Shown: positions 1-64,000 of the stretch, in pieces
Layout: each line of letters starts with the position of its first letter
How positions within the stretch are numbered: the stretch's first letter is position 1
Assembly: GCF_020037015.1 (NCBI RefSeq)
Contig: NZ_JAIQDE010000002.1
Span: forward strand, 62,001 to 126,000
Origin: Corallococcus sp. AS-1-6
Lineage (GTDB): Bacteria > Myxococcota > Myxococcia > Myxococcales > Myxococcaceae
Direction: 5' to 3'
DNA: 64,000 nucleotides
The notes under the pieces: generated by a model
What the model saw: only the letters and a program-made list of their open reading frames with translations
What the model was told of the DNA's origin: nothing
Databases searched by the model: none
Translations under genes and position numbers: made by a program

Positions 1-3000
1 AGCCAGTACTTCGGCTACGTCATCTCCGCCGCCACCGGCCAGGTGCTCTTCCGCAACGACCTGTCCGCGGACGCCGGCACGGCCTTCACGTACAAGGTCT
101 GGGCGGACACGGCGTCCCCGTTCATCCCGGAAGACGGTCCCCAGGGCAACGACGCGACCCCGCACCCCACGGGCACGCGCGACGGCTACCAGGCCCCGCT
201 GAACCGCCCGGCGAACGACATCACCCTGGCCAACAGCCCCTACAGCAAGAACGACCCCTGGCTGCCAGCCAACGCCACGCAGACCACGGGTAACAACGTG
301 GACGCGTACGCGGACCTGAACGCGCCGGACGGCTTCCAGCCCGGAACCCGCGACACCCGCGCGGAGACGACGAGCGACAACACCTTCTCGTACGTCTACG
401 ACACGACCAAGGCCCCGGGCACCAGCACCGAGCAGATCAAGGCCTCGGTGGTGAACCTGTTCTACGTGAACAACTTCCTGCACGACTGGTTCTACGACGC
501 CGGCTTCGACGAGGCCGCGGGCAACGCCCAGTCGTTCAACTTCGGCCGTGGCGGCGTGGAGGGCGACCCCCTCCAGGCCCAGGCGCAGGACTACGGCGGC
601 CGCAACAACGCGAACATGAGCACGCCGGCGGACGGTGCGTCCCCGCGCATGCAGATGTACGTGTTCGACGGCACGCCCGAGCTGTCCGTCACCGCGCCCG
701 CGGCGCTGGCCGGCATCTACGAGGCCGGCTCCGCCAGCTACGGCAAGCAGGCGTACGACGTCACGGGTGAGATCAAGGTCCCGGAGACCAACAAGGACGG
801 CTGCGCCGCGTTCGACCCGGGCTACTTCACCGGGAAGATCGCCCTCATCGACCGCGGGACGTGCAACTTCGTCATCAAGTCGCTCAACGCGCAGAACGCG
901 GGCGCCATCGCCACGGTCATCGCGAACAACGCCGCCGGCAGCACCATCAGCATGGGCGGCAACGGCACGGATGACGCGAAGATCAACACGCCGTCCCTGA
1001 TGATCACCCAGGCCGCGGGCACCGCGTGGAAGGCGGCGGCGGCCACCGAGCCGGTGGCCGTGCACTTCCTGCGCGCGCCGGACCAGGACCGCGACGGTAC
1101 GCTCGACAACGGCATCATCGCGCACGAGTGGGGTCACTACATCAGCAACCGCCTCGTCGGTAACGCCGCGGGCCTGAGCAACAACCAGGGCCGCTCCATG
1201 GGCGAGGGCTGGGGCGACTTCCACGCCATGCTGATGCAGGTGCGTGAGTCCGACCGGACCAAGGCGGGCAACAACAACTGGCAGGGCGTCTACAGCACCG
1301 CCGGCTACGTCACGAGCGGTGGCAAGAACCAGGGCTACTACTACGGCATCCGTCGCCTGCCCTACACGACGGACATGAGCAAGAACGGCTACACGTTCCG
1401 CCACATCGCCAACTTCACGACCCTGCCCAACGAGCTGGCGACGGCGAGCACCGCCAACAACAGCGAGGTCCACAACAGCGGTGAGGTGTGGGCCACGGCG
1501 CTGTGGGAGTGCTACACGAGCCTGCTGAACGCGCACCCGTTCCAGGAGGCGCAGGACCGCATGAAGCGGTACCTCGTCGCCTCCTACAAGGCGACGCCGA
1601 ACGCGCCGACCTTCACGGAAGCGCGTGACGCGGTGCTGGCCGTGGCGCTCGCGAGCGACCCGGCGGACTACCAGCGCTTCGTGGCGGCCTTCGCCAAGCG
1701 CGGCCTCGGCTTCGGCGCCAAGTCGCCGGACCGCGACGCGTTCGACCACATCGGCGTGACGGAGAGCTTCGCCTCGGCCGGCAACCTGGAGGTCACCAGC
1801 ATCACGCTGGCGGACAGCGCGGGCGGCTGCGACCAGGACGGCATCCTCGACATCGGTGAGCAGGGTGAGCTGAAGATCACCGTGCGCAACGTGGGCGGCA
1901 ACGGGCTGAGCGCCTTCTCCGGCACCGTCAGCAGCACCAGCACCACGGCGACGCTGGAGTTCCCGAACGGCGCGGCGATCAACGTCCCCGCCCTGTCCCG
2001 CGGCGCCTCGGCGACGATCACCGTGCCCGTCAACGTCACCGCGGTCTCCGGCTCGCCCGCGCGCGCCGGCATCAAGGTGGTCTTCGACACCAACGAGATC
2101 CCGGCGGCGGCGAAGACGGTGACGTTCGACCCGCGCGTCAACTACGACCACGTCCCCACCACCAGCAACACGGAGACGTTCGAGTCCGGCCTGCGCGGGT
2201 GGACGGTGTCGCAGAACCTGTCCTCCTCCGGTGACTGGACGCTGTCCGGCTCGCCGGCCAACCGCTACGCGCACGGCAACGACCCGGGCACGGCGGCGGA
2301 GACGACCATCACCAGCCCCTGGCTGAAGGTGGACGACGCGGCGGACTTCATCATCAGCTACAAGTACCGCCACTCCTTCGAGTTCGACTCCAACGCCTCC
2401 TACGACGGCGCGGTGCTCGAGTTCACGGTCGACGGCATCGACTGGATCGACCCGTGGGATCTGTACCCGGTGGTGGACGCGGATCCGGGCTACGTGGACT
2501 ACATCGCCGCGGGCGGCGGCAACCCGCTCGAGGACCGCGCCGCGATGGCGCGGGTGAGCACGGGCTTCCCGGCGTTCAAGACCGCGAGCATCAACTTCGG
2601 GACCTTCTTCCCCGACCTGGAGCTCAAGAACGTCCGCTTCCGCTTCCGCATCGGCGGTGACGTGGCCGTGGGCGGTTACGGCCTGGACGTGGATGACGTG
2701 ACGTTCGAGGGCGCCTCGGCGGTGTTCTCCGGCCAGGCGGATCAGGCGGCCTCCACGGGCGCGTGCAACGTGCCGCCGGTGGCCAACGCGGGTCCGTCGC
2801 GCGTGGGCACGGCGGCGGTGGCGGAGGGCACGCTCGTCAACGGCGTCCTCAACCGCGCCACCATCACCCTGAACGGCACGGGCAGCTTCGACCCGGATGC
2901 CGCCGCGGGCGAGACGCTCACCTACAACTGGACGCAGGTCGGTGGCGCCACGCCGGTCTCCCTGACCGGCGCGGACACCGCGACCCCGAGCTTCGTGGCG

Positions 3001-4362
3001 GACGTGGACTACACGGACATCCTCTCCTTCCAGCTCGTCGTCACCGACGCGGCCGGCAAGGCGAGCGCCCCGAAGACGGTGGACATCCAGGTCGTCAACG
3101 TGAACCAGCCCCCGGTGGCCGCGGCCACCGCGCCGGCCACGGTGAACGAGGGTGACACCAACGTGACGCTGGACGCCTCGGGCTCCACGGACGCGGATGT
3201 GATTCACGCGAACACGCTGACGTACGCCTGGGTCCAGACGCTCCCCGCCTCGCCCAAGGTGACGCTGGCCAACGCCACCAAGGCGAAGGCGACGTTCACG
3301 GCGCCGGAAGTGACGGCGGACACGCAGTTCACCTTCACGGTCACCGTGACGGACAGCGCTGGCGCGAAGTCCACCAAGTCGGTCGCCGTGAACGTGAAGA
3401 ACGTGGACCGTGAGCCGGTGGCCAACGCCGGCGCGGACTTCGACGCGGATGCCCGCTCCACGGTGACGCTGACCGGCTCCGGCTCGGACGCGGACGGCAC
3501 GGCGGTGACCTACCTGTGGGAGCAGACGGGCGGCACGCAGGTGACGCTGACGGGTGCGGACACGGCGACGGCGACCTTCACGGCGCCGGACGTCAGCGCC
3601 CCCACCGAGCTCACCTTCAAGCTCACGGTGTCCTCGGGCGGAGTGTCGGTGTCCGACCTGGTCAACGTGACGGTGCGCAAGGCCAACCGCCACCCGGTGG
3701 GCCAGGCTCCGGCCTCCGTCGACGCGGACGAGGGCAGCAACGTGGTGCTGGACGCTTCCGGCATCACGGATCCGGACGGTGACGCGCTCACCTACGTCTG
3801 GGCGCAGGTCGGCGGCCCCACGGTGCAGACCACGGGCGCGGGCACGGCGCAGTTGGCGTTCACCGCGCCGCAGGTCCAGGCCGACACGGCCGTGGCCTTC
3901 AGCCTGACGGTGACGGACGTGGACGGCGCCGCCTCGGGCCCGTACGTCTACACGGTCAACGTGAAGCAGGTGAACCAGGCGCCGGTCGCCAAGGTCCGGG
4001 TCATCTCGGGCGTGCGCGGCGGTGAGCTGGTGAAGATCGACGCCTCCACGTCCACGGATCCGGACAACGAGCCGCTGACCTACGCCTGGGAGCAGACGGG
4101 TGGCCCGTCCGTGACGCTGACCGGCGCCAACTCCGCCGAGGCCAGCTTCACCCCGCCGGCGAAGAAGACGCTGGAGAACTACACCTTCAAGGTGACGGTG
4201 AAGGACGCGGCGGGTGCCACCAGCACCGCCAACATCACGGTGAACGTGCCGAAGGCCGACGACGGCGGTGGCTGCTCCTCCACGGGCGGCTCCGCTGGCG
4301 GCATGGCGCCGCTGATGGCGCTGTTCGCGGCGATGGCGCTCGCGCGCCGTCGCAAGGCCTAG
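1..4362 (+). CDS. Secreted M36 (fungalysin-type) metalloprotease with PA domain, five PKD-like repeats and MYXO-CTERM tail; 5' end outside window
   Basis: The frame is open from base 1, so the start, signal peptide and most of the propeptide lie upstream. The visible part has a PA-type insert around bases 660-1060, then the zinc motif HEWGH (bases 1123-1137) with the third ligand Glu in MGEGWGDF 27 residues later, as in family M36. After the catalytic domain come five Ig/PKD-like repeats starting near bases 2773, 3109, 3412, 3691 and 3976, each with a PPVAxA-like opening and a TYxWxQ core. The C-terminus is a Gly/Ser/Cys-rich stretch, one hydrophobic helix and RRRKA, which is the MYXO-CTERM surface-sorting signal. 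Known family role: extracellular protein degradation. Inference: a surface-anchored or released protease for predation or nutrition. Confidence 0.88.
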   Translation, partial: SQYFGYVISAATGQVLFRNDLSADAGTAFTYKVWADTASPFIPEDGPQGNDATPHPTGTRDGYQAPLNRPANDITLANSPYSKNDPWLPANATQTTGNNVDAYADLNAPDGFQPGTRDTRAETTSDNTFSYVYDTTKAPGTSTEQIKASVVNLFYVNNFLHDWFYDAGFDEAAGNAQSFNFGRGGVEGDPLQAQAQDYGGRNNANMSTPADGASPRMQMYVFDGTPELSVTAPAALAGIYEAGSASYGKQAYDVTGEIKVPETNKDGCAAFDPGYFTGKIALIDRGTCNFVIKSLNAQNAGAIATVIANNAAGSTISMGGNGTDDAKINTPSLMITQAAGTAWKAAAATEPVAVHFLRAPDQDRDGTLDNGIIAHEWGHYISNRLVGNAAGLSNNQGRSMGEGWGDFHAMLMQVRESDRTKAGNNNWQGVYSTAGYVTSGGKNQGYYYGIRRLPYTTDMSKNGYTFRHIANFTTLPNELATASTANNSEVHNSGEVWATALWECYTSLLNAHPFQEAQDRMKRYLVASYKATPNAPTFTEARDAVLAVALASDPADYQRFVAAFAKRGLGFGAKSPDRDAFDHIGVTESFASAGNLEVTSITLADSAGGCDQDGILDIGEQGELKITVRNVGGNGLSAFSGTVSSTSTTATLEFPNGAAINVPALSRGASATITVPVNVTAVSGSPARAGIKVVFDTNEIPAAAKTVTFDPRVNYDHVPTTSNTETFESGLRGWTVSQNLSSSGDWTLSGSPANRYAHGNDPGTAAETTITSPWLKVDDAADFIISYKYRHSFEFDSNASYDGAVLEFTVDGIDWIDPWDLYPVVDADPGYVDYIAAGGGNPLEDRAAMARVSTGFPAFKTASINFGTFFPDLELKNVRFRFRIGGDVAVGGYGLDVDDVTFEGASAVFSGQADQAASTGACNVPPVANAGPSRVGTAAVAEGTLVNGVLNRATITLNGTGSFDPDAAAGETLTYNWTQVGGATPVSLTGADTATPSFVADVDYTDILSFQLVVTDAAGKASAPKTVDIQVVNVNQPPVAAATAPATVNEGDTNVTLDASGSTDADVIHANTLTYAWVQTLPASPKVTLANATKAKATFTAPEVTADTQFTFTVTVTDSAGAKSTKSVAVNVKNVDREPVANAGADFDADARSTVTLTGSGSDADGTAVTYLWEQTGGTQVTLTGADTATATFTAPDVSAPTELTFKLTVSSGGVSVSDLVNVTVRKANRHPVGQAPASVDADEGSNVVLDASGITDPDGDALTYVWAQVGGPTVQTTGAGTAQLAFTAPQVQADTAVAFSLTVTDVDGAASGPYVYTVNVKQVNQAPVAKVRVISGVRGGELVKIDASTSTDPDNEPLTYAWEQTGGPSVTLTGANSAEASFTPPAKKTLENYTFKVTVKDAAGATSTANITVNVPKADDGGGCSSTGGSAGGMAPLMALFAAMALARRRKA

Positions 4363-4396
4363 GCCGGCGCCGCGGCTGAAGCCCTGAAGTGACACG

Positions 4397-4439
4397 GGGG
4401 CGGTCCTCACGAAGCGTGGGGGCCGCCCCTTCTTCATTT
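4397..4439 (+). terminator. Rho-independent-type terminator after the M36 protease gene
   Basis: A seven-base perfect stem GGGGCGG (4397-4403) pairs with CCGCCCC (4423-4429). An inner partly G-U paired extension lies between them, followed by the T-rich TTCTTCATTT. It lies 35 bases after the stop codon. Confidence 0.75.
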
Positions 4440-4485
4440 CCGTCAGGCGTCCGGGGACGGAGGATGCGGTAGGCTCCCGCGCCTC

Positions 4486-4881
4486 ATGGCACGCACGTTC
4501 CAGGTGGGAGACACCTTCACGCACGTCCGCCAGTGCGACCGGCTGCGGCCGGTGTATTACGCGGGCGCTTCCGGGGACTACAACCCCATCCACATCGACC
4601 CGGAGGTGGGCCGGCAGGCCGGCTTCAACGGCGTCATCCTCCAGGGGCTCTGCACGCTGGGCTGGGCGGTGGAGGCCGTGGCCGTCTTCGTGGGAGACCC
4701 GGGGCTGGTGCGCCGGGTGAAGGTGCGCTTCTCCCGGCCGGTGCTGCCGGAGGACACCGTCACCTTCCAGGGCCGCGTCACCGCCATCACGGAGGGCCGG
4801 CTCACCACGGAAGTCTCCGCCACCAACCAGCGCGGCGAGCCCGTCCTCCGGGGCGCCGTCGTCGAAACCTCGCTCGGATAG
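4486..4881 (+). CDS. MaoC-like (R)-specific enoyl-CoA hydratase/dehydratase, catalytic half
   Basis: A 131-residue single hot-dog domain. The hydratase-2 motif is intact: ASGDYNPIH places catalytic Asp31 and His36 exactly as in MaoC/HadB proteins. The family hydrates trans-2-enoyl-CoA or dehydrates 3-hydroxyacyl thioesters. The gene starts about 120 bases after the upstream protease and is followed two bases after its stop by a second hot-dog gene, so the two are surely one transcript and probably one heterodimer, as for HadA/HadB-type dehydratases. The substrate (fatty-acid, polyketide or CoA ester) cannot be told from sequence. Confidence 0.85.
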   Translation: MARTFQVGDTFTHVRQCDRLRPVYYAGASGDYNPIHIDPEVGRQAGFNGVILQGLCTLGWAVEAVAVFVGDPGLVRRVKVRFSRPVLPEDTVTFQGRVTAITEGRLTTEVSATNQRGEPVLRGAVVETSLG

Positions 4882-4883
4882 CC

Positions 4884-5366
4884 ATGGCCCTGGACCCCAA
4901 GTTCGTCGGCCGTGCGTACGGCCCCTTCACCTATGAGATTGGCCGGGAGAAGCTGCGCGAGTTCTCCCTCATCCTCGGCGGCTCCGTGCCCTCCGCGGGC
5001 ACCTTCGGCGAGCCCCCCGCGCACGTCAGCCCCCTGCTCTACTCGCAGGAGGCGGCCCAGGCGGGCCCGTACGGCGACGTCATCGCCTTCCCCAGCTTCG
5101 CGGTGGTGTTCGCCATCCGCCCCTTCAGCGCCGCCATCGCGGATCCGGAGCTGGGCGTGGACCGCGTGCGGCTGGTGCACGGTGAGCAGGAGCTGGAGTT
5201 CCTGGGCGTGATGCGCCCCGGGGACGTGCTCACCACCACGGGCCACATCTCCGAGCTGTACCGCAAGGCCGGGATGGACTTCCTCGTCGTCACCACGGAG
5301 ACGCGCGACGCGAAGGGCGAGCCCGTGGTGCGCGGCGTGTGGACGGCCGTCATCCGCCCCGCGTGA
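4884..5366 (+). CDS. MaoC N-terminal-type hot-dog protein (FAS1-like dehydratase partner)
   Basis: A 160-residue protein starting at the ATG two bases after the preceding stop; the frame is open further upstream but overlaps the first hydratase gene and has no sign of being coding there. The opening, FVGRAYGPFTYEIGREKLREF, is typical of the MaoC_dehydrat_N fold (non-catalytic hot-dog half). It lacks the D-x-N-P-x-H active-site motif carried by its neighbour. The two adjacent half-genes correspond to the two halves of fused eukaryotic hydratase-2. I infer that this subunit supplies the acyl-binding surface. Confidence 0.82.
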   Translation: MALDPKFVGRAYGPFTYEIGREKLREFSLILGGSVPSAGTFGEPPAHVSPLLYSQEAAQAGPYGDVIAFPSFAVVFAIRPFSAAIADPELGVDRVRLVHGEQELEFLGVMRPGDVLTTTGHISELYRKAGMDFLVVTTETRDAKGEPVVRGVWTAVIRPA

Positions 5367-5384
5367 CGAAGCGGCCGCGCGCGG

Positions 5385-6161
5385 CTACTCGCCGGGGGCG
5401 ATGATGCCCTCGTCGAGCAACTGCGCGAGGATGCGCGCGGTGTCCAGGCGCGACATGCCGGACAGCGCGAAGAGGTCATCGAAGCTCACCGCGCCGTCAA
5501 TCTGCGCCAGCACGAAGCCCGCGCGGTGGTCCAGGTTGAGCCAGATGATGTCATCCGGCTGCAGCCGCACGCGCGGCATGCGGTGCAGGTCTCCCAGCCG
5601 CGCCTCCAGCATGGACACCAGGATGCGCTCGCTGCGGTCGCGCAGCGCCTCCACGCGCGGGTTCTCCGGCGCCAGGGACTGGGCCCGGCGCAGCAGCTCC
5701 ACCGCGCCGGAGTGGTCATCCAGCGCCAGCAGGTCCTCCGCGCCCCGCAGCAGGCTCTCCACCTCCGAGCCCTCCGGCAGCCCGCCCACCGGCGCGAAGG
5801 TGTCCGGCAGCCCGAACTCCTGCGTGCGGTGCGCCTCCGCGATGAGGTCCAGCGCGTCGCCGCGCATGCCCGTGCCCTCGGGCAGGCTCACGGACTCACG
5901 CAAGGGGGCCACCACCGGGCCGGGCTCGGAGGGGCCGGCCCAGGCGCCCCAGTCCGCCTCCTGATCCGGGCCCGTCAGGTTCCACCCGGTGTCCCCGCCG
6001 TGCTCCGCCAGGCCGTCCCGCCCCAGCAGCCGGCGCGCGCGCGCGTTGGCCGGGTCCAGCTCCAGGGCCCGGGCGAACAGCTTCTCCGCGCCCGCCAGGT
6101 CGCCGCTCAGCCGCAGCAGCAACCCGGCTTCGACCAGCGCCTTGGCCCGGAGCGCGTTCAT
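5385..6161 (-). CDS. TPR protein with a C-terminal winged-helix-like domain, third gene of the DnaK operon
   Basis: A 258-residue soluble protein. Residues 1-55 look like TPR helices (LxxSGDLAGAEKLFARALELDP), and a second TPR-like segment lies around 145-185. The last ~45 residues form a compact domain beginning GFVLAQIDGAVSFDDLF and ending in LLDEGIIAP. The same pattern, with identical spacing, is found near the N-terminus of the DnaJ-like protein two genes upstream. The start codon lies three bases beyond the stop of the dnaK-like gene, implying translational coupling. No catalytic motif is visible. Probable role: adaptor or client selector for the associated Hsp70. Confidence 0.75.
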   Translation of the reverse strand: MNALRAKALVEAGLLLRLSGDLAGAEKLFARALELDPANARARRLLGRDGLAEHGGDTGWNLTGPDQEADWGAWAGPSEPGPVVAPLRESVSLPEGTGMRGDALDLIAEAHRTQEFGLPDTFAPVGGLPEGSEVESLLRGAEDLLALDDHSGAVELLRRAQSLAPENPRVEALRDRSERILVSMLEARLGDLHRMPRVRLQPDDIIWLNLDHRAGFVLAQIDGAVSFDDLFALSGMSRLDTARILAQLLDEGIIAPGE

Positions 6162-6164
6162 CGG

Positions 6165-8012
6165 CTACCTCCCCGGCGTCCCGCGCGAGCCCGCCGAGCG
6201 CAGCAGCGGCAGGCTCTGGGACAGGGCCTCGCAGGCCCGGGTGAGCACGCCCACGTCGTCCGCGCCGCGCGCCTGCCGCGCGGAGTCCAGGGCGGCCTCC
6301 GCGCGGGCGACGACGTCCGGCGGCAGGCCTCCCGCCCCGGGCATGAGCCGCACGCGGGAGAGCGCGTCCACCAGGTCGCGCGCCAGGATGTCCAGCTCCA
6401 CGCGCTTGGACTTCAGCTCCTCCGTGTTGCGCGCCGCCACCAGCCAGTCGCGCTGCTCGTCCATGATGCGGCGCAGCTCGTCCTCCGTCAGGCCGCTGGA
6501 CGCGGTGACGGTGATGGACTGGCGCAGGCCCGTGTCACGGTCGCGCGCGGACACGGACACGATGCCCTCCGCGTTGATGTCGAACGTCACCTCGATCTCC
6601 ACCTGCCCGCGCGGCGCCTCGCGCAGGCCGGTGAGGAGGAACTCGCCCAGCAGCTCGTTGTGGTGCGCGAGCTCGTGCTCGCCCTGGAGCACCATGATCT
6701 TCACCGTGCGCTGGAAGTCCTTGGAGGTGGCGAACACCTCCGTGGCGGACGTGGGCACGGTGGTGTTGCGCGGAATCAGCCGCCGCACGTAGCCGCCCGC
6801 GATGGCCACGCCCATGCTCTGCGGGGTGACGTCCAGGAGCAGCAGCTCGCTCTCGTGGCCCACCAGCGCGTGCGCCTGGATGGCGGCGCCCAGGGCGACC
6901 ACCTCCTCCGCGTGCACGCCCTTGCACGGCTCGCGGCGGAAGTACTGGCGCACCTGCTCCACGATGCGGGGCATGCGCGACATGCCCCCCACCAGGATGA
7001 CCTCCTTCAGGTCCGAGGGGCGCACCTTCGCCTCGCCCAGCACCTCCGAGGTGATGCCCACCAGGCGCTCGCCCAGGTCCGCCGTGAGCTCCTCCAGCTT
7101 CTCGCGGGTGAGCGAGGACTGCAGGTGCAGCGCGGCGCCTCCGCCCGGCGGCGTGCAGATGAAGGGCAGGTGCACCTGCGTCTCCTTCACCGAGGACAGC
7201 TCCACCTTCGCCTTCTCCGCGGCGTCCTTCAGCCGCTGCAGCGCCATGCGGTCCTTGCGCAGGTCGATGCCGTGCTCCTTGGCGAAGCCGAACACCATCC
7301 ACTCGATGATGCGGTGGTCCCAGTCCTCGCCGCCGAGGAAGGTGTCACCGCCAGTGGCCACCACGTCGAAGATGCCGTTGTTGATCTCCAGCACCGACAC
7401 GTCGAAGGTGCCGCCGCCCAGGTCCAGCACGGCGATCTTCCCGTTCACCGTGCGGCCGAAGCCGTAGGCCAGCGCCGCCGCGGTGGGCTCGTTGATGATG
7501 CGCAGGACGTCCAGCCCCGCGATGCGGCCCGCGTCCTTGGTGGCCTGGCGCTGCCCGTCGTTGAAGTAGGCCGGCACGGTGATGACGGCCTGGGTGACGG
7601 GCCGGCCGAAGTGCGCCTCCGCGTCCGCCTTCAGCTCCGCCAGGATCATGGCGCTGACCTCCGGCACGGCGAGGTCGCGGCCCGCCAGCCGGATGCGCAC
7701 GTCGTCGTGCGCGCCGCACACCACCTGGTACGTGAGCGCGCGCAGCGCGTCCTGCACCGGGTGCGAGGAGAACTTGCGGCCGATGAGGCGCTTGGCCGCG
7801 GACACCGTCTCCTGCGGGTTGGTGATGGCCTGCCGCTTGGCGATGCCGCCCACCAGCCGCTTGCCGTTCTTCGACACCGCCACCACGGACGGCGTGAGGG
7901 GCTGGCCGGTGCGGTTCTTGATGATGATGGGCTGACCGTCCTGCACCGTGGCGACGAGGCTGTTCGTCGTCCCCAGGTCGATGCCAATCAGCGGTTCGGG
8001 CTCAGCAGCCAT
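6165..8012 (-). CDS. Hsp70/DnaK-family chaperone (secondary, non-canonical C-terminus)
   Basis: 615 residues. The ATPase domain shows phosphate-1 motif [10 protein letters not shown] (residues 9-18), [26 protein letters not shown] and the adenosine loop [10 protein letters not shown]. The substrate-binding beta domain (about 385-500) includes [14 protein letters not shown]. The C-terminal lid is short and lacks the EEVD-like tail of housekeeping DnaK. No grpE or classical dnaJ is adjacent. Instead it sits between a DnaJ-domain TPR protein and another TPR protein, so this is probably a dedicated Hsp70. In M. xanthus a DnaK homologue, SglK, is needed for social motility and matrix; whether this is its orthologue cannot be settled here. 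Confidence 0.92.
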
Positions 8013-8030
8013 GGGGACGCATGCACCTCA

Positions 8031-9341
8031 TCACGTGAACGTCCAGCGCAGCTTCTTGAGGCCGGCGCGAGCGTCGGCGTTGTCGGGGTCCAGGCGCAAG
8101 ACATCCTCGAAGTGGTGCTTGGCCTGCTTCTTCTGCCCCGCCACCAGGAGCAACTGGGCCAGCAGGAGCTGGTAGTCCGCGCGCCCCGGCTTCAGCTCCA
8201 CCGCGCGCTGCGCGAGCTTCAGCACCTCCTGCGGGTCCTGCGCCAGCTCCCGCCCCACGCGCGCCGCCTGGAAGGCCGCCTCCGGGTTGTCCGCGTTGAG
8301 CGACACGGCCAGCTTGTACGCGGCCTGCGCGCCCGCGAAGTCGCCGCGCATCTCCAGCTCCTGGCCCCGCTCCACCTCCGCCTGCGCGCGCGTCAGGTCG
8401 TGCTTGCGGCGCGCCTCCACCAGCAGTTGGGCGACCTCGCGGTTCTTCGGGTCCAGGCCCAGCACGTGGTTGAAGTCCTGGTAGGCCCGCTCGAAGTCCC
8501 CGCGCGCGGTGGCCGCCCTGCCCCGGGCGATGAGCTCCGTGAGCTTGTGGCTGCGCGCCATGTACGGGTGGCGCGCGAAGCGGGCCTGGCGCTCTGCGCG
8601 GCGGGCCTCCGACTCCGCGTCCTCCGGGGGCGGGGCGGCGGCGGGCGGCACCGTGGCGAACGACCCCGAGGGAGGCCGTGCACCCGGGGCGGCGGAGGGC
8701 GACACCGCCGCGAAGCCGCCGCTGGACACCGTGCGCGCGACCGGAGGCGGCGTGGAGGGGCGCGCGGCCGGGGGCGGCGTCGCGGGCGCGCGCGGCGGCT
8801 CCTGGCGGCTGAGGGCGTTGTGGGCGTCCGTGAGGCGCTTGAAGATGCGCTCCAGCCGGGCGCGGAAGCTGCCCAGGTTCTTGCCGAAGTAGCGGTCCGG
8901 GTGGAAGCGGCGGGAGGCGTTGTAATACGCCTGCTTCACCTCCTGGGGGCTGGCGCCCCGGGCCACGCCCAGCACCGCGTGGTGGTCCATCCCGTCCAGC
9001 GAGCGCTCCATCTCGATGATGTCGCGCTTCTGGTCGGGCTCCAGGTCCACCTCCTCCGCCATGGCGGCGTCCACCGCCGGGGCGGCGGGCGCGGCGAGTT
9101 TCACCACCCGGGCGGGCACGATGGCGCCCTTGGCGCGCAGGGCCAGCAGCACGGCGATGGTGCGCGCCTCGCCCAGCGAGGAGCGGGACAGCACGGCGTC
9201 GATGCGTTCGACGCGGCCCACCAGCGCCAGCACGGAGCCCTCCTCGGGGCTGAGCTGGAGACGGGCCGGGTCCAGGTGGGGCACCGTGGCGATGTGGTCG
9301 GTCCTGCCCCCCAGGCCGACGATGGGGTTGGGCGCGCTCAA
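8031..9341 (-). CDS. J-domain TPR protein, co-chaperone partner of the adjacent DnaK
   Basis: A 436-residue protein beginning at TTG; no in-frame ATG precedes the conserved region. Residues ~30-75 form a small winged-helix-like domain (GSVLALVGRVERIDAVL...AIVP). Residues ~118-185 form a J domain with the diagnostic HPD in RRFHPDRYFG. A Pro/Ala-rich linker follows, then at least four TPR units from ~285 to the end (e.g. LGLDPKNREV, LRLDPDNADA). J domains stimulate Hsp70 ATPase, and this gene is 18 bases ahead of dnaK, so the partner is obvious. The J domain sits mid-protein rather than at the N-terminus, unlike canonical DnaJ, and there is no Gly/Phe or zinc-finger region. Confidence 0.88.
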   Translation of the reverse strand: MSAPNPIVGLGGRTDHIATVPHLDPARLQLSPEEGSVLALVGRVERIDAVLSRSSLGEARTIAVLLALRAKGAIVPARVVKLAAPAAPAVDAAMAEEVDLEPDQKRDIIEMERSLDGMDHHAVLGVARGASPQEVKQAYYNASRRFHPDRYFGKNLGSFRARLERIFKRLTDAHNALSRQEPPRAPATPPPAARPSTPPPVARTVSSGGFAAVSPSAAPGARPPSGSFATVPPAAAPPPEDAESEARRAERQARFARHPYMARSHKLTELIARGRAATARGDFERAYQDFNHVLGLDPKNREVAQLLVEARRKHDLTRAQAEVERGQELEMRGDFAGAQAAYKLAVSLNADNPEAAFQAARVGRELAQDPQEVLKLAQRAVELKPGRADYQLLLAQLLLVAGQKKQAKHHFEDVLRLDPDNADARAGLKKLRWTFT

Positions 9342-9372
9342 GGTGTCAGTTCCGCGGGCTGGCGAATCCCCA

Positions 9373-9402
9373 AGTGTAGGTGTCCGGGAAGCAGGGCGTC
9401 AA
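9373..9402 (-). promoter_or_regulatory. Sigma-70-like promoter of the J-protein/DnaK/TPR operon
   Basis: Read on the minus strand: TTGACG (9402-9397), 18-base spacer, TACACT (9378-9373). Matches are 5/6 and 4/6 to consensus. The predicted start of transcription is about 25 bases before the TTG start codon at 9341. Confidence 0.5.
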
Positions 9403-9432
9403 ACCTCCCGGAACCGTGAAACCGCTCCCCTT

Positions 9433-10659
9433 CTACAGCGTGGAGAGGACACGCTGGAGGATGCCCAGCGCTTCGTCCAGTTCGTTCCGGGTGATGATGA
9501 GGGGCGGGGCGAAGCGGAGCGTGACTTCCCCGGCGGAGTTCACCAGAAGACCGGCTTCTCGCAGCTTCGCGATGACGGGGGCGACCTCCAGGTCCAGCTC
9601 CACGCCCAGCAGCAGCCCCTGCCCGCGCACCGCCTGGATGCGGCCTTGCGGCAGCGCGGCCTGGAGCGCGCGCGCGCCGGCGAGGAAGTGCTCCCCCTTG
9701 GCCTGCACGTCGGCCAGGAAGCCGGGCTCGCGCATCAGCCGCAGCACCACGTTGCCCGCGGCGGCGGACACCAGGTTGCCGCCGAACGTGGAGCCGTGGG
9801 TGCCCGCGGAGAGGCTGCCCGCCAGCTCCTCGCGGCAGAGCATGGCGCCCATGGGCAGCCCGTTGCCCAGCGCCTTGGCGATGCTGATGGCGTCCGGCCG
9901 GATGCCGTGGTGCATGAAGCCGAAGGGCTGGCCGGTGCGGCCCATGCCCGTCTGGACCTCGTCCACGAGCAGCAGCAGGCCCTTCTCGTCGCAGAGGGCG
10001 CGCAGGCCCTGGAAGAAGCCCGGGGGCGCCATGCGCACACCGCCCTCGCCCTGGATGGGCTCCACCAGGATGGCGGCGGTGGACGGCCCCACGGCGCGGC
10101 GCACCGCCTCCAGGTCGCCGAACGGCAGGTGCCGGAAGCCCTGGGGCAGCGGCTCGAAGCCGGCGTGGTACTTCGGCTGGCCGGTGGCGGTGACGGTGGC
10201 CAGCGTGCGGCCGTGGAAGCTCTTCTCGAAGGTGAGGATCTCGAAGCGCTCCGGCTGCCCCCGGTCCTTCATCACCTTGCGGGTCAGCTTGATGAGGGCC
10301 TCGTTGGCCTCCGCGCCGGAGTTGCAGAAGAACGCGCGCGGCAGGCCCGCCCAGTCGGTGAGCTGCGCGGCCAGGTCGATCTGCGGCTGCGAGTAGAAGA
10401 CGTTGGACACGTGCCACAGCGTGTCCAGTTGCGCCTTGGCCGCCGCGACCACCTCCGGGTGGCAGTGGCCCAGCGCGCAGACCGCGATGCCGCCGATGCA
10501 GTCCAGGTACGCCTTGCCGTCCGCGTCCCAGACCCGCGTGCCCTGCCCGCGGACCAGGGCGATGGGTTGCTGCTTGTAGTTCTGCAGCAGGTGCTGCTTC
10601 GCCTTCTGGATGAGCGGCTCGTTACCAGGGGCGGATGCGGGGGACGGCGGCGCTTGCAA
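9433..10659 (-). CDS. argD: Class III PLP aminotransferase, acetylornithine aminotransferase type
   Basis: 408 residues. Fold-type I class III motifs are in order: SGAEANEAL (114-122), DEVQTGMGRTG (233-243), and the PLP lysine K262 in ISIAKALGNG. The family converts N-acetylornithine or succinyl-diaminopimelate with 2-oxoglutarate. The start is TTG: upstream on the minus strand lies GGAAGAGAGAGG about nine bases before it, and no ATG is available in frame. No other arginine gene is adjacent, so a related omega-aminotransferase role cannot be excluded. The intergenic gap to the J-protein gene is 91 bases and contains that operon's promoter. Confidence 0.82.
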   Translation of the reverse strand: MQAPPSPASAPGNEPLIQKAKQHLLQNYKQQPIALVRGQGTRVWDADGKAYLDCIGGIAVCALGHCHPEVVAAAKAQLDTLWHVSNVFYSQPQIDLAAQLTDWAGLPRAFFCNSGAEANEALIKLTRKVMKDRGQPERFEILTFEKSFHGRTLATVTATGQPKYHAGFEPLPQGFRHLPFGDLEAVRRAVGPSTAAILVEPIQGEGGVRMAPPGFFQGLRALCDEKGLLLLVDEVQTGMGRTGQPFGFMHHGIRPDAISIAKALGNGLPMGAMLCREELAGSLSAGTHGSTFGGNLVSAAAGNVVLRLMREPGFLADVQAKGEHFLAGARALQAALPQGRIQAVRGQGLLLGVELDLEVAPVIAKLREAGLLVNSAGEVTLRFAPPLIITRNELDEALGILQRVLSTL

Positions 10660-10717
10660 GGTGGTGTACCTCTCTCTTCCTGATGACGCGGTGTGACGAC
10701 GCGCGGACCCTAGCGCG

Positions 10718-12115
<1,398 letters not shown>

Positions 12116-12127
12116 GGGGCGGTCCTC

Positions 12128-12655
12128 TCAGAGCTCTTCGTAGGAGACGTTGGCGTTGGTGTAGACGCAGATGTCCGCGGCGATGGCCATGGCCTGCGTG
12201 CAGATGTCGCGGGCGGACAGGTTGGAGTGCGCCTGGAGGGCGCGCGCGGCGGCCAGGGCGTAATGGCCCCCGCTGCCCACGGCGGCGATGCCGTGGTCCG
12301 GTTCAATCACGTCGCCCGCGCCGGACAGGATGAAGGTCTTCTCCTTGTCCGCGACGATGAGCAGCGCCTCCAGGCGGCGGAGGAAGCGGTCGGTGCGCCA
12401 GTCCTTGCCCAGCTCCACGCAGGCGCGGGCCAGGTTCTTCTGGTGCTCCTTGAGCTTGGCCTCGAAGCGCTCGAAGAGCGTGAAGGCGTCCGCGGTGCTG
12501 CCCGCGAAGCCGGCGAGCACCTGGCCCTCGCCGAGCTTGCGCACCTTGCGCGCGGTGTTCTTCATGATGGTCTTGTCGAGGCTGACCTGGCCGTCGCCCG
12601 CGATGACGACCTTCCCGTCGCGGCGAACACAGAGGATGGTGGTGCCGTGGAACAT
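12128..12655 (-). CDS. hslV: HslV, threonine peptidase of the HslVU protease
   Basis: 175 residues, beginning [12 protein letters not shown]. The nucleophile should be Thr5, exposed after removal of the first four residues, with GDGQVS and [17 protein letters not shown] as expected for the proteasome beta-like fold. The propeptide is slightly longer than in E. coli HslV (which starts MTTI). First gene of an hslV-hslU pair; the upstream 81-base gap contains a TTGTTAAA stretch but I cannot assign a heat-shock promoter. Confidence 0.96.
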
Positions 12656-12736
12656 GAGAGGGGGTTTAACAAGACCGCCCGGCCGCGACCCACAAAAACC
12701 GCGCGGCTGTCCGCTCCCTCACCCTGCGACAGGCGC

Positions 12737-13126
12737 TCAGGTCGCGGTCGCTTTCATCCAGCGGCCCACGAGCTTAACGAGAGCGGCCTTCCTCGCCTTC
12801 ACCGTCTTCGCGTCCGGCAGCGTCACGACGCCCCGGTCCTTCGCCAGCCACTCCACCAGTCCGGAGTCGTCCTCGAAGGCGAAGCCCTTCGCGTCCTTCA
12901 CCTTCGCGCCCCGGTGGAGGATGACCTGGAAGATGCCCTTGGGGGCCAGGCGGAACGTCACGCGGTCATCCCCCGAGTGCACGAAGCTGGGGGCCTTCCA
13001 CTTGATGCGCTCGGTGATGCTGTCGTCCGAGTCCAGGATGGCCGTGCGCACGGCTTGGATCTCCGCCTTCAGCGGGTGCTCGAGCTCCGCCATGAACTGG
13101 TCGACTTCGCCGTTGCGCCTGGCCAT
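12737..13126 (-). CDS. DUF1801 (YdhG-like) protein
   Basis: 129 residues. Typical DUF1801 features are the opening helix, ...IKWKAPSFVHSGDDRVTFRLAPKG in the central beta-sheet, and a C-terminal basic helix ending in ARKAALVKLVGRWMKAT. The family has a small alpha/beta fold and no proven biochemical role. The gene lies 15 bases upstream of the end of the EF-hand membrane protein gene on the same strand, and 81 bases before hslV. Confidence 0.8.
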   Translation of the reverse strand: MARRNGEVDQFMAELEHPLKAEIQAVRTAILDSDDSITERIKWKAPSFVHSGDDRVTFRLAPKGIFQVILHRGAKVKDAKGFAFEDDSGLVEWLAKDRGVVTLPDAKTVKARKAALVKLVGRWMKATAT

Positions 13127-13141
13127 TCCTGTCCCCCTTTC

Positions 13142-15409
13142 CTACTTCGCGGGCGCCGGAGCGGGCGCCGCCCCAGAAGGCGCGGGCGCGCCCGGCAACT
13201 CAGACGGCACCAGCTTGGGCAACAGCACGCGGCAGGCGTCCTCGGACAGCCAGTGGTACGTGCACAGCCACTCGGTGACGGGCACGCGCACCTGCCAGCC
13301 CAGCACGAAGAGGATGAGCAGCGTGAGCCCCAGGCGGGCGCCCAGCGACATGCTCTCGGACTCGTCGTCGCCCTGCGTGTGGCGCAGCGCCCCGCGCACC
13401 AGGTCCACGTGGTCCACGCGCGCGTTGCCCGGCAGCCGGGGCCTGCGGGTGATGAGCGTCGCCACGCCGCGCGTGAGCATCAGCCGGTCGTTGAGCGCCC
13501 AGCCGGAGCCCTCCAGCAGCAGCGCCAGGTTGCGCCGCCGCAGCTTCAGCCACCCCAGCAGCCCCGCGGGCGCCATCACCACGATGGCCAGGATGGTCGC
13601 CGCGGTGATGACGTCCACCAGCGTGAGCGACTTCACCTGCGTGAGGATGAACGCCAGCGATGAGCCCAGCGCCGCGAACGCGATGCCGCCCGCCGCGAGC
13701 ACGCCCGCGATGCCGCCCCCCGCCGGAGCCGCCGCGGGCGCAGCACCCGCCGGGGCCGGCGCCGCCGGGGGCGGAGGCGCGGTCACCGTCTGCTTGTAGC
13801 CGGACTCCAGCGACGCATCGAAGTCCTTCTCACCGGACGCGGCCAGCCCCTCCACCTTGCTGGTGATGAACGCGCCGATGCGCATGAACGGCATGGTCAT
13901 CGACTCCCAGAGCGACACGGGCTGGCGGATGACCTGCGTGACGATGGCGTCGCTCTCCTTGCCGTCCACGTCGTAGAACACGCCGCGCTTGCCCACGACG
14001 AGCTCCGTGCTGCGGCCGGCGGTGACGGGCACCGCCACCTCGTAGGCGTCCGCCGCGTCGCGGGGCAGCACCTTCACGTAGAGGATGCAGGTGGTCCCCT
14101 GCCCCGTCAGCGCCGCGTGCGCCGCGCGGTCCGTCACCAGCACGGACAGCGTGTACTTGCGCCCCGCCATGATGAGCGAGCCCCGCTCCATCAGCGCCCG
14201 CCGCTTGGGCAGGTACAGGTTGGGCATGCTGATGAAGTTGTTGGCGAACTGCAGCAGCCAGCGCTGGTACAGCACCAGCCGCTCCAGCTCCGCGATGACG
14301 TCCAGCGTGGGCTTGAGCGACAGGTCCTCGCGGCTCACCGCCTCCAGCGCGTCCAGCTCCTCGTCCGACACGGCGCCCAGCGTGTCCGCCACCGCGTGCA
14401 GCGGGCTTGCGTCCCGCTTCGCCTGCCAGCCGAGGATGGCTTCCGCCTTCGCGGACAGCTCGCGCCAGGCCGTGTCCGTCAGCTTCACGCCGTCGCCCAG
14501 CAGCGGCGTCGCCACCTCCTGGTGGAAGGCCTCCAGCTTCTCGTAGCCGGCGCCGCGGTACAGCCGCGCCCACACCAGCACGCCGCTCGGGTCCGGCGGC
14601 GCGATGGGCAGCTCGTTCGCGGCCTTCCCCATGGCGCCCAGGTCCCCCAGCGCGCCCTCCACCCGGTCCGCGCGCAGGCGCAGGCTGGCGGCGGCCTCCG
14701 GCTGCGCGGCCACCAGCCGGCACTGCACGAAGTAGCCGTCCAGGAGCGGCGCCACGTCGTGCACGCGCTTCGCCTGCTCCAGGCTCGCCGCGCCCCAGGT
14801 GAACACGCCGTCCCTGCCGCCCAGGTGCGCGAGCAGGGCCGCGCGCTCCTCGCGGAAGCGCTTCACCAGGCCCACGTCCACGCCCGCCAGGCCCGCGCGG
14901 TTCGTCACCTGCGGGAAGGCCGCGATGATGGACTGCGCCAGGGGCCGCAGCCGCTCCGGCAGCGACGCCGGGGCGATGATGCCGTCGCCGTTCTTGCCCG
15001 CGTCGCGCAGCGCCTTGTCACTGGTGCGAAGCTGCTCCAGCGACAGCTTCGTGGTGTCCGGCGCGTTGAGCGTGCGCAGCACCAGCTCCGCCGCGCCCCT
15101 GAGGTTGGAGGCCGTCTCGGAGAGCGCCGACAGCTCCAGCACGTCGCTGCCCGCGTCCGCGCCCTTGCGGTCCTGCAGCCGCGCCGCCGTCCAGTCCACC
15201 GCCGCGCGCAGCTCCTCCACGCGGATGCGGCGGTTGCCGTCCGCGTCCATCAGCGTGAGGAAGCGCGGATCACACGCGATGCCCTCCATGGGGCACGCGA
15301 GCGCCATCCACTGGGTCGCGGGGATCCTCACCGCCTCGGTGAGGGTGTTGAAGTCAGGGATGTCGACCTGGAGCGAGCCGCCATAGCGGCGATAGACGAG
15401 CTGTGCCAT
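13142..15409 (-). CDS. Uncharacterised membrane protein with one EF-hand
   Basis: 755 residues from the ATG giving MAQLVYRRYGG; an upstream in-frame start would add 13 residues overlapping a hairpin and is less likely. A complete 12-residue EF-hand loop spans residues 55-66 (D55, D57, N59, I62, E66), implying calcium binding. The long middle is helical and soluble, then a Pro/Ala linker, two hydrophobic segments at about 560-625 and another near 710-730, so the bulk is probably on one side of the inner membrane. The tail is Pro/Ala rich. No enzymatic motif is recognised. Confidence 0.7.
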   Translation of the reverse strand: MAQLVYRRYGGSLQVDIPDFNTLTEAVRIPATQWMALACPMEGIACDPRFLTLMDADGNRRIRVEELRAAVDWTAARLQDRKGADAGSDVLELSALSETASNLRGAAELVLRTLNAPDTTKLSLEQLRTSDKALRDAGKNGDGIIAPASLPERLRPLAQSIIAAFPQVTNRAGLAGVDVGLVKRFREERAALLAHLGGRDGVFTWGAASLEQAKRVHDVAPLLDGYFVQCRLVAAQPEAAASLRLRADRVEGALGDLGAMGKAANELPIAPPDPSGVLVWARLYRGAGYEKLEAFHQEVATPLLGDGVKLTDTAWRELSAKAEAILGWQAKRDASPLHAVADTLGAVSDEELDALEAVSREDLSLKPTLDVIAELERLVLYQRWLLQFANNFISMPNLYLPKRRALMERGSLIMAGRKYTLSVLVTDRAAHAALTGQGTTCILYVKVLPRDAADAYEVAVPVTAGRSTELVVGKRGVFYDVDGKESDAIVTQVIRQPVSLWESMTMPFMRIGAFITSKVEGLAASGEKDFDASLESGYKQTVTAPPPPAAPAPAGAAPAAAPAGGGIAGVLAAGGIAFAALGSSLAFILTQVKSLTLVDVITAATILAIVVMAPAGLLGWLKLRRRNLALLLEGSGWALNDRLMLTRGVATLITRRPRLPGNARVDHVDLVRGALRHTQGDDESESMSLGARLGLTLLILFVLGWQVRVPVTEWLCTYHWLSEDACRVLLPKLVPSELPGAPAPSGAAPAPAPAK

Positions 15410-15425
15410 TCGGCGCGAGAAGACA

Positions 15426-15446
15426 GCACACCCCGTGCGGGTGTGC
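15426..15446. repeat. Perfect 8-bp inverted repeat upstream of the EF-hand protein gene
   Basis: GCACACCC (15426-15433), five-base spacer CGTGC, GGGTGTGC (15439-15446). It lies 17-37 bases upstream of the minus-strand ATG at 15409, where either an operator or a leader hairpin would act. Confidence 0.55.
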
Positions 15447-15498
15447 ACGCCTCAACATCAGGTCGCGCCCGGGAAGAAAGGTCCGGGTGGACTCTGGA

Positions 15499-15527
15499 TT
15501 GCCCGGGGCGGATGCCTTCACTAGATT
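15499..15527 (+). promoter_or_regulatory. Candidate promoter of the orphan gene at 15591
   Basis: TTGCCC (15499-15504), 17-base spacer, TAGATT (15522-15527); each hexamer matches consensus at four of six positions. The spacing is ideal and the position is 64 bases before the TTG start, within a divergent intergenic region. Confidence 0.4.
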
Positions 15528-15590
15528 CATGGGGCACATCCCGCGCGTTCGCGGTCGGTCTCGCCAGCCGGTCCCAACTCGGCGTTTGAA

Positions 15591-17105
15591 TTGTCCCTGC
15601 AGCCCCGGCTGGTGTGGTCCTCGCGCGAGCGCATCGCCGCGCAGTTGGTTGCCCTCCTGAGGGAAGCGCCCCGGGAGTCCGTCGACTTGAGGTTTCGCGG
15701 CCTCTCGTTGCTCGACATCTTCGGGAGCGGTGAGCAGCTCCCCCTCCTCCGGAAGTGGATCTTCGACCCGCTCGAGCCCTATCGCATCCGTGTCAACGCG
15801 CTGCGCGTGGCGACAAGGTTCGGCCTGACGCTCTCCGGGCAGGAGTTCGTCCAGCTCTGCGGAAGCCCCGGCCAGGGGGAGGCGTTGGCCCCGGACCTGC
15901 TCGTGCTTTTCGACTACGCGAGGCTCGAGTCCTTCGATGACGTCATGAAGGAGGCATTGCTCCACCTGACGCCCCTGGAGCGGAGCCGTCACCTCCGTGA
16001 CCCGTGTCATGTCCCGCAGCCTCCGGAGTTGGACGCGTGGCTCTTCGAGCAGTGGTACCAGTGCGACCGCCACCTGCTGGTGGCGCAGGATGAGGGCCTC
16101 TCCGAGGGCGAGGAGTGCAACGTCACCGTGGCGTTCGTCCAGCGTGCGCGCCCGGCCGCCTGGCGGCTGCTGCGTGAATGGAGCGAGCGGCTGAGCGAAG
16201 CTCGGATGGAGCGCCTGCTGGTGCGCCTGAAGGGCCGCCACCACGAGGACGTGGTACGGCTCGCGAACGCCTCCAAGGCCTTCCATGATTTTGCCGCGAG
16301 GCGACTCCTGCTCCCCCTCGATGCGCTTCTGGCGCATTGGGGAGAGGAGGAACTGCTACGCCGTCTGGACCGTGTCGTGCAGGCAGCGAATGTCGCGTGC
16401 ACCGTGCCGCATCAACTCGTGGCGCGCCCCACGTTCTTCGCGCGGGCCGTGGAGTTGCTGGGGGAGTGGGAGGTTGCCCGGCGGCGCGTGTTGTACCGGC
16501 GCCTCTGTGACTTCGACATGGCTGCGGACGTTCGGTTCGATCTGTACAAACAGCTTCGAGAGAAGGATCCGGCCGCCGCCGCGCGTTGGGGGCTCGTCGC
16601 GTGGCGATACCCAGACAATGCGGATCTTCTCCGTCAAATCCTCATGAACGTCGTGGCCCGCGCTCCAGTGGCCGAGGACCGTCCCGTGCTCCTGGCGGCG
16701 CTCCGCGAGTCGGATGAGCGGATGCAGTTTCTGGCGGTGTCCGCGTTGCTCTCGCTGGGCGAAAGCGGGCCGGGCTGGGTGGATCGACTCCATTCCCTGT
16801 CGCACTCGGAGAACCCCAGCGTCCGCGGCCTCGCGCTCGCAGGGCTCGTTCAGCAAGGCCAGCGGGAAGGGTTGGAGTCACAGCACGGAGTCGGGAGGAG
16901 TGACGCGGTCGACGCGCTCTCCCGGCGAGGAACGGATGAAGACCTCTCCCTCTTGCTGGAGATGCGCCTGGAAGGAAAGGCCTCCCAGGCCGTAGACAAC
17001 CACCTCAGGCACCATCTGGCCCGCCACGAAGGCAAGCCGGTGACGGACTGGCCTCCGCGCAACACCTCCGATGGTTGGTGTGAGGTGTGTCTGATGTACG
17101 AATAG
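15591..17105 (+). CDS. Uncharacterised protein, possibly HEAT-repeat-like
   Basis: 504 residues, no homologue recognised. The frame has no ATG or GTG between the preceding stop (15522-15524) and the TTG at 15591, so TTG is the likely start; a GTG follows at 15612. The protein is alpha-helical throughout, with recurring LxxLL-type helices and a segment FLAVSALLSLGE...PSVRGLALAGLV (about 380-425) that looks like paired HEAT-type helices. No signal peptide or membrane span. It is a single plus-strand gene wedged between minus-strand operons and appears slightly less GC-biased at third positions than its neighbours, which suggests an accessory gene. Confidence 0.65.
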   Translation: MSLQPRLVWSSRERIAAQLVALLREAPRESVDLRFRGLSLLDIFGSGEQLPLLRKWIFDPLEPYRIRVNALRVATRFGLTLSGQEFVQLCGSPGQGEALAPDLLVLFDYARLESFDDVMKEALLHLTPLERSRHLRDPCHVPQPPELDAWLFEQWYQCDRHLLVAQDEGLSEGEECNVTVAFVQRARPAAWRLLREWSERLSEARMERLLVRLKGRHHEDVVRLANASKAFHDFAARRLLLPLDALLAHWGEEELLRRLDRVVQAANVACTVPHQLVARPTFFARAVELLGEWEVARRRVLYRRLCDFDMAADVRFDLYKQLREKDPAAAARWGLVAWRYPDNADLLRQILMNVVARAPVAEDRPVLLAALRESDERMQFLAVSALLSLGESGPGWVDRLHSLSHSENPSVRGLALAGLVQQGQREGLESQHGVGRSDAVDALSRRGTDEDLSLLLEMRLEGKASQAVDNHLRHHLARHEGKPVTDWPPRNTSDGWCEVCLMYE

Positions 17106-17111
17106 GCGGGA

Positions 17112-17131
17112 GGAGGGCCGGTGCGCCCTCC
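17112..17131. terminator. Hairpin between convergent genes
   Basis: GGAGGGC (17112-17118) pairs perfectly with GCCCTCC (17125-17131) over a six-base loop. It sits between the ends of the orphan plus-strand gene and the minus-strand lipoprotein gene, so could serve both. Confidence 0.5.
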
Positions 17132-17152
17132 CCCCTTCACCAGGGCCACCCG

Positions 17153-18772
17153 CTACTGCGCGGTGGCGACGGCGCTGTACACGCCGGGGTTCTGCCCCTG
17201 GCCGATGATGTAGACGGCCCGCGCGTCATCCTTGCCCGCGAAGTACACGGGCACCTGCACGCCCTGGTCGAGCGTCTTCCGCGCCCCCGACTTCACGTCG
17301 TAGACCGCCACGTCGTACGTGTCCGAGTCCATGCGCGCGTACGTCGCCAGCACGCGGGCGCCGTCCTCGGAGATCTTGTAGCTGAAGATGCCCTGCAGCC
17401 ACGTCTTCGCCTCGGCCGGCTTCGCGTTCAGGTCCACGGCCTTGAAGTCGCACGCGCGGCCGTTGCGGATGCAGTTGGTGCGGAACACCACCGCGCTGTT
17501 GTTCGGCGCGAAGCCGTAGCCGAACACACCCGGCTGCACCTTCTCCGCCTTCTCCTCCCCCAGCGCGTACAGCATCAGGTCCACGGAGAACACCGGCTTC
17601 AGGAAGCGCGACAGGAACGCCACGTAGCGGCTGTCCGAGCCCCACACGAAGTTGGGCACCCGGTCCCCCACCCGCTTGGGCGCGCCGTCCGGCAGCGACG
17701 CCACGGCGAGCCCGCCCGCGCGCGAGGGCTGATCGTACTTCTCCAGGAAGCCCACCGCCTTGGAGTCCGGCGCGAACGCCAGCTCCTCCACGGCCTCGCC
17801 CAGCTTGCGCCCCGCGCCGCCGGACGCCGGGCCCACGTACAGGTCGCCCAGTTGCTCCGGCTTGCCGTTCTCCGTGCGCGCCAGCCACTGGCCATCCGGC
17901 GAGAAGCCGAACGTCTTCGTGCCCGTGGCCAGCTTCGTGCCCTTCAGCGCCGGCAGGGCCGCGAGGTACAGGTCATACATGCCTCGCACGGCCTCGCTGC
18001 GCACCTGGTAGGCCACGTGCTTGCCGTCGGAGGACACCTGGTAGTCGCCCACCTGATCCGCCAGCTTGCGCGGCGCCTCCGTGGCGCCCACCGTCACCGC
18101 CGCCAGCCCGCCCGCGGCGGACAGCCGGCGCTTGAAGAGCAGCGTCTTGCCGTCCGGGGTGAACTGCGCGGTGCTCACCTCGCCCGCCACGTCCTGGAAC
18201 GGCCCCTGCGGCAGCTTGCCCAGCTTCAGCGTGCCCGCGTCCACGAAGGCCACGTTCACCCCGTCCGGAGAGGGCAGCAGGTAGCTCACCGCCGTGCCCA
18301 GCTTCACCGGCTCCGCGCCCGCGTCCGCGAGCGACAGCACGTTCAGCTCGCCGGACTGCGAGGCCGGGTTGTAGCCCGTCACGTACAAGAGGTGCTTCGA
18401 GTCCTGGGAGAACAGCAGGCTGCCCGGCACGTTCGTCACGCCGTCGCCCAGCGCGCGCGCCTTCCCGCCCGCCGTCGGCACGACGTGCAGCGAGCCCACC
18501 AGCATCTGCGGCGGGATGCCGTCCAGCCGGGGCTTCTGCCCGTTGAGCAGGAACGTGGCGAACTGCCCGTCCGGCGACAGGCGCAGGTCCGCCGCCCGTC
18601 CCGCCGCGAGCAACTGCCCCTGACCGCCCACCACCGTGGTGCCCTTCGCCGCGCTGCGGACCGTGTCCCCCTGCGCGGCGCTGCGCTGCGAGGGCGCGGC
18701 GTTGTCCTCGCCCTTCTTGCACCCCGACACCGCCAGCAGGGCCACCAGGCCCACCATCCCGGTTCGCTTCAT
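17153..18772 (-). CDS. Beta-propeller (TolB/PD40-like) lipoprotein
   Basis: 539 residues starting MKRTGMVGL, with a lipoprotein signal and lipobox LAVSGC followed by KKGED. The rest is repeated beta-propeller blades of the WD40/PD40 type: [79 protein letters not shown]. Such proteins are periplasmic or outer-membrane binding scaffolds. Its ATG overlaps the trmFO stop (ATGA), so translation is coupled to a tRNA-modification enzyme, an odd functional pairing. The longer open frame upstream overlaps trmFO and is not coding. Confidence 0.8.
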
Positions 18773-20133
18773 GCGCTCGTCTGTCCTTCCGTCTGGGCGA
18801 CAACGCCCGCGAGTGGCAGCCAGGCCGCCAGGTCCTGCTTCGCCCGCGCCGAGTAGGCCGCGCGCTTGTCCGCCTTCTTCATCCGCCCGGACAGCGGCGG
18901 GAACAGGCCGTAGATGACGTTGGTGGGCTGGTGCGGGTGGTCCGGCGGGTGCGCTTCCCCGGTGAGGTGCCGGTACAGCGACCCCAGCGCCGTCGTGGCC
19001 GGGGGCGGCACGAACGCCGTGCCCGTCAGCCGCGCGTGCACCGCCAGCGCCACCAGGTAGCCGCACGCCGCGCTCTCCACGTAGCCCTCCACGCCCGTCA
19101 CCTGTCCCGCGAAGAACACCCGCCGCTCCGTCTTCAACGACAGGTCCTCCGCCAGCAGGCGGGGCGAGTCGATGAACGTGTTGCGGTGGATCTGCCCCAT
19201 CCGCAGGAACTCCGCATTCTGGAGGCCCGGGATGCACGTGCTGAAGATGCGCTTCTGTTCACCCCAGGTCAGACGCGTCTGGAAGCCCACCATGTTCCAC
19301 GCCGTGCCCGCCCGGTCCTCCATGCGCAACTGCACCACCGCGTACGGATCCGTCCCCGTCCGGGGGTCCTTCAGCCCCACGGGCTTCATGGGCCCGTAGG
19401 CCAGCGTGTCGTCGCCGCGCTCGGCCATCACCTCGATGGGCAGACACCCTTCGAAGTATTTCGGTTCCTCGAAGCTGTGCGGCACCACCTTCTGGCCCGC
19501 CTTCACCTCGTGGACGAAGCGGTAGTACTCGTCCTTCGTCATGGGCAGGTTGAGGTAGTCATCCCCGCCGCCCTTGCCGTAGCGGCTCTGGCGGAAGGCG
19601 ATGTCCATGTCGATGGAGTCACCGGACAGGATGGGCGCGATGGAGTCGTAGAAGTAGAGCTTCGTGCCCACGTGGCGCTCCAGGTCCGCCGTGAGCGCCT
19701 CCGACGTCAGCGGCCCCGTGGCCACCACCACCACGCCGTCCTCCGGCAGCCGCTCCACCTCACCGCCCACCAGCTCCACGCCCGCGCCGGAGACGAGCCG
19801 GGTGGTGATTTCGCGCGAGAAGCCCTCGCGCTCCACCGCCAGCGCGTCGCCCGCGGGCACGCGGTGCAGGTCCGCGCTGGAGAGCACCAGCGACCCCAGC
19901 GCGCGCAGCTCCGCGTGCAAGAGGCCAATGGCGCTCTCCGGGTTGTCCGAGCGCAGCGAGTTGCTGCACACCAGCTCCGCGAGCGTGTCCGACTTGTGCG
20001 CCGGAGAGCGCTTGTGCGGCTTCATCTCCCGCAGCACCACCGGCACGCCGCGCCGCGCCAGTTGATACGCGCACTCCGTCCCCGCCAGGCCCCCACCAAT
20101 CACCGTCACCCGCTGCTGCTTCACGTCCGACAT
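18769..20133 (-). CDS. trmFO: TrmFO, folate/FAD-dependent tRNA (uracil-54-C5)-methyltransferase
   Basis: 454 residues from MSDVKQQ; GGAGG lies six bases upstream of this ATG and an in-frame start 11 codons earlier lacks such a site. N-terminal FAD-binding GGGLAGTE (13-20), then [12 protein letters not shown] and [11 protein letters not shown], the latter carrying a conserved catalytic Cys; further family motifs FARQ-like [11 protein letters not shown] and [17 protein letters not shown] near the end. The enzyme uses methylenetetrahydrofolate to make m5U54 in tRNA. It is the first gene of a two-gene overlapping unit. Confidence 0.95.
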
Positions 20134-20361
20134 GCGTGCCTCCGGGCCCCCGCACCGGGGCCCCAAAGGGCCCTGTTAGCAGAGAGGCCACGCCCTTTCA
20201 CGTCCGCCCGCCTGCCCTGCGTCCCGCCATTCGTGCGGAATGGGAGGTGAGGTTTCCCCACCTCGGATCCAACCCTAGGTTTCTCGCGGTCTTCGCTCGG
20301 GACGGGAAGCGTCCGGGCGAGCGCCCTTCAACCGCGAATCTGGGATGGGAGTGACGCAGCC

Positions 20362-20754
20362 ATGAGCCGAGCCGACGACTTGTTGAAGATCCGGGGCCTG
20401 TTGCAGGAGCGCCGCAGGACGACCGAGACCGCCCAGGCGGGCGCGCGCCGCGAGCTGGCCGCCCTGAAGGATCAGGAGCGTGATCCCGAGTACGAGGAGC
20501 AGGCGCAGGCGGAGCTGGCGGACTACACGCTCAGCACGCTGATTGAAGCGCAGCGCCGGGAGATCATGCTCATCGACGCCGCGCTGAGCCGCATGGACAA
20601 CGACGTGTTCGGTGAGTGCGTGGACTGCGGCAACGAGATCTCCCTGGACCGGCTGGAGGCCATGCCCTTCGCCATCCGCTGTGAAGAGGACGCCGCCGTG
20701 CACGAGCAGGAGACGCGAGAGGCCGCGCGCCACGTGGGCAGCCTGTCCCTCTAG
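20362..20754 (+). CDS. TraR/DksA-family protein with incomplete zinc-finger cysteines
   Basis: 130 residues: an N-terminal helical coiled coil (about 1-80) followed by the DksA-type finger FGECVDCGNEISLDRLEA. Cys86, Cys89 and Cys107 are present, but the position of the fourth Cys is Asp110 (IRCEED), so the four-Cys zinc site is not complete. The family binds in the RNA polymerase secondary channel. Here zinc independence or mixed Cys/Asp ligation is possible, as in DksA paralogues that work with fewer cysteines. Monocistronic, facing convergent minus-strand genes. Confidence 0.85.
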   Translation: MSRADDLLKIRGLLQERRRTTETAQAGARRELAALKDQERDPEYEEQAQAELADYTLSTLIEAQRREIMLIDAALSRMDNDVFGECVDCGNEISLDRLEAMPFAIRCEEDAAVHEQETREAARHVGSLSL

Positions 20755-20769
20755 CGAAGCCGTCCAGCC

Positions 20770-20800
20770 CTCCCCCGTGCGTCCATCCCGCGCGGGGGAG
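20770..20800. terminator. Bidirectional hairpin between dksA-like and tolR-like genes
   Basis: CTCCCCCG (20770-20777) pairs perfectly with CGGGGGAG (20793-20800). The position is exactly between the stops of two convergent genes. Confidence 0.6.
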
Positions 20801-20815
20801 TCGTGTGTCCGGCGG

Positions 20816-21406
20816 CTACTCCGCGTCGCGCTGGAGCACGATGAAGCGGTAGTTCTGCAGCTCGTTCTCGCCCGCCGTGTAGAGCACGTCGAGCAGCAGA
20901 TCATACGGGACCATCTTGTCCGCGATGACCGACAGCTCGTGCGTGAAGGGCGCCGCCGGGTTGCGCGCGGCGATCAGCTTGAGCTTCTCCACTTCCTTCT
21001 TCAGACGCTGATCCAACCCCAGCACCAGGCGCCCCTGCCGCGGGTCCCCCGAGCGCTGCTCCTTCGGGATGACGCCGTTCTCCAGCCGCACGACCTCTTT
21101 GTCCCCCACCAGGATGAAGCGGGGGGTGATGGTGACGGCCACCGTGTCCTTGGGCGTGGCGCGCGTGGAGGACACCGGCGGCCGGACGTCCTCGGACGCG
21201 GTGATGGCCGCGGAGGACGACGCGAAGGACTTCAGGAGGAACACCAGGATGATGGTCATCATGTCCATCATCGCGGTGATGTTGAGCTCCTTCACCTCGC
21301 TGGCGGCCTCGCGCTCCTTGCGCTTCTTGCGCGCGAGCGCCCGGCGGTAGCGCATGCGCGCGAGCTGGTCGGCTTCCTCGGCGGACAGGGGCGCGGGTTC
21401 GGACAT
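20816..21406 (-). CDS. ExbD/TolR-like proton channel subunit (second TolR of the cluster)
   Basis: 196 residues: a basic N-terminal cytoplasmic segment, then one transmembrane helix containing the proton-carrying Asp48 in ITAMMDMMTI, then a periplasmic domain. The N-terminal extension before the membrane helix is unusually long and basic (RYRRALARKKRKERE). Third gene of a TolQ-TolR-TolR set, two bases after the preceding stop. In M. xanthus such trios (AglRQS) or pairs (AglX/AglV) harvest proton motive force for gliding; assignment to one of these needs alignment. Confidence 0.85.
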   Translation of the reverse strand: MSEPAPLSAEEADQLARMRYRRALARKKRKEREAASEVKELNITAMMDMMTIILVFLLKSFASSSAAITASEDVRPPVSSTRATPKDTVAVTITPRFILVGDKEVVRLENGVIPKEQRSGDPRQGRLVLGLDQRLKKEVEKLKLIAARNPAAPFTHELSVIADKMVPYDLLLDVLYTAGENELQNYRFIVLQRDAE

Positions 21407-21408
21407 GG

Positions 21409-21933
21409 CTAGAGGGCGCCCAGGGTGACGTCGGGGAAGAGCAGCTTGCGCTCGGCGGCGGTGCCCGTCGTCTCACGCAGGGCGTCCATCGTCTGGATCA
21501 GCGACTCGTAGGGGACGTTCCCCTCCGCCGCGACGATGACCTTCGTCTCCGTGGGGAAGGCGGCCTTGAGCTTCACCATCTGGGCGTTGAGCGCGGCGAA
21601 GTCCTGCGTGCCGTCCGCTCGCAGGGGCAGCGTGGGCGCGCCCCCTTGCGTGACGGGGATGACCTCGCTGTTGCCCCGGACGGTGAGCCCCTTCTGGGAG
21701 ATGAGCACGGACAGGTTCAGCTTGGGCGCGTCCGCGTCACCGCCCGCCCCCGCGGTGGCGCCATAGCTGGGCGCGTTCACGTTGAGCGCGCCGAAGGCGG
21801 TGAGGCCGGTGATCGACAGCAGCATGAAGATGATGAGGTTCATGAGGATGTCGAGGTACGGGACGATGTTCAGCTCGCCCGCCTCCTCCTCTTCCCTCGG
21901 CTTCAGCTTTCGGCGCGAGTAGTGGAACGCCAT
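21409..21933 (-). CDS. ExbD/TolR-like proton channel subunit (first TolR, AglV/AglQ-like)
   Basis: 174 residues with one membrane helix carrying the channel Asp at residue 28 (NIVPYLDILMN). From memory, AglQ of M. xanthus also has its essential Asp at position 28, so the architecture matches an Agl motor protein; AglV is the other candidate. The rest is a periplasmic domain with AEGNVPYESLIQTMDALRE, the usual TolR/ExbD fold. Lies between the tolQ-like gene (28 bases) and a second tolR-like gene. Confidence 0.85.
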   Translation of the reverse strand: MAFHYSRRKLKPREEEEAGELNIVPYLDILMNLIIFMLLSITGLTAFGALNVNAPSYGATAGAGGDADAPKLNLSVLISQKGLTVRGNSEVIPVTQGGAPTLPLRADGTQDFAALNAQMVKLKAAFPTETKVIVAAEGNVPYESLIQTMDALRETTGTAAERKLLFPDVTLGAL

Positions 21934-21961
21934 GGCGTGTCCGTGGCCCGTGCAGCGCGGT

Positions 21962-22717
21962 TCAAGACGCGGCGCGGACGTCGGAGTCCGCGGGGACGAC
22001 TTCCAGCGAGCCCCGGCGCGACAGGAGGTTCTCCAGCTTCAGCGCGTTGAGCTCCACCAGCTCCACCATGTTCTTGGCGTAGTTGCTGAAGAACAGGTGC
22101 GACACGATGCACAGCACCGCGATGGAGAGGCCGAAGCCCGTGTTGTACATGGCCTCCGAGATGCCGTTGGAGAGCAGCGCCTGCTTCTGCTCCGCCGGCA
22201 CGTTGCCCAGCGCGCGGAAGGTGCCGATGAGGCCCACGATGGTGCCCACCAGGCCCACCAGCGTCGCGATGTTCGCGAGCGACCACAGCCACTGCACCCG
22301 GCGCGACACGTGCGGCGTGTACTCCGCCAGCGCCTCCTCCACCGCCTTGGCCACCTCCAGCTCCCCCCGGTTCGCGTTGATGAGCCCCGCGCGGATGACG
22401 CGGGCCAGGGGCGAGCGCGGCGCCATGCCGCAGAACTTCACCGCGCGGTCCAGGTTGCCGCTGCGGACCATCTTGTGGACCTGCTCGATGAACGCCGTCG
22501 CGTTGAGGCGGTAGCGGTAGAGCAGCGTCACCGCGCGCTCGCCAATCACCGCCAGCGACGCCGCCAGCCAGAACAGGTTCACGAACATGAACGGACCGCC
22601 GGCCTTGAACGCGCCGACGATGAAGTCCCCCAGGCCTCCCGAAGAGGCATGGCCCGCCGCGGCGGGAGCGGCCTCGGCCACCACCACACGCAGCAACTCG
22701 TTCATGGAGGGAATCAT
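21962..22717 (-). CDS. MotA/TolQ/ExbB proton channel protein (AglX/AglR-like)
   Basis: About 251 residues from ATG 22717 (AAGGA about 11 bases upstream); a second ATG four codons later (22705) is possible. Three membrane helices as in TolQ/ExbB: near residue 30-50, then after the conserved LANIATLVGLVGTIVGLIGTF (carrying the polar residues lining the channel), and SIAVLCIVSHLFFSNYA. Forms the proton channel core with the two TolR-like proteins encoded immediately downstream. Position about a dozen genes from aglZ resembles what I remember for aglX/aglV in M. xanthus. Confidence 0.87.
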   Translation of the reverse strand: MIPSMNELLRVVVAEAAPAAAGHASSGGLGDFIVGAFKAGGPFMFVNLFWLAASLAVIGERAVTLLYRYRLNATAFIEQVHKMVRSGNLDRAVKFCGMAPRSPLARVIRAGLINANRGELEVAKAVEEALAEYTPHVSRRVQWLWSLANIATLVGLVGTIVGLIGTFRALGNVPAEQKQALLSNGISEAMYNTGFGLSIAVLCIVSHLFFSNYAKNMVELVELNALKLENLLSRRGSLEVVPADSDVRAAS

Positions 22718-22880
22718 CGCGGACCGCGTCCTTTCGCTGCCCCCGCGCGCACCCCTGCCGCGAAACGGGCAGGGGGAATGCGGGTGGGCCGGGAGCAATC
22801 CGGACTTCTAGGACTTCGCCCGCGAGGGTGTCAAGCCAGGGGGCGGAGCCTACCCCCCTGGAATGACTGGGCTTTTGCGC

Positions 22881-25475
22881 TCAGGCTTCCACGCTGGGCG
22901 TGGGAGCGGGCGCGGCCTCCGCGGAAGCCCCCGGAATGGCGGGCTCCACCACCTCGCGGCGGTAGTCGCACTCCTTGTTGGGGCAGGCGATGTAGGCGCC
23001 GTCCCGCTTGGAGAACTTCTGCAGCAGGTAGGGCGACGCGCACTGGGGGCACTGCTCCGCCAGCGGCCGGTCCCACGCGGCGAACTTGCACTCCGGATAC
23101 CGGTTGCAGCCGAAGAAGATCTTCCCGCGGCCGCTGCGGCGCTCGGTGAGGTAGCCCACCTTGCACTCCGGGCAGTTGACGCCGATGGAGATGGGCTTGG
23201 ACGTCTTGCAGTCCGGGTAGCCCGAGCACGCCATGAAGCGCCCGAACCGGCCGCGTTTGATCACCATGGGCTTGCCGCACTTCTCGCACTTCTCGTCCGT
23301 GGTCTCCTCCTCCACGATGACGATCTTGCCCTCGGCGTCCCGCTTGAAGTCCTTGGTGTTCTTGCAGTCGGGGTAGTTCGAGCAGGCGAGGAAGTGGCCC
23401 ATCTTCCCGAACTTGATGACGAACGGGTTGCCGCACTTCTCGCAGGCGATGTCGGTCTTGATCTCCTCGCGCTTGACGTCGCGCATCTCCGCTTCGGCCT
23501 TCTCCAGGGTCTCCTTGAAGGGGCCGTAGAAGTCGTGCAGCACCGTCTTCCAGGACGCGCCGCCGTCGGAGATCTGGTCCAGCTTCTCCTCCATGCTGGC
23601 CGTGAACGACACGTCCAGCTCATGGGGGAAGTGCTTCACCAGCAGCTCGTTGGTCATCTGCCCCAGGTCGGTGGGACGGAAGCGGCTCTCCAGCTTCTCC
23701 ACGTACTTCTTGTCCTGGATGTTGGAGAGGATGGCCGCGTACGTGGACGGACGCCCGATGCCGCGCTCCTCCAGCTCCTTCACCAGCGTGGCCTCGCTGA
23801 AGCGCGGGGGCGGCTGGGTGAAGTGCTGCTCGTTGAGCAGCTTGTCCAGCGTGAGGACCTCGCCCTCGTTGAGCGGGGGCAGCTCGCCCACCACGTCCTC
23901 GGCGCCCTCCTCACCGGCGGCCTTGGCCTTCTCCGCCGCGGCCTCTTCCTCCGGCGTGAGGCCGGCGCCGTAGACGCCCAGGTAGCCGGGGAACTTCAGC
24001 GTGCTGCCGGACGCGCGGAAGGTGGCGCGGCCCGCGGTGATGTCCGCGGCCGTCTGATCGTAGACGGCGGGCTTCATCTGGCACGCGACGAAGCGGTTCC
24101 AGATGAGCTCGTAGAGCCGGAACATGTCCAGCTCGTCCATGGCCTCGAAGAAGGCCTTCACGCGCTCGGGCGGGTACTCCAGGGACGTGGGGCGGATGGC
24201 CTCGTGCGCGTCCTGGGCGCTCTTGCGGCTCTTGTAGACCATGGGCTCGGGCGGCAGGTAGTCCGCGCCGTACTTCTGCCCGATGAACTCGCGCACCTGC
24301 GTCACGGCGTCGTCGGACAGACGCGTGGAGTCCGTACGCATGTACGTGATGAGCGCCGTCTGGCCCTCCTCGCCCAGCGGCACGCCTTCGTACAGCTTCT
24401 GCGCCAGCGTCATCGTCTTCTTGGCGGTGAAGTGCAGCCGGTTCGCCGCCTCCTGCTGGAGCTTGGAGGTGATGAAGGGCGCGGGCGCGTTGCGGCGGCG
24501 CTCCTTGCGGTCCACCTTCGTCACGGTGAAGGGGGCGTCCTTCAGCTCCGCGACGAGCCCGTCCGTGGTGGCGCGGTCCTTGAGCTCCACCTTCTTGCCG
24601 TCCACGCGGGACAGCTTCGCCTTGAAGGGCGGCGGCCCCTGCGGGCCCTGCACCAGCGCGTCCAGCGTCCAGTACTCCTCGGGCTGGAAGGCCTTGATCT
24701 CCGCCTCGCGCTCCACAATCAGGCGCACCGCCACGGACTGCACGCGGCCGGCGGACAGGCCCCGGCGGATCTTCTTCCAGAGCAGCGGCGAGATTTGATA
24801 GCCGACGAGCCGGTCGAGGATGCGGCGGGTCTGCTGCGAGTCGTAGTTGTCCTGGTTGAGCTCCCGCGGCTGCGCGATGGCGTCCTGCACGGCGCGCTTG
24901 GTGATCTCGTTGAAGGTCACCCGCAGGGAGTCCGGGTGGCCCAGCTCCTCCTTGATGTGCCAGGCGATGGCCTCGCCCTCGCGGTCGGGGTCCGTCGCCA
25001 GGAAGACGCGGTCCACCGTCTTGGCCATCTTCTTCAGCTCGTTGAGGACCTTCTCCTTGCCCTTGATGACCGTGTACTCGGGCTTGAAGTCGTCCTCCAC
25101 GTCGACGCCGATCTTGCTCTTGGGCAGGTCCTTCACGTGGCCCACGGAGGCCTTCACCGTGTAGCCGGAGCCCAGGTACTTCTTGATGGTCTTCGCCTTG
25201 GCGGGCGACTCCACGACCACCAGGTAGTGCGGGCCCTTGCCACGGCGCTCGGGCACCTCTTCTTCGGCGTCCGCGTCCGCGTCCACGGTGGGGAGCTCGT
25301 CGGCGTCCGCGCCACGGCGGCGGGCCGCCGTCTTCTTCTTGGCGGTGACCTTCTTGGCCGCCGTCTTCTTCTTGGCCGCCTTCTTGGCCGCCGGCTTCTT
25401 CGCAGCCGCCTTCTTGGGCGTCTCCTCCGCCGCCGCCTCCGTCTGCGCCGCCTGTGTCTTCTTCCGCGTGGCCAT
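22881..25475 (-). CDS. topA: DNA topoisomerase I with histone-H1-like N-terminal tail
   Basis: 864 residues. TOPRIM domain starts at ~84 (YLVVVESPAKAKTIKKYLG) with metal ligands in TDPDREGE (161-168); the catalytic Tyr is Tyr378 in TYMRTDSTRLS. The C-terminal ~220 residues hold four zinc-ribbon modules of CxxC...C(x)4-5C type. Residues 1-55 are an Ala/Lys tail with AAKKPAAKK-type motifs like histone H1, then an acidic linker to residue 78; in most bacteria the TOPRIM domain starts almost at residue 1. Relaxes negative supercoils. The gene lies 23 bases after dprA, a common bacterial gene order. Confidence 0.95.
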   Translation of the reverse strand: MATRKKTQAAQTEAAAEETPKKAAAKKPAAKKAAKKKTAAKKVTAKKKTAARRRGADADELPTVDADADAEEEVPERRGKGPHYLVVVESPAKAKTIKKYLGSGYTVKASVGHVKDLPKSKIGVDVEDDFKPEYTVIKGKEKVLNELKKMAKTVDRVFLATDPDREGEAIAWHIKEELGHPDSLRVTFNEITKRAVQDAIAQPRELNQDNYDSQQTRRILDRLVGYQISPLLWKKIRRGLSAGRVQSVAVRLIVEREAEIKAFQPEEYWTLDALVQGPQGPPPFKAKLSRVDGKKVELKDRATTDGLVAELKDAPFTVTKVDRKERRRNAPAPFITSKLQQEAANRLHFTAKKTMTLAQKLYEGVPLGEEGQTALITYMRTDSTRLSDDAVTQVREFIGQKYGADYLPPEPMVYKSRKSAQDAHEAIRPTSLEYPPERVKAFFEAMDELDMFRLYELIWNRFVACQMKPAVYDQTAADITAGRATFRASGSTLKFPGYLGVYGAGLTPEEEAAAEKAKAAGEEGAEDVVGELPPLNEGEVLTLDKLLNEQHFTQPPPRFSEATLVKELEERGIGRPSTYAAILSNIQDKKYVEKLESRFRPTDLGQMTNELLVKHFPHELDVSFTASMEEKLDQISDGGASWKTVLHDFYGPFKETLEKAEAEMRDVKREEIKTDIACEKCGNPFVIKFGKMGHFLACSNYPDCKNTKDFKRDAEGKIVIVEEETTDEKCEKCGKPMVIKRGRFGRFMACSGYPDCKTSKPISIGVNCPECKVGYLTERRSGRGKIFFGCNRYPECKFAAWDRPLAEQCPQCASPYLLQKFSKRDGAYIACPNKECDYRREVVEPAIPGASAEAAPAPTPSVEA

Positions 25476-25498
25476 GGCTCTCCTACCTCGAACTGCCT

Positions 25499-26629
25499 CT
25501 AGACCTTCTCGTACCGTTTACCCGGGTGCTGGACCACCAGCCCCGACAATTCCAACTCCACCAGGGCGCTCGTGAGCGCCGCGGGTGACAGCGGGCTTGC
25601 GGCGAGCACCTCGTCGAACGAACGGGGAACCCGGTCCAACAGCCCATAGGCCCCGCGCGCTTCCACCGACAGCGCCTCCCACCACCCACCGTCCCGCCCC
25701 GCGGGCACCGCACGGACCGGGTGAACGCCCACCACCGCACAAATCGATTCCGCGGACGTGCATGCGCGGGCCCGCCCGTCCGCCAGCAGGGCGTTGCCAC
25801 CCGCCGCGGCCGGCTGCCACACGTCCCCGGGCAGGGCGAACACCGGCCGGCCCTGTGCCCGGGCCGCCTCCGCCGTGTACAGGGCCCCGGACCCCTCCCC
25901 CGCCCGCATCACCAGCACCGCGTCCGACGCGCCAGCGATGAGCCGGTTGCGCCGGGGGAAGGTCGTCGTGCTCGCCCGGACCCCAGGCGGCAGCTCGCTG
26001 AAGTACACCCCGCCCCGCTCCAGGAAGTGCGGCAGCAGGCGGGCCTGCGCGGGGTCCAGCGCGTCCAGCGCGGAGCCCAGGAAGGCCCACGTCTCCGCGC
26101 CCACGTCCATGGCGCCCCAATGACAGGCCCGGTCCACGCCCTCCGCCGCGCCGGACACCACCCCCAGCCCGGCCTCCGCCACCTTCCGGGCGAACGTGCG
26201 CGCGAACGGCAGGAAGCCCTGGTCCGGATGGCGGCTGCCCACCATGGCCAGCCTGCGCCGGGGAGGCCCGGGGGTGCCCAGGTAGAAGAGCAGCGGGGGC
26301 GCGTCCTCCAGCCCCACCAGCCGGGCGGGATAGGCCGGCGAGCCCGCGAAGGCCACCTGGAGGCCCGCCCGGGCACAGGCCTCCTCCGTCCGGGACGCCA
26401 GGGCGTCCAGCGATGCGACGGTGGCCAGCCGCTGGCGGACGGTCGCGGGCACGGGGACGTCCACCACCCAGTCCCGCACGGGCGCGGCCGCGAGCCGGGA
26501 CAGCGCCCCACCGGCGAACGTGCGCACGGCGTCCAACGTCCGGGGCCCCAGGCCGGCAATGGCCCAGAGCGCCAGGGTGGCGCGCTGCTCGTCCCAGTGG
26601 AGGTGTGTGTCCGTGTTCGTGTCCGCCAT
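25499..26629 (-). CDS. dprA: DprA/Smf, DNA-processing protein that loads RecA on incoming ssDNA
   Basis: 376 residues from MADTNTD (GGGGA four bases upstream; upstream in-frame starts lack sites). N-terminal SAM-like helices (LALWAIAGLGPRTL), then the Rossmann-like domain with AMVGSRHP, GVVSGAAEGVDRACH, SELPPGV...FPRRNRLIAGASDAVLV, GSGALYTAEAA, and a C-terminal winged helix (last ~55 residues). Known role: protects transforming single strands and loads RecA. Adjacent to topA. Preceded by a short palindrome close to the start codon. Confidence 0.93.
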   Translation of the reverse strand: MADTNTDTHLHWDEQRATLALWAIAGLGPRTLDAVRTFAGGALSRLAAAPVRDWVVDVPVPATVRQRLATVASLDALASRTEEACARAGLQVAFAGSPAYPARLVGLEDAPPLLFYLGTPGPPRRRLAMVGSRHPDQGFLPFARTFARKVAEAGLGVVSGAAEGVDRACHWGAMDVGAETWAFLGSALDALDPAQARLLPHFLERGGVYFSELPPGVRASTTTFPRRNRLIAGASDAVLVMRAGEGSGALYTAEAARAQGRPVFALPGDVWQPAAAGGNALLADGRARACTSAESICAVVGVHPVRAVPAGRDGGWWEALSVEARGAYGLLDRVPRSFDEVLAASPLSPAALTSALVELELSGLVVQHPGKRYEKV

Positions 26630-26647
26630 GCCGTCCCCGCCTGTTTC

Positions 26648-26665
26648 CCACCTATATAGAGGTGG
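26648..26665. promoter_or_regulatory. AT-cored palindrome upstream of dprA
   Basis: CCACCT (26648-26653), core ATATAG, AGGTGG (26660-26665): perfect six-base arms, 19 bases before the dprA ATG. A TATATA within such GC-rich DNA stands out as either operator or promoter element. Confidence 0.4.
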
Positions 26666-26711
26666 TCCCGGGAGGGGCGTGACACATAACACCGGTTCTT
26701 CGGGGGTCAAG

Positions 26712-26750
26712 CGACCCGCCCTTCCCGGGCGGGTCGGAATGCAGCATTCC
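26712..26750. terminator. Two abutting perfect palindromes after the LysM gene
   Basis: CGACCCGCCC (26712-26721) pairs with GGGCGGGTCG (26727-26736) over five bases. Directly adjoining is GGAATGC-A-GCATTCC (26736-26750). They lie 21 bases past the minus-strand LysM stop codon. The first is a terminator-like hairpin without a U-tract; the second is short and operator-like. Confidence 0.55.
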
Positions 26751-26770
26751 TGCCGGTTCAGCGCCTTCGT

Positions 26771-27985
26771 TCAGCGGCTGGCGGTGGGCGTCCCGTCCTT
26801 GCGCATGGTGGCGCGGTCGCCAGCGGAGACCTCCACCAGGGAGCGGACCATCAGGCAGTTGGAGGTGCGCTCGCGCACTTCCGTGACCATGCACTGGGCC
26901 ACGGCCTCCCAGGGGTAGGCCTTCTGCTCCTTGCCCGCGTCGCCCATCTTGTAGTCGCCGCGGCCCAGCACGTCCTTGCTGGGGTCGCCGCGGCGCTCGA
27001 TGGTGAAGGTGTTGCCCACCTGCACGCCGTCCGCGGTGCCGCGGTCCACCACGACGAAGTTGTGCTCGCCCAGCAGCGTCTGGCCCGGCGTCATCGGCGT
27101 GAGCACGTAGCCGGGGATCTCCTTGCTGTTGGGCTTGGGGGCGACGCGCTCCGTCAGCTTCTCGCTGGAGGGGCCCACCAGGTCGCCGCGGGCGATGGGG
27201 TCCCACGTCTCCGTGATGCGCGCGGTGACCACGTCGTTGTGGATGGAGACGACCTGCACCGTGCCCAGCAGCTCCGTGAGGTAGCCCGTGCGCGCGTTGG
27301 TGATGGGGTGCTTCACCTCTTCCACGGTGTGGAAGATGACGTAGCGGTCGCCAATCTTGGCGGCGCCGCGCTTCTTGAAGCGCAGGTAGACCTTCTCCGG
27401 GGCGGAGAGCATCAGCGCCTCGGAGGTCGAGCCCTCGATGCGGCCCGCCTCGTCCAGCTCGCGCGTCGTCACGAAGCCCTTGGTCGTCACCGGGCTGGAC
27501 TTGGACGGGTCGAAGCCGATCTTCCCGACCACCGACACCAGGCTGCCGCCGCTCACGTCCGTGGGCGCCGCCACGTCATCCGAGGGCAGGTCGCCGCCCT
27601 CCACGCGCGCGGGGACCTCCTCGCCGCCGGCGAAGAACTTCACGTTGTTGCCCGGGTAGATCCAGTGCGGGTTGGCGATCTGCGGGTTGTAGGACCAGAC
27701 CTTGGGCCAGTACCAGGGGCTGCCCAGGTAGCGCTGGGACAGGTCCCACAGCGTGTCGCCCGTCTCCACGGTGTGCACCTGGCCGGGCGCGCTCTCACGG
27801 CCCTGCGGGGCGCCGGGCGGCAGCGTGACGGAGGTGGGGCGCTGCTCCACGTCGTCGGAGATGTCCTGCCCCTCCGTCTCGGAGGACGGCTGGGACTCCT
27901 CCTCCTGCGCGTCCTGGGCGAAAGCCGTCCATGCCGGCGCGACGGTGAGGGGCACGAGCAGGGAGGCGAGGATCCGGGAGCGCAT
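26771..27985 (-). CDS. Secreted LysM-domain envelope protein
   Basis: 404 residues from the ATG at 27985 (AAAGGA ten bases upstream); a GTG six codons earlier has no ribosome site. Signal peptide ending AFA-QD at about residue 24, an acidic linker, then a LysM motif (about 75-130: VHTVETGDTLWDLSQRYLG...NPQIANPHWIYPGN) for peptidoglycan binding. The remaining ~270 residues are beta-rich and unrecognised, repeating a V-G-D-x-Y/F-x-I pattern. Second gene in a run with a CpoB-like TPR protein, suggesting a cell-wall-associated complex. Confidence 0.85.
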   Translation of the reverse strand: MRSRILASLLVPLTVAPAWTAFAQDAQEEESQPSSETEGQDISDDVEQRPTSVTLPPGAPQGRESAPGQVHTVETGDTLWDLSQRYLGSPWYWPKVWSYNPQIANPHWIYPGNNVKFFAGGEEVPARVEGGDLPSDDVAAPTDVSGGSLVSVVGKIGFDPSKSSPVTTKGFVTTRELDEAGRIEGSTSEALMLSAPEKVYLRFKKRGAAKIGDRYVIFHTVEEVKHPITNARTGYLTELLGTVQVVSIHNDVVTARITETWDPIARGDLVGPSSEKLTERVAPKPNSKEIPGYVLTPMTPGQTLLGEHNFVVVDRGTADGVQVGNTFTIERRGDPSKDVLGRGDYKMGDAGKEQKAYPWEAVAQCMVTEVRERTSNCLMVRSLVEVSAGDRATMRKDGTPTASR

Positions 27986-28012
27986 CGGACGACGTCCTTT
28001 CACAAAAAGGGC

Positions 28013-28909
28013 TTACGGCGAGAGCGCGGCGAGCCGCTGCTCCGCCTGCGTGGCGGCGGCCGTCCCCGGGAACTGGGTGACGACGCGGGTATAGAGGGCA
28101 CGGGCATCCACGGCCTGGTTCAGCCGCACCCGGCACTCCGCGAGCCGGAGCATGCCGTCCTGGACGGCGTCCCCGGCGGGGTAGGTCTTGATGAGCCGTT
28201 CGAACGTCTTCGCCGCGCCCGTCGGATCCTGGAGGCCCATCTGGCCCAGGCCGCTGAAGTACAGGGCGTTGTCGGCGCGGGGGTGGCGCGGGTTCTCCGC
28301 CGCGAAGCGCGTGAGCTGCTCCACGCCGCCCTCCACGTTGCCGGTGCGCAGCATGGCCACCGCGCGCTCGTACTCGGCGTCGAGGATGTCCGGATCCTTC
28401 TCCGGCGGCTCCATGCGGGCGGCGGTCGAGGCGCTGGGCGAGCCGACCGAGCCGGTGCCCGACGAGCCCTCCACCGGGGAGATGAACATCTCCATCTGGT
28501 CCGCGTCCGGCTCCACCACCGCCACGGCCGTGTTGATGCGCGGCGCGGGCTCCTTCTTCGGCTTGAGCCGCACCACCGTCAGCTCCGCCGGCGCCAGGCT
28601 CAGCGCCTCGCCCGGCTCCGCCGAGGCGGCCTCCGGCTTCGCGCTGGCGGGGGCGGCGGGTTTCGCGGCGGGGGCCGGGGCGGCGCTCCGGGCGCGGGCG
28701 ACGGCGTCGCGGTTCTCCAGGCGCTCCAGGCGCTCCAGCAGCGACGCCTGGGACGCGCGCAGCGTGCGCACCTCCGCCTCCAGCCGGCCCACTTCCGTCT
28801 GCGAGGCAGCGGTGGTGGCGCAGGCGGTCGGCGCGGACAGCGCGACGGCGGCAAACAGGCGGAAGAGGAAGGGACGCACCGGCACGAGCCTGGACGGAGG
28901 GAATTCCAC
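28013..28909 (-). CDS. CpoB/YbgF-like periplasmic TPR protein
   Basis: Up to 298 residues from GTG 28909; the start is uncertain because no ribosome-binding site is evident and internal GTGs follow. A hydrophobic leader precedes TACATTA, possibly a weak lipobox. Then a short coiled coil (VGRLEAEVRTLRASQASLLERLERLE), a Pro/Ala linker, and three C-terminal TPRs (YERAVAMLRTGNVEGGVEQL..., TFERLIKTYPAGD..., LYTRVVTQFPGT). This coiled-coil plus TPR plan is that of CpoB, which couples Tol-Pal to cell-wall synthesis. No tolB/pal is adjacent, but a TolQRR set lies five genes away. Confidence 0.75.
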   Translation of the reverse strand: MEFPPSRLVPVRPFLFRLFAAVALSAPTACATTAASQTEVGRLEAEVRTLRASQASLLERLERLENRDAVARARSAAPAPAAKPAAPASAKPEAASAEPGEALSLAPAELTVVRLKPKKEPAPRINTAVAVVEPDADQMEMFISPVEGSSGTGSVGSPSASTAARMEPPEKDPDILDAEYERAVAMLRTGNVEGGVEQLTRFAAENPRHPRADNALYFSGLGQMGLQDPTGAAKTFERLIKTYPAGDAVQDGMLRLAECRVRLNQAVDARALYTRVVTQFPGTAAATQAEQRLAALSP

Positions 28910-28967
28910 GTCGAGGATAGGAAGGCCGGTCGGAGACCGTCAAGAAAACGACCCCACGGGCCCTCCG

Positions 28968-29726
28968 CTAGAAGCGGTGCAGCACGTAGTTGAGGTGACG
29001 CCCGGTGCGGCCCGCGTCCCGGCGGTGGGAGAAGAACCGGTCCGGATCACACGCCGTACAGGCCTGTAGCACGTCCACGCGCTCCGGCCCGAGGCCCGCC
29101 TTCCGCAGGGACGCCCTCACCGCGCGTGGCAGGTCCAGGTGGGGCCTCGTCCCCGCGCGGACGACGTCCGGACCGAAGCGCGCGCGGAAGCGGTCACCCA
29201 GCTCCGGGGAGACCTCGTAGCAGCACGCCTGGATGCAGGGGCCCACCGCCGCCACCAGGTCCTCCGGCCGGCTGCCCTTCGCCACCAGCGCCTCCACCGT
29301 GCGGGCGCTGATCTCCAGGTCCGTGCCCTTCCAGCCGGAGTGCGCCGCCGCCACGCGCCGGGCTCGAGGGTCCACGATCAGCACCGGCACGCAGTCCGCG
29401 GTGCCCACCGCCACCCAGCTCCCCTCCCCTTCCGTCCACAGCGCGTCCGCCTCGCCCAGCGTCGGGCGCAGCACGTCGTCGGCCTCGCCGCGCGCCTCCA
29501 GCACCGTGTCGCCGTGCACCTGCGACACCCGGCAGAGCGCGCCCAGGCGCCCGCCCGCGGCCTGGGCCAGCCGGCGGTGGTTCTCCTCCACGCGGGGGCG
29601 CTCGTCCCCCACGGAGAAGCCCAGGTTCAGCGACGCGTAGGGCCCTTCGGACACCCCACCCGCGCGCGTGGCGAAGCCGTGCGGCACCGGCAGCAGCGCG
29701 GAGGTGAGGAACACGGGCGGGCTCAT
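28968..29726 (-). CDS. pgeF: YfiH/PgeF-family protein (multicopper-oxidase-like purine nucleoside phosphorylase)
   Basis: 252 residues from MSPPVF, with GAGGAG nine bases upstream; an in-frame start 15 codons earlier lacks one. Family signatures: ATRAGGVSEGPYASLNLG, QVHGD, ADCVPVLI, AAHSGWKG, and GPCIQACCYEV, giving the metal-binding His/Cys/His set. E. coli PgeF corrects misincorporated L-Ser in peptidoglycan precursors and homologues show purine nucleoside phosphorylase/deaminase activity. Either is compatible with the envelope-oriented neighbours. Confidence 0.9.
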   Translation of the reverse strand: MSPPVFLTSALLPVPHGFATRAGGVSEGPYASLNLGFSVGDERPRVEENHRRLAQAAGGRLGALCRVSQVHGDTVLEARGEADDVLRPTLGEADALWTEGEGSWVAVGTADCVPVLIVDPRARRVAAAHSGWKGTDLEISARTVEALVAKGSRPEDLVAAVGPCIQACCYEVSPELGDRFRARFGPDVVRAGTRPHLDLPRAVRASLRKAGLGPERVDVLQACTACDPDRFFSHRRDAGRTGRHLNYVLHRF

Positions 29727-29776
29727 GGGCGGAACTCCTCTTTCGGGAGGCGGCTTCGGGAGTACCCACACCGTGC

Positions 29777-29793
29777 CACGGGTACAGCCCGTG
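29777..29793. repeat. Inverted repeat in the pgeF/diguanylate cyclase divergent region
   Basis: CACGGG (29777-29782), five-base spacer, CCCGTG (29788-29793). It lies about 50 bases upstream of the pgeF start and could be a regulatory site for that gene; nothing else supports a function. Confidence 0.35.
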
Positions 29794-29851
29794 AAAACAG
29801 GAACATGCCGGGGAACAACACCCCCGTTTCAATATTTCGACGCCGGTACGT

Positions 29852-29880
29852 TTGACAGGGCGTGTCACGCACCTGACAAT
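29852..29880 (+). promoter_or_regulatory. Promoter of the heme-c diguanylate cyclase gene
   Basis: Perfect TTGACA (29852-29857), 17-base spacer, GACAAT (29875-29880, 4/6). Transcription would start near 29887, about 55 bases before the ATG. Confidence 0.6.
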
Positions 29881-29941
29881 TTTCAACACTCCGTGACTCG
29901 CGGACAGAACGCGAGAGCACGAAGCACACTGCGCCCCGCAC

Positions 29942-31867
29942 ATGGCCCTCGGTTCCGAGACGATTGGCAGGAAGCTCTTGTGGAGCATCGCGCTGCCCGG
30001 GTTGGTGGTGGCGCTCCTGGGCGTGGGGCACTTCTCGCGCGAGGCGCGGCAGGCGGTGCGGGAAGGCACCCACCTGGAGGCGCTCGCGCTGGCGGAGGCC
30101 GTCGCCTCCACCTTCACGCTGCCGCAGGCGCCGGGCGCGGCACCGCATGGCGCGGTCGCGGACGTGCTGGCGTCGGACACGCGGCTGTTCCGCTCCGTGG
30201 AGGACGTGCGCGTCCTGACGCCGGACGGGCGCATCCGCTGGAGCCGGCGGCCGGCCGAGCAGGGCCACCCGCACCCGGAGGCCGCGCGGCTGTCCGCGAC
30301 GGGGCCGGAGACGGCGCGCTCCAGCGAGCACGGCACGGAGGTGGTGCGGCCCCTGGGCGGTCCGGAGTGCTCCGGCTGCCACACCGGCGAGGCCGCGCAG
30401 CGCATGGGCGTCCTCCAGGTGCGCCTGGGCGAGCCCGCGCTGACGCGCCAGCTCCAGACGGTGTTCCAGGACGCGCTGGGCGCCATGGTGCTCTTCGTGG
30501 GCATCCTGGGGCTCGTCACCTGGCTGTCCCTGCGCTTCGTGCTCACCGCGCCGCTCAAGCGGCTGAGCGAGGCCATGGGCCGCGCCGCGGACGGCGACCT
30601 GCTGGTGCGCGCGGAGGCCCGGGGCACGGATGAAATCTCGCGGCTGGGCGCGGCCTTCAACGGGATGCTCGCGCGGCTCACCTCCATGAAGGTGGAGGAG
30701 ATCGACACGCACCGCGACCTGCAACTGGTGAAGGAGAAGCTGGCGCTGAAGGACGAGTTGGAGGAGCGCCTGACGGAGCTGTCGCTGCTGTTCGACGTGG
30801 CCCGCTCGCTCAACACCACGCTGGAGCTGGACGAGCTGCTCTCGCGCATCACCCGCATGGTGGTGGAGCGGCTGCACATCCCGGACTTCTCCATCATGCT
30901 CCTCAACGAGGAGGGCCTGCTGGAGGTGAAGCACGCGTGGCCGCAGGGCCGGGGCCTGGAGGGCCACACCTTCGCCATGGGCGAGGGCGCGTGCGGCCGG
31001 GCCGCCCAGGCGCGCAAGGCGGTGTACCTGCCGGACCTCACGGACAGCACCAGCATCTTCGCGCGGCGCGGGCTGCGCGGCGGCTCGGAGCAGGGCTCGC
31101 TGCTGGCGGTGCCCATGGTGCACGCGGACACGCTCCTGGGCGTCATCAACTTCCAGCGCCCCCAGACGGCGAGCATCTCCGCGGAGGAGATCGAGCTCTT
31201 CACCGCGGTGGCGGACCAGGCCGCGACGGCGGTGACGAACGCGCGCCTGCACGCGGAGACGGTGAAGCTCACGCTGACGGACGCGCTCACGGGCGTGCCC
31301 AACCGCCGCCACCTCTTCCAGCGGTTGGACCTGGAGCTGGCGCGGGCCCAGCGCTTCGGCGTGCCGTTGGCGCTGCTGATGGTGGACGTGGACCACTTCA
31401 AGCGGCTCAACGACCTGGCCGGACACCGCGCCGGGGACGAGACGCTGCGCCGGGTCTCCGACGTGTTGCGCACCCGCGCGCGCAAGGTGGACACGCTGGG
31501 GCGCTACGGCGGCGAGGAGTTCGTGCTGCTCCTGCCGCAGGTGTCCAAGGCCACGGCGGTGGAGGTGGCGGAGACGCTGCGCCGCGCGGTGGCGGACGCC
31601 GTCACGCTCAGCCGTCCGGGGCTGCCCGGGGGCCACGTCACGGTGTCCATCGGCGTCGCGCACTTCCCCACGGACGCGACGTCGCAGGACACGCTGGTGG
31701 ACTGCGCGGACTCGGCGCTCTATTGCAGCAAGCGCACGGGCCGCAACCGCGTGACGGCGTTCGAGCCCGGCATGGAGGTCCACCCGGGCCGCGAGCGCAG
31801 CATCGGCGCGCCGCCCGCGGACGCCCCCTCCACGCCGCCCCCGCCCTCGGGCATCGCGAAGGCCTGA
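29942..31867 (+). CDS. Membrane diguanylate cyclase with periplasmic c-type heme motif, HAMP, GAF and GGDEF
   Basis: 641 residues. TM1 ~12-29, a periplasmic domain to ~177 containing the heme-c attachment motif CSGCH (143-147), TM2 ~178-200, HAMP to ~250, coiled-coil linker, GAF ~285-432, GGDEF ~445-605 with intact GGEEF (523-527) and an I-site RKVD (514-517), five residues upstream. So both c-di-GMP synthesis and product inhibition should work. Known analogy: heme-c periplasmic sensor domains bind NO/CO or sense redox state. No effector gene is adjacent. The C-terminal tail is Pro-rich. Confidence 0.92.
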   Translation: MALGSETIGRKLLWSIALPGLVVALLGVGHFSREARQAVREGTHLEALALAEAVASTFTLPQAPGAAPHGAVADVLASDTRLFRSVEDVRVLTPDGRIRWSRRPAEQGHPHPEAARLSATGPETARSSEHGTEVVRPLGGPECSGCHTGEAAQRMGVLQVRLGEPALTRQLQTVFQDALGAMVLFVGILGLVTWLSLRFVLTAPLKRLSEAMGRAADGDLLVRAEARGTDEISRLGAAFNGMLARLTSMKVEEIDTHRDLQLVKEKLALKDELEERLTELSLLFDVARSLNTTLELDELLSRITRMVVERLHIPDFSIMLLNEEGLLEVKHAWPQGRGLEGHTFAMGEGACGRAAQARKAVYLPDLTDSTSIFARRGLRGGSEQGSLLAVPMVHADTLLGVINFQRPQTASISAEEIELFTAVADQAATAVTNARLHAETVKLTLTDALTGVPNRRHLFQRLDLELARAQRFGVPLALLMVDVDHFKRLNDLAGHRAGDETLRRVSDVLRTRARKVDTLGRYGGEEFVLLLPQVSKATAVEVAETLRRAVADAVTLSRPGLPGGHVTVSIGVAHFPTDATSQDTLVDCADSALYCSKRTGRNRVTAFEPGMEVHPGRERSIGAPPADAPSTPPPPSGIAKA

Positions 31868-31904
31868 GCGCGGGGCGCCCTGCCCTGCGCCGCCGAGCCG
31901 GGGC

Positions 31905-32498
31905 CTACCGCCGCACGAGGGTGCGGACCACGGGGAGCATCAGGTCCGCCCACTCCTCGTAGCCCTCCGCGGACGGGTGGAAGCCATCGCCGCAGAAGAA
32001 GTCCGGGCGCCGGGGGATCATCTCCCGGCTGGCGGTGAACAGGTCCACCAGGTGGAGCCCGTGCGCGCGGGCCACGGAGGCGATGGCGTCGTTGAACGGC
32101 TCGATGCGCCCTTCGTACAGCGCGCTGGGCACCATCTTCGCGACGGGCGCGAGCGCCATGTCCGCGATGTTCACCACCACCATGGACGCGCCGGTCTGCT
32201 TCAGCCGCCGGGCGATGCGGTCCAGGTCGTCCTGGAACTCGGCCACCTCGGTGCCGCGCCAGATGTCGTTGGTGCCCACGCCGAGGGTGATGAGCGTGGG
32301 CTGCGACGCGATGACGCGCTTGAGGGCGTTGTTGACGACGTCGCGCACGCGCGCGCCGCTCTGCCCCAGGTTGGTATGGCCCACGGGGAGGCCGTCCTTC
32401 CGGAGGCGGGAGGCGAGCCGGTCGGGATAGCCCCCGCCCTGCGACGCCCCCACCCCCACCGCCGTGCTGTCACCCAACGAGACGTAGTTGACGCTCAT
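31905..32498 (-). CDS. Cytoplasmic SGNH/GDSL hydrolase
   Basis: 197 residues, all four family blocks present: GDS (9-11, nucleophile Ser11), Gly48 in SGAR, GTND (75-78), and DGFHPS with Asp171/His174. No signal peptide, so probably a cytoplasmic esterase, deacetylase or lysophospholipase; substrate cannot be inferred. Lies between the plus-strand cyclase gene and degQ with no obvious functional link. Confidence 0.88.
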   Translation of the reverse strand: MSVNYVSLGDSTAVGVGASQGGGYPDRLASRLRKDGLPVGHTNLGQSGARVRDVVNNALKRVIASQPTLITLGVGTNDIWRGTEVAEFQDDLDRIARRLKQTGASMVVVNIADMALAPVAKMVPSALYEGRIEPFNDAIASVARAHGLHLVDLFTASREMIPRRPDFFCGDGFHPSAEGYEEWADLMLPVVRTLVRR

Positions 32499-32561
32499 CG
32501 ACGTTCGTCCACCCCCGTGTGCAAGCCGTTGACGTGAATCCCCGGGCCCCGCCGCGCCGGC

Positions 32562-34058
32562 TCAGGGCACGGTCAGCGCGCGCAGCAGGCGCCCGCCGCC
32601 GGGGCCGGCCACGCGCAACAGCAGCGTGCTGCCCTTGGGCGCGGCGCGGATGGCCGAGGCCAGCTCCTTCGCGCTCGCGATGGGCTTCTTGTTCGCCTCC
32701 ACCACCAGCATGCCCGGCGTCAACTGCGCGCGGTCCGCGGGCGAGCCCGGGACGATGTCGGTGATCAGTGCTCCGGCGCGCTCGGTGAAGCCGGCCTGGG
32801 ACGCCGTGCGGGCGTCCAGGTCCTGCAGGGACACGCCCACGCGGCGCGAGCTGTCCTGCTCGTCGTTGGCCGACGGCTTCTTCTTGGACAGGCCCTCCAG
32901 GTCCGGCCGGGTGCCCATGGTCACCTTGACGTCCTGCTTCTTGCCGTCGCGGTAGAGGGTCAGCGTGGCGACGCTGTTGGGCTTCTTGAGCGCCACGGTG
33001 CGGGTGAGCTCGCTGTCGGAGCGCACCGGCTTGCCGTCCACGGCCACCACCACGTCGTCCGGCTTGAGCCCGGCCTTCGCCGCAGGGGAGTCGGGGGTGA
33101 TCTGCGTGAGGATGGCGCCCTCGCTCACCGACAGCTTCAGCGCCTGGCCCAGCTCGCGCGTGAGGGGCTGGATGCCCACGCCCAGCCAGCCGCGCGTGAC
33201 GGCGCCCTCCTTCTCCAACTGCGGCAGCAGCGCCTTGATGAGGTTGCTGGGCACGGAGAAGCCGATGCCGGTGCCGCCGCCGACGATGGCGGTGTTGATG
33301 CCCACCACCTCGCCCTTCATGTTGAAGAGCGGGCCACCGGAGTTGCCGGGGTTGATGGCCGCGTCCGTCTGCAGGAAGTCGTCGTACACGCTGGCGCCAA
33401 TCTCCCGGGCGCGGGCGGACAGGATGCCCACGCTCACGCTGGAGGCCAGGCCGAACGGGTTGCCAATGGCCAGCACCCAGTCCCCCACGCGCACGGCGTC
33501 GGAGTCGCCCAGCTTCACGGAGGGGAGCTGATCCACCTTCTCCTTGATCTTCACCACGGCCACGTCGGTGAGCGGGTCGCGGCCCACCACCTCGCCCGTG
33601 AACGAACGGCCGTCATCCAGGCGGATGGTGATGGTGACCGCGTCCTCGATGACGTGGTTGTTGGTGAGCACCAGGCCCTTGGGGTCGATGATGAAGCCGG
33701 ACCCGGCGCCCTGGCGGATCTGCTCGCGCTCGCTGCGGCGGCGGTCCCGCCCGTTGCCGCCGAAGAACCGGTCGAAGAGCGGGTTGTCCTCCATGCCCTC
33801 CGGCATCTCGGGACGGGCCTGCACGTCCACGTTCACCACCGCGGACTTCACCGACTCCACCAGGGGCGCCAGCGAGGCCAGCGACTGGGCCTCACGCGTG
33901 GCGGGCTGGAGGTTGCCGGCCTGACCGGAGACCGCCTGCTGCGTCTGGGGCGCGGGCGGCTTGGGAGCGGGCGCCTGCGCGAGGGCGAGCGTGGGCGACG
34001 CCAGCACCAGCACGGCGGCCACGAGCTTGCGACGGAACGGAGGGAGCGTGTGGGTCAT
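32562..34058 (-). CDS. DegQ/HtrA-type periplasmic serine protease with two PDZ domains
   Basis: 498 residues from the ATG at 34058 (GAGGA about seven bases upstream; a TTG four codons earlier is weaker). Signal peptide to about residue 27 (ALA-QA). Trypsin-like domain with triad His135 (NNHVIED), Asp165 (DPLTDVAVV), Ser240 (NPGNSGGPLFN), followed by two PDZ domains (about 290-385 and 400-498). Family role: degrading or chaperoning misfolded envelope proteins. Next on the same strand after the GH57 gene, but separated by a hairpin and a 100-base gap. Confidence 0.93.
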   Translation of the reverse strand: MTHTLPPFRRKLVAAVLVLASPTLALAQAPAPKPPAPQTQQAVSGQAGNLQPATREAQSLASLAPLVESVKSAVVNVDVQARPEMPEGMEDNPLFDRFFGGNGRDRRRSEREQIRQGAGSGFIIDPKGLVLTNNHVIEDAVTITIRLDDGRSFTGEVVGRDPLTDVAVVKIKEKVDQLPSVKLGDSDAVRVGDWVLAIGNPFGLASSVSVGILSARAREIGASVYDDFLQTDAAINPGNSGGPLFNMKGEVVGINTAIVGGGTGIGFSVPSNLIKALLPQLEKEGAVTRGWLGVGIQPLTRELGQALKLSVSEGAILTQITPDSPAAKAGLKPDDVVVAVDGKPVRSDSELTRTVALKKPNSVATLTLYRDGKKQDVKVTMGTRPDLEGLSKKKPSANDEQDSSRRVGVSLQDLDARTASQAGFTERAGALITDIVPGSPADRAQLTPGMLVVEANKKPIASAKELASAIRAAPKGSTLLLRVAGPGGGRLLRALTVP

Positions 34059-34108
34059 GGATTTCCTCAACCTAAAGCGGAAACGAAGCCCCGCAACCGG
34101 AACGACAG

Positions 34109-34139
34109 GGGCCGGTGACGGAAGGTGAACCCCCGGCCC
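34109..34139. terminator. Hairpin between GH57 and degQ-type genes
   Basis: GGGCCGG (34109-34115) pairs with CCGGCCC (34133-34139). It follows the minus-strand GH57 stop by about 20 bases; no U-tract. Confidence 0.4.
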
Positions 34140-34160
34140 GGCCGCCTGTTCCCGGACCGC

Positions 34161-35750
34161 TCAACCGGGCCGGTAGACGCGGTAGTCCAGCTCGGGGAAC
34201 AGGTTGTCGCGGTCTTCGACGTGGGACAGCCAGGACTCGTCAACGGTGCCGGCGCGCACCTGGTCGTGCAGGCGCAGGAAGCGCTGCAGGTGCTCCTTCG
34301 TGCGGCGCACGGCGTAGTCCACCATGGTGCCGGTCTTCATGATGAAGGCCCAATCGGAGGCCTGCGCCAGCAGCAGCTCGCGCGCGGCCTGGTTCAGCGC
34401 CCGGCGCTTGAGGGACGGCGCGTCCGGGAAGTCCCGGGCCAGCTCCACCATCTGCCGCGCCGCGTGGGTGAGGTGCCGGTAGATCCAGTCGTTGGTGCCA
34501 TCCAGCCACATGTTCGCGTAGCCGCCCGCGCCCCACGAGGACAGGGGCGGCGTCGCCACCTGGTTCTCCGGGTGCTCACGCAGGTCGTCCAGCGGGCTGA
34601 TGAGCGTGAAGCGGCTGGGGTTGCGCGCGGCCTGGCGGATGAGCGCGTCGATGAAGTGGGGGCCCTCGAACCACCAGTGGCCGAAGAGCTCCGCGTCATA
34701 GGGCGCGACGACCACGGGCTTGCGGCCGCCCATGCGGGACGCGAGGTATTCGAACTGGCGCTCGCGGTTGAAGAGGAAGTTGCCCGCGTGGACCCAGGCG
34801 CGCTCGCGGGCGGCGGCCGGGTCGTAGGGCTGCTTGTCGTTCGTCTTGCCGGTGATGCGGAAGTACTTGAAGCCGGTGTTCTTGCGGTCGCCGGTGGGCT
34901 GGATGAAGGGCCGGATGTAGTCCAGGTCCAGGTCCCAGCCGATGTCCCGGTAGAACTCGCGGTAGACGGGGTCGCCGGGGTAGCCGTGCTCGGTGCTCCA
35001 GACCTGCTGGCTGCTCTCCGGGTCGCGCGCGAAGGCGGCCACGCCGGGCTCGGTGAAGATGGGCGCGTAGGGGCCGTGCAGCGGGCGGGGCGTGGCGTCC
35101 GTGAGCGCGTGCGTGTCCACGAAGAAGTAGCGGATGCGCTCGGCGGAGAGGATGCGCTCCAGGCCCGGGTAGTAGCCGCACTCGGCCAGCCAGATGCCGG
35201 CGGGGTCGCGGCCGAAGTTCTGGCGGTAGTGGTTCGCCGCGACCGTCACCTGGGCGCGCACGGCCTCCGGCGTCTGCTGCATGAGCGGCAGGAAGCCGTG
35301 GGTCGCGTTGCAGGTGAGGATGTCCAGGTGGCCGGAGTCCTGGAGCCTGCGGAACGCGGCCACCAGGTCGCGCCGGTAGTGGTTGTGGTACGCGAGCCGC
35401 AGCGATTCGAAGTGGTCGCGGTGGAAGACGGCCAGCGGGTGGAAGGTGGGGTCGTCCCGGGTGCGGTGCACCTCGCGGGCGCCCAGTTCGCAGAGCGAAT
35501 CCAGCCGCCGGGCGTAGCGCTCGCGCAGCAGGTCGTCGTTGAGCATCGACACGAGCGTGGGCGAGAGCGTCATCGTCACCCGGAAGGGGACGCGGTCCTC
35601 GACCAGCTTGTCGAACACGCGCAACAGCGGCAGGTACGTCTCGGAGATGGCTTCGTAGAGCCAGTCCTCCTCGAGGAAGTCTTCGTACTCGGGGTGGCGG
35701 ACGAACGGCAGGTGCGCGTGAAGGACCAGCGCGAGGGAGCCCAGGCTCAT
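34161..35750 (-). CDS. GH57-family 1,4-alpha-glucan branching enzyme-like protein
   Basis: 529 residues from MSLGSLALVLHAHLPFVRHPE, the hallmark opening of GH57. Catalytic nucleophile Glu190 in WLAECGYYPG and acid/base Asp352 in PYDAELFGHWWFEG; the C-terminal helical region (about 430-520) is the DUF1957-type lid that distinguishes branching enzymes from amylases. Forms alpha-1,6 branches in glycogen. It lies 26 bases after the DUF4912 gene, and next to a divergent GT4 gene, an arrangement that suggests one polysaccharide-synthesis unit. No ribosome-binding site is obvious at the start. Confidence 0.9.
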   Translation of the reverse strand: MSLGSLALVLHAHLPFVRHPEYEDFLEEDWLYEAISETYLPLLRVFDKLVEDRVPFRVTMTLSPTLVSMLNDDLLRERYARRLDSLCELGAREVHRTRDDPTFHPLAVFHRDHFESLRLAYHNHYRRDLVAAFRRLQDSGHLDILTCNATHGFLPLMQQTPEAVRAQVTVAANHYRQNFGRDPAGIWLAECGYYPGLERILSAERIRYFFVDTHALTDATPRPLHGPYAPIFTEPGVAAFARDPESSQQVWSTEHGYPGDPVYREFYRDIGWDLDLDYIRPFIQPTGDRKNTGFKYFRITGKTNDKQPYDPAAARERAWVHAGNFLFNRERQFEYLASRMGGRKPVVVAPYDAELFGHWWFEGPHFIDALIRQAARNPSRFTLISPLDDLREHPENQVATPPLSSWGAGGYANMWLDGTNDWIYRHLTHAARQMVELARDFPDAPSLKRRALNQAARELLLAQASDWAFIMKTGTMVDYAVRRTKEHLQRFLRLHDQVRAGTVDESWLSHVEDRDNLFPELDYRVYRPG

Positions 35751-35776
35751 AGGTCGGTCGGAGAGGCCGTGCGGGT

Positions 35777-38302
35777 TCACTTCCGTCCACGGCGCGAGGG
35801 CCGGGACTTGGAGGACTTGGAGCCCGAGGGCTTGGGGTCCGGTGGGTTCTGGGCCGCCTTCGTGGGCGCGGCGGGCGGGGACGTCACGGTGTCCGTCTTC
35901 GCGGGCTCGGGGCTCGTGGGCGCGGCGGCCGGTGCGGCACGTCGCGTGGCCTCGGCGGCCTCGCGGGCCTTGTCGAGTGCACGCTGTTCGGACGCGGAGG
36001 GGCCGCGCGCCACGCTCAAGGCCCATGGGTCCCTGGGAGGCTCGGGCTCCGTGGGCCGCCACGAATCCGTGGAGGCCGCGCCCTGCGTTGATGGACCGGA
36101 CCCCGCCGGAGCCGAGGTCGCGGCGGGACGAGACGACGAGAGTTCACGCGCTTCGAGCACGTCACCCCGTGAGCGCGGCCCCTCCGGAGACCAGGCATCC
36201 GAGCCCCCGGCCGCAAGTGACGCCTCGGTTTGATCCGGCACACCCGCGGCACGATCCGCGGACGGGGAGCGCTGATCCCAAGCGCCCGCCGCCCGAGGCG
36301 CCGTCACGTACTGCTGATCCGACGCACCCGTGGCGCGATCCACGGACAGGTAGCGTTGATCCGAAGCGCCCGCCGCGCGCGGCACGGTGAGGTACTGCTG
36401 GTCCGAAGCACCCGTCGCGCGGTCCACGGACAGATAGCGCTGGTCCGAGGCCCCCGCCGCACGCGGCACGGTGAGGTACTGCTGGTCCGAAGCGCCCTCG
36501 ACGCGAGGCATGCTCAGGTACTGCTGGTCCGAAGCGCCCGGCGCACGCGGCACGGTGAGGTACCGCTGATCCGAAGCGCCCGCGGCACGGGGCACGCTCA
36601 AGTAGCGCTGGTCCGAAGTCCCCGGCGCGCGTGGCGCCTCCAGGGTCCCCTGCCCTCCCGCCACGTACCGCTGGTCCGAAGCGCCCGGGGCACGCGGCAC
36701 CTCCAGATAGCGGTACTCCGAAACGCCGCCCGGCAGCAGCATCTGTCCGTACCGCTGATCCGAAGCACCCGGCGTGCGCGGCACCTCCAGATACGGGGCT
36801 CCCGCGACCTCTCCACCGTAGCGCTGGTCCGAAGCCCCCGGCGCGCGCGGCACCTCCAGATACGGGGCCCCCGCAACCTCTCCACCGTAGCGCTGGTCCG
36901 AAGCCCCCGGAGCCAGCTCCACGGCCAGGTAGCGCTGATCCGACGCCCCGGGTGCGCGAGACGGGGCCAGCACCGCGCCCTCACCGAGCGTCGCCTCCCC
37001 CACGCGCGCGTACTGCTGGTCCGACGCCCCGGGCGCTCGCGGCGCGCTCTCCAGATACTCCTCCTCCACATAGCGCTGGTCCGAGGCCCCGGGGACGCGC
37101 GGCGCATCGACATAGTCCTCGATGCGCTCGCGGTGGACCTCCGGCTCGTCCACCACCCCGGCGCTCCCCGGCAACCGCACCCGGCGCCAGGTGACGTATT
37201 CGCGCTCCTCCACCCGGGGAACTCGCGCGGACGCCGCCGCGGGGACGGCTTCGCGCAGCCGGTCCACCACCGGCGGAGGCGGCATGCGCAGGAACCGGAT
37301 GGACGTGTCCGCGGACGGCCCCGCGGGCGGCAGTGTGGCCCGATTGGACGAATGTCCGATGCGGCGCGACCGGCCATCCGAACCGACGAAGTGCGCCTCC
37401 ACCCGGTACGTGCGCCCGGGCGTCATGCCCTGCAGATAGAAGCTGCGCGACTCCAGCGCGAAGTCCACCTCGCGCGACACGCCCTCGCCGTCGAACACCT
37501 TCAGCACCGCGCGCGGCACCGGCAGGCCGTCCAGCGCCCGGCTCCGGCTCGCGGCGCTGAAGTCCCAGAAGACGAAGAGCGTGTGCGGATCCCTCGCGAG
37601 CAGCACCATCGCGTCGTCCTGGTAGTCCAGGGGCAGCATGGCCAGGTGCTCGTTGCGCTCGGGCGACGCGTCCGCCGGAGGAAGGCGCGGCGCCTGCTCC
37701 TCCAGGAGGTGATGGCGGCGCGCCTCCTTCTCCCCCGCCATCTTCGTCACGAAGAACCCCTCCACCAGGGGCTCGGCGGCATGCGGCGGCTCGCTCACGG
37801 GCGCGGGCGTCGCGGAGGCGGGCACCTCGCCCTTGGGCGAACCTGACGGGCGCGGCGTCGCCGTCTCCGGCCCCAGGGACTGCGTGTCCTCGTCGTCCGG
37901 GTCGCGGCGCGTCTTCGCGCGGGCGGGGAACGTCACCACGCGCGCGGGCCGCGTCCTGGGGCCACCGCTGGGCTCCGTGATGGGCTCCTCGGAAAGTTCT
38001 CGTGCCTGCGGCGCGGCGGCACCCTCGGACGGAGGCAGGGGCACGGACTCGGGCGTCGGGCTCCTCGCGGAGCGGGAGTCCGCCCGGCCGGAGTCCAGCG
38101 AGCGCTCCTCGCCGGGCACGGCACCGGAGCCGCGCCGGGACGTCGCCAGCCCGGCCATGCGCGCGAGCCGCCCCAGGGCGGGAATGCGCTCGGCCAGCGT
38201 GGAGACCAGCTCCCGCCCGCGGGACGCGCCAGCTCCCTCCCGGAGAAATTTCCGGGCTAGCTGCCGCAGGTAGCTCACGGTGACGCCCTTCCGCTCATCC
38301 AT
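35777..38302 (-). CDS. DUF4912 protein with long tandem SDQ[RQ]Y repeat tail
   Basis: 841 residues from the ATG at 38302 (GAGG seven bases upstream). N-terminal helix (SYLRQLARKFLRE) resembles a Rho-N/SAP-like segment, then an acidic Pro-rich linker, then DUF4912 at about 225-345 (LARDPHTLFVFWDFSAASR; GMTPGRTYRVEAHFVG), a predicted carbohydrate- or glucan-enzyme-associated Ig-like domain. From about residue 395 to 695 the chain is a low-complexity tandem array: 15 copies of SDQRY or SDQQY, each after a Pro/Ala/Gly lead such as PRAPGA, plus degenerate copies. The end is Lys/Arg rich (SKSRPSRRGRK). Upstream partner of the GH57 gene. Confidence 0.85.
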   Translation of the reverse strand: MDERKGVTVSYLRQLARKFLREGAGASRGRELVSTLAERIPALGRLARMAGLATSRRGSGAVPGEERSLDSGRADSRSARSPTPESVPLPPSEGAAAPQARELSEEPITEPSGGPRTRPARVVTFPARAKTRRDPDDEDTQSLGPETATPRPSGSPKGEVPASATPAPVSEPPHAAEPLVEGFFVTKMAGEKEARRHHLLEEQAPRLPPADASPERNEHLAMLPLDYQDDAMVLLARDPHTLFVFWDFSAASRSRALDGLPVPRAVLKVFDGEGVSREVDFALESRSFYLQGMTPGRTYRVEAHFVGSDGRSRRIGHSSNRATLPPAGPSADTSIRFLRMPPPPVVDRLREAVPAAASARVPRVEEREYVTWRRVRLPGSAGVVDEPEVHRERIEDYVDAPRVPGASDQRYVEEEYLESAPRAPGASDQQYARVGEATLGEGAVLAPSRAPGASDQRYLAVELAPGASDQRYGGEVAGAPYLEVPRAPGASDQRYGGEVAGAPYLEVPRTPGASDQRYGQMLLPGGVSEYRYLEVPRAPGASDQRYVAGGQGTLEAPRAPGTSDQRYLSVPRAAGASDQRYLTVPRAPGASDQQYLSMPRVEGASDQQYLTVPRAAGASDQRYLSVDRATGASDQQYLTVPRAAGASDQRYLSVDRATGASDQQYVTAPRAAGAWDQRSPSADRAAGVPDQTEASLAAGGSDAWSPEGPRSRGDVLEARELSSSRPAATSAPAGSGPSTQGAASTDSWRPTEPEPPRDPWALSVARGPSASEQRALDKAREAAEATRRAAPAAAPTSPEPAKTDTVTSPPAAPTKAAQNPPDPKPSGSKSSKSRPSRRGRK
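36215..37110 (-). repeat. Tandem array encoding [PA]GASDQ[RQ]Y, period about 42 bp in the best part
   Basis: Inside the DUF4912 gene. The most regular block (about 36260-36640) repeats every 14 codons with alternating Arg and Gln before Tyr and variable leads (PRAA, DRAT, PRAP). A second block near 36770-36900 duplicates a longer 23-codon unit including GGEVAGAPYLEVPR. Protein sequence is better conserved than DNA at third positions, so the repeats are under selection. Confidence 0.9.
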
Positions 38303-38333
38303 GGACACCTCGCCTCGTTATGACGCGGCATAC

Positions 38334-38396
38334 AGGGGGTCAACGCATCCGTCACGGGATGTGTTGTTCCGCCGACCCCCTACTTCATCCGTCACG
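38334..38396. promoter_or_regulatory. Nested inverted and direct repeats in the divergent DUF4912/GT4 region
   Basis: AGGGGGTC (38334-38341) is mirrored by GACCCCCT (38374-38381). Inside, CAACGCATCC (38341-38350) is mirrored with one mismatch by GGATGTGTTG (38357-38366). In addition CATCCGTCACG occurs twice, at 38346-38356 and 38386-38396, 40 bases apart. The only shared regulatory space of the divergent pair. Confidence 0.5.
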
Positions 38397-38400
38397 CCCG

Positions 38401-38429
38401 ATGACACCTCACCCCTGTCCAAGTATCCT
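38401..38429 (+). promoter_or_regulatory. Promoter of the GT4 gene, probably giving a leaderless mRNA
   Basis: ATGACA (38401-38406, 5/6 to the -35 consensus), 17-base spacer, TATCCT (38424-38429, 4/6). Transcription would begin near 38436, one to three bases before the TTG start codon at 38438, and no ribosome-binding site exists. Confidence 0.5.
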
Positions 38430-38437
38430 GCGACCGC

Positions 38438-41338
38438 TTGAGTGACCTGCCCAGACTTCTCCTGTGCAGCTTCGACGTCATCCCCGGCCCGTCTGGCTCC
38501 TCACGCCGACTGACCGAGTATCTGAAGGCGTTGCCTGATCGCTTCTCCGTGGTGGTGCTGTCGGCGAAGACGCCCGACCACTCCCATATCGAGAAGTACC
38601 AGGGCGCCCGGCTGCTCCGCGTCCCGGTAGGCTCCGGGGACCTGGCGTCGCGCATCCAGTCCTTTGAGCGGGCCGTGCGCCGCCAGTTGGAGAGCGAGGA
38701 CTACGCGCTCGCCCACTTCACGGACCCCTTTGGGGGCTACGCGCTCTGCGAGCTGAAGGCGGACTACGGCTACCGCCTCATCTATGAGGCGCAGACCTTC
38801 CCCTCCCAGGAGCTGCGCTACACCCATCCGCAGACGGACGGGGACCGCCGCTTCCTGTCGAAGATCCGCCGCCAGGAGCTGTTCTGCCTGATGAACGCGG
38901 ACCTCGTCGTCACCGGCTCGCAGACGACGCGCGCGTACATCCAGGGGCTGGGCGCGGCGGAGGACCAACTGCGCACGATCCGCGCGCCCGTGGACCTGAA
39001 GCCGTACGACCCGGAGGTGCTCGGCGCCCCGGACGGCTCGCCCCTGCGCATGATGTACCTGGGCAGCCACGTGGGCTGGCAGGGCCTGCCCACCCTCCTG
39101 CGCGCCACCGCGCTCGCGTCCCAGCAGGTGGACGTGCGCCTGACGCTGGTGGGCGCGCACCATCCGGACTGGAAGCCCCACCTGGAGGACCTGGTCAACG
39201 ACCTGGGCATCAAGGAGAAGGTCGACTTCCAGCCGCCCGTCGCGCACGACGACCTGGTCAAGGTGCTGGCGCTGGCGGACGTGGGCGTGCTGCCGCTGGA
39301 CGACTCGGAGCGCAACCGGCTCCAGGGCGGACCGCTGGCCAAGGTCTCCGAGTACCTGGCCGCTGGCCGGCCGGTCATCGCCGCGGACCTGCCCGTCACC
39401 CGCGAGCTGCTTCCAAAGGACGCGGCCGTCTTCTTCCCTCCGGGCGACAGCCGCGCCCTCTCCGAGCGCATCCTGGACCTGGCGCGCGACGTGCCCCGCC
39501 GCGTGGCGCTGGGCAAGGCCGGGCGCGCGTTCGCGGAGAAGGTGTTGGACGCGGGGCTCATCCGGGGCCAGTTGCTGGACCTCTATGACTCGCTGCTGGA
39601 GAAGCGCGGCCACGTCCCGGTCGAAGCCGCCAGCGAGCCGCCCGACGTCACGATGACGGGCACGCCCACGAACCGGCTCGCGAGCCTGGGCATGCCGGAG
39701 GCGTCCCAGCCCGCGGCGCCCAGGCCGCCCTCGAAGCCGGCGCCTCAGGCCGGGGCCGACGAAGCCGCCCCGCCGCCCGCGAAGGAGGTCCCGGCGGAGG
39801 ACCCGCCCGTGGTGATGGGCATGGCCCTGGACGACGGGATGGACACCCGGCTCGTCAAGACCGAGCCGGACATGCGGCCGGACGAAGTGCCCATGGTCAT
39901 GGGCCTGCCACTGCGCGAGTCAGGCAAGTCCGATCCGGCCCCCGCGAGCCGGGAAGCCACGCCCCCGCCGGAGCCCGTGGCCGCCTCCGCCTCCAGGACG
40001 ACCGACGACACCGCGAAGACGGCGCTGCCCTCCGCCCCCGCGAAGGCCGAGGAGCCGGAACCGCTGGGAGGCCGTGGCGCGGAGCCGGCTCCCCCCACGG
40101 AGATGGTGACGAGCCCCCTGGTGAAGGCCCTGGGCTTGAAGGATGCCGGTGGGGACGACGCCGGGGACTCCGAGGATGTCTCCTCCGGAGCGACGGCCGT
40201 GGTGCGCCGGCCTGTGGCGGACGACGACACGAGCACGCCGGCCCCCACGCCCGTCGTGCGCAGGCCGGTCTCCGAGGACGATGAACGCCCTCCCTCGCCT
40301 GTCGTGCGCTGGCCCGCCTCCGAGGAAGAGCCTCCCGCGCCCACGCCCGTCGTGCGCAAGCCGGTCTCCGAGGACGAAGAACGCGCACCCACGCCCGTCG
40401 TGCGCAGGCCGGCCTCCGAGGAGGAAGCTCCCGCGCCCACGCCCATCGTGCGCAGGCCGGCCTCCGAGGAAGAGCCTCCCGCGCCCACGCCCATCGTGCG
40501 CCGTCCCCCCTCCCTCTCGGAGGACGAGGAGCGGGCCCCCACCCCGGTCGTGCGCCGGGCCGGGGTCATGCGTGAGGAAGAGGAGCCTCCCGCGCCCACG
40601 CCCATCGTGCCCATGCGCTCGCTGCAGAACGGGGCGCGAAGCACGGGCGCCGGCCGTGCGCAGCGGCCAGCGGATCCGGTCCCCTCTGAGCCTCCGCGTC
40701 TCTTCCCCACTCCCTCTCCCATGGCCGACGCGGACAAACCGCCCATCCGTGGCGGCCTCGCCGCGGATCCAGGCCGGCCCGCCTCCCGCCCCCCCGTGCT
40801 CACGGAGTCCGACAAGCCGCCCATCCGTGGTGGCTCCGTCTCCGACGCGGACCGCCCGCCGCAGCTACCGCCCCGCGCCGCCGCGCCGCCGCCCGTTCCG
40901 CGCCAGGGACCGCCGCCCCGGCTGATCCCCACGCCCCCCGTGCTGAAGCCCTCGGCCGCGCACCCGGACGATGAGCCGGAGGAGATCGCCGCCGACGAGG
41001 CCCTGTCCCTGGACGACGACGCCGGGAACACGCCCTCCACCGCCAGCGCGGCGCTGGAAGAGGCGGAGGAGATCGCCGCCGACGAGGTCCAGGACGCGGA
41101 CTCGCTCGACGTGGAGGCCGCGGACGCCGAGGACCCGGGGCCCCCGCCCGCGCCCCCCGACTCCACCCTCAACCCGTGGTTCGCCCAGCTCGCGCACGGG
41201 TACTGTCCCCCCGAGGGCGCCCGCTTCGCCCGGCACACCCCGCCCACCAACTTCCCCGGGCGGGATCCGGAAGCAGGCGAGTCCCCCGGGTCGGTCCCGC
41301 CTGTCGGCCAGGGAGCGGTTCGCGGCAAGAACTCGTGA
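38438..41338 (+). CDS. GT4-family glycosyltransferase with long disordered repeat tail
   Basis: 966 residues beginning at TTG; there is no alternative upstream start. Residues 1-~390 form a GT-B glycosyltransferase: N-terminal PGPSGSSRRLTEYLKAL; nucleotide-sugar half with YLGSHVGWQGLPTLL, LADVGVLPLDD, and VSEYLAAGRPVIAADLPVTRELL, the GT4 donor-binding region. From ~400 to the end is low complexity, Pro/Ala/Glu rich, with recurrent PAPTPVVRRPASEEE-like units at about 600-725 and two DKPPIRGG units near 770-800, and an acidic region DEPEEIAADEALSLDDD. A glycosyltransferase with a tail longer than its enzyme is unusual. Divergent from the DUF4912/GH57 pair. Confidence 0.85.
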   Translation: MSDLPRLLLCSFDVIPGPSGSSRRLTEYLKALPDRFSVVVLSAKTPDHSHIEKYQGARLLRVPVGSGDLASRIQSFERAVRRQLESEDYALAHFTDPFGGYALCELKADYGYRLIYEAQTFPSQELRYTHPQTDGDRRFLSKIRRQELFCLMNADLVVTGSQTTRAYIQGLGAAEDQLRTIRAPVDLKPYDPEVLGAPDGSPLRMMYLGSHVGWQGLPTLLRATALASQQVDVRLTLVGAHHPDWKPHLEDLVNDLGIKEKVDFQPPVAHDDLVKVLALADVGVLPLDDSERNRLQGGPLAKVSEYLAAGRPVIAADLPVTRELLPKDAAVFFPPGDSRALSERILDLARDVPRRVALGKAGRAFAEKVLDAGLIRGQLLDLYDSLLEKRGHVPVEAASEPPDVTMTGTPTNRLASLGMPEASQPAAPRPPSKPAPQAGADEAAPPPAKEVPAEDPPVVMGMALDDGMDTRLVKTEPDMRPDEVPMVMGLPLRESGKSDPAPASREATPPPEPVAASASRTTDDTAKTALPSAPAKAEEPEPLGGRGAEPAPPTEMVTSPLVKALGLKDAGGDDAGDSEDVSSGATAVVRRPVADDDTSTPAPTPVVRRPVSEDDERPPSPVVRWPASEEEPPAPTPVVRKPVSEDEERAPTPVVRRPASEEEAPAPTPIVRRPASEEEPPAPTPIVRRPPSLSEDEERAPTPVVRRAGVMREEEEPPAPTPIVPMRSLQNGARSTGAGRAQRPADPVPSEPPRLFPTPSPMADADKPPIRGGLAADPGRPASRPPVLTESDKPPIRGGSVSDADRPPQLPPRAAAPPPVPRQGPPPRLIPTPPVLKPSAAHPDDEPEEIAADEALSLDDDAGNTPSTASAALEEAEEIAADEVQDADSLDVEAADAEDPGPPPAPPDSTLNPWFAQLAHGYCPPEGARFARHTPPTNFPGRDPEAGESPGSVPPVGQGAVRGKNS

Positions 41339-41437
41339 GGCAGCCGACCGAGCGCTGCTCGGAAACTTCCCAAGCCTTGCGCCCGCCCGATAGGATGTGG
41401 CGGTTTTCACTGCACTTTTTGCTGGGTGAAGGGCTTC

Positions 41438-44400
41438 ATGGAGCGTCGCGTCCTCATCGTCGAAAGCCAGAACGACTTCGCACTCAGCATGGCCTCCGTG
41501 CTCAAGAGCGCGGGCTACAACACGGCCATGGCCACCACTGCGTCAGACGCGCAGCGGGAGCTGGAGAAGCGCCGACCCGACCTCGTCGTCGTGCGCGCGG
41601 AGCTGCCGGACCAGTCCGGCTTCGCCCTCTGTGGGCAGATCAAGAAGGGCAAGTGGGGCCAGAACCTGAAGGTCCTCCTGCTCTCCTCCGACTCCGGTGT
41701 GGAGGGTCTGAACAAACACCGTGAGACGCCGGCCGCCGCGGACGGCTACCTCGTCATCCCGTTCGAGATGGGCGAGCTGGCCTCCATGAGCGCGGGCATC
41801 GTGCCGCCCGGCTCCGACGAGTCCGACGCGGACCTGGACGCCGCGCTCTCCGGCCAGCCGCGTGAAGCCCCGCCGCCCATGCCCGGCGTGCGCACGGGCG
41901 CCCCGCCCAAGCTGCCCAAGCGCGAGCGCCGCAGCGCCATGACGGATGAGGACAAGGCCTTCATGGACCGGGCCTTCTCGTCCATCGCGGACCGCAAGGC
42001 GGAGCTGCTGGCGGAGTCGCGTCAGCTCAAGCGCCCGCCCCCGCGCCGCGAGCTGATGGGCACGCCCGAGGGCAAGATTCAAATCCTCCGGGACGAGCTG
42101 AAGACGCGTGAAGCCCAGCTCGCGCGCCTGTCGGAGATCTGGAGCGTCCGCGAGCGCGAGCTGCTCTCCGTCGAGGACCGCCTCCACGAGAAGGACGTGG
42201 AGCTGCAGGGCCTGAAGATGCAGGTGGACGACCTGCTGCGGCGCTTCAACGACGCGCAGCAGTCCATCGTCCAGAAGGAGCGCGAGCACGGCGCCACCGT
42301 CGACGACCTGCTCCTCCAGAAGTTCTCCTCGGAGAAGGACCTCATCGAGGTCGTCGCCTCCAAGGAGAAGGACATCAACGTCCTGCGCAAGGAGGTCAAC
42401 CTCCGCGACGAGGAGCTGGCCCGGCGCGGCGCGGACCTGGAGAGCTGGCGCAACGAGTTCGACAAGCTGGAGAAGCACCTCGGCGTCGTCACGCTGGAGT
42501 TCGAGGTCAAGGAGCAGAAGCTCCAGGACACCGTCCGCGCCAACGAGGCGGACATCCTCCAGTTGCGCGAGCGCGGCGATCAGTTCGAGTCCGAGCTGGC
42601 CCGCACCGTCAGCGAGCGCGACCAGCGCTACGCCGAGCTGGACGGCGAGCTGCAGGCCCTCCAGGAGCGGCTGACCCAGACGGAGCAGGAGCGCGACGCC
42701 ACCGTGCGCGGCCTGGAGGCCCGGGCCACCACGGCGGAGGAGCACGCCAGCCGCTCGGACGCGGAGATTGAGCGCCTCAACGCCGAGCGCGCCGCCCTGG
42801 AGCAGCGCCTCACGCAGCAGGTGGCGGACCTGGAGTCCGACATCGCGCGCGTCACCGGCGAGCGCGACCAGCTCCGGCTGGACAAGGACGCCCTGGAGGC
42901 GGACCTCACGCAGCGCCTGGAGGAGCGGGACGCGAAGATCTCCGCGCTCGACCGCGAGCTGCAGGAGACCATCGCCCGCAACGAGAACAGCGAGGCGGAG
43001 CTCAACGCCACCATCCAGCAGCACCGCGAGCGCATCGGTGAGCTGGAAGGCGAAGTCGAGGCCGTCAAGACGCACCTGGAGGACCGCGAGAACGAGCTGA
43101 CCGCGGAGCTCCAGGCGCTGCAGCAGGCCAAGGACGCGCTGGAGCAGGACCTCACCAGCCAGTTGGAGGACCTGCGCGCGGCGAAGGACGCCCTGGAGGC
43201 GGACCTCAACGGCCAGATTCAAGCGCTCACCGAGCAGCTCGACGCGTCCCAGCGCCAGGGCGAGCAGCTCTCCGCGCGCGTGGCCTCGCTCGAGGACACC
43301 GTCGCCCAGCGCGACGGCACCATCGAGGGCCTGCAGACCGACGTCTCCGACCGCGACGCCCGCATCGCCGAGCTGACCGGCAACCTGGAGGCCACGAGCC
43401 AGCAGCTCTCCGAGACGCAGAACACGCTCTCCAGCACGGAGGCCACGCTCGCGGAGACGCGCGGCGAGCTGGAGGCGACGAGCCAGCAGCTCTCCGAGAC
43501 GCAGGGCACGCTCTCCAACACGGAGGCCACCCTCTCCGAGACGCGCGGCGAGCTGGAGGCCACCAGCCAGCAGCTCTCCGAGACGCAGACGCGCCTGGCG
43601 CAGACGGAGGAGACGCTCTCCACCACGCGCGGCGAGCTGGAGGCCACCAGCCAGACGCTGGCCACCACCGAGTCCACGCTCGCCCAGACGCAGGACACGC
43701 TGGCGCGCACGGAGGCCACGCTCTCCGAGACGCAGGCGACGCTCTCCAGCACCGAGGGCACGCTCGCGGAGACGCGCGGCGAGCTGGAGGCCACCAGCCA
43801 GACCCTGGCGGACACCCAGTCCAAGCTCGCGCAGACGGAGGAGACGCTCTCCACCACGAGCGGTGAGCTGGAGGCCACCAGCCAGAGCCTCTCCGACACG
43901 CAGGCCACGCTCACCAGCACGGAGGGCACGCTCGCGGAGACCCGCGGCGAGCTGGAGGCCACCAGCCAGACGCTGACGGAAACGCAGGCCAGGCTCGCGC
44001 AGACGGAAGGGACGCTCGCGTCCACCCAGGGCGAGCTGGAGGCCACCAGCCAGACGCTGGCCACCACCGAGTCCACGCTCGCCCAGACGCAGGACACGCT
44101 GGCGCGCACGGAGGCCACGCTCTCCGAGACGCAGGCGACGCTCTCCAGCACCGAGGGCACGCTGGCGGAGACGCGCGGTGAGCTGGAGGCCACCAGCCAG
44201 ACGTTGACGCAGACCCAGGAGACCCTGGAGTCGACGCGCGCCGACCTGGCGAAGGTCACCTCGCACCGCGACGAGCTGGACGCGGAGCTCAACGAGACGC
44301 GCGACATCCTCCAGGAGACCAACGGCCTCCTCGCCCGCACCACCGAGGAGCGCGACGCGCGCATCGCGGAGCTGGCGGCGCTCAACACGGCGAAGGACGC

Positions 44401-46030
44401 GCTGGAGCAGGACCTCACCGGCCAGATTGGCCAGTTGCGCGCGGACCTGTCGGAGACGCAGGGGCTCTACGACGCGGAGCGCACCGCCCACGCGGCGCTC
44501 GCGGAGGAGACCACCGCGCGCATCAACGCCCTCACCGGCGAGCGCGACAACCTGTTCGCGGAGCTGAACGCCACCTCGCGGCAGTTGGCCGACACGCAGG
44601 GCCAGCTCGCCAGCACCCAGGACGCGCTCGCCCGCGAGGAGCAGGCCCACGCGCAGTCCCGCGAGGCCGCCGCCAGCGCCCAGGCGGAGCTCACGCGCCA
44701 GCTCACCGAGGCCCAGGCCAACGGCGAGGACCTGGCCGAGCAGCTCATCGTCACCAAGCACGAGCTGGGCACGCGCGTGTCGGAAGTCACGCAACTGTCC
44801 TCCACGCTCGCGCAGACGGAGGACGCGCGGCACCACCTGGAGGACCGCCTCCAGACGCTCACCCACGAGTCGCAGCGCCGTGAGGAGCTCCTCCAGAACG
44901 AGGTCGACACCAAGGGCAAGGAGCTGTCGGACACGCTCCGCAAGCTCACGCACGTGACGCAGGAGAAGATGCGTCAGGCGGAGGTGCTCAACCGCGAGGT
45001 CTCCACCCGCACGGAGCAGGTGAAGCAACTGGAAGGCCAGTTGGAGCACCAGGCCGCCGAGGCGAAGAAGCAGGCGGACGCGCTCCACCAGCAGCTCTCC
45101 AACGTCTCCGGCGAGCTGGACGGCGCGCGCAAGGCCATCGCGGACCGCGACGGACAGCTCCAGCAGGCCGCGAACCAGCAGAAGAAGCTCACCAGCGAGC
45201 GCGACGGGCTGGCCGGACAGCTCCAGCAGGCCCAGGCCCAGGCCCAACAGCAGGCCCAGCAGGCGCAGGCCGCCGCCGCCGAGGCGAAGAAGCAGTCGGA
45301 CGACCTGGCCGCGAAGCTCGCCAAGGCCGAGCAGCGCATCGCCCAGCTCGCCCAGGAGGCCCAGAAGTTCGCCGCCGACACGGAGGCGAAGCTCAAGGAC
45401 GCCCAGGCCCAGTTGCAGGCCCGCACCAAGAAGGCCCAGGACCTGGAGCTGGCGCTGGAGAACGCCCAGAGCACCCGCGCCCGCGCGGAGAAGGACCTCA
45501 ACGCCCGCGTCGCCGCGGCGGAGACCAAGGCCAACGAGGCGGCCGCCAGGCTCGCCACGGCGCAGAAGGAGCGCAAGGACCTGGAGGCCCGTCAGGCCAA
45601 GGAGCTGGAGGACCTCAACGCCAAGCAGAAGGCGGAGCTCGAGCGCCGCGAGGCCATCAAGGCCCAGGAGGTCGCCCGCCTCCAGACGTCCGTCCAGGAG
45701 AAGAGCAAGGCGCTCAAGGTCGCCGAGCTGGAGCTGGCCCGCTACAAGACCAAGGCCCCCGCCGCGGCCGCCGCCCCCGCCGCGAAGGCCGGCGCCAAGG
45801 CCCCCGAGGACGAGCACCTGGCCGCCACCGTCCAGGCCAACCCGGTCATCCCGGCAGCCGCCAAGCCTCCGGCCAAGGCCGCCGCAAAGCCGGCCGCGAA
45901 GAAGGCGGCGCCCACCCCCGTCCCCGTGGACGAGGAGGCCCCGGAGCGCACCATGGTGATGCAGTTGCCCACCGCCCCCGAAGCCGGTGAGGACGACTGG
46001 ACGGCGCTCGTCGACGAGCTCGACAAGTAG
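41438..46030 (+). CDS. aglZ: AglZ-like gliding protein: pseudo-receiver plus giant coiled coil
   Basis: 1530 residues from ATG 41438 (AAGGG five bases upstream; a GTG four codons earlier is possible). Residues 1-~125 have the receiver fold but lack its chemistry: VLIVES in place of the acidic pair, and Arg53 where the phospho-acceptor Asp belongs. Residues ~170-1440 are continuous coiled coil, including many TLSETRGELEATSQ-type repeats at ~650-930. The tail is Ala/Lys/Pro-rich and acidic. This plan matches AglZ of M. xanthus (about 1400 residues), a filament-forming focal-adhesion protein that works with MglA; FrzS has the same plan but is far shorter. Confidence 0.85.
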   Translation: MERRVLIVESQNDFALSMASVLKSAGYNTAMATTASDAQRELEKRRPDLVVVRAELPDQSGFALCGQIKKGKWGQNLKVLLLSSDSGVEGLNKHRETPAAADGYLVIPFEMGELASMSAGIVPPGSDESDADLDAALSGQPREAPPPMPGVRTGAPPKLPKRERRSAMTDEDKAFMDRAFSSIADRKAELLAESRQLKRPPPRRELMGTPEGKIQILRDELKTREAQLARLSEIWSVRERELLSVEDRLHEKDVELQGLKMQVDDLLRRFNDAQQSIVQKEREHGATVDDLLLQKFSSEKDLIEVVASKEKDINVLRKEVNLRDEELARRGADLESWRNEFDKLEKHLGVVTLEFEVKEQKLQDTVRANEADILQLRERGDQFESELARTVSERDQRYAELDGELQALQERLTQTEQERDATVRGLEARATTAEEHASRSDAEIERLNAERAALEQRLTQQVADLESDIARVTGERDQLRLDKDALEADLTQRLEERDAKISALDRELQETIARNENSEAELNATIQQHRERIGELEGEVEAVKTHLEDRENELTAELQALQQAKDALEQDLTSQLEDLRAAKDALEADLNGQIQALTEQLDASQRQGEQLSARVASLEDTVAQRDGTIEGLQTDVSDRDARIAELTGNLEATSQQLSETQNTLSSTEATLAETRGELEATSQQLSETQGTLSNTEATLSETRGELEATSQQLSETQTRLAQTEETLSTTRGELEATSQTLATTESTLAQTQDTLARTEATLSETQATLSSTEGTLAETRGELEATSQTLADTQSKLAQTEETLSTTSGELEATSQSLSDTQATLTSTEGTLAETRGELEATSQTLTETQARLAQTEGTLASTQGELEATSQTLATTESTLAQTQDTLARTEATLSETQATLSSTEGTLAETRGELEATSQTLTQTQETLESTRADLAKVTSHRDELDAELNETRDILQETNGLLARTTEERDARIAELAALNTAKDALEQDLTGQIGQLRADLSETQGLYDAERTAHAALAEETTARINALTGERDNLFAELNATSRQLADTQGQLASTQDALAREEQAHAQSREAAASAQAELTRQLTEAQANGEDLAEQLIVTKHELGTRVSEVTQLSSTLAQTEDARHHLEDRLQTLTHESQRREELLQNEVDTKGKELSDTLRKLTHVTQEKMRQAEVLNREVSTRTEQVKQLEGQLEHQAAEAKKQADALHQQLSNVSGELDGARKAIADRDGQLQQAANQQKKLTSERDGLAGQLQQAQAQAQQQAQQAQAAAAEAKKQSDDLAAKLAKAEQRIAQLAQEAQKFAADTEAKLKDAQAQLQARTKKAQDLELALENAQSTRARAEKDLNARVAAAETKANEAAARLATAQKERKDLEARQAKELEDLNAKQKAELERREAIKAQEVARLQTSVQEKSKALKVAELELARYKTKAPAAAAAPAAKAGAKAPEDEHLAATVQANPVIPAAAKPPAKAAAKPAAKKAAPTPVPVDEEAPERTMVMQLPTAPEAGEDDWTALVDELDK
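43631..43764 (+). repeat. 134-bp direct repeat, copy 1, within aglZ
   Basis: Identical to 44030-44163 over 134 bases; the copies are offset by 399 bases (133 codons), so the frame and the heptad register are kept. Sign of recent internal duplication or conversion. Confidence 0.85.
44030..44163 (+). repeat. 134-bp direct repeat, copy 2, within aglZ
   Basis: Second copy of the 43631-43764 repeat. Divergence begins immediately after the end in a synonymous change (GCTC versus GCTG). Confidence 0.85.
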
Positions 46031-46053
46031 CCTTCCCCTCCGCTGGAAACGAC

Positions 46054-46088
46054 AAGGGCCCGCGCACTCCCTGGAGTGCCGGGCCCTT
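46054..46088. terminator. Strong bidirectional terminator hairpin after aglZ
   Basis: AAGGGCCCG-C-GCACTCC, two-base loop, GGAGTGC-CGGGCCCTT: 16 paired bases with one bulge between convergent genes. The A's and T's at its ends make short U-tracts on both strands. Confidence 0.8.
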
Positions 46089-46121
46089 CGTCCATCTCAA
46101 GACCGTCCCCGCGCCGAGCGG

Positions 46122-46349
46122 TTACAGCGCCGTGGCCGCCTTCGCCTCACGGATGAGGTCCCGGAAGTGCAGCGCGCCCACCACGTCCCGCACCACGGAC
46201 ACCGGACGGCCCTCTTCCCGGGCCTGCGCCTGCGCCACCCGCCAGCGCTCCAACAACGTCCGCGTCGCGATGTACGCCAGCACGAGGGGGAAGCCCCCCG
46301 GCATCACCACCACCAGCACCGCCATCGCCAGCTTCAGCCACGCCCACAT
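46122..46349 (-). CDS. Small membrane protein
   Basis: 75 residues from MWAWLKLAMAV, chosen because GAGG lies nine bases upstream; the frame extends to a GTG at 46427 that lies inside a palindrome and has no ribosome site. One or two hydrophobic segments (residues 4-25: LKLAMAVLVVVMPGGFPLVLAY) then a basic amphipathic helix and RDLIREAKAATAL. No family recognised. Convergent with aglZ. Confidence 0.6.
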   Translation of the reverse strand: MWAWLKLAMAVLVVVMPGGFPLVLAYIATRTLLERWRVAQAQAREEGRPVSVVRDVVGALHFRDLIREAKAATAL

Positions 46350-46404
46350 GACCCGCGACCTCGTCGTCCTGAGATACGCCCACTTGGATGCACGGTGCGT
46401 GCCC

Positions 46405-46430
46405 AGGGTGCGAAAATAATTACGCACCCT
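46405..46430. promoter_or_regulatory. Palindrome with AT-rich core
   Basis: AGGGTGCG (46405-46412), ten-base core AAAATAATTA, CGCACCCT (46423-46430). Perfect 8-bp arms about 60 bases upstream of the small membrane protein start and 77 bases before the MoxR gene. The AT core is striking in this genome. Confidence 0.55.
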
Positions 46431-46506
46431 GATTCCGCAGGGTTACGGCTCCCACGGCCCTCAAGAGTGCGGACGGCGCCCCCACAACCCTGGCATTTTT
46501 GCCGCA

Positions 46507-47481
46507 GTGGGGACGGAACCGTCGGTTAAGTTGACGCGCGTGAGCCCCCCTCAACTGACCTCGGAGATCCGCTCGTTCACCAGCGTGGAGGACGCGGCGC
46601 GTCGCCTGGAGGCGGTGGGCTACCTGTCGTCCCCTGAAATCGCCACCGCCGTGTTCCTGGCGGACCGGATGGGCAAGCCCATCCTGGTGGAGGGCCCGGC
46701 CGGCGTGGGCAAGACGGAGCTGGCCAAGGCCCTGGCCCAGGCGCTGGACCGGACCTTCCTCCGGCTCCAGTGCTACGAGGGCCTGGACGAGGCCAAGGCC
46801 CTCTACGAGTGGGAGTACGCCAAGCAACTGCTCTACACGCAGTTGCTCAAGGACAAGATTGGCGAGCTGACCCAGGGCACGTCCACGCTGGCGGAGGCCG
46901 CGGACCGGCTCGCGTCCGGGGACGCGGTGTTCTTCTCCGAACGCTTCCTGCTCCCCCGCCCCATCCTCCAGGCCCAGCTCTCGGACACGCCCGCCCTGCT
47001 GCTGGTGGACGAAATCGACAAGGCGGATCCGGAGTTCGAGGCCTTCCTGCTGGAGGTCCTGTCTGACAACGCCGTCACGGTGCCGGAGCTGGGCACCATC
47101 CGGGCGAAGCACATCCCGCGCGTCATCCTCACCAGCAACAACGCCCGCGAGCTGTCGGACGCGCTCAAGCGCCGCTGCCTGCACCTGCACATCGACTTCC
47201 CGGACCGCGAGCGCGAGCTGCGAATCGTCCGGGCGCGCCTCCCGGAGCTCCCCCAGGTGCTGGCCGAGCAGGTGGTGGAGGCCGTCGCCGCCATCCGCGC
47301 GCTGGACTTGAAGAAGGCCCCGTCCATCAGCGAGACGCTGGACTGGGCGCAGAGCCTGGCGCTGCTCAACGCGGAAGCGCTCAGCGCGGACGTCGTCGCC
47401 GCCACGCTCAACCTCGTCCTCAAATACGAGGGCGACATCGAGAAGGCCCGCGCCAACCTGCCCACCATCGCCCAGGCCTGA
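46507..47481 (+). CDS. MoxR-family AAA+ ATPase
   Basis: 324 residues from GTG 46507; a GTG at 46540 is an alternative. Walker A EGPAGVGKTELAKALA, MoxR-type QCYEGLDEAKALYEWEYAKQLL, Walker B LLLVDEIDKADPEFEAFLLEVL, sensor 1 LTSNNARELSDALKRRCLHL, and a C-terminal helical lid. MoxR proteins act as metal-insertion or complex-assembly chaperones, normally with a von Willebrand A partner. No VWA gene is adjacent here (ilvE and another AAA gene follow), so its partner is encoded elsewhere. Confidence 0.9.
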   Translation: MGTEPSVKLTRVSPPQLTSEIRSFTSVEDAARRLEAVGYLSSPEIATAVFLADRMGKPILVEGPAGVGKTELAKALAQALDRTFLRLQCYEGLDEAKALYEWEYAKQLLYTQLLKDKIGELTQGTSTLAEAADRLASGDAVFFSERFLLPRPILQAQLSDTPALLLVDEIDKADPEFEAFLLEVLSDNAVTVPELGTIRAKHIPRVILTSNNARELSDALKRRCLHLHIDFPDRERELRIVRARLPELPQVLAEQVVEAVAAIRALDLKKAPSISETLDWAQSLALLNAEALSADVVAATLNLVLKYEGDIEKARANLPTIAQA

Positions 47482-47536
47482 CGCAGGGCGCTGCGAGGGA
47501 AGGACCGTGGAACGCCGATCGTTGGCGTTTCACGCT

Positions 47537-47564
47537 TTGCGTCCCCAGGGTGCCTGGGTACAAG
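47537..47564 (+). promoter_or_regulatory. Candidate ilvE promoter with a palindrome in its spacer
   Basis: TTGCGT (47537-47542), 16-base spacer, TACAAG (47559-47564). The spacer contains the perfect palindrome CCCAGG-GTG-CCTGGG (47544-47558). Hexamer matches are modest (3/6 and 4/6). Confidence 0.35.
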
Positions 47565-47603
47565 GCCCAAGCCGTCCCACCCTAGCCCGAGAGGAACTTC
47601 CCG

Positions 47604-48554
47604 ATGAGCTCGACCTCATCCACCGTGCTGCGCGCCGAACACATCTGGCTCGATGGGAAGCTGATGAAATGGGACGAGGGCAACGTGCACGTGATGACGC
47701 ACGCCCTCCACTACGGCCTCGGCGTCTTCGAGGGCATCCGCGCCTACAAGACCCACGATGGCCGGCTCGCCGTCTTCCGCCTGCGCGAGCACATCCGCCG
47801 CCTGCTCGACTCCGCGCACATCATCATGCTGCAGATGCCCTACACCGAGGACGAGCTGGTGGAGGCCACGCTGGAGCTGTTGCGCAAGCAGAAGGCGCAG
47901 TTCGCCAACGGGGCCTACCTGCGCCCGGTCGCCTTCATGGGCGACGGCGCCATGGGCCTGGGCGCGGTGAACCCCACCCGCGTGGGCATCACCGCCTGGG
48001 ACTGGGGCGCGTACCTGGGCGACAAGGGCATCAAGGAAGGCATCCGCGCCAAGGTCAGCTCCTTCACGCGCAACCACGTGAACGTGAACATGGTGCGCGG
48101 GAAGATCACCGGCCAGTACGTGAACTCCATCCTCGCCAAGCGCGAGGCGGTGCTCGCCGGCTACGACGAGGCCATCCTCCTGGACATCAGCGGCTTCGTC
48201 GCCGAGGCCTCCGGCGAGAACATCTTCATGGTGAACAAGAAGGGCGTCATCAAGACCCCGCCCCTCTCCTCCCCCGTGCTGGACGGCATCACCCGCGACA
48301 CGGTGCTGAAGCTCTTGCGCGACGCCGGCCACACCACCATCGAGGAGGTCACCGTCACCCGTGACGCCCTCTACATCGCCAACGAGGTCTTCTTCACCGG
48401 CACCGCCGCGGAGATCACCCCCGTGCGCGAGGTGGACAACCGGCAGATTGGCGACGGCAAGCCCGGCCCCATCAGCAAGTTCGTCCAGGACATGTACTTC
48501 CGCGTCGTGCGGGGCCAGGAAGCCCGCTATGCGGACTGGCTGACCTACGTTTGA
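47604..48554 (+). CDS. ilvE: Branched-chain amino-acid aminotransferase
   Basis: 316 residues with a clear GAGAGGAA ribosome site. Class IV PLP fold: THALHYGLGVFEGIRAY (32-48), YLRPVAFMG, PLP lysine Lys179 in NSILAKREAVLAGYDEAI, FVAEASGENIF, and NEVFFTGTAAEITPVREVD. Catalyses the last step of Ile/Leu/Val synthesis and, in myxobacteria, feeds leucine degradation toward iso-branched fatty acids. Neighbouring AAA ATPase genes do not suggest an operon of biosynthetic genes. Confidence 0.94.
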   Translation: MSSTSSTVLRAEHIWLDGKLMKWDEGNVHVMTHALHYGLGVFEGIRAYKTHDGRLAVFRLREHIRRLLDSAHIIMLQMPYTEDELVEATLELLRKQKAQFANGAYLRPVAFMGDGAMGLGAVNPTRVGITAWDWGAYLGDKGIKEGIRAKVSSFTRNHVNVNMVRGKITGQYVNSILAKREAVLAGYDEAILLDISGFVAEASGENIFMVNKKGVIKTPPLSSPVLDGITRDTVLKLLRDAGHTTIEEVTVTRDALYIANEVFFTGTAAEITPVREVDNRQIGDGKPGPISKFVQDMYFRVVRGQEARYADWLTYV

Positions 48555-48613
48555 GGACAGTCCGCGGACGCGAAGTCCCGGCGGCCGGGGGAATCGGGTA
48601 GAACCCGTACCCG

Positions 48614-49951
48614 ATGCCTCCCGCCGGCTACGCGTACGAAGACAATCCCTTCAAGCTGGAGAACCCGTCCGTCCTCGACATCGCTCCGGGTGAGCCGAAG
48701 TCGCTGGAGGACACGGGCCTGAGGATGGGTCTGCTCGCGGACCTGGGCCTCAAGTTCCTCTACTACGCCGGCACCGGCACGGGCGTGGCCATCGCCGAAA
48801 GCATGTGCCTGCCCTGGTCCGGCGTGGTGGAGCACGTGGTGGATTTCCTCGCCGCGGAGAAGCTCGTGGACCTGCGCGGCGGCAAGGGCTTTGGCCGCGC
48901 GTCCGTGGAGTTCGCCCTCACGGAGAAGGGCCGCGAGTACGCGCGCGACGCCCTCACCCGCTCCACCTACGTGGGCCCGGCCCCCGTGCCCATCGAGCAG
49001 TACAACGCGCTCATCAGCAGCCAGACGGAGGAGACGCCCGTCGTGGGCCAGGAGGACCTGGTCGCCGCCCTGGGGCACCTCACCGTCTCCGCGGAGCTGA
49101 TGGACAAGCTGGGCCCGGCGGTGAACTCCGGCCGCTCCCTCTTCCTCTACGGCCCGCCGGGCAACGGCAAGACGAGCCTGGCGGAGGCGATCTCCCACAT
49201 GTTCGGCGGCGAGGTCTTCGTCCCGCACTGCCTGGAAATCGACAACCAGATCATCAAGGTCTTCGACCGCATCATCCACACGCCCGTGTCGCTGGAGGCG
49301 GGCCGCGACGCCAACGGCCGCCGGCAGACCTTCGAAATGGACAAGCGCTGGTCGCTCTGCCGGCGCCCCGCGGTGGTGGTGGGCGGCGAGCTGACGCTGG
49401 AGACGTTGGACCTCATCTACTCGGAAAGCACCCGCTTCTACGAGGCGCCGTTCCAGGTGAAGGCCAACGGCGGCATGCTCCTCATCGACGATTTCGGCCG
49501 CCAGAAGGTCCACCCCACGGACCTGCTCAACCGGTGGATCGTCCCCCTGGAGAAGCGGGTGGACTTCCTCACCCTGCACACCGGCAAGAAGTTCGAGATT
49601 CCGTTCGATCAGCTCCTCGTCTTCTCCACCAACCTGGACCCCAAGGAGCTGGTGGACGAGGCCTTCCTGCGCCGCATCAAGTACAAGATCGAAGTGGGCA
49701 ACCCGGATGAGGAGTCCTACCGGGAGATCTTCCGCCGGGTGTGCGAAGCGGCGGGCATCCCCTACGTGGACCAGGCCATCACCTACCTGGTGGAGCACTA
49801 CTACAAGCCGCGCAGCATGGAGATGCGCTCCTGCCACCCCCGCGACCTCGTGTCGCTCATCCGGGACGCCGCCCGATACCGGCAAATCCCGCCAGCCCTT
49901 TCAAAAGATCTGCTGGACCAGGCCTGCGAGGTGTTCCTGGTGAATCTGTAG
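48614..49951 (+). CDS. AAA-type ATPase with N-terminal winged-helix-like region
   Basis: 445 residues. An N-terminal ~120-residue region (LRMGLLADLGLKFLYYAGTGTG...VEFALTEKGREYARDAL) resembles a winged helix. It is followed by Walker A LYGPPGNGKTSLAEAI (about 178-193), Walker B GGMLLIDDFGRQ, and arginine-finger region DEAFLRRIKYKIEVG. The C-terminal helices (ITYLVEHYYKPRSMEMR) form a lid. Resembles a widespread uncharacterised proteobacterial ATPase family; function unknown. Starts 59 bases after ilvE. Confidence 0.85.
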   Translation: MPPAGYAYEDNPFKLENPSVLDIAPGEPKSLEDTGLRMGLLADLGLKFLYYAGTGTGVAIAESMCLPWSGVVEHVVDFLAAEKLVDLRGGKGFGRASVEFALTEKGREYARDALTRSTYVGPAPVPIEQYNALISSQTEETPVVGQEDLVAALGHLTVSAELMDKLGPAVNSGRSLFLYGPPGNGKTSLAEAISHMFGGEVFVPHCLEIDNQIIKVFDRIIHTPVSLEAGRDANGRRQTFEMDKRWSLCRRPAVVVGGELTLETLDLIYSESTRFYEAPFQVKANGGMLLIDDFGRQKVHPTDLLNRWIVPLEKRVDFLTLHTGKKFEIPFDQLLVFSTNLDPKELVDEAFLRRIKYKIEVGNPDEESYREIFRRVCEAAGIPYVDQAITYLVEHYYKPRSMEMRSCHPRDLVSLIRDAARYRQIPPALSKDLLDQACEVFLVNL

Positions 49952-50071
49952 TCAGGTTTTATTTGTTCCAACCGCGCGGAATTTCTAGACTCTACGTGCC
50001 GTTGTACCTCCCGGCGCAGCCTCTGGGAACCAGCGCCCGGGGCGGGCCGGGGCGAGAAGGAGCCGCAGTCC

Positions 50072-50911
50072 GTGAAGGAACGCTACCAGGACATCGACGA
50101 GAAGAACGAGCAGCTGCGCGAGTACCTTGAGATCTACAAGGGCAAGCCGCCTGCGCGTGAGTACCTCGACCGCTTCGAGATGTCGTGGATCTACCACGAC
50201 GCCGCGCTCGAAGGCGTCGTGTACACGCACCAGGAGCTGATGGCCGCGCTCTTCCCGGAGCGCACCGCGGCCGAAGCCTCCATGATCCCGGTGGTGCTGG
50301 AGATCCGCAACCACAAGGCCGTGGCGGACTACATCCGCGAGGAGGCGGCGGGCGCGAAGAAGCAGTCCGCGCTCACGCTCACCACCATCAAGCGGATGCA
50401 CGACCTCTTCCTGGGCAACACGCCGGAAGCGCTGGCCGAGCGTGCGCGCATGGAGCGCCGCGAGCGCACGGAGAAGGAGCTGGCCAAGGAGCGCGACCGC
50501 GCGGGGCTGCGCAAGGACATGCCCCTGCACCGCACCTACTTCCACGACATCACCCAGCCCGCGAAGATCCAGGCCCGGCTGGAGAAGCTCGTGGACCACA
50601 CCGCCAGCGCGGAGTTCCGCGAGTTCCACCCCATCAAGCAGGCGGCGGTGGTGCAGCACGAGTTCCTGCAGATCTTCCCCTTCACCGAGCACAGCGGGAA
50701 GGTGGGGCGCATGTGCAGCAACCTCATCCTGCTGCGCAACGGCTACATGCCCGCGGTCATCCACTCCATCGACCGGCAGCGCTACTACGAGTCCTTCCGC
50801 GCGCCCGTGGCCACGTTCCGCACGGTGCTGATGGACGCCATGGAGAACTCGCTGGACAACGGCGTGAAGTACTTCCGCGACCTCGGCCGCAAGTACAAGA
50901 CGGTGGAGTAG
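50072..50911 (+). CDS. Fic-fold protein with eroded active-site motif
   Basis: 279 residues, GTG start with AAGGAG nine bases upstream. The chain follows a Fic fold: N-terminal ALEG (45-48) where self-inhibitory helices carry S/TxxxEG, and the core QHEFLQIFPFTEHSGKVGR (195-213). Compared with the canonical IHPFxDGNGRxGR, the catalytic His is Phe202, the Asp is Glu206, and GNGR is replaced by HSGK, so AMPylation by the usual chemistry is unlikely. Helices after the motif (NLILLRNGYMPAVI) match Fic. It may be a pseudoenzyme or use different chemistry. No antitoxin is adjacent. Confidence 0.82.
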   Translation: MKERYQDIDEKNEQLREYLEIYKGKPPAREYLDRFEMSWIYHDAALEGVVYTHQELMAALFPERTAAEASMIPVVLEIRNHKAVADYIREEAAGAKKQSALTLTTIKRMHDLFLGNTPEALAERARMERRERTEKELAKERDRAGLRKDMPLHRTYFHDITQPAKIQARLEKLVDHTASAEFREFHPIKQAAVVQHEFLQIFPFTEHSGKVGRMCSNLILLRNGYMPAVIHSIDRQRYYESFRAPVATFRTVLMDAMENSLDNGVKYFRDLGRKYKTVE

Positions 50912-51013
50912 CGCGGTCCGGGGCGGCGTGCTCCCGGAGGACTGGCGAGAAGGCAGGCGTCCCGCCCGTCCTCCGCCGCGGCGTGAAGAACGCGCGGCAC
51001 GTCGACACCATTG

Positions 51014-51030
51014 GGGTGTTGGAAACACCC
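51014..51030 (+). terminator. Tight hairpin after the Fic gene
   Basis: GGGTGTT-GGA-AACACCC followed by TTTCC, with a three-base loop; about 100 bases past the Fic stop and 74 before the DHH start. Also GGAGGAC near 50936 pairs with GTCCTCC near 50970. Confidence 0.45.
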
Positions 51031-51103
51031 TTTCCGGAACGTTACGGGGAGAACATCCGACTTCTCGAATCCCTGTGCCGGAGGAAGTAAAAGAAGAGTC
51101 CCC

Positions 51104-52225
51104 ATGCCTGTCACCCCATCCCTCCAAAGCCGCCGCGCCCAGTTGCCTGCCGGGAGCGAGCTCACGGAGCCTCCGCCAGCGCGGTTGGCCAAGCTGCCCG
51201 CCACCGACAAGCTGGCCCGCCTGCTCCAGGTGGCCAAGGGGCACCGCCGGGCACTCATCCTCACGCACGACAACCCGGACCCGGACTCCATGGCGGCGGC
51301 GGTGTCGCTCGCCCACCTGCTGGAGCGCAAGGCCGGCATCGAGGCCCACGTGGGCTACGGCGGCATCATCGGCCGGGCGGAGAACGTCGCCTTCGTGCGC
51401 GTGCTGCGGCTGCCGGTGTCGCACGTGTCGCAGATCGACTTCAGCCAGTACGACCTCTTCGGTCTGGTGGACACGCAGCCGCCGGTGAGGAACCACTCGC
51501 TGCCGGCGCGCTACCGCGCGGACCTGGTGGTGGACCACCACCCGCTGCGCGAGGAGAGCCTGCTGGCCCCCTTCGCGGACGTGGGCGGCGACTTCGGCGC
51601 CACCTCCACCATGCTGGTGGAGTACCTGCGGGCCGCCCGGCTGGAGCCGTCCGTGGAGATCGCCACCGCGCTCTTCTACGGCATCAAGGCGGACACGCGG
51701 GACCTGGGCCGTGAGACGACCCAGACGGACGTGGACAGCTACCTGTGGCTGTTCCCCCGCTGTGACAAGCAGCTCCTGGGACAGATTGAGCACCCGGAGC
51801 TGCCGGCGCGCTTCTTCCAGCTCTTCCACACGTCCATCGAGAAGGCGAAGGTCTACGGCACCGCCATCATCACCGACCTGGAGGAGGTCTACTCCCCGGA
51901 CCTGGTGGCGGAGGTCGCCGAGCGGATGATGTACCTGGAGGGGATGAAGTGGTCCCTGGCGTACGGGACGTTCCGCAACCAGCTCTTCCTGAGCCTGCGG
52001 GTGAAGGACCGGCGCATGAACGCGGGCCGCCTCATCCGCGAGCTGTGCGAGGACCTGGGCGGCTCGTCCGGCGGCCACGGCAGCATGGCTGGCGCGCGGC
52101 TGCCCCTGTCCGGCAGCGCGAACAAGCGCAAGGCGCTCAAGCGCGAGGTGGTGTCGCGCTTCCTCGAAGCCTTTGGTGTCTCCGAGGAGCGGCCGGTGTC
52201 GCTGCTGTCCGCGCAGGACACGTGA
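51104..52225 (+). CDS. DHH-family phosphoesterase (NrnA/oligoribonuclease-like)
   Basis: 373 residues from MPVTPS (AAGAAGAG just upstream); a longer frame upstream has no support. DHH motifs: HDNPDPDS (55-62), VDTQPP near 122, DHHP (144-147) and ADTRD for metal binding; C-terminal DHHA1 substrate motif GGHGSMAGARLP. Family members degrade oligoribonucleotides, pAp or cyclic dinucleotide products. The stop overlaps the start of the cysteine desulfurase gene (GTGA), so the two are translated together. Confidence 0.88.
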   Translation: MPVTPSLQSRRAQLPAGSELTEPPPARLAKLPATDKLARLLQVAKGHRRALILTHDNPDPDSMAAAVSLAHLLERKAGIEAHVGYGGIIGRAENVAFVRVLRLPVSHVSQIDFSQYDLFGLVDTQPPVRNHSLPARYRADLVVDHHPLREESLLAPFADVGGDFGATSTMLVEYLRAARLEPSVEIATALFYGIKADTRDLGRETTQTDVDSYLWLFPRCDKQLLGQIEHPELPARFFQLFHTSIEKAKVYGTAIITDLEEVYSPDLVAEVAERMMYLEGMKWSLAYGTFRNQLFLSLRVKDRRMNAGRLIRELCEDLGGSSGGHGSMAGARLPLSGSANKRKALKREVVSRFLEAFGVSEERPVSLLSAQDT

Positions 52226-53367
52226 TCTACTGGGACCACAACGCCGCCGCGCCGGTGCGCGCGGAGGTGGGCGCCCTGCTCGCCCGCGCCTTCACACAAG
52301 GAGGCTTCGGCAACGCGTCCAGCGTGCACGGCGGCGGGCGCGAGGCCCGGGCCCGGCTGGACGCGGCGCGAGCGAAGGTGGCGCGCGTCCTGGGCTGCGA
52401 GCCGAAGGAGATCACCTTCACCGCGTCGGGCAGCGAGGCGGACGCGCTCGCGCTGGTGGGAGCGTACGCGGCCCGCCCGGTGAAGGACCGCCGCCGCGTG
52501 GTGTCCACCACGGTGGAGCACCCGTCCGCGCTGGGCGGGCTCACGCAGTTGGAGAAGGACGGCGCCCAGGTGGTGCGGCTGTCCCCCGACGCCAACGGCC
52601 GTGTCCCGCTGGAGGCCGTGCTGGAGGCGCTCACGCCGGACACCGCGCTGTGTTCGCTGATGTGGGCCAACAACGAGACGGGCGTGCTGCAGCCGGTGGC
52701 GGAGGCCGCGCGCGCGTGCCGTCAACGAGGCATCCTCTTCCACACGGACGCCGTGCAGGCCGCGGGCAAGGTGCCGCTCACCTTGCGCGAAGTGGACGCG
52801 GACCTCCTCTCCCTCTCCGCGCACAAGTTCGGAGGCCCCCAGGGCGTGGGCGTGCTGGTGGTGCGCAAGGGCGTGGACGTGCGGGCGCTGACGCCCGGGC
52901 ACCAGGAGGGAGGCCGGCGCGGAGGCACGCAGAACGTGCCCTACGCCGAGGCCCTGGCCCTGGCCCTGGAGCTGGCCACCGAGGAGCAGCCCGGCACCGC
53001 CGCGAGGGTCGCCGCCCTGCGCGACACCTTCGAGGAGCAGGTGCTCCAGCGGCTGCCCGGCGTCACGGTGAACGGCGCGGGCGCGCCCCGGGTGCCCAAC
53101 ACCAGCAACCTGCGCTTCGACGGCGTGGAGGGGGAAGCGCTGCTGATGGCGCTGGACCTGGAGGACATCCGCGTCTCGTCGGGAGCGGCCTGCGCGTCCG
53201 GCACGCTGTCCCCGTCCCACGTGCTGCGCGCCATGGGCCTCTCCCCCGCCGACGCGCGCGCGAGCCTGCGCTTCAGCCTGGGCCCCGGCACCACCGGCAC
53301 GGAGGTCGCTCGCGTCGTGGACGCGCTGTGCACGCACGTGCCCCGGGTGCGCGCGCTCGGAGGCTGA
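52222..53367 (+). CDS. NifS/IscS-type cysteine desulfurase
   Basis: 381 residues from the GTG at 52222, whose last bases form the upstream TGA stop. Class V PLP fold: WDHNAAAPV (4-12), SGSEADALAL (69-78), His100, DAVQAAGKV (176-184), PLP Lys202 in SAHKFGGPQG, and active-site Cys324 in SSGAACASG. It supplies sulfur for FeS clusters or tRNA thiolation. The usual partners (iscU, iscR, mnmA) are not here. Longer frame upstream overlaps the DHH gene and is not coding. Confidence 0.9.
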   Translation: MIYWDHNAAAPVRAEVGALLARAFTQGGFGNASSVHGGGREARARLDAARAKVARVLGCEPKEITFTASGSEADALALVGAYAARPVKDRRRVVSTTVEHPSALGGLTQLEKDGAQVVRLSPDANGRVPLEAVLEALTPDTALCSLMWANNETGVLQPVAEAARACRQRGILFHTDAVQAAGKVPLTLREVDADLLSLSAHKFGGPQGVGVLVVRKGVDVRALTPGHQEGGRRGGTQNVPYAEALALALELATEEQPGTAARVAALRDTFEEQVLQRLPGVTVNGAGAPRVPNTSNLRFDGVEGEALLMALDLEDIRVSSGAACASGTLSPSHVLRAMGLSPADARASLRFSLGPGTTGTEVARVVDALCTHVPRVRALGG

Positions 53368-53389
53368 GGCCCGCGCCGCGCGGGGCCGC
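53368..53389. terminator. GC-rich hairpin between convergent genes
   Basis: GGCCCGCG pairs with CGCGGGGCC (one bulge) over a three-base loop, filling the whole 22-base space between the cysteine desulfurase and the small Gln-rich protein gene. Confidence 0.4.
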
Positions 53390-53566
53390 TCACCACTTCT
53401 GGTCGGGCAGGTTCTTCTCGCGGACCTCCGGGTCGGGCTGTCCGTAGCCGGGCATCCCCTCCTTGGCCTCGTCGGGCTTGGGCGGAAGCCGCTCGTCGCC
53501 GTGCCGCGTCTCGCGGGTGGGCTGCTGCTGCTCGGGCTGCTGCTGCTGCTTTCGCTCGGTCGCCAT
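53390..53566 (-). CDS. Small Gln-rich hydrophilic protein
   Basis: 58 residues, MATERKQQQQPEQQQ then Pro/Glu/Lys-rich to NLPDQKW. The start is set by an excellent ribosome site, GGGAGGAATTC directly before ATG. No Cys, no membrane segment, predicted disordered. It resembles small stress-type or hydrophilin-like proteins only in composition. Free-standing between a convergent gene and the kinase gene. Confidence 0.7.
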   Translation of the reverse strand: MATERKQQQQPEQQQPTRETRHGDERLPPKPDEAKEGMPGYGQPDPEVREKNLPDQKW

Positions 53567-53674
53567 GAATTCCTCCCGGTGCGTGTTCGCGGGAGGAAAG
53601 GTCATCATCCGGGGCAGGCGCCGCAGCGGGCCCCACCGGCTGGGGGCCCACACGCCAGGGCCCTGACTGCCCGG

Positions 53675-54667
53675 CTACCCGTTGTCGTCGGAGGGGCCGT
53701 TGGACGGCGAGCTGCGGTACGCGGGCATCTCGTCCGTGGTGCCGAACAGGCCGCGCACCACCGCCGCGATGGCCAGCGGCGTCCCCACGCGCTCGTCGAA
53801 GTGCGGCGACAGCGCCTTCGCGTACTCCTCCGCGGACGGGAAGCGGTCCTCGGGGTTCTCCGCGAACGCGCGCGCCAGCACGTCGTCCAGCGCCTGCGGG
53901 ATGTCCGGACGCACCGAGCGCAGGAGCCGGTACTTGCGCGACAGGATGCCCGCGAAGACCTCCTCCGGCGTCGTGCCCACGAAGGGCCGGCCCAGCGTGA
54001 GCAGCTCGTAGAGCACCACGCTCGCGGCCCACAGGTCCGCCTCCGGCGTCACGGCGCCCTGCAGCGACTCCGGGGACAGGTAGTACGGCTTGCCCAGCAC
54101 CTCGCCGCCCTGGAGCTTGCCGTCCACCAGCACGCGCGACACGCCGAAGTCGCCCAGCTTGATCTCCCCCACGCGGGAGATGAACAGGTTGGACGGGGAC
54201 ACGTCGCAGTGGACGATGCCCAGCGGCTTGCCGTCCGGGCCGGTGGCGGTGTGCGCGTACGCGAGCGCCTCCAGCAGCACCTTCGCCAGGTACACCGCGA
54301 AGTCGACGGGGAGCGGAATCCCGCGCGCCTTGCAGCGGCGCAGGATGTGGCCCAGGTCGCGCCCGTCCACCAGGTCCATCACCAGGAAGGACACGTCGTC
54401 CAGCATCCCGGCGTCCAGCACCTTCACGATGTTCGGGTGGTCCAACTGGCGGGACAACTGCGCCTCGCGGCGGAAGAGGTCCACCGACGCCGGGTCGCGG
54501 GTGAGCGCGGGCAACAGCCGCTTGAGCGCCACGGTCCAGCCTTCATGGGGACCGGAGCGCACGCGCGCGCGGTACACCTCGGCCATACCGCCCTTGCCCA
54601 GGAGCGATTGGATTTCGTAGTTGCCGAAGACGCGGATGGGCTTCGACACGGGAGTCGGCGCGTTCAC
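53675..54667 (-). CDS. Cytosolic Ser/Thr protein kinase with HCD in place of HRD
   Basis: 330 residues, GTG start overlapping the upstream TPR gene stop (GTGA). Kinase subdomains: LLGKGGMAEVY (22-32), Lys49 in VALKRLL, catalytic loop HCDVSPSN (153-160) with Cys154 in place of the usual Arg, DFG at 173-175, YYLSPES in place of APE, and FAENPEDRFPS near the end. Myxobacterial Pkn-type kinases are normally HRDVSPxN. No transmembrane or sensory domain follows; the tail is a short disordered extension. The linked TPR protein is the likely partner or substrate. Confidence 0.9.
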   Translation of the reverse strand: MNAPTPVSKPIRVFGNYEIQSLLGKGGMAEVYRARVRSGPHEGWTVALKRLLPALTRDPASVDLFRREAQLSRQLDHPNIVKVLDAGMLDDVSFLVMDLVDGRDLGHILRRCKARGIPLPVDFAVYLAKVLLEALAYAHTATGPDGKPLGIVHCDVSPSNLFISRVGEIKLGDFGVSRVLVDGKLQGGEVLGKPYYLSPESLQGAVTPEADLWAASVVLYELLTLGRPFVGTTPEEVFAGILSRKYRLLRSVRPDIPQALDDVLARAFAENPEDRFPSAEEYAKALSPHFDERVGTPLAIAAVVRGLFGTTDEMPAYRSSPSNGPSDDNG

Positions 54668-55659
54668 GGGCTGGAGCTTCCAGCTCCTTGTGGATCACGG
54701 CCCTGGACCCGCTGCTTGCGACCGCGGGCCTGCTTCACCAGCGCCTCGTACAACGTTCCCTCATTGGCGAACTGCTGGAGCTCGCGCTCCACCAGCGCGT
54801 TGCCCTCCGGAGGAGACCAGCCTTCCTGCAGCGCCCGCTTCAGCGCGGCCTGGGCGAACGCGGACTCCTGCGCGGCCCGCTTCACGCACGCGGTCCAGAA
54901 GAAGGCCTCCGCCCGCGCCGCGCCGCTGCCCACGCTGCGCGCCTGATCCAGGTACTTGAGCGCCTCCGGCTGCTGCTTGCGCAGGTGGTACGCCACGCCC
55001 ATGCCCGTCAGCGCCCAGGCGTTGTTCTTCTCCTTCTCCTGGGACAGCACCAACTGGAACTGCTGCGACGCCCCGAAGGGGTTGTTGGGCAGCAGCGACT
55101 GCCCCAGCTTCAGGGTGGCCGCCACGTCCAGGGGCTCCAGCCGGCGCTGCGCCGCCACCTGCGCGGCCCCACCGGACGGCGGAGGAGGCACGGGCGCCTG
55201 CACCTGGCGCTGCTCGGGGGCCTGCGCCGTCGCCGGCGTCAGCGCCGCGCCCTGCTCCGTCGCGCGGAGCACCAGCATCCGGTTCTTGGGCAGCGCCGGG
55301 GACTCGCAGTCGTCCTCCAGCTTCACCACGCCGCCCAGCGCCCGCTCCTCCACGTTGTAGACGAGCATCACCGGGAAGCTGCGGGACGGGGTGCAGGTGT
55401 CCCCCGTCTGACAGAGCGTGAGCTCCCCCAGGAAGACGTTTCCCTGGAAGTCCCCCGTCAATATCGGCTCGGCGGCCGGGCGCTGGCAGGGCCCCCCGGC
55501 CGGCGCCGTGCCGACCAGGTGCTCCCCGTCCGAGCGCAACTCGATGGGGCCGAAGGCATCTGCCTGATAGGTACTGTTGAGCTGCGGACCCGCCCAGGCG
55601 AATCCGGAGGCGAGGCAGGCTACCGCCGCGAGAGCCAATGTTGGGGTCGGGAGCGACAT
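54664..55659 (-). CDS. Secreted TPR protein coupled to the kinase gene
   Basis: 331 residues from MSLPTPTLAL, whose signal peptide ends AWA-GP; the upstream frame extension would bury it. An N-terminal beta domain with two Cys pairs (GGPCQRPAAEP; CQTGDTCTP) is followed by a Pro/Gln linker and TPR-like helices (NNAWALTGMGVAYHLRKQQPEALKYLDQARS). The tail is Arg/Gln-rich. The pairing of a periplasmic TPR protein with a cytosolic kinase on one overlapping transcript is unexplained. Confidence 0.75.
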   Translation of the reverse strand: MSLPTPTLALAAVACLASGFAWAGPQLNSTYQADAFGPIELRSDGEHLVGTAPAGGPCQRPAAEPILTGDFQGNVFLGELTLCQTGDTCTPSRSFPVMLVYNVEERALGGVVKLEDDCESPALPKNRMLVLRATEQGAALTPATAQAPEQRQVQAPVPPPPSGGAAQVAAQRRLEPLDVAATLKLGQSLLPNNPFGASQQFQLVLSQEKEKNNAWALTGMGVAYHLRKQQPEALKYLDQARSVGSGAARAEAFFWTACVKRAAQESAFAQAALKRALQEGWSPPEGNALVERELQQFANEGTLYEALVKQARGRKQRVQGRDPQGAGSSSP

Positions 55660-55745
55660 GTCGGGGACCCGGGCATCATAGAAGTCCACGGGGCGGCTTG
55701 TAAACGCGCGAGGACGGCTTGACCGCACGCTTCTCCATCCTTATC

Positions 55746-55776
55746 ATTTTCCCAGAACGCCCTGGGATTTTCCCAG
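55746..55776. repeat. Two direct repeats ATTTTCCCAG, 21 bp apart
   Basis: Perfect 10-bp copies at 55746-55755 and 55767-55776, a two-helical-turn period; CCCAG and CTGGG between them also form a short stem. Located upstream of the 6S-like RNA (plus) and of the TPR gene (minus), where an activator could bind. Confidence 0.5.
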
Positions 55777-55819
55777 TAATTCTAAGGACTTGCAGCACGA
55801 TTTGAGTGGTAAAAGGTCT

Positions 55820-56011
55820 GTTCCCTGCGGGGTGCGTGATGCCCAGCAGAAATTCGAACCGATACGTCCATTCCGGGGTCCGTTTCGGTCGCCATGTGCA
55901 AGCCCTCCCCCTTCACGGGGGATGAGGGAAGCCTGCGGTGACATGATTTCGGTCCCCACCTGGCTTCTAAGGGTTCAATGGACGCTGGACACACGGCTCG
56001 GCGGGGGACTC
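55820..56011 (+). ncRNA. ssrS: Probable 6S RNA directly upstream of 5-formyl-THF cyclo-ligase
   Basis: A 190-base gene-free segment that folds as 6S RNA should. A long closing stem includes CCAGC/GCTGG (55843-55847/55984-55988) and CGTCCATT/AATGGACG (55865-55872/55977-55984). A large internal bubble follows (about 55873-55892 and 55946-55976), then an apical stem with CATGT/ACATG (55893-55897/55941-55945) and CCCTC/GAGGG (55903-55907/55924-55928). Established synteny supports it: in many proteobacteria ssrS sits just before ygfA/fau, as here. 6S RNA mimics an open promoter and sequesters the housekeeping RNA polymerase. Exact ends are estimates. Confidence 0.7.
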
Positions 56012-56030
56012 TTTCTTTGGAGCGGCGGCG

Positions 56031-56660
56031 GTGAGCGAGACGGCGGTGGATACGGCGGCGGCGGCGGAGAAGAAGGTAACGCTTCGTGAGGAACTGACGG
56101 CGCGCCGCAAGGCGATGACCAACGACCTCATCGACGAGCGGGGCCTCAAGGTCCAGTCTCGATTCCTGGCATCGCCCTATTACGACAAGGCGCGGACGGT
56201 GGCGCTCTACGCCCCCATCCGGGGCGAAGTGCCCACCCGGGACATCCTCATCGCGGCGTTGCAGGACGAGAAGATCGTCTGCTACCCGCTGTCCCACGTG
56301 CACGGGCGCATCCTGGCCTTCCGGGCCATCAAGTCGGAGAGCGAACTGGAGCCGGGGCGCCTGGGCGTCCGCGAGCCCACGAACTCCTCGGACCTGATTC
56401 CGGTGGATCAGATCGACCTGTTCGTGGTGCCCGGACTGGGCTTCAGCCCGGACGGCAAGCGGCTGGGGCGCGGCGGTGGCTACTACGACGCCACCCTGAA
56501 GGCGGCCAGCCCGCGCAGCCGCCGCGTGGGGCTCGCGTTCAACGACCAGATCGTCCAGGCGCTGCCCACCACGAGCGACGACGTGGACATGGACCAGATC
56601 GTCACGGAGAGCCAGACGCTGCGCGGCCTCTACCGCAGCTTCGACTTCCTGGACACCTGA
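56031..56660 (+). CDS. fau: 5-formyltetrahydrofolate cyclo-ligase (YgfA/Fau)
   Basis: 209 residues from GTG with GGAG eight bases upstream. ATP-dependent conversion of 5-formyl-THF to methenyl-THF. Motifs: ELTARRKAM near the N-terminus, ALYAPIRGEV, LFVVPGLGFSPDGKRLGRGGGYYD (substrate and ATP loop), GLAFNDQIV. The N-terminal ~20 residues are an Ala-rich extension. Lies 20 bases after the 6S-like RNA, the conserved arrangement in which the enzyme is co-transcribed with the RNA. Confidence 0.92.
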   Translation: MSETAVDTAAAAEKKVTLREELTARRKAMTNDLIDERGLKVQSRFLASPYYDKARTVALYAPIRGEVPTRDILIAALQDEKIVCYPLSHVHGRILAFRAIKSESELEPGRLGVREPTNSSDLIPVDQIDLFVVPGLGFSPDGKRLGRGGGYYDATLKAASPRSRRVGLAFNDQIVQALPTTSDDVDMDQIVTESQTLRGLYRSFDFLDT

Positions 56661-56776
56661 AGACACCTGACGGCCCCCGAGCCGTAGGACGACAGTCAGG
56701 GTGACAGCCACGGGTGGGGCGGACACGGAAGTCCCGCCCTGCCCGTCGCCTTTTTTGGGCTAGTGTCCGCGGCGCC

Positions 56777-58039
56777 ATGAACCCGGACGCACTGCGCAAG
56801 GCAACCCCCGAAGAGCAGTTCGAAGAAGTCACTCGCGGCACCGTGGACCTCCACGTGCCGGAGGACCTGAAGAAGAAGCTCCAGCGCTCGTATGACAAGG
56901 GCAAGCCCCTCATCATCAAGGCGGGCTTCGACCCCAGCCGTCCCGACCTGCACCTGGGCCACACGCTGCTGCTCACGCGCATGCGGCGCTTCCAGGAGTT
57001 CGGCCACACGGTGGTCTTCCTCATCGGTGACTTCACCGCGCTCATCGGGGACCCGTCCGGCAAGAACGCCGCCCGGCCTCCGCTCACGCGCGAGCAGGTG
57101 AAGGTCAACTCGGAGACGTACAAGCAGCAGGTCTTCAAGGTCCTGGACCCGGACAAGACGGTGGTGAAGTTCAACTCGGAGTGGCTCGACGCGCTGGGCA
57201 CCGAGGGGATGATCCGCCTGGCCGCGCGCTACTCCGTGCAGCGCATGCTCGAGCGCGACGACTTCAAGAAGCGCTACCGGGAGAACACCTCCATCGCCAT
57301 CCACGAGTTCCTCTACCCGCTCCTGCAGGGCTACGACTCCGTGGCGCTGAAGGCGGACGTGGAGCTGGGCGCGACGGATCAGCTCTTCAACCTGCTCGTC
57401 GGCCGCCAGTTGATGAAGGAAGAGGGCATGGAGCCGCAGGTCATCATGACCGGCCCCATCCTGGAGGGCCTGGACGCGAAGCTGGTGGACGGCGTCATCA
57501 CCGGCAACAAGATGTCCAAGAGCCTGGACAACTACGTGGGCATCGACGAGCCGGCGGACAGCATCTTCGGCAAGTTGATGAGCATCACGGACGACCTGAT
57601 GTGGCGGTACTACAAGCTGCTCTCCGCCATGCCGCTCAAGCAGGTGCTGGAGCTGGAGGAGCAGACGAAGTCCGGCGCGGCGCACCCCAAGGCCGCGAAG
57701 GTCGCCTTCGCGCAGGAGATGGCCGCGCGCTTCCAGGGTGAGGAGGCCGGCCGCAAGGCGGCGGAGGACTTCGAGAAGCGCTTCGCCAAGAAGGAGCTGT
57801 CCACGGAGGACCTGCCGCTCGTGGAGGTGTCGCTTGGCGGCGCGGAGAAGCTGCTCGTCACCAAGCTGCTGCCGGAGACGAAGTTCGTCGCCTCCGCCAC
57901 CGAGGCGCGCAAGATGATGGGCCAGGGCGGCGTGAAGGTGAACGGTGAGAAGGTCACCGACCCCAAGGCGGAGCTGGGGGCCGGCGAGTACACCGTGCAG
58001 GTGGGCAAGCTGAAGGTCACGCGGGTGAAGCTGTCCTGA
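56777..58039 (+). CDS. tyrS: Tyrosyl-tRNA synthetase (TyrZ/TyrRS-2 type)
   Basis: 420 residues from MNPDALR; an earlier in-frame start lacks conservation. Class I motifs HLGH (59-62) and KMSKS (245-249), tyrosine pocket [15 protein letters not shown], and a C-terminal S4 RNA-binding domain (about 350-415). The short linker and overall pattern suit the TyrZ subgroup. A GC hairpin (GGGCGG with CCGCCC near 56720-56745) and TTTTTT near 56752 lie before the gene and may terminate fau. Confidence 0.94.
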
Positions 58040-58049
58040 CGTGACGGAC

Positions 58050-58081
58050 GCCGCCCGGGCCTGCTTCAGGGCGCGGGCGGC
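58050..58081. terminator. Hairpin between tyrS and the convergent SDR gene
   Basis: GCCGCCCG (58050-58057) pairs perfectly with CGGGCGGC (58074-58081). The right arm overlaps the last codons of the SDR gene. Confidence 0.55.
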
Positions 58082-58890
58082 TCCTTCGGCAGCGCGCCTT
58101 CGTACAGCGCGGCCGAGCGCCCCATCATGAAGCCGTGGGGCAGCAGCTTCATCATCGCCGCGAGGAAGCGGTTGAGGACGCCGGGCACGCAGAGCTCGCG
58201 GCGGTGCACGAACGCCTCCACGGCGATGCGCGCGCAGGCCTCCGCGGACATGATGCCCACGTCGCCCGCCTTGAACTTCCGGTCCAGGCCGGACACCGAC
58301 AGCATCTCCGTGGCGATGCCGCCGGGCGCGAAGACGGTGACGGACACGCCCGCCTTGCGCAGCTCGTAGGCCAGGCCCCGCCCGTAGCTGATGACGAACG
58401 ACTTCGACGCGGCGTAGGCCGTCTGGTACGGCAGCGGCGCGAAGCCCGCGGTGCTGGCGACGAGCATCAGCGCCCCGCCCCCGCCCCGCTTCGCGAAGTG
58501 CGCGCCGAAGCGCTGGGACATGCGCACCACGCTGGTGATGTTGGTGGCGAGCAGCGCGTCGAAGGACTCGGGCTGCTGCTCCAGCGCGTGGCCGAAGTAG
58601 GTGACGCCCGCGTTGAGGATGACGCCGTCGACGGTGCGGCCGGACGTGGCGGTCTCGAAGACGCGCTCGGCGTCGCCGGGCTTCGTGAGGTCCGCGGAGA
58701 GGGGCAGCACCTGCACGCCGTGCGCGGACTCCAGCTCCGCCTTCAGCGCGGCGAGCCGGTCCTCGCGGCGGGCCACGGCGATGATGTGGGCGCCGTGCTC
58801 CTTCGCGAGCAGGCGGGCCATCTCCAGCCCCAGGCCGGACGACGCGCCGGTAATGAGCACCCAGCGGCCTCGGAAATTCATCGGTTTCAT
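58066..58890 (-). CDS. Short-chain dehydrogenase/reductase
   Basis: 274 residues from ATG 58890 (a second ATG nine bases on is possible). Classical SDR: TGASSGLG cofactor loop (14-21), NAGVTYFG, Ser in VASTAGF, and YAASK catalytic pair. Basic residues after the first Gly-rich strand (ARREDR) favour NADPH. Substrate unknown; C-terminal region with hydrophobic MMKLLPHGFMMG resembles membrane-associated lipid SDRs. Monocistronic and convergent with tyrS. Confidence 0.9.
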   Translation of the reverse strand: MKPMNFRGRWVLITGASSGLGLEMARLLAKEHGAHIIAVARREDRLAALKAELESAHGVQVLPLSADLTKPGDAERVFETATSGRTVDGVILNAGVTYFGHALEQQPESFDALLATNITSVVRMSQRFGAHFAKRGGGGALMLVASTAGFAPLPYQTAYAASKSFVISYGRGLAYELRKAGVSVTVFAPGGIATEMLSVSGLDRKFKAGDVGIMSAEACARIAVEAFVHRRELCVPGVLNRFLAAMMKLLPHGFMMGRSAALYEGALPKEPPAP

Positions 58891-58976
58891 ATCGGGCGCG
58901 TTTATTTCGCGGCGCGGCGCCGGGCGCAACCGGGGAACAGCGGGCTTGGGGCGCCCCTGTTAGAGTCCGGCCCACC

Positions 58977-60140
58977 ATGCGCCTCTCCGGGTCGCTCGCC
59001 TGCTTCTTCCTGGCCCTCTCCACCGCCCCCGTCGCCTTCGCGGGGAGCGGCGTCTTCGTCACCGAAGAGGCCATGGACGCGGTGGACCAGCCCCAGTCCT
59101 CCAAGGTCGTCTTCTCCGTGCAGCCGGGCGTGTCCTATCCGCTCGTGAAGAAGGGCGGCCCCGACCGCGCGTGGTGCAAGCTCCAGGGGCCCGGGGCCGA
59201 GGGCTGGGTGCTCTGCGATGGCACGCCCACGGAGGCCGTCCAGAAGGCGCCGGACACGGACGCGCTCGTGCGCGCGGACCATGCGAACACGCGCCAGCAG
59301 CAGGTGTCGCGAGGCGGCGGGGCCCTCGCGGAGGCGAAGCCCATCGGGAGCGGAGCCGGTGCGGGTGCGCCCCCTGCGGAGCCGGACGACACGGAAGAGG
59401 TCACCGTGGCGGTGCGCGCACCGGCGAGTCGCGCCGCGGCTCCGGGCGACGCGGCGGCCTGCGCGAGCACGTGTGATCAACCGCCCCTCTTCGCCAAGGC
59501 CCCGGCGCTGTCCGCGCTGGACCGCGAGGTGCTGGACCTGTGCCCCGCGCGCCCCGACGCGAGCGTGAGCGCCGGGGACGTGCAGCGCTTCTTCGCGAAG
59601 CACTACGACGACGCGCGGGTGCAGCGCGCGCTGTCCGCGGCGGGGCGTCCCGGCTCGCGGCAGGCGAACATCGAATGGCTCACGAGCCTGTGGGTGAGCA
59701 CCGGCCCGCGCAACGCGTTCACGCACGTCTTCTGCGGGGATGACTGGCAGCGCGGCCCGATTGGCGGCCTGCACTTCCTGCCCCGCTACGCGCAGCTCGA
59801 GGCGGAAGGCAAGGTCTGCTACCAGGGCCCGGCCCGGGGCGAGGACGCCGTGCGCGGCGAGCAGTACCTCATCCGCTTCAAGGGGCTGTCCCCGTGGTCC
59901 TGCGGCGTGAAGCGCACGGGCGGCTTCTCCACGTCGCAGGACGCGGTCTCCATCGCCGCCATCGGGACCCGGGCGTTCGCGCGCTGCTGTGCGCGCGGCG
60001 GGGCGAAGAAGGAGGGCGGCGTGTACTCGGCGCCGGACGTGGGCGGCGGCAACTGGCGCATCTGGTGCGGCACGCGCAACGGCACCTACGGCATCGCCAC
60101 GCTGCACCCCACCGACGAAGCCGCCACCTGCGCGGAGTAG
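58977..60140 (+). CDS. Secreted EndoU-like endoribonuclease
   Basis: 387 residues. Signal peptide to about residue 22 (AFA-GS); a small SH3-like domain with paired Cys (AWCKLQ...GWVLCD) at about 40-82; a Pro/Ala linker; and a C-terminal EndoU-like domain from about 175. There, His250 in FTHVFCGDDW, His266 in GGLHFLPRY and Lys312 have spacings (16 and 46) identical to the H162/H178/K224 triad of Xenopus XendoU as I remember it. Also Asp255 sits five residues after the first His, where XendoU has Glu167. Uridylate-specific RNA cleavage is the family activity. No immunity gene is evident. Confidence 0.75.
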   Translation: MRLSGSLACFFLALSTAPVAFAGSGVFVTEEAMDAVDQPQSSKVVFSVQPGVSYPLVKKGGPDRAWCKLQGPGAEGWVLCDGTPTEAVQKAPDTDALVRADHANTRQQQVSRGGGALAEAKPIGSGAGAGAPPAEPDDTEEVTVAVRAPASRAAAPGDAAACASTCDQPPLFAKAPALSALDREVLDLCPARPDASVSAGDVQRFFAKHYDDARVQRALSAAGRPGSRQANIEWLTSLWVSTGPRNAFTHVFCGDDWQRGPIGGLHFLPRYAQLEAEGKVCYQGPARGEDAVRGEQYLIRFKGLSPWSCGVKRTGGFSTSQDAVSIAAIGTRAFARCCARGGAKKEGGVYSAPDVGGGNWRIWCGTRNGTYGIATLHPTDEAATCAE

Positions 60141-60144
60141 CAGC

Positions 60145-60172
60145 GGACCGGCGCCACGAAGGACGCCGGTCC
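60145..60172. terminator. Hairpin between EndoU-like and A2M genes
   Basis: GGACCGGCG (60145-60153) pairs perfectly with CGCCGGTCC (60164-60172) over a ten-base loop, between two convergent stops. Confidence 0.7.
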
Positions 60173-60188
60173 CCTGCCCCGCCGGGGC

Positions 60189-63100
60189 CTACTGTGCCTT
60201 GTCCACGGTGAGCACCGCGCCCGTGGAGTAGGCGGTGAACTCCGGCGCGTACACGGACTGCACCGTCGCCGGGCCCACGCGGAACGTCCCCGCCATGTTC
60301 GCGCGCAGCCGGTACTTGAAGGTGTACTCACCGGCCGGCAGCGACTCGAAGAAGAAGTTCGTCCCCGAGTCGCGCGTCTCCTCGTACCAGACGATGCCCA
60401 GGTCCCACTTGTGGCGGGACTGCGCGTTCTCCGGCTCCAGGCCCGCGGCGCGGGGGTCCCTCAGGTGCACGTACTCGGCGGCGTGCTTCGTGCGCAGCGA
60501 CAACTGCACCTCCACCTCGTCGCCGGGCCGCAGCCTCGCGCCGTCCGACAGGGGGCGCAGCAGCGTCTGGTTGCCTTCGCGGAGGCGCACGAAGTAGCGG
60601 CGCGACACCTGGAAGAAGTCGCCGCGCTCCTCCTTGGGAAGCTGCTCCGTGGAGAAGTGCCACGTGGCGGACGCGATGGCGAAGCCCGGCGTCGTCTTCT
60701 CCACCACCGTGGTCGCCGTGCTCGCGTTCACCTCCGGGCCGGGGACGACGATCTGGTTCTTCTTCCCCGTGTACACGTCCGGCGAGAAGCTCAGGGCCAC
60801 CGCCTTGGAGCCCACCGTCACCTTCAGCTCCTCGCGCGCGGCCAGCGAGCCCTCCGCCTCCATGTAGTTCACCAGCGCGTAGAGCGCCTCCGCCGTGGCG
60901 CGGGTGGACTTCCAGTGGTTCACCTTCTTGTCGAGCAGCAGGTACTGCACCAGGCCCGCGCGGCGGGGGTCCTTCGGGCGCAGCTCCGACAGCGTGCGCA
61001 GCGCGAAGGCGTGCGTCTCCGTGGAGTCGTTGTACCAGAGCCAGCCGCGGTCCTCCGGCGCCCAGTACGTGCCCAGGTCCTGTGACGTCTTCGCGGAGTC
61101 CATCACGCTGTCCCAGACCTTCTGCGCGTCCTTCGTGCGCTTCGACCGGTTCAGCGTGAGCGCCAGGTACCCCTTGAGGTACGGCGAGTGTTGCTTCCAG
61201 TGCTTGAAGGAGAACTCGAGCATCCGCTGCCGCTCGGCCGCGGTGAGCGCCTCGCCCGTGTAGCGCGCGTCCGGGTACGCGGACGCCACGAAGTTGAGGA
61301 ACGTGAGGAACTCCCAGCCCAGGTCCTTCTTCATCAGCCGGTTCGCGTAGTCGTCCCGGAAGTGCTTCGCCAGGTAGCCCCACGCGGGCTCCGTCATGGA
61401 GGGCGACACCTCCACGCCGTGCTCCATGGCGCGCGACAGGCCGTGCAGGATGTAGAGCGTCATGTACGGCGACGACGGGCCGCCCGGCCACCAGGGGAAG
61501 CCGCCGTCCGCGTTCTGTGCCTTGCGCAGCTTCTGCTGCGACGACATGCGCTGGGCCTGGGCCACCTTCGGATCCAGCACGCGCAGGAGCGCCTCGTCGT
61601 TGCCCGTCCCGCCCTTCGCCTCGTTGAGCCAGGGCGTCTCCTCCAGCGCCATCTTCCGGTTGGGGTCCGCGTCGTCGAAGGTCTCGAAGCGCGTGGTCCG
61701 CTGGCTCAGGTCCTTCGCCACCTTCGCCACGGCCGGATACTTGTCGAAGAGGCTGGAGACGATGCCCGTGGACACGAAGCGGTTGAGGGTCTGCTCCGTG
61801 CACTCATAGGGGTAGTCCACCAGGTACGGCAGCGCCTGGAGCACGGAGTAGAAGAGCTGCGCGTCCACCGTCACGACGAGCTGCTCGTTCACGCGGGTGG
61901 GGTCGTCCGACTTCTTCAGGTCCTCGAACGTCAGCGTCCGGCGGTCCTGGTTGTTCAGCATGGCGAAGCGCGACTGCGACAGGTGCATGCGGCCGGGCAG
62001 CACCGGCAGGGGCCGCAGCTCGCCGTCGCTGAACGCGCCCGTCTTCGCGACCACGCGGAAGGCCACCGGCCCCACCCGCGCGAGCGTGGTGATGGGGAAG
62101 CGCAGGTGCGTGCCCTTCCCCGCCGCCACCGTGAAGGCCTGAGAGGCCGTCTTCACGCCGAAGTCCGCGAGCAGGCTCTTCTGCGTGTCCGGATCCACGA
62201 TGTCGAGCGTGAGCTGGCCCTGCTGCGGCTGGGTCCCCGCGTTGTTCACCACGACCTCCAGCTCCGCGCGGTCGCCCTCGCGCAGGAAGCGCGGCAGGTA
62301 GGGGCGCACCATCAGCTCCTTCACGCTGCGGGTGGCGCGCTGCGTGGAGCCCCCGCGCAGATCCCGCGTGAGCGCGTGCACCCAGACGTCCCACGCCGTC
62401 ACCGAGTCCGGCACCGTGAACTCCAGCACCGCGGCCCCGTCCGGCCCGGTGAGCAGTTGCGGAATCCAGAACGCCGTCTCCGCGAAGTTCGAGCGCAGCG
62501 GCTCCTCCGACCCTTCCCCCGGCTCCGGTGCGCCGGGCGCCCCCTTGATGATCTGGATGATCTCACGCCGCTTCTGCTCCAGCACCCGGCCCTCCTTCGG
62601 CGCGGAGGCCATGGACGGCGCGGGCGCGGGCGGAGGAGGTGGCGGCGCGGCGTCCGCCTCCGGCTGGATGCCTCCGGGCTTCGCGGCCGTGGCGCGCATG
62701 CGGCGGCCCACTCCGCCGTAGTAGTTGCGGTAGCCCGGACCGCCCAGCCCGTAGCCCTCCCCGAACCTCAGCGTGTCGGCGCTGAGGTCCGGCGCGTCGG
62801 GTCCGTCCCGGACCAGATCGTCGGAGAGCCAGTCCGCGCCGAAGACACCACCGGACGCCCGGATGTCCACGTAGACGGTCTGCTGCGGATACAACTGCGC
62901 CACCTGCGGCGGCGTGTGCGGGCCGAAGACGTTCAGCGACTGATCGTACATGTACGCGAGCAGCTCCGCGGCCCCCGCCTCCAGCTTCGCGCCCTGGGGC
63001 CCCTTCACCGTCACGCGGAAGGTCTCCTTCGCGCCGGGCCGCAGCGTGTCCCGGAACGTGGCGAACTCCAGGCTCAGCTCCTTGTCGTCGAAGGGCACGG

Positions 63101-64000
63101 CCACCGTCTGCTGGAAGCTCAGCGACTGCCAGTCGCGCACCATCGTGAGCACCACCGTGAAGCCGCCGCGCAGGGACTCCGTCACCGGCAGCTCCACCAC
63201 CGCGCGCCCCTGCCCCGCCGTCAACTGGCGGTGCTCGACGCGCTGGCGCCCCTGGTACACGTCCAGCATCAGCGGCTGGCCCTCGAAGCCGGAGGCCACC
63301 ATCAGCCGGGCCACCTCGCCCACGCGCACGGAGGCGCGCTCCGCCGCCAGCACCGCGGGCAGCCCCGCCGGAGCCCGGGCTCCCGCCACCACGAAGTCCC
63401 GCTGCGCGGTGGCCTTCTGACCAAACGGATCCGTCGTCTCGTAGCGCAGGCGGTACGCCCCCGCGCGCAGCGCTGGCAGCTTCACGGTGGCCACCCCGTC
63501 CGCGCCATGCGTCACCGCCGCCTGCGCCACCTCCGCGCCGTCGTCCCAGCGCTGCAGCGTCTGCTCCACGTCGTAGCTCGTGTCCCAGCGCGCCTTGAGC
63601 GAATCCCCCGGCGTGGGGGAGGTCTCCTTGAGCGACTGCGCGTCCGCGTCCAGGGGCTTGGGCCTGTCCACCGGGACCTCCGACGGCATCAGCGGCCGGC
63701 CCGGAGCCTTCAGGGCGATGAGCCGCCAGCGGCCCGGTCCGGCCTGCGGCGCGCCATCCAGGTTCGAGCGGACGAGCCGCACCTCCGACGGGAAGTCCTC
63801 GCGGACGAAGCCCACGTCGGAGTCCACGCGGCCCTCCACCGACACGAAGCCCAGGCGGAAGGCGCGGGTCGCGGAGCGCGTCTCACCGCCCTCGTCCGTC
63901 AAGTCCGCCTCCACGCGGTAGCGCCACGACATGCCCTGCGCCTTCGCGAGCCGCTCGTCCGCCTCCGGGGTGAACGCCACGGTGAAGCCGCCGTCCTCCC
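60189..64000 (-). CDS. Bacterial alpha-2-macroglobulin family protein, 5' end outside window
   Basis: The frame is open to base 64000; about 1270 residues are visible and the N-terminus (signal, first macroglobulin domains) is missing. Seen from the cut end: macroglobulin-type beta domains, a Pro/Ala-rich bait-like insert with GEGYGLGGPGYRNYYGG and EPGEGSEEP, then the A2M core with FAETAFWIPQLLTG...VTAWDVWVHALT, and the complement-like helical domain containing ECTEQ, matching the CxEQ thioester motif. The C-terminus is a receptor-type beta domain ending in LTVDKAQ. Such periplasmic proteins trap attacking proteases. No penicillin-binding protein partner (pbpC) is seen on this side. Confidence 0.9.
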   Translation of the reverse strand, partial: EDGGFTVAFTPEADERLAKAQGMSWRYRVEADLTDEGGETRSATRAFRLGFVSVEGRVDSDVGFVREDFPSEVRLVRSNLDGAPQAGPGRWRLIALKAPGRPLMPSEVPVDRPKPLDADAQSLKETSPTPGDSLKARWDTSYDVEQTLQRWDDGAEVAQAAVTHGADGVATVKLPALRAGAYRLRYETTDPFGQKATAQRDFVVAGARAPAGLPAVLAAERASVRVGEVARLMVASGFEGQPLMLDVYQGRQRVEHRQLTAGQGRAVVELPVTESLRGGFTVVLTMVRDWQSLSFQQTVAVPFDDKELSLEFATFRDTLRPGAKETFRVTVKGPQGAKLEAGAAELLAYMYDQSLNVFGPHTPPQVAQLYPQQTVYVDIRASGGVFGADWLSDDLVRDGPDAPDLSADTLRFGEGYGLGGPGYRNYYGGVGRRMRATAAKPGGIQPEADAAPPPPPPAPAPSMASAPKEGRVLEQKRREIIQIIKGAPGAPEPGEGSEEPLRSNFAETAFWIPQLLTGPDGAAVLEFTVPDSVTAWDVWVHALTRDLRGGSTQRATRSVKELMVRPYLPRFLREGDRAELEVVVNNAGTQPQQGQLTLDIVDPDTQKSLLADFGVKTASQAFTVAAGKGTHLRFPITTLARVGPVAFRVVAKTGAFSDGELRPLPVLPGRMHLSQSRFAMLNNQDRRTLTFEDLKKSDDPTRVNEQLVVTVDAQLFYSVLQALPYLVDYPYECTEQTLNRFVSTGIVSSLFDKYPAVAKVAKDLSQRTTRFETFDDADPNRKMALEETPWLNEAKGGTGNDEALLRVLDPKVAQAQRMSSQQKLRKAQNADGGFPWWPGGPSSPYMTLYILHGLSRAMEHGVEVSPSMTEPAWGYLAKHFRDDYANRLMKKDLGWEFLTFLNFVASAYPDARYTGEALTAAERQRMLEFSFKHWKQHSPYLKGYLALTLNRSKRTKDAQKVWDSVMDSAKTSQDLGTYWAPEDRGWLWYNDSTETHAFALRTLSELRPKDPRRAGLVQYLLLDKKVNHWKSTRATAEALYALVNYMEAEGSLAAREELKVTVGSKAVALSFSPDVYTGKKNQIVVPGPEVNASTATTVVEKTTPGFAIASATWHFSTEQLPKEERGDFFQVSRRYFVRLREGNQTLLRPLSDGARLRPGDEVEVQLSLRTKHAAEYVHLRDPRAAGLEPENAQSRHKWDLGIVWYEETRDSGTNFFFESLPAGEYTFKYRLRANMAGTFRVGPATVQSVYAPEFTAYSTGAVLTVDKAQ

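Follow-up and report, generated by a model that had tools for sequence, protein, structure and literature searches.

The window, i.e. the whole 64 kb stretch of Corallococcus sp. AS-1-6 DNA that was analyzed, harbors two gene pairs that diverge from a short control region. On the minus strand, a DUF4912 protein of 841 aa (35777-38302) is followed after a gap of 26 bp by a GH57 enzyme of 529 aa (34161-35750). The divergent plus-strand genes encode a GT4 glycosyltransferase of 966 aa (38438-41338) and an AglZ-type protein of 1530 aa (41438-46030). The initial annotation had treated GT4, DUF4912 and GH57 as one unit. These three genes are placed as described, but the unit was drawn one gene short, as the AglZ-type gene belongs to the conserved block. 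Downstream of GH57 lies a gene for a DO/HtrA-type serine protease (32562-34058 of the window), which adjoins in most loci of family f1 and not in f8.

Divergent control region and conservation of the block

The 135 bp between the start codons of GT4 and DUF4912 (38303-38437, no strand assigned) contain blocks that are invariant in 12 relatives, including GGGTCAACG and GATGACA...TATCCT, confirming the proposed shared divergent region. A promoter-like ATGACA-N17-TATCCT reads to GT4, and the reverse complement of GGGTCAACG provides a -35-like TTGACC towards DUF4912, as assigned by eye.

In all 68 genomes that carry both genes on one contig, GT4 and DUF4912 were at most 4 kb apart, and the three genes of the initial annotation adjoin in other myxobacteria; much of this adjacency comes from a single family, in which gene order tends to be conserved anyway. 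Among the sampled loci, the four-gene block was present in families f1 and f8, and for f7 the observations were consistent with a block cut by contig ends. Sampled loci of f2, f3, f4, f6 and f9 displayed DUF4912-GH57 only. The GT4s of families sharing the block are 34-51% identical. Beyond titled MAG records, taxon names of the relatives were inferred. The conserved block is best read as two back-to-back gene pairs, DUF4912-GH57 and GT4-AglZ.

The GH57 enzyme resembles AmyC

The GH57 protein matched PF03065 (Glyco_hydro_57) with 111.9 bits (cut-off 21.2) and PF09210 (BE_C) with 143.2 bits (cut-off 25). Its best solved match was AmyC of Thermotoga maritima (PDB 2b5d), with an E value of 1e-169 and a full-length alignment. 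E190, the nucleophile, and D352, the acid/base, occupy the positions of E185 and D349 in AmyC. The catalytic loop is short and devoid of the tip Tyr; it aligned without gaps to AmyC and with gaps to long-loop enzymes. Scores of 325 and 320 bits were below the NCBIfam equivalog cut-offs for the Thermus and Thermococcales branching enzymes (1000 and 920 bits), and by this comparison the protein is related to the two long-loop equivalogs but lies outside of them.

AmyC was demonstrated to branch glucans with high hydrolysis (PMC6616209). The window enzyme shares with AmyC (528 aa) its length, an end-to-end alignment, nucleophile, acid/base and short loop, and matches an alpha-glucan branching enzyme of the AmyC type. 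It is encoded downstream of a DUF4912 gene, a kind of gene that T. maritima possesses as well, and its activity is a predicted one. It is not the only branching enzyme of the source genome, which also encodes GlgA and a GH13 GlgB. Several sampled genomes of the order yielded matches to GH57 and GlgA (glycogen synthase) and none to GH13 GlgB.

DUF4912 and GH57 form an ancient pair

In 40 of 40 order-level loci, one of which (L059) is a paralogous copy, DUF4912 immediately precedes GH57 and shares its orientation. The two genes also adjoin in most loci of other Myxococcota orders and in MAGs of other phyla including Rokubacteria, judged where the contig extends far enough; a Binatia contig (L086) ends too soon. 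At a Planctomycetota locus (L088) GH57 lies several kilobases from DUF4912, and L087 revealed no GH57 within the short flank examined. The presence profile across 145 genomes of the order comprised 113 genomes with both genes, 26 with neither and 6 discordant cases. As these genomes, which also underlie the adjacency counts for GT4, are related and not independent, the Fisher p-value of the profile is to be read with reserve. Contig ends or diverged copies seem to explain some of the discordant cases. Strongly diverged GH57 genes (33-38% identity) were found beside GT4 in L131 (4195-5466) and L135 (1612-2868) and are possibly decaying, while L134 retained a diverged DUF4912. Genome G063 had no close match to GT4, AglZ or DUF4912. 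DUF4912-GH57 is an ancient pair, gained and lost together.

A paralogous clade has a GT5 glycogen synthase gene next in line behind GH57. In family f2, GH57 is followed by a GT4 and a protein with a glycogen-debranching domain. This gene context lends good support to a role of DUF4912-GH57 in alpha-glucan metabolism. The initial annotation had assigned alpha-glucan work to all three genes; the AmyC match, the glycogen synthase and debranching neighbors and the co-gain and co-loss bear this out for DUF4912-GH57 but not for the GT4, which tracks AglZ. No paper naming GH57 together with DUF4912 was found in the literature searched.

The DUF4912 protein carries a putatively multivalent repeat tail

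The DUF4912 domain (37307-37624, minus strand; aa 227-332) matched PF16258 with an E value of 1.5e-18 and 67.6 bits, compared with a gathering cut-off of 29.4. Pfam assigns no function to this family, from which the window protein differs by its long motif tail. The protein is arranged as a SAP/Rho_N-like N-terminus, a linker, an FN3-fold domain and a repeat tail; the Rho_N/SAP-like match was seen in a relative, and the N-terminus of the window protein itself had no family match. AlphaFold2 modeled the domain as a confident beta-sandwich (pLDDT ~98) at residues 70-160 of a folded 241-aa stretch, in which the invariant Trp is W82. A Foldseek search with this model matched fibronectin type III domains (best E 1.2e-5).

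The tail extends 501 aa past the domain and is rich in Ala, Pro, Arg, Ser and Gly with a repeated GASDQRY unit. It is not generally Tyr/Arg/Gln-rich as had been suggested (Y 4.4%, Q 5.4%). About 16 GASDQ-type units occupy 36260-37100 (minus strand), nine of them at an exact 42-bp spacing (36272-36622). Translated, the 42-bp DNA unit gives 14 residues that follow the pattern GASDQ(R/Q)YL(T/S)V(P/D)RA. The gene contains 16 DNA repeat units compared with about 4 expected in the whole 64 kb window, and the tail has 15 copies of the motif G[AGS][ST][DE] versus 0.27 in shuffles. Elsewhere in the source genome, the GASDQ repeat did not exceed chance outside the DUF4912 gene; a weak match two kilobases from glgA was rejected as a protein of other content.

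Both long tails noted initially, of 501 aa in the DUF4912 protein and 571 aa in the GT4, are real and coding, with repeats far beyond chance. Substitutions against the congener L031 were concentrated at the third codon position (60/53/125 for the DUF4912 and 68/42/127 for the GT4 tail). Tails are also present in the orthologues, ranging from 51 to 519 aa in DUF4912 proteins and from 48 to 1429 aa in GT4s (complete frames).

The GAS[DE] motif recurs 8-16 times in most tails of a distant paralogous DUF4912 clade. It was not above chance in the DUF4912 tails of f2 and canonical f3 nor in GT4 tails. As the f2 and f3 DUF4912 genes adjoin GH57, pairing with GH57 does not depend on this motif. Folding of the tail of a DUF4912 paralogue with a shallow alignment of 11 sequences gave a pLDDT of ~26-40, which is consistent with disorder, and yielded no confident structure such as the solenoid looked for.

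Multivalent scaffolds gather an enzyme via repeated short motifs, as EPYC1 does with Rubisco. A single short motif repeated at regular intervals is a feature expected of such a scaffold, and the DUF4912 tail shares it with EPYC1-type proteins. The motif enrichment supports, for this protein, the multivalency suggested by the initial annotation. A function of the DUF4912 protein as non-catalytic organizer of the branching enzyme is moderately supported.

A conserved peptide at the end of the GT4 tail

The glycosyltransferase domain of the GT4 comprises aa 1-390 and is followed by the Pro/Ala/Glu tail, which contains 20.7% Pro, eight copies of a PTPIV(R) repeat (approximately 40240-40620, plus strand) and two acidic blocks near its end. 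Comparison of relatives revealed a conserved C-terminal peptide, LNPWFAQLAHGYCPPEGARFARHTPPTNFPGRD (approximately 41172-41273, plus strand), and the tail terminates in 'PWFAQLAHGYCPPE...RHTPPTxxPGRD'. The tail varies widely in length, yet this peptide is kept in most copies. It is kept across genera, including those in which DUF4912 or GH57 was not detected, in a tail that is otherwise variable. A diverged form is found in f7 and f8, and the peptide is absent in L046 and L129. Neither a second copy in the genome nor a copy in the PDB was found above chance level. This pattern points to a candidate docking site, whose partner would track AglZ rather than the glucan enzymes.

The GT4 accompanies an AglZ-type gene

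The product of 41438-46030 consists of a pseudo-receiver (aa 1-130) and a coiled coil of ~1,400 residues. By reading the sequence, the position of the phospho-acceptor Asp is taken by Arg. The receiver matched Myxococcus xanthus FrzS with an E value of 2e-13, and a FrzS orthologue is encoded elsewhere in the source genome in a frz-like cluster (L122, 5479-7290; E 2e-60 to PDB 2gkg). FrzS and AglZ are paralogues with decayed receivers, the coiled coil of AglZ being much longer (PMC4546325). AglZ of M. xanthus (MXAN_2991) is found at focal adhesion complexes and binds MglA (PMC4546325, PMC3169522). On account of its decayed receiver, its very long coiled coil and the separate FrzS orthologue, we designate the protein AglZ-type. 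It resembles M. xanthus AglZ in these features, with FrzS as a separate paralogue in both genomes; orthology is deduced from architecture and paralogy, M. xanthus AglZ being compared by description. The coiled coil of the window protein contains long repeated stretches with GELEATSQ- and LSETQ-like units.

A search of the 145 genomes of the order found GT4 and AglZ adjacent, within 8 kb, in all 76 genomes with both best matches on one contig, of which 17 had no DUF4912 match. In L042 and L134 no GT4 was found, and the AglZ-type gene itself stands back to back with DUF4912-GH57. A GT4-AglZ partnership is well supported by gene context. Genera devoid of DUF4912-GH57 keep GT4-AglZ, which argues for an ability of either operon to function without the other. 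The GT4 that follows GH57 in f2 was considered as a counterpart of the window GT4 and rejected; it has no similarity and is a different protein. In view of this finding and of the 17 genomes, the proposed membership of the GT4 in an alpha-glucan unit is not supported.

Model for the two operons

The observed gene identities, adjacencies, co-gain and co-loss, catalytic residues and conserved motifs are explained best by a module for alpha-glucan branching that includes a non-catalytic, multivalent organizer and lies beside a GT4 docking to the AglZ system. We give this explanation an even chance of being correct. In the left operon, GH57 would cut alpha-1,4 chains and re-attach them as branches, as suggested by AmyC. 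The DUF4912 protein would serve as the non-catalytic organizer with its FN3-like domain as a binding surface, and the ~15 G-A-S-D/E motifs of its tail could engage several partners, enzymes or glucans, simultaneously. GASDQRYLTVPRA is a candidate binding peptide, for which GH57, GlgA and glycogen are candidate partners. In the right operon, the presumably disordered tail of a GT4 assumed to be cytoplasmic would present the C-terminal docking peptide. By binding AglZ or partners of this scaffold, the peptide may recruit the enzyme to the complexes of gliding motility. We infer each binding event in this scheme, the sugar and location of the GT4 and any joint action of both operons.

Alternatively, all four genes might serve one process, namely the synthesis or mobilization, at AglZ-marked motility sites, of an alpha-glucan or of a polymer that contains glucan. 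This would account for the retention of the four-gene block in Myxococcaceae and f8, even though the flanking HtrA gene is not kept at the f8 loci, for the invariant blocks in a divergent promoter region common to both operons, and for DUF4912-GH57 standing directly beside AglZ in L042 and L134. However, GT4-AglZ persists where DUF4912 or GH57 was not found, DUF4912-GH57 persists in other families with no GT4-AglZ at the locus, and no paper naming both AglZ and glucan was found in the literature searched. A single joint process is weakly supported and appears possible, albeit rather unlikely.

The conservation across families whose GT4s are 34-51% identical argues against plain gene order, i.e. 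unrelated operons with a common promoter region and with tails resulting from low-complexity drift. Close relatives are expected to retain gene order generally and the wide variation in tail length would suit drift, but chance falls far short of explaining the conservation of GAS[DE] and of the C-terminal peptide of the GT4, and we regard this explanation as unlikely. The adjacency of GT4 and DUF4912 in 68 of 68 genomes would suit one glycogen-granule-like scaffold of GT4, DUF4912 and GH57, as initially envisaged. Such a scaffold is highly improbable, as the GT4 tracks AglZ and not DUF4912-GH57, f2 has another protein as the GT4 neighbor of GH57 and the GT4 tail is devoid of the GAS[DE] motif.

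The branching module beside an AglZ-docking GT4 can be extended to a more daring proposal, which we consider quite improbable: DUF4912 proteins may form a widespread class of multivalent scaffolds for alpha-glucan, in which GAS[DE] tails bring the branching enzyme together with glycogen synthase and which in gliding myxobacteria are wired to AglZ via the GT4 docking peptide, tying carbon stores or a glucan product to gliding. As a domain of unknown function, DUF4912 gains a cross-phylum partner, the AmyC-type GH57, and a testable role. For AglZ, a well-studied scaffold of myxobacterial gliding, a conserved glycosyltransferase partner with a defined peptide is exposed. If both operons were linked, alpha-glucan metabolism would be tied to single-cell gliding.

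Genes flanking the DUF4912-GH57 pair

In some loci of f1 and f8 (L040, 10988-13009; L041, 11278-13536; L065, 4905-7109), the gene that immediately follows GH57 encodes a TPR-repeat protein. In family f11 of the Myxococcota, a DUF4388-DnaJ-TPR protein is encoded directly upstream of DUF4912-GH57 (L089, 6386-8254; L092, 9554-11374; L094, 7832-9811).

What the first reader, a model, noticed from the sequence alone, without database searches (positions are those of the whole stretch)
58977..60140. Secreted EndoU-like ribonuclease with catalytic triad spacing as in XendoU
His250, His266 and Lys312 repeat the 16- and 46-residue spacing of the XendoU catalytic residues, inside FTHVFCGD...GGLHF. Bacterial EndoU domains are usually toxins at the end of large polymorphic systems with immunity genes. 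Here a small stand-alone secreted protein carries an N-terminal SH3-like domain and no immunity partner, suggesting a predation factor or extracellular RNA scavenger. A signal peptide removes the need for cytoplasmic immunity.
Basis: partly seen in the sequence, partly recalled or inferred. Interest (0 to 1): 0.6.

Follow-up and report, generated by a model that had tools for sequence, protein, structure and literature searches.

The report
Secreted animal-like EndoU ribonuclease in myxobacteria
A predatory soil bacterium and its relatives carry an apparently exported, cysteine-rich RNA-cutting enzyme whose predicted shape resembles the animal enzyme EndoU more than the EndoU toxins of other bacteria, yet lacks two residues that make the human enzyme depend on calcium.

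Summary
The 387-aa ORF at 58977-60140 has a signal peptide, an SH3-like domain, a variable linker and a C-terminal EndoU domain (Pfam EndoU_bacteria, 30.4 vs cut-off 25.3 bits). H250, H266 and K312 repeat XendoU's 16/46 spacing. The domain alone models well (pLDDT 88.6, pTM 0.88). Its best structural matches are human EndoU (Z 17.9, 201 residues) and XendoU (Z 16.3, 197), including their N-terminal helical extension; a bacterial CdiA EndoU toxin matches only the core (Z 8.2, 124).

It is single-copy and syntenic (tyrS upstream), found in 66 of 96 Myxococcaceae genomes plus two others, under strong purifying selection, with no conserved immunity partner: a vertically inherited exported protein, not a polymorphic toxin. 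Twelve cysteines are nearly invariant. The human calcium-site residues E284 and D179 have no acidic counterpart here (T249, T165), so I predict calcium-independent activity. In four genomes of one genus H250 is Tyr, a likely inactive sub-clade. Most likely role: an exported uridylate-preferring RNase digesting prey or environmental RNA. RNase activity, export and role are inferred, not shown. New variant of a known kind.

The parts
58977..60140 (+). whole ORF, 387 aa plus stop; SH3-EndoU exported protein
   Evidence: orthologues
58977..59042 (+). Sec-type signal peptide, residues 1-22 (AFA before GS)
   Evidence: read from sequence and similar N-termini in orthologues; no signal-peptide program was available
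59055..59231 (+). SH3-like domain, residues about 27-85, with Cys67 and Cys80
   Evidence: model and weak SH3 matches; Cys conservation
59232..59456 (+). low-confidence variable linker, residues about 86-160
   Evidence: pLDDT under 50 at 86-163; length varies in alignment
59460..59693 (+). N-terminal helical extension of the EndoU domain, residues 162-239, as in human EndoU/XendoU
59694..60137 (+). EndoU catalytic core, residues 240-387
   Evidence: PF14436 residues 245-337; model
59721..59723 (+). T249, at the place of human calcium-site residue E284
   Evidence: E284 role from PMC11275989
59724..59726 (+). H250, first catalytic His
59772..59774 (+). H266, second catalytic His
59910..59912 (+). 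K312, catalytic Lys
60099..60107 (+). T375-L-H377, the S/T-x-Y(H) motif, aligned with S-x-Y of a bacterial XendoU
58066..58929 (-). neighbour: short-chain dehydrogenase; among loci checked, seen next to EndoU only in the Corallococcus ones
56714..58039 (+). neighbour: tyrosyl-tRNA synthetase, conserved upstream gene
60189..63980 (-). neighbour: bacterial alpha-2-macroglobulin, convergent

Best explanation
It is an exported, probably disulphide-stabilised endoribonuclease of the EndoU superfamily, built on the animal-type (XendoU-like) version of the domain with its N-terminal helical extension and joined to an SH3-like module. The protein is secreted through Sec, oxidised in the periplasm, and cleaves single-stranded RNA, probably at uridylates, by RNase-A-like His-His-Lys catalysis outside the cytoplasm. 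Because it becomes active only after export, the producer needs no immunity protein. It most likely degrades RNA released from lysed prey or environmental cells for nutrition, alongside an RNase T2. Activity should not need calcium. Shown: family, fold match, conservation, synteny, absence of a partner. Inferred: export, disulphides, RNase activity, base preference, calcium independence, role.
For: Pfam PF14436 above cut-off. Domain model pLDDT 88.6, best matches human EndoU and XendoU. Profile match to a bacterial PF09412 XendoU, prob 92.2, E 5.9e-7, 176 columns spanning extension and core, with both His, the Lys and the S/T-x-Y motif in register. H266 and K312 47/47, H250 43/47; twelve cysteines 45-47 of 47. 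Signal-like N-termini in the aligned orthologues. dN/dS 0.07-0.14 in the EndoU domain for 5 Corallococcus pairs. tyrS upstream in 27 of 30 loci. A second exported-looking RNase, of family T2, in the same genome.
Against: No biochemical, expression or secretome evidence. The XendoU Pfam model gave no hit for this protein. In Corallococcus the usual Tyr of the last motif is His (23 H, 23 Y, 1 F of 47), which may alter uridine recognition. Four genomes have H250Y in their single orthologue, so catalysis may be dispensable in some lineages. Not found in 30 of 96 family genomes (some incomplete), so not essential for the predatory lifestyle.
Confidence: 0.6

Rival explanations
1. A predation or competition toxin: the RNase is delivered into prey cells, the SH3-like module binding the prey wall, and kills by cutting RNA inside them.
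For: EndoU is a common toxin domain (PMC3482391, PMC9990079, passages); the organism belongs to a predatory group; SH3-like module.
Against: No delivery domain, immunity gene, hypervariable C-terminus or mobile context; fixed locus and strong purifying selection. RHS-EndoU toxins exist separately in two family genomes.
Confidence: 0.18
2. A periplasmic housekeeping RNase (RNase I-like) that recycles or guards against RNA in the envelope or the extracellular matrix, without a predation link.
For: Single copy, vertical, next to tyrS in most genera.
Against: Not found in 30 of 96 family genomes; RNase T2 already present.
Confidence: 0.17
3. A non-catalytic RNA-binding or structural protein that keeps the EndoU fold.
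For: H250Y sub-clade under continued purifying selection (dN/dS 0.13-0.27 in 4 pairs); Y to H at 377 in Corallococcus.
Against: Full triad in 43 of 47, including this protein.
Confidence: 0.05

Closest known systems
Animal EndoU: human ENDOU (9ftw) and Xenopus XendoU (2c1w), Pfam PF09412
   Same: Fold over about 200 residues including the N-terminal helical extension; 16/46 triad spacing of XendoU; at least one animal member, ENDU-2, is secreted (title of PMC7904951)
   Different: Below detection by the Pfam XendoU model; E284 and D179 calcium residues replaced; many cysteines; SH3-like rather than somatomedin-B domain (the latter recalled)
Bacterial EndoU toxins, Pfam PF14436 (CdiA-CT STECO31, MafB, BC_0920; names from PMC9990079)
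   Same: Pfam EndoU_bacteria match above cut-off; EndoU core
   Different: Not the C-terminus of a large polymorphic protein, no immunity gene, extra N-terminal extension, signal peptide; STECO31 aligns only over model residues 79-218
Coronavirus Nsp15 C-terminal domain
   Same: Core fold (Z about 13 over 144-146 residues)
   Different: Lower structural score than animal EndoU; viral replicase protein
Bacterial XendoU with lamin-tail domain, L119 8516-9841 (G027)
   Same: Profile match over extension and core
   Different: PF09412 at 213.6 bits; keeps both calcium-site acids; no evident signal peptide or SH3-like domain

Membership tests
EndoU superfamily | EndoU fold | tested here: met
   model mf17b91a3bdf2 against PDB
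EndoU superfamily | His-His-Lys catalytic residues in register | tested here: met
EndoU superfamily | RNA cleavage, preferring uridylates | not testable with these tools
   needs an RNase assay
Pfam PF14436 EndoU_bacteria | score above the curated cut-off | tested here: met
   30.4 vs 25.3 bits
Polymorphic EndoU toxin | C-terminal domain of a large secreted repeat or delivery protein | tested here: not met
   387-aa protein; contrast L042 and L107 RHS proteins
Polymorphic EndoU toxin | adjacent immunity gene | tested here: not met
   47- and 48-base gaps to flanking genes; no conserved partner
Pfam PF09412 XendoU | score above the curated cut-off | tested here: not met
   no hit up to E 10 for this protein; 2 of 13 A1 members hit, best E 0.047
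Animal-type EndoU | N-terminal helical extension packed on the core | tested here: met
   201 of 226 model residues align with 9ftw, so at least 53 of the first 78; profile alignment begins in the extension
Animal-type EndoU | calcium-site residues E284 and D179 | tested here: not met
   position 249 is T in 46 of 47 (E in L087); position 165 is T, R, S or E, never D; the pairing of 165 with D179 rests on a PLF anchor and is less sure

The most novel reading that the evidence does not exclude
The helical extension called eukaryote-specific and tied to calcium sensing is present in a bacterial exported EndoU family without the calcium residues. It would then be an older structural part of the enzyme, with calcium control added on the animal line (or lost here), and myxobacteria would carry a calcium-free, disulphide-locked counterpart of animal EndoU used outside the cell.
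Probability: 0.35. Interest if true: 0.65.

Novelty: new variant of a known kind. Interest (0 to 1): 0.5.

Why it matters
EndoU in bacteria is described mainly as a delivered toxin with an immunity protein. Here it looks like a fixed, exported enzyme with the animal architecture. It offers a natural test of whether the N-terminal extension is enough for calcium control of EndoU, and a candidate secreted RNase in a predatory group; its H250Y sub-clade is a natural catalytic-loss comparison.

Tried and rejected
NCBIfam and the single-sequence PDB search gave nothing useful; the calmodulin row and the geopilin row look like chance. No relatives in viral contigs (18 stretches matched a pattern, none confirmed), plasmids or phages. 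The first full-length model was poor (pLDDT 65.0), so the domain was refolded alone. I considered the acidic residue at H+5 (D255, human E290) as a calcium-switch signature and dropped it: an RHS-EndoU toxin has an acid there too (L042). G001 (same genus, no match) is not counted as evidence of gene loss: tyrS gave no match there either, although the tool warns that an empty answer alone shows nothing. The hhalign misses to L042 and L107 used single full-length proteins and are weak negative controls. Small-ORF clusters look like shadow frames of EndoU or of downstream genes. Papers: the name searches listed no paper evidently about a myxobacterial EndoU; of their listings I read only passages of PMC9990079. 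Passages of PMC3482391 list Tox-EndoU in many phyla but not delta-proteobacteria. Relatives outside Myxococcota could not be searched systematically: the one genome-contig scan confirmed 10 loci, all named as Corallococcus, Pyxidicoccus or a Myxococcaceae MAG.

Full report
Observation. The ORF 58977-60140 (+) encodes 387 aa. Pfam assigns EndoU_bacteria (PF14436) at E 5.6e-7. It is the only PF14436 match in its genome.

Source and distribution. Named relatives are Corallococcus species, one Myxococcaceae MAG and Pyxidicoccus fallax. In 195 Myxococcota genomes the EndoU-domain profile matched 68: 66 in the window's family, one in the same order (G143) and one elsewhere in the phylum (G137), one match each. 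By PF14436, 64 of 96 family genomes matched at E 0.01, 57 over the cut-off. No relatives were found in plasmids, phages or viral contigs at the sensitivity used.

Conservation. I aligned 47 distinct proteins from the loci fetched; the rest of the 68 matched genomes were not aligned. H266 and K312 are 47/47; H250 is 43/47, Tyr in L022, L092, L093 and L094. These four come from G030, G073, G074 and G075, four of the seven genomes of genus g16 searched, each with one copy. Position 375 is T or S in all 47; 377 is H in 23, Y in 23, F in 1. Twelve cysteines of the SH3-like and EndoU parts are kept in 45-47 of 47, which points to an oxidising compartment; L086 and L087 show no SH3-like part, so their letters at positions 67 and 80 are alignment chance. 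dN/dS for the EndoU domain is 0.07-0.14 in five Corallococcus pairs and 0.13-0.27 in four H250Y pairs.

Fold. The full-length model is weak (pLDDT 65.0), but Foldseek already ranked XendoU first. The domain 162-387 modelled from 28 sequences has pLDDT 88.6 and pTM 0.88. Foldseek ranks human EndoU and then XendoU first (E 1.3e-9 and 6.0e-6). VIA-align gives human EndoU Z 17.9 (rmsd 3.1, 201 residues), XendoU Z 16.3 (3.1, 197), Nsp15 about 13 (2.7, 146) and CdiA-CT STECO31 8.2 (3.5, 124). With 201 of 226 residues aligned, at least 53 of the first 78, the helical extension, must match human EndoU.

Animal-type resemblance. One family genome (G027) carries a full PF09412 XendoU (214.8 bits; 213.6). 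The EndoU profile of this family aligns to it over 176 columns, prob 92.2, E 5.9e-7, with triad and S/T-x-Y in register. The same comparison with two RHS-EndoU toxins gave prob 0.1 (weak controls). Against this, Pfam places the window protein in PF14436 and not in XendoU. L087 of G137 scores above the XendoU cut-off (52 vs 32.3) and just below that of PF14436 (24.6 vs 25.3), so it is a bridging sequence. PF09412 itself rang in only 2 of 195 phylum genomes.

Calcium. PMC11275989 (passages and section 26) reports that human EndoU needs calcium at sites using E284 and D179, calls the N-terminal extension eukaryote-specific, and names H285, H300 and K343 as catalytic. E284 precedes the first His; here that place is T249, T in 46 of 47. 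D179 lies six residues before the Leu of a PLF motif; here position 165 is T, R, S or E, never D. The G027 XendoU keeps both acids. I therefore predict calcium-independent activity; this is inference.

Locus. tyrS lies upstream in 27 of 30 loci, and A2M within the fetched flank in 21 of 30 (L041 and L099 are the same contig). In the five Corallococcus loci of that set an SDR gene sits between tyrS and EndoU, as in the window. The window has 47 and 48 bases between EndoU and its neighbours, leaving no room for an immunity gene, and no conserved small-ORF partner emerged. Polymorphic RHS-EndoU proteins are present elsewhere in G070 and G072, showing the contrast within the family.

Mechanism. 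Sec export (read from the sequence, not tested by a program), oxidative folding, and transphosphorylation by two His and a Lys as in RNase A (mechanism from passages of PMC3482391 and PMC11275989). RNA digestion outside the cell is the best guess for its role; the genome also encodes a lipoprotein-like RNase T2.

Noticed in passing
L022 1162-2226, L092 5405-6469, L093 5189-6256, L094 5192-6256: Single-copy orthologues with the first catalytic His replaced by Tyr but otherwise intact and under purifying selection.
   Followed up: partly
L119 8516-9841 (-): Full-length PF09412 XendoU fused to a lamin-tail domain in a Myxococcaceae genome (910 contigs, 4% contamination, so the contig's origin is not certain), next to a metallo-beta-lactamase-fold gene.
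   Followed up: partly
L087 6184-7101 (-): Lipoprotein-like XendoU-type protein (GFEHVLCGE) that also nearly reaches the EndoU_bacteria cut-off.
   Followed up: partly
L107 6220-11874 (-), L042 1489-2415 (-): RHS-repeat proteins ending in an EndoU toxin domain in two myxobacterial genomes; L107 has a 154-aa ORF just downstream (5754-6218) that may be its immunity gene.
   Followed up: no
L121 5358-6425 (+): RNase T2 protein with a lipobox-like N-terminus in the window's own genome.
   Followed up: no
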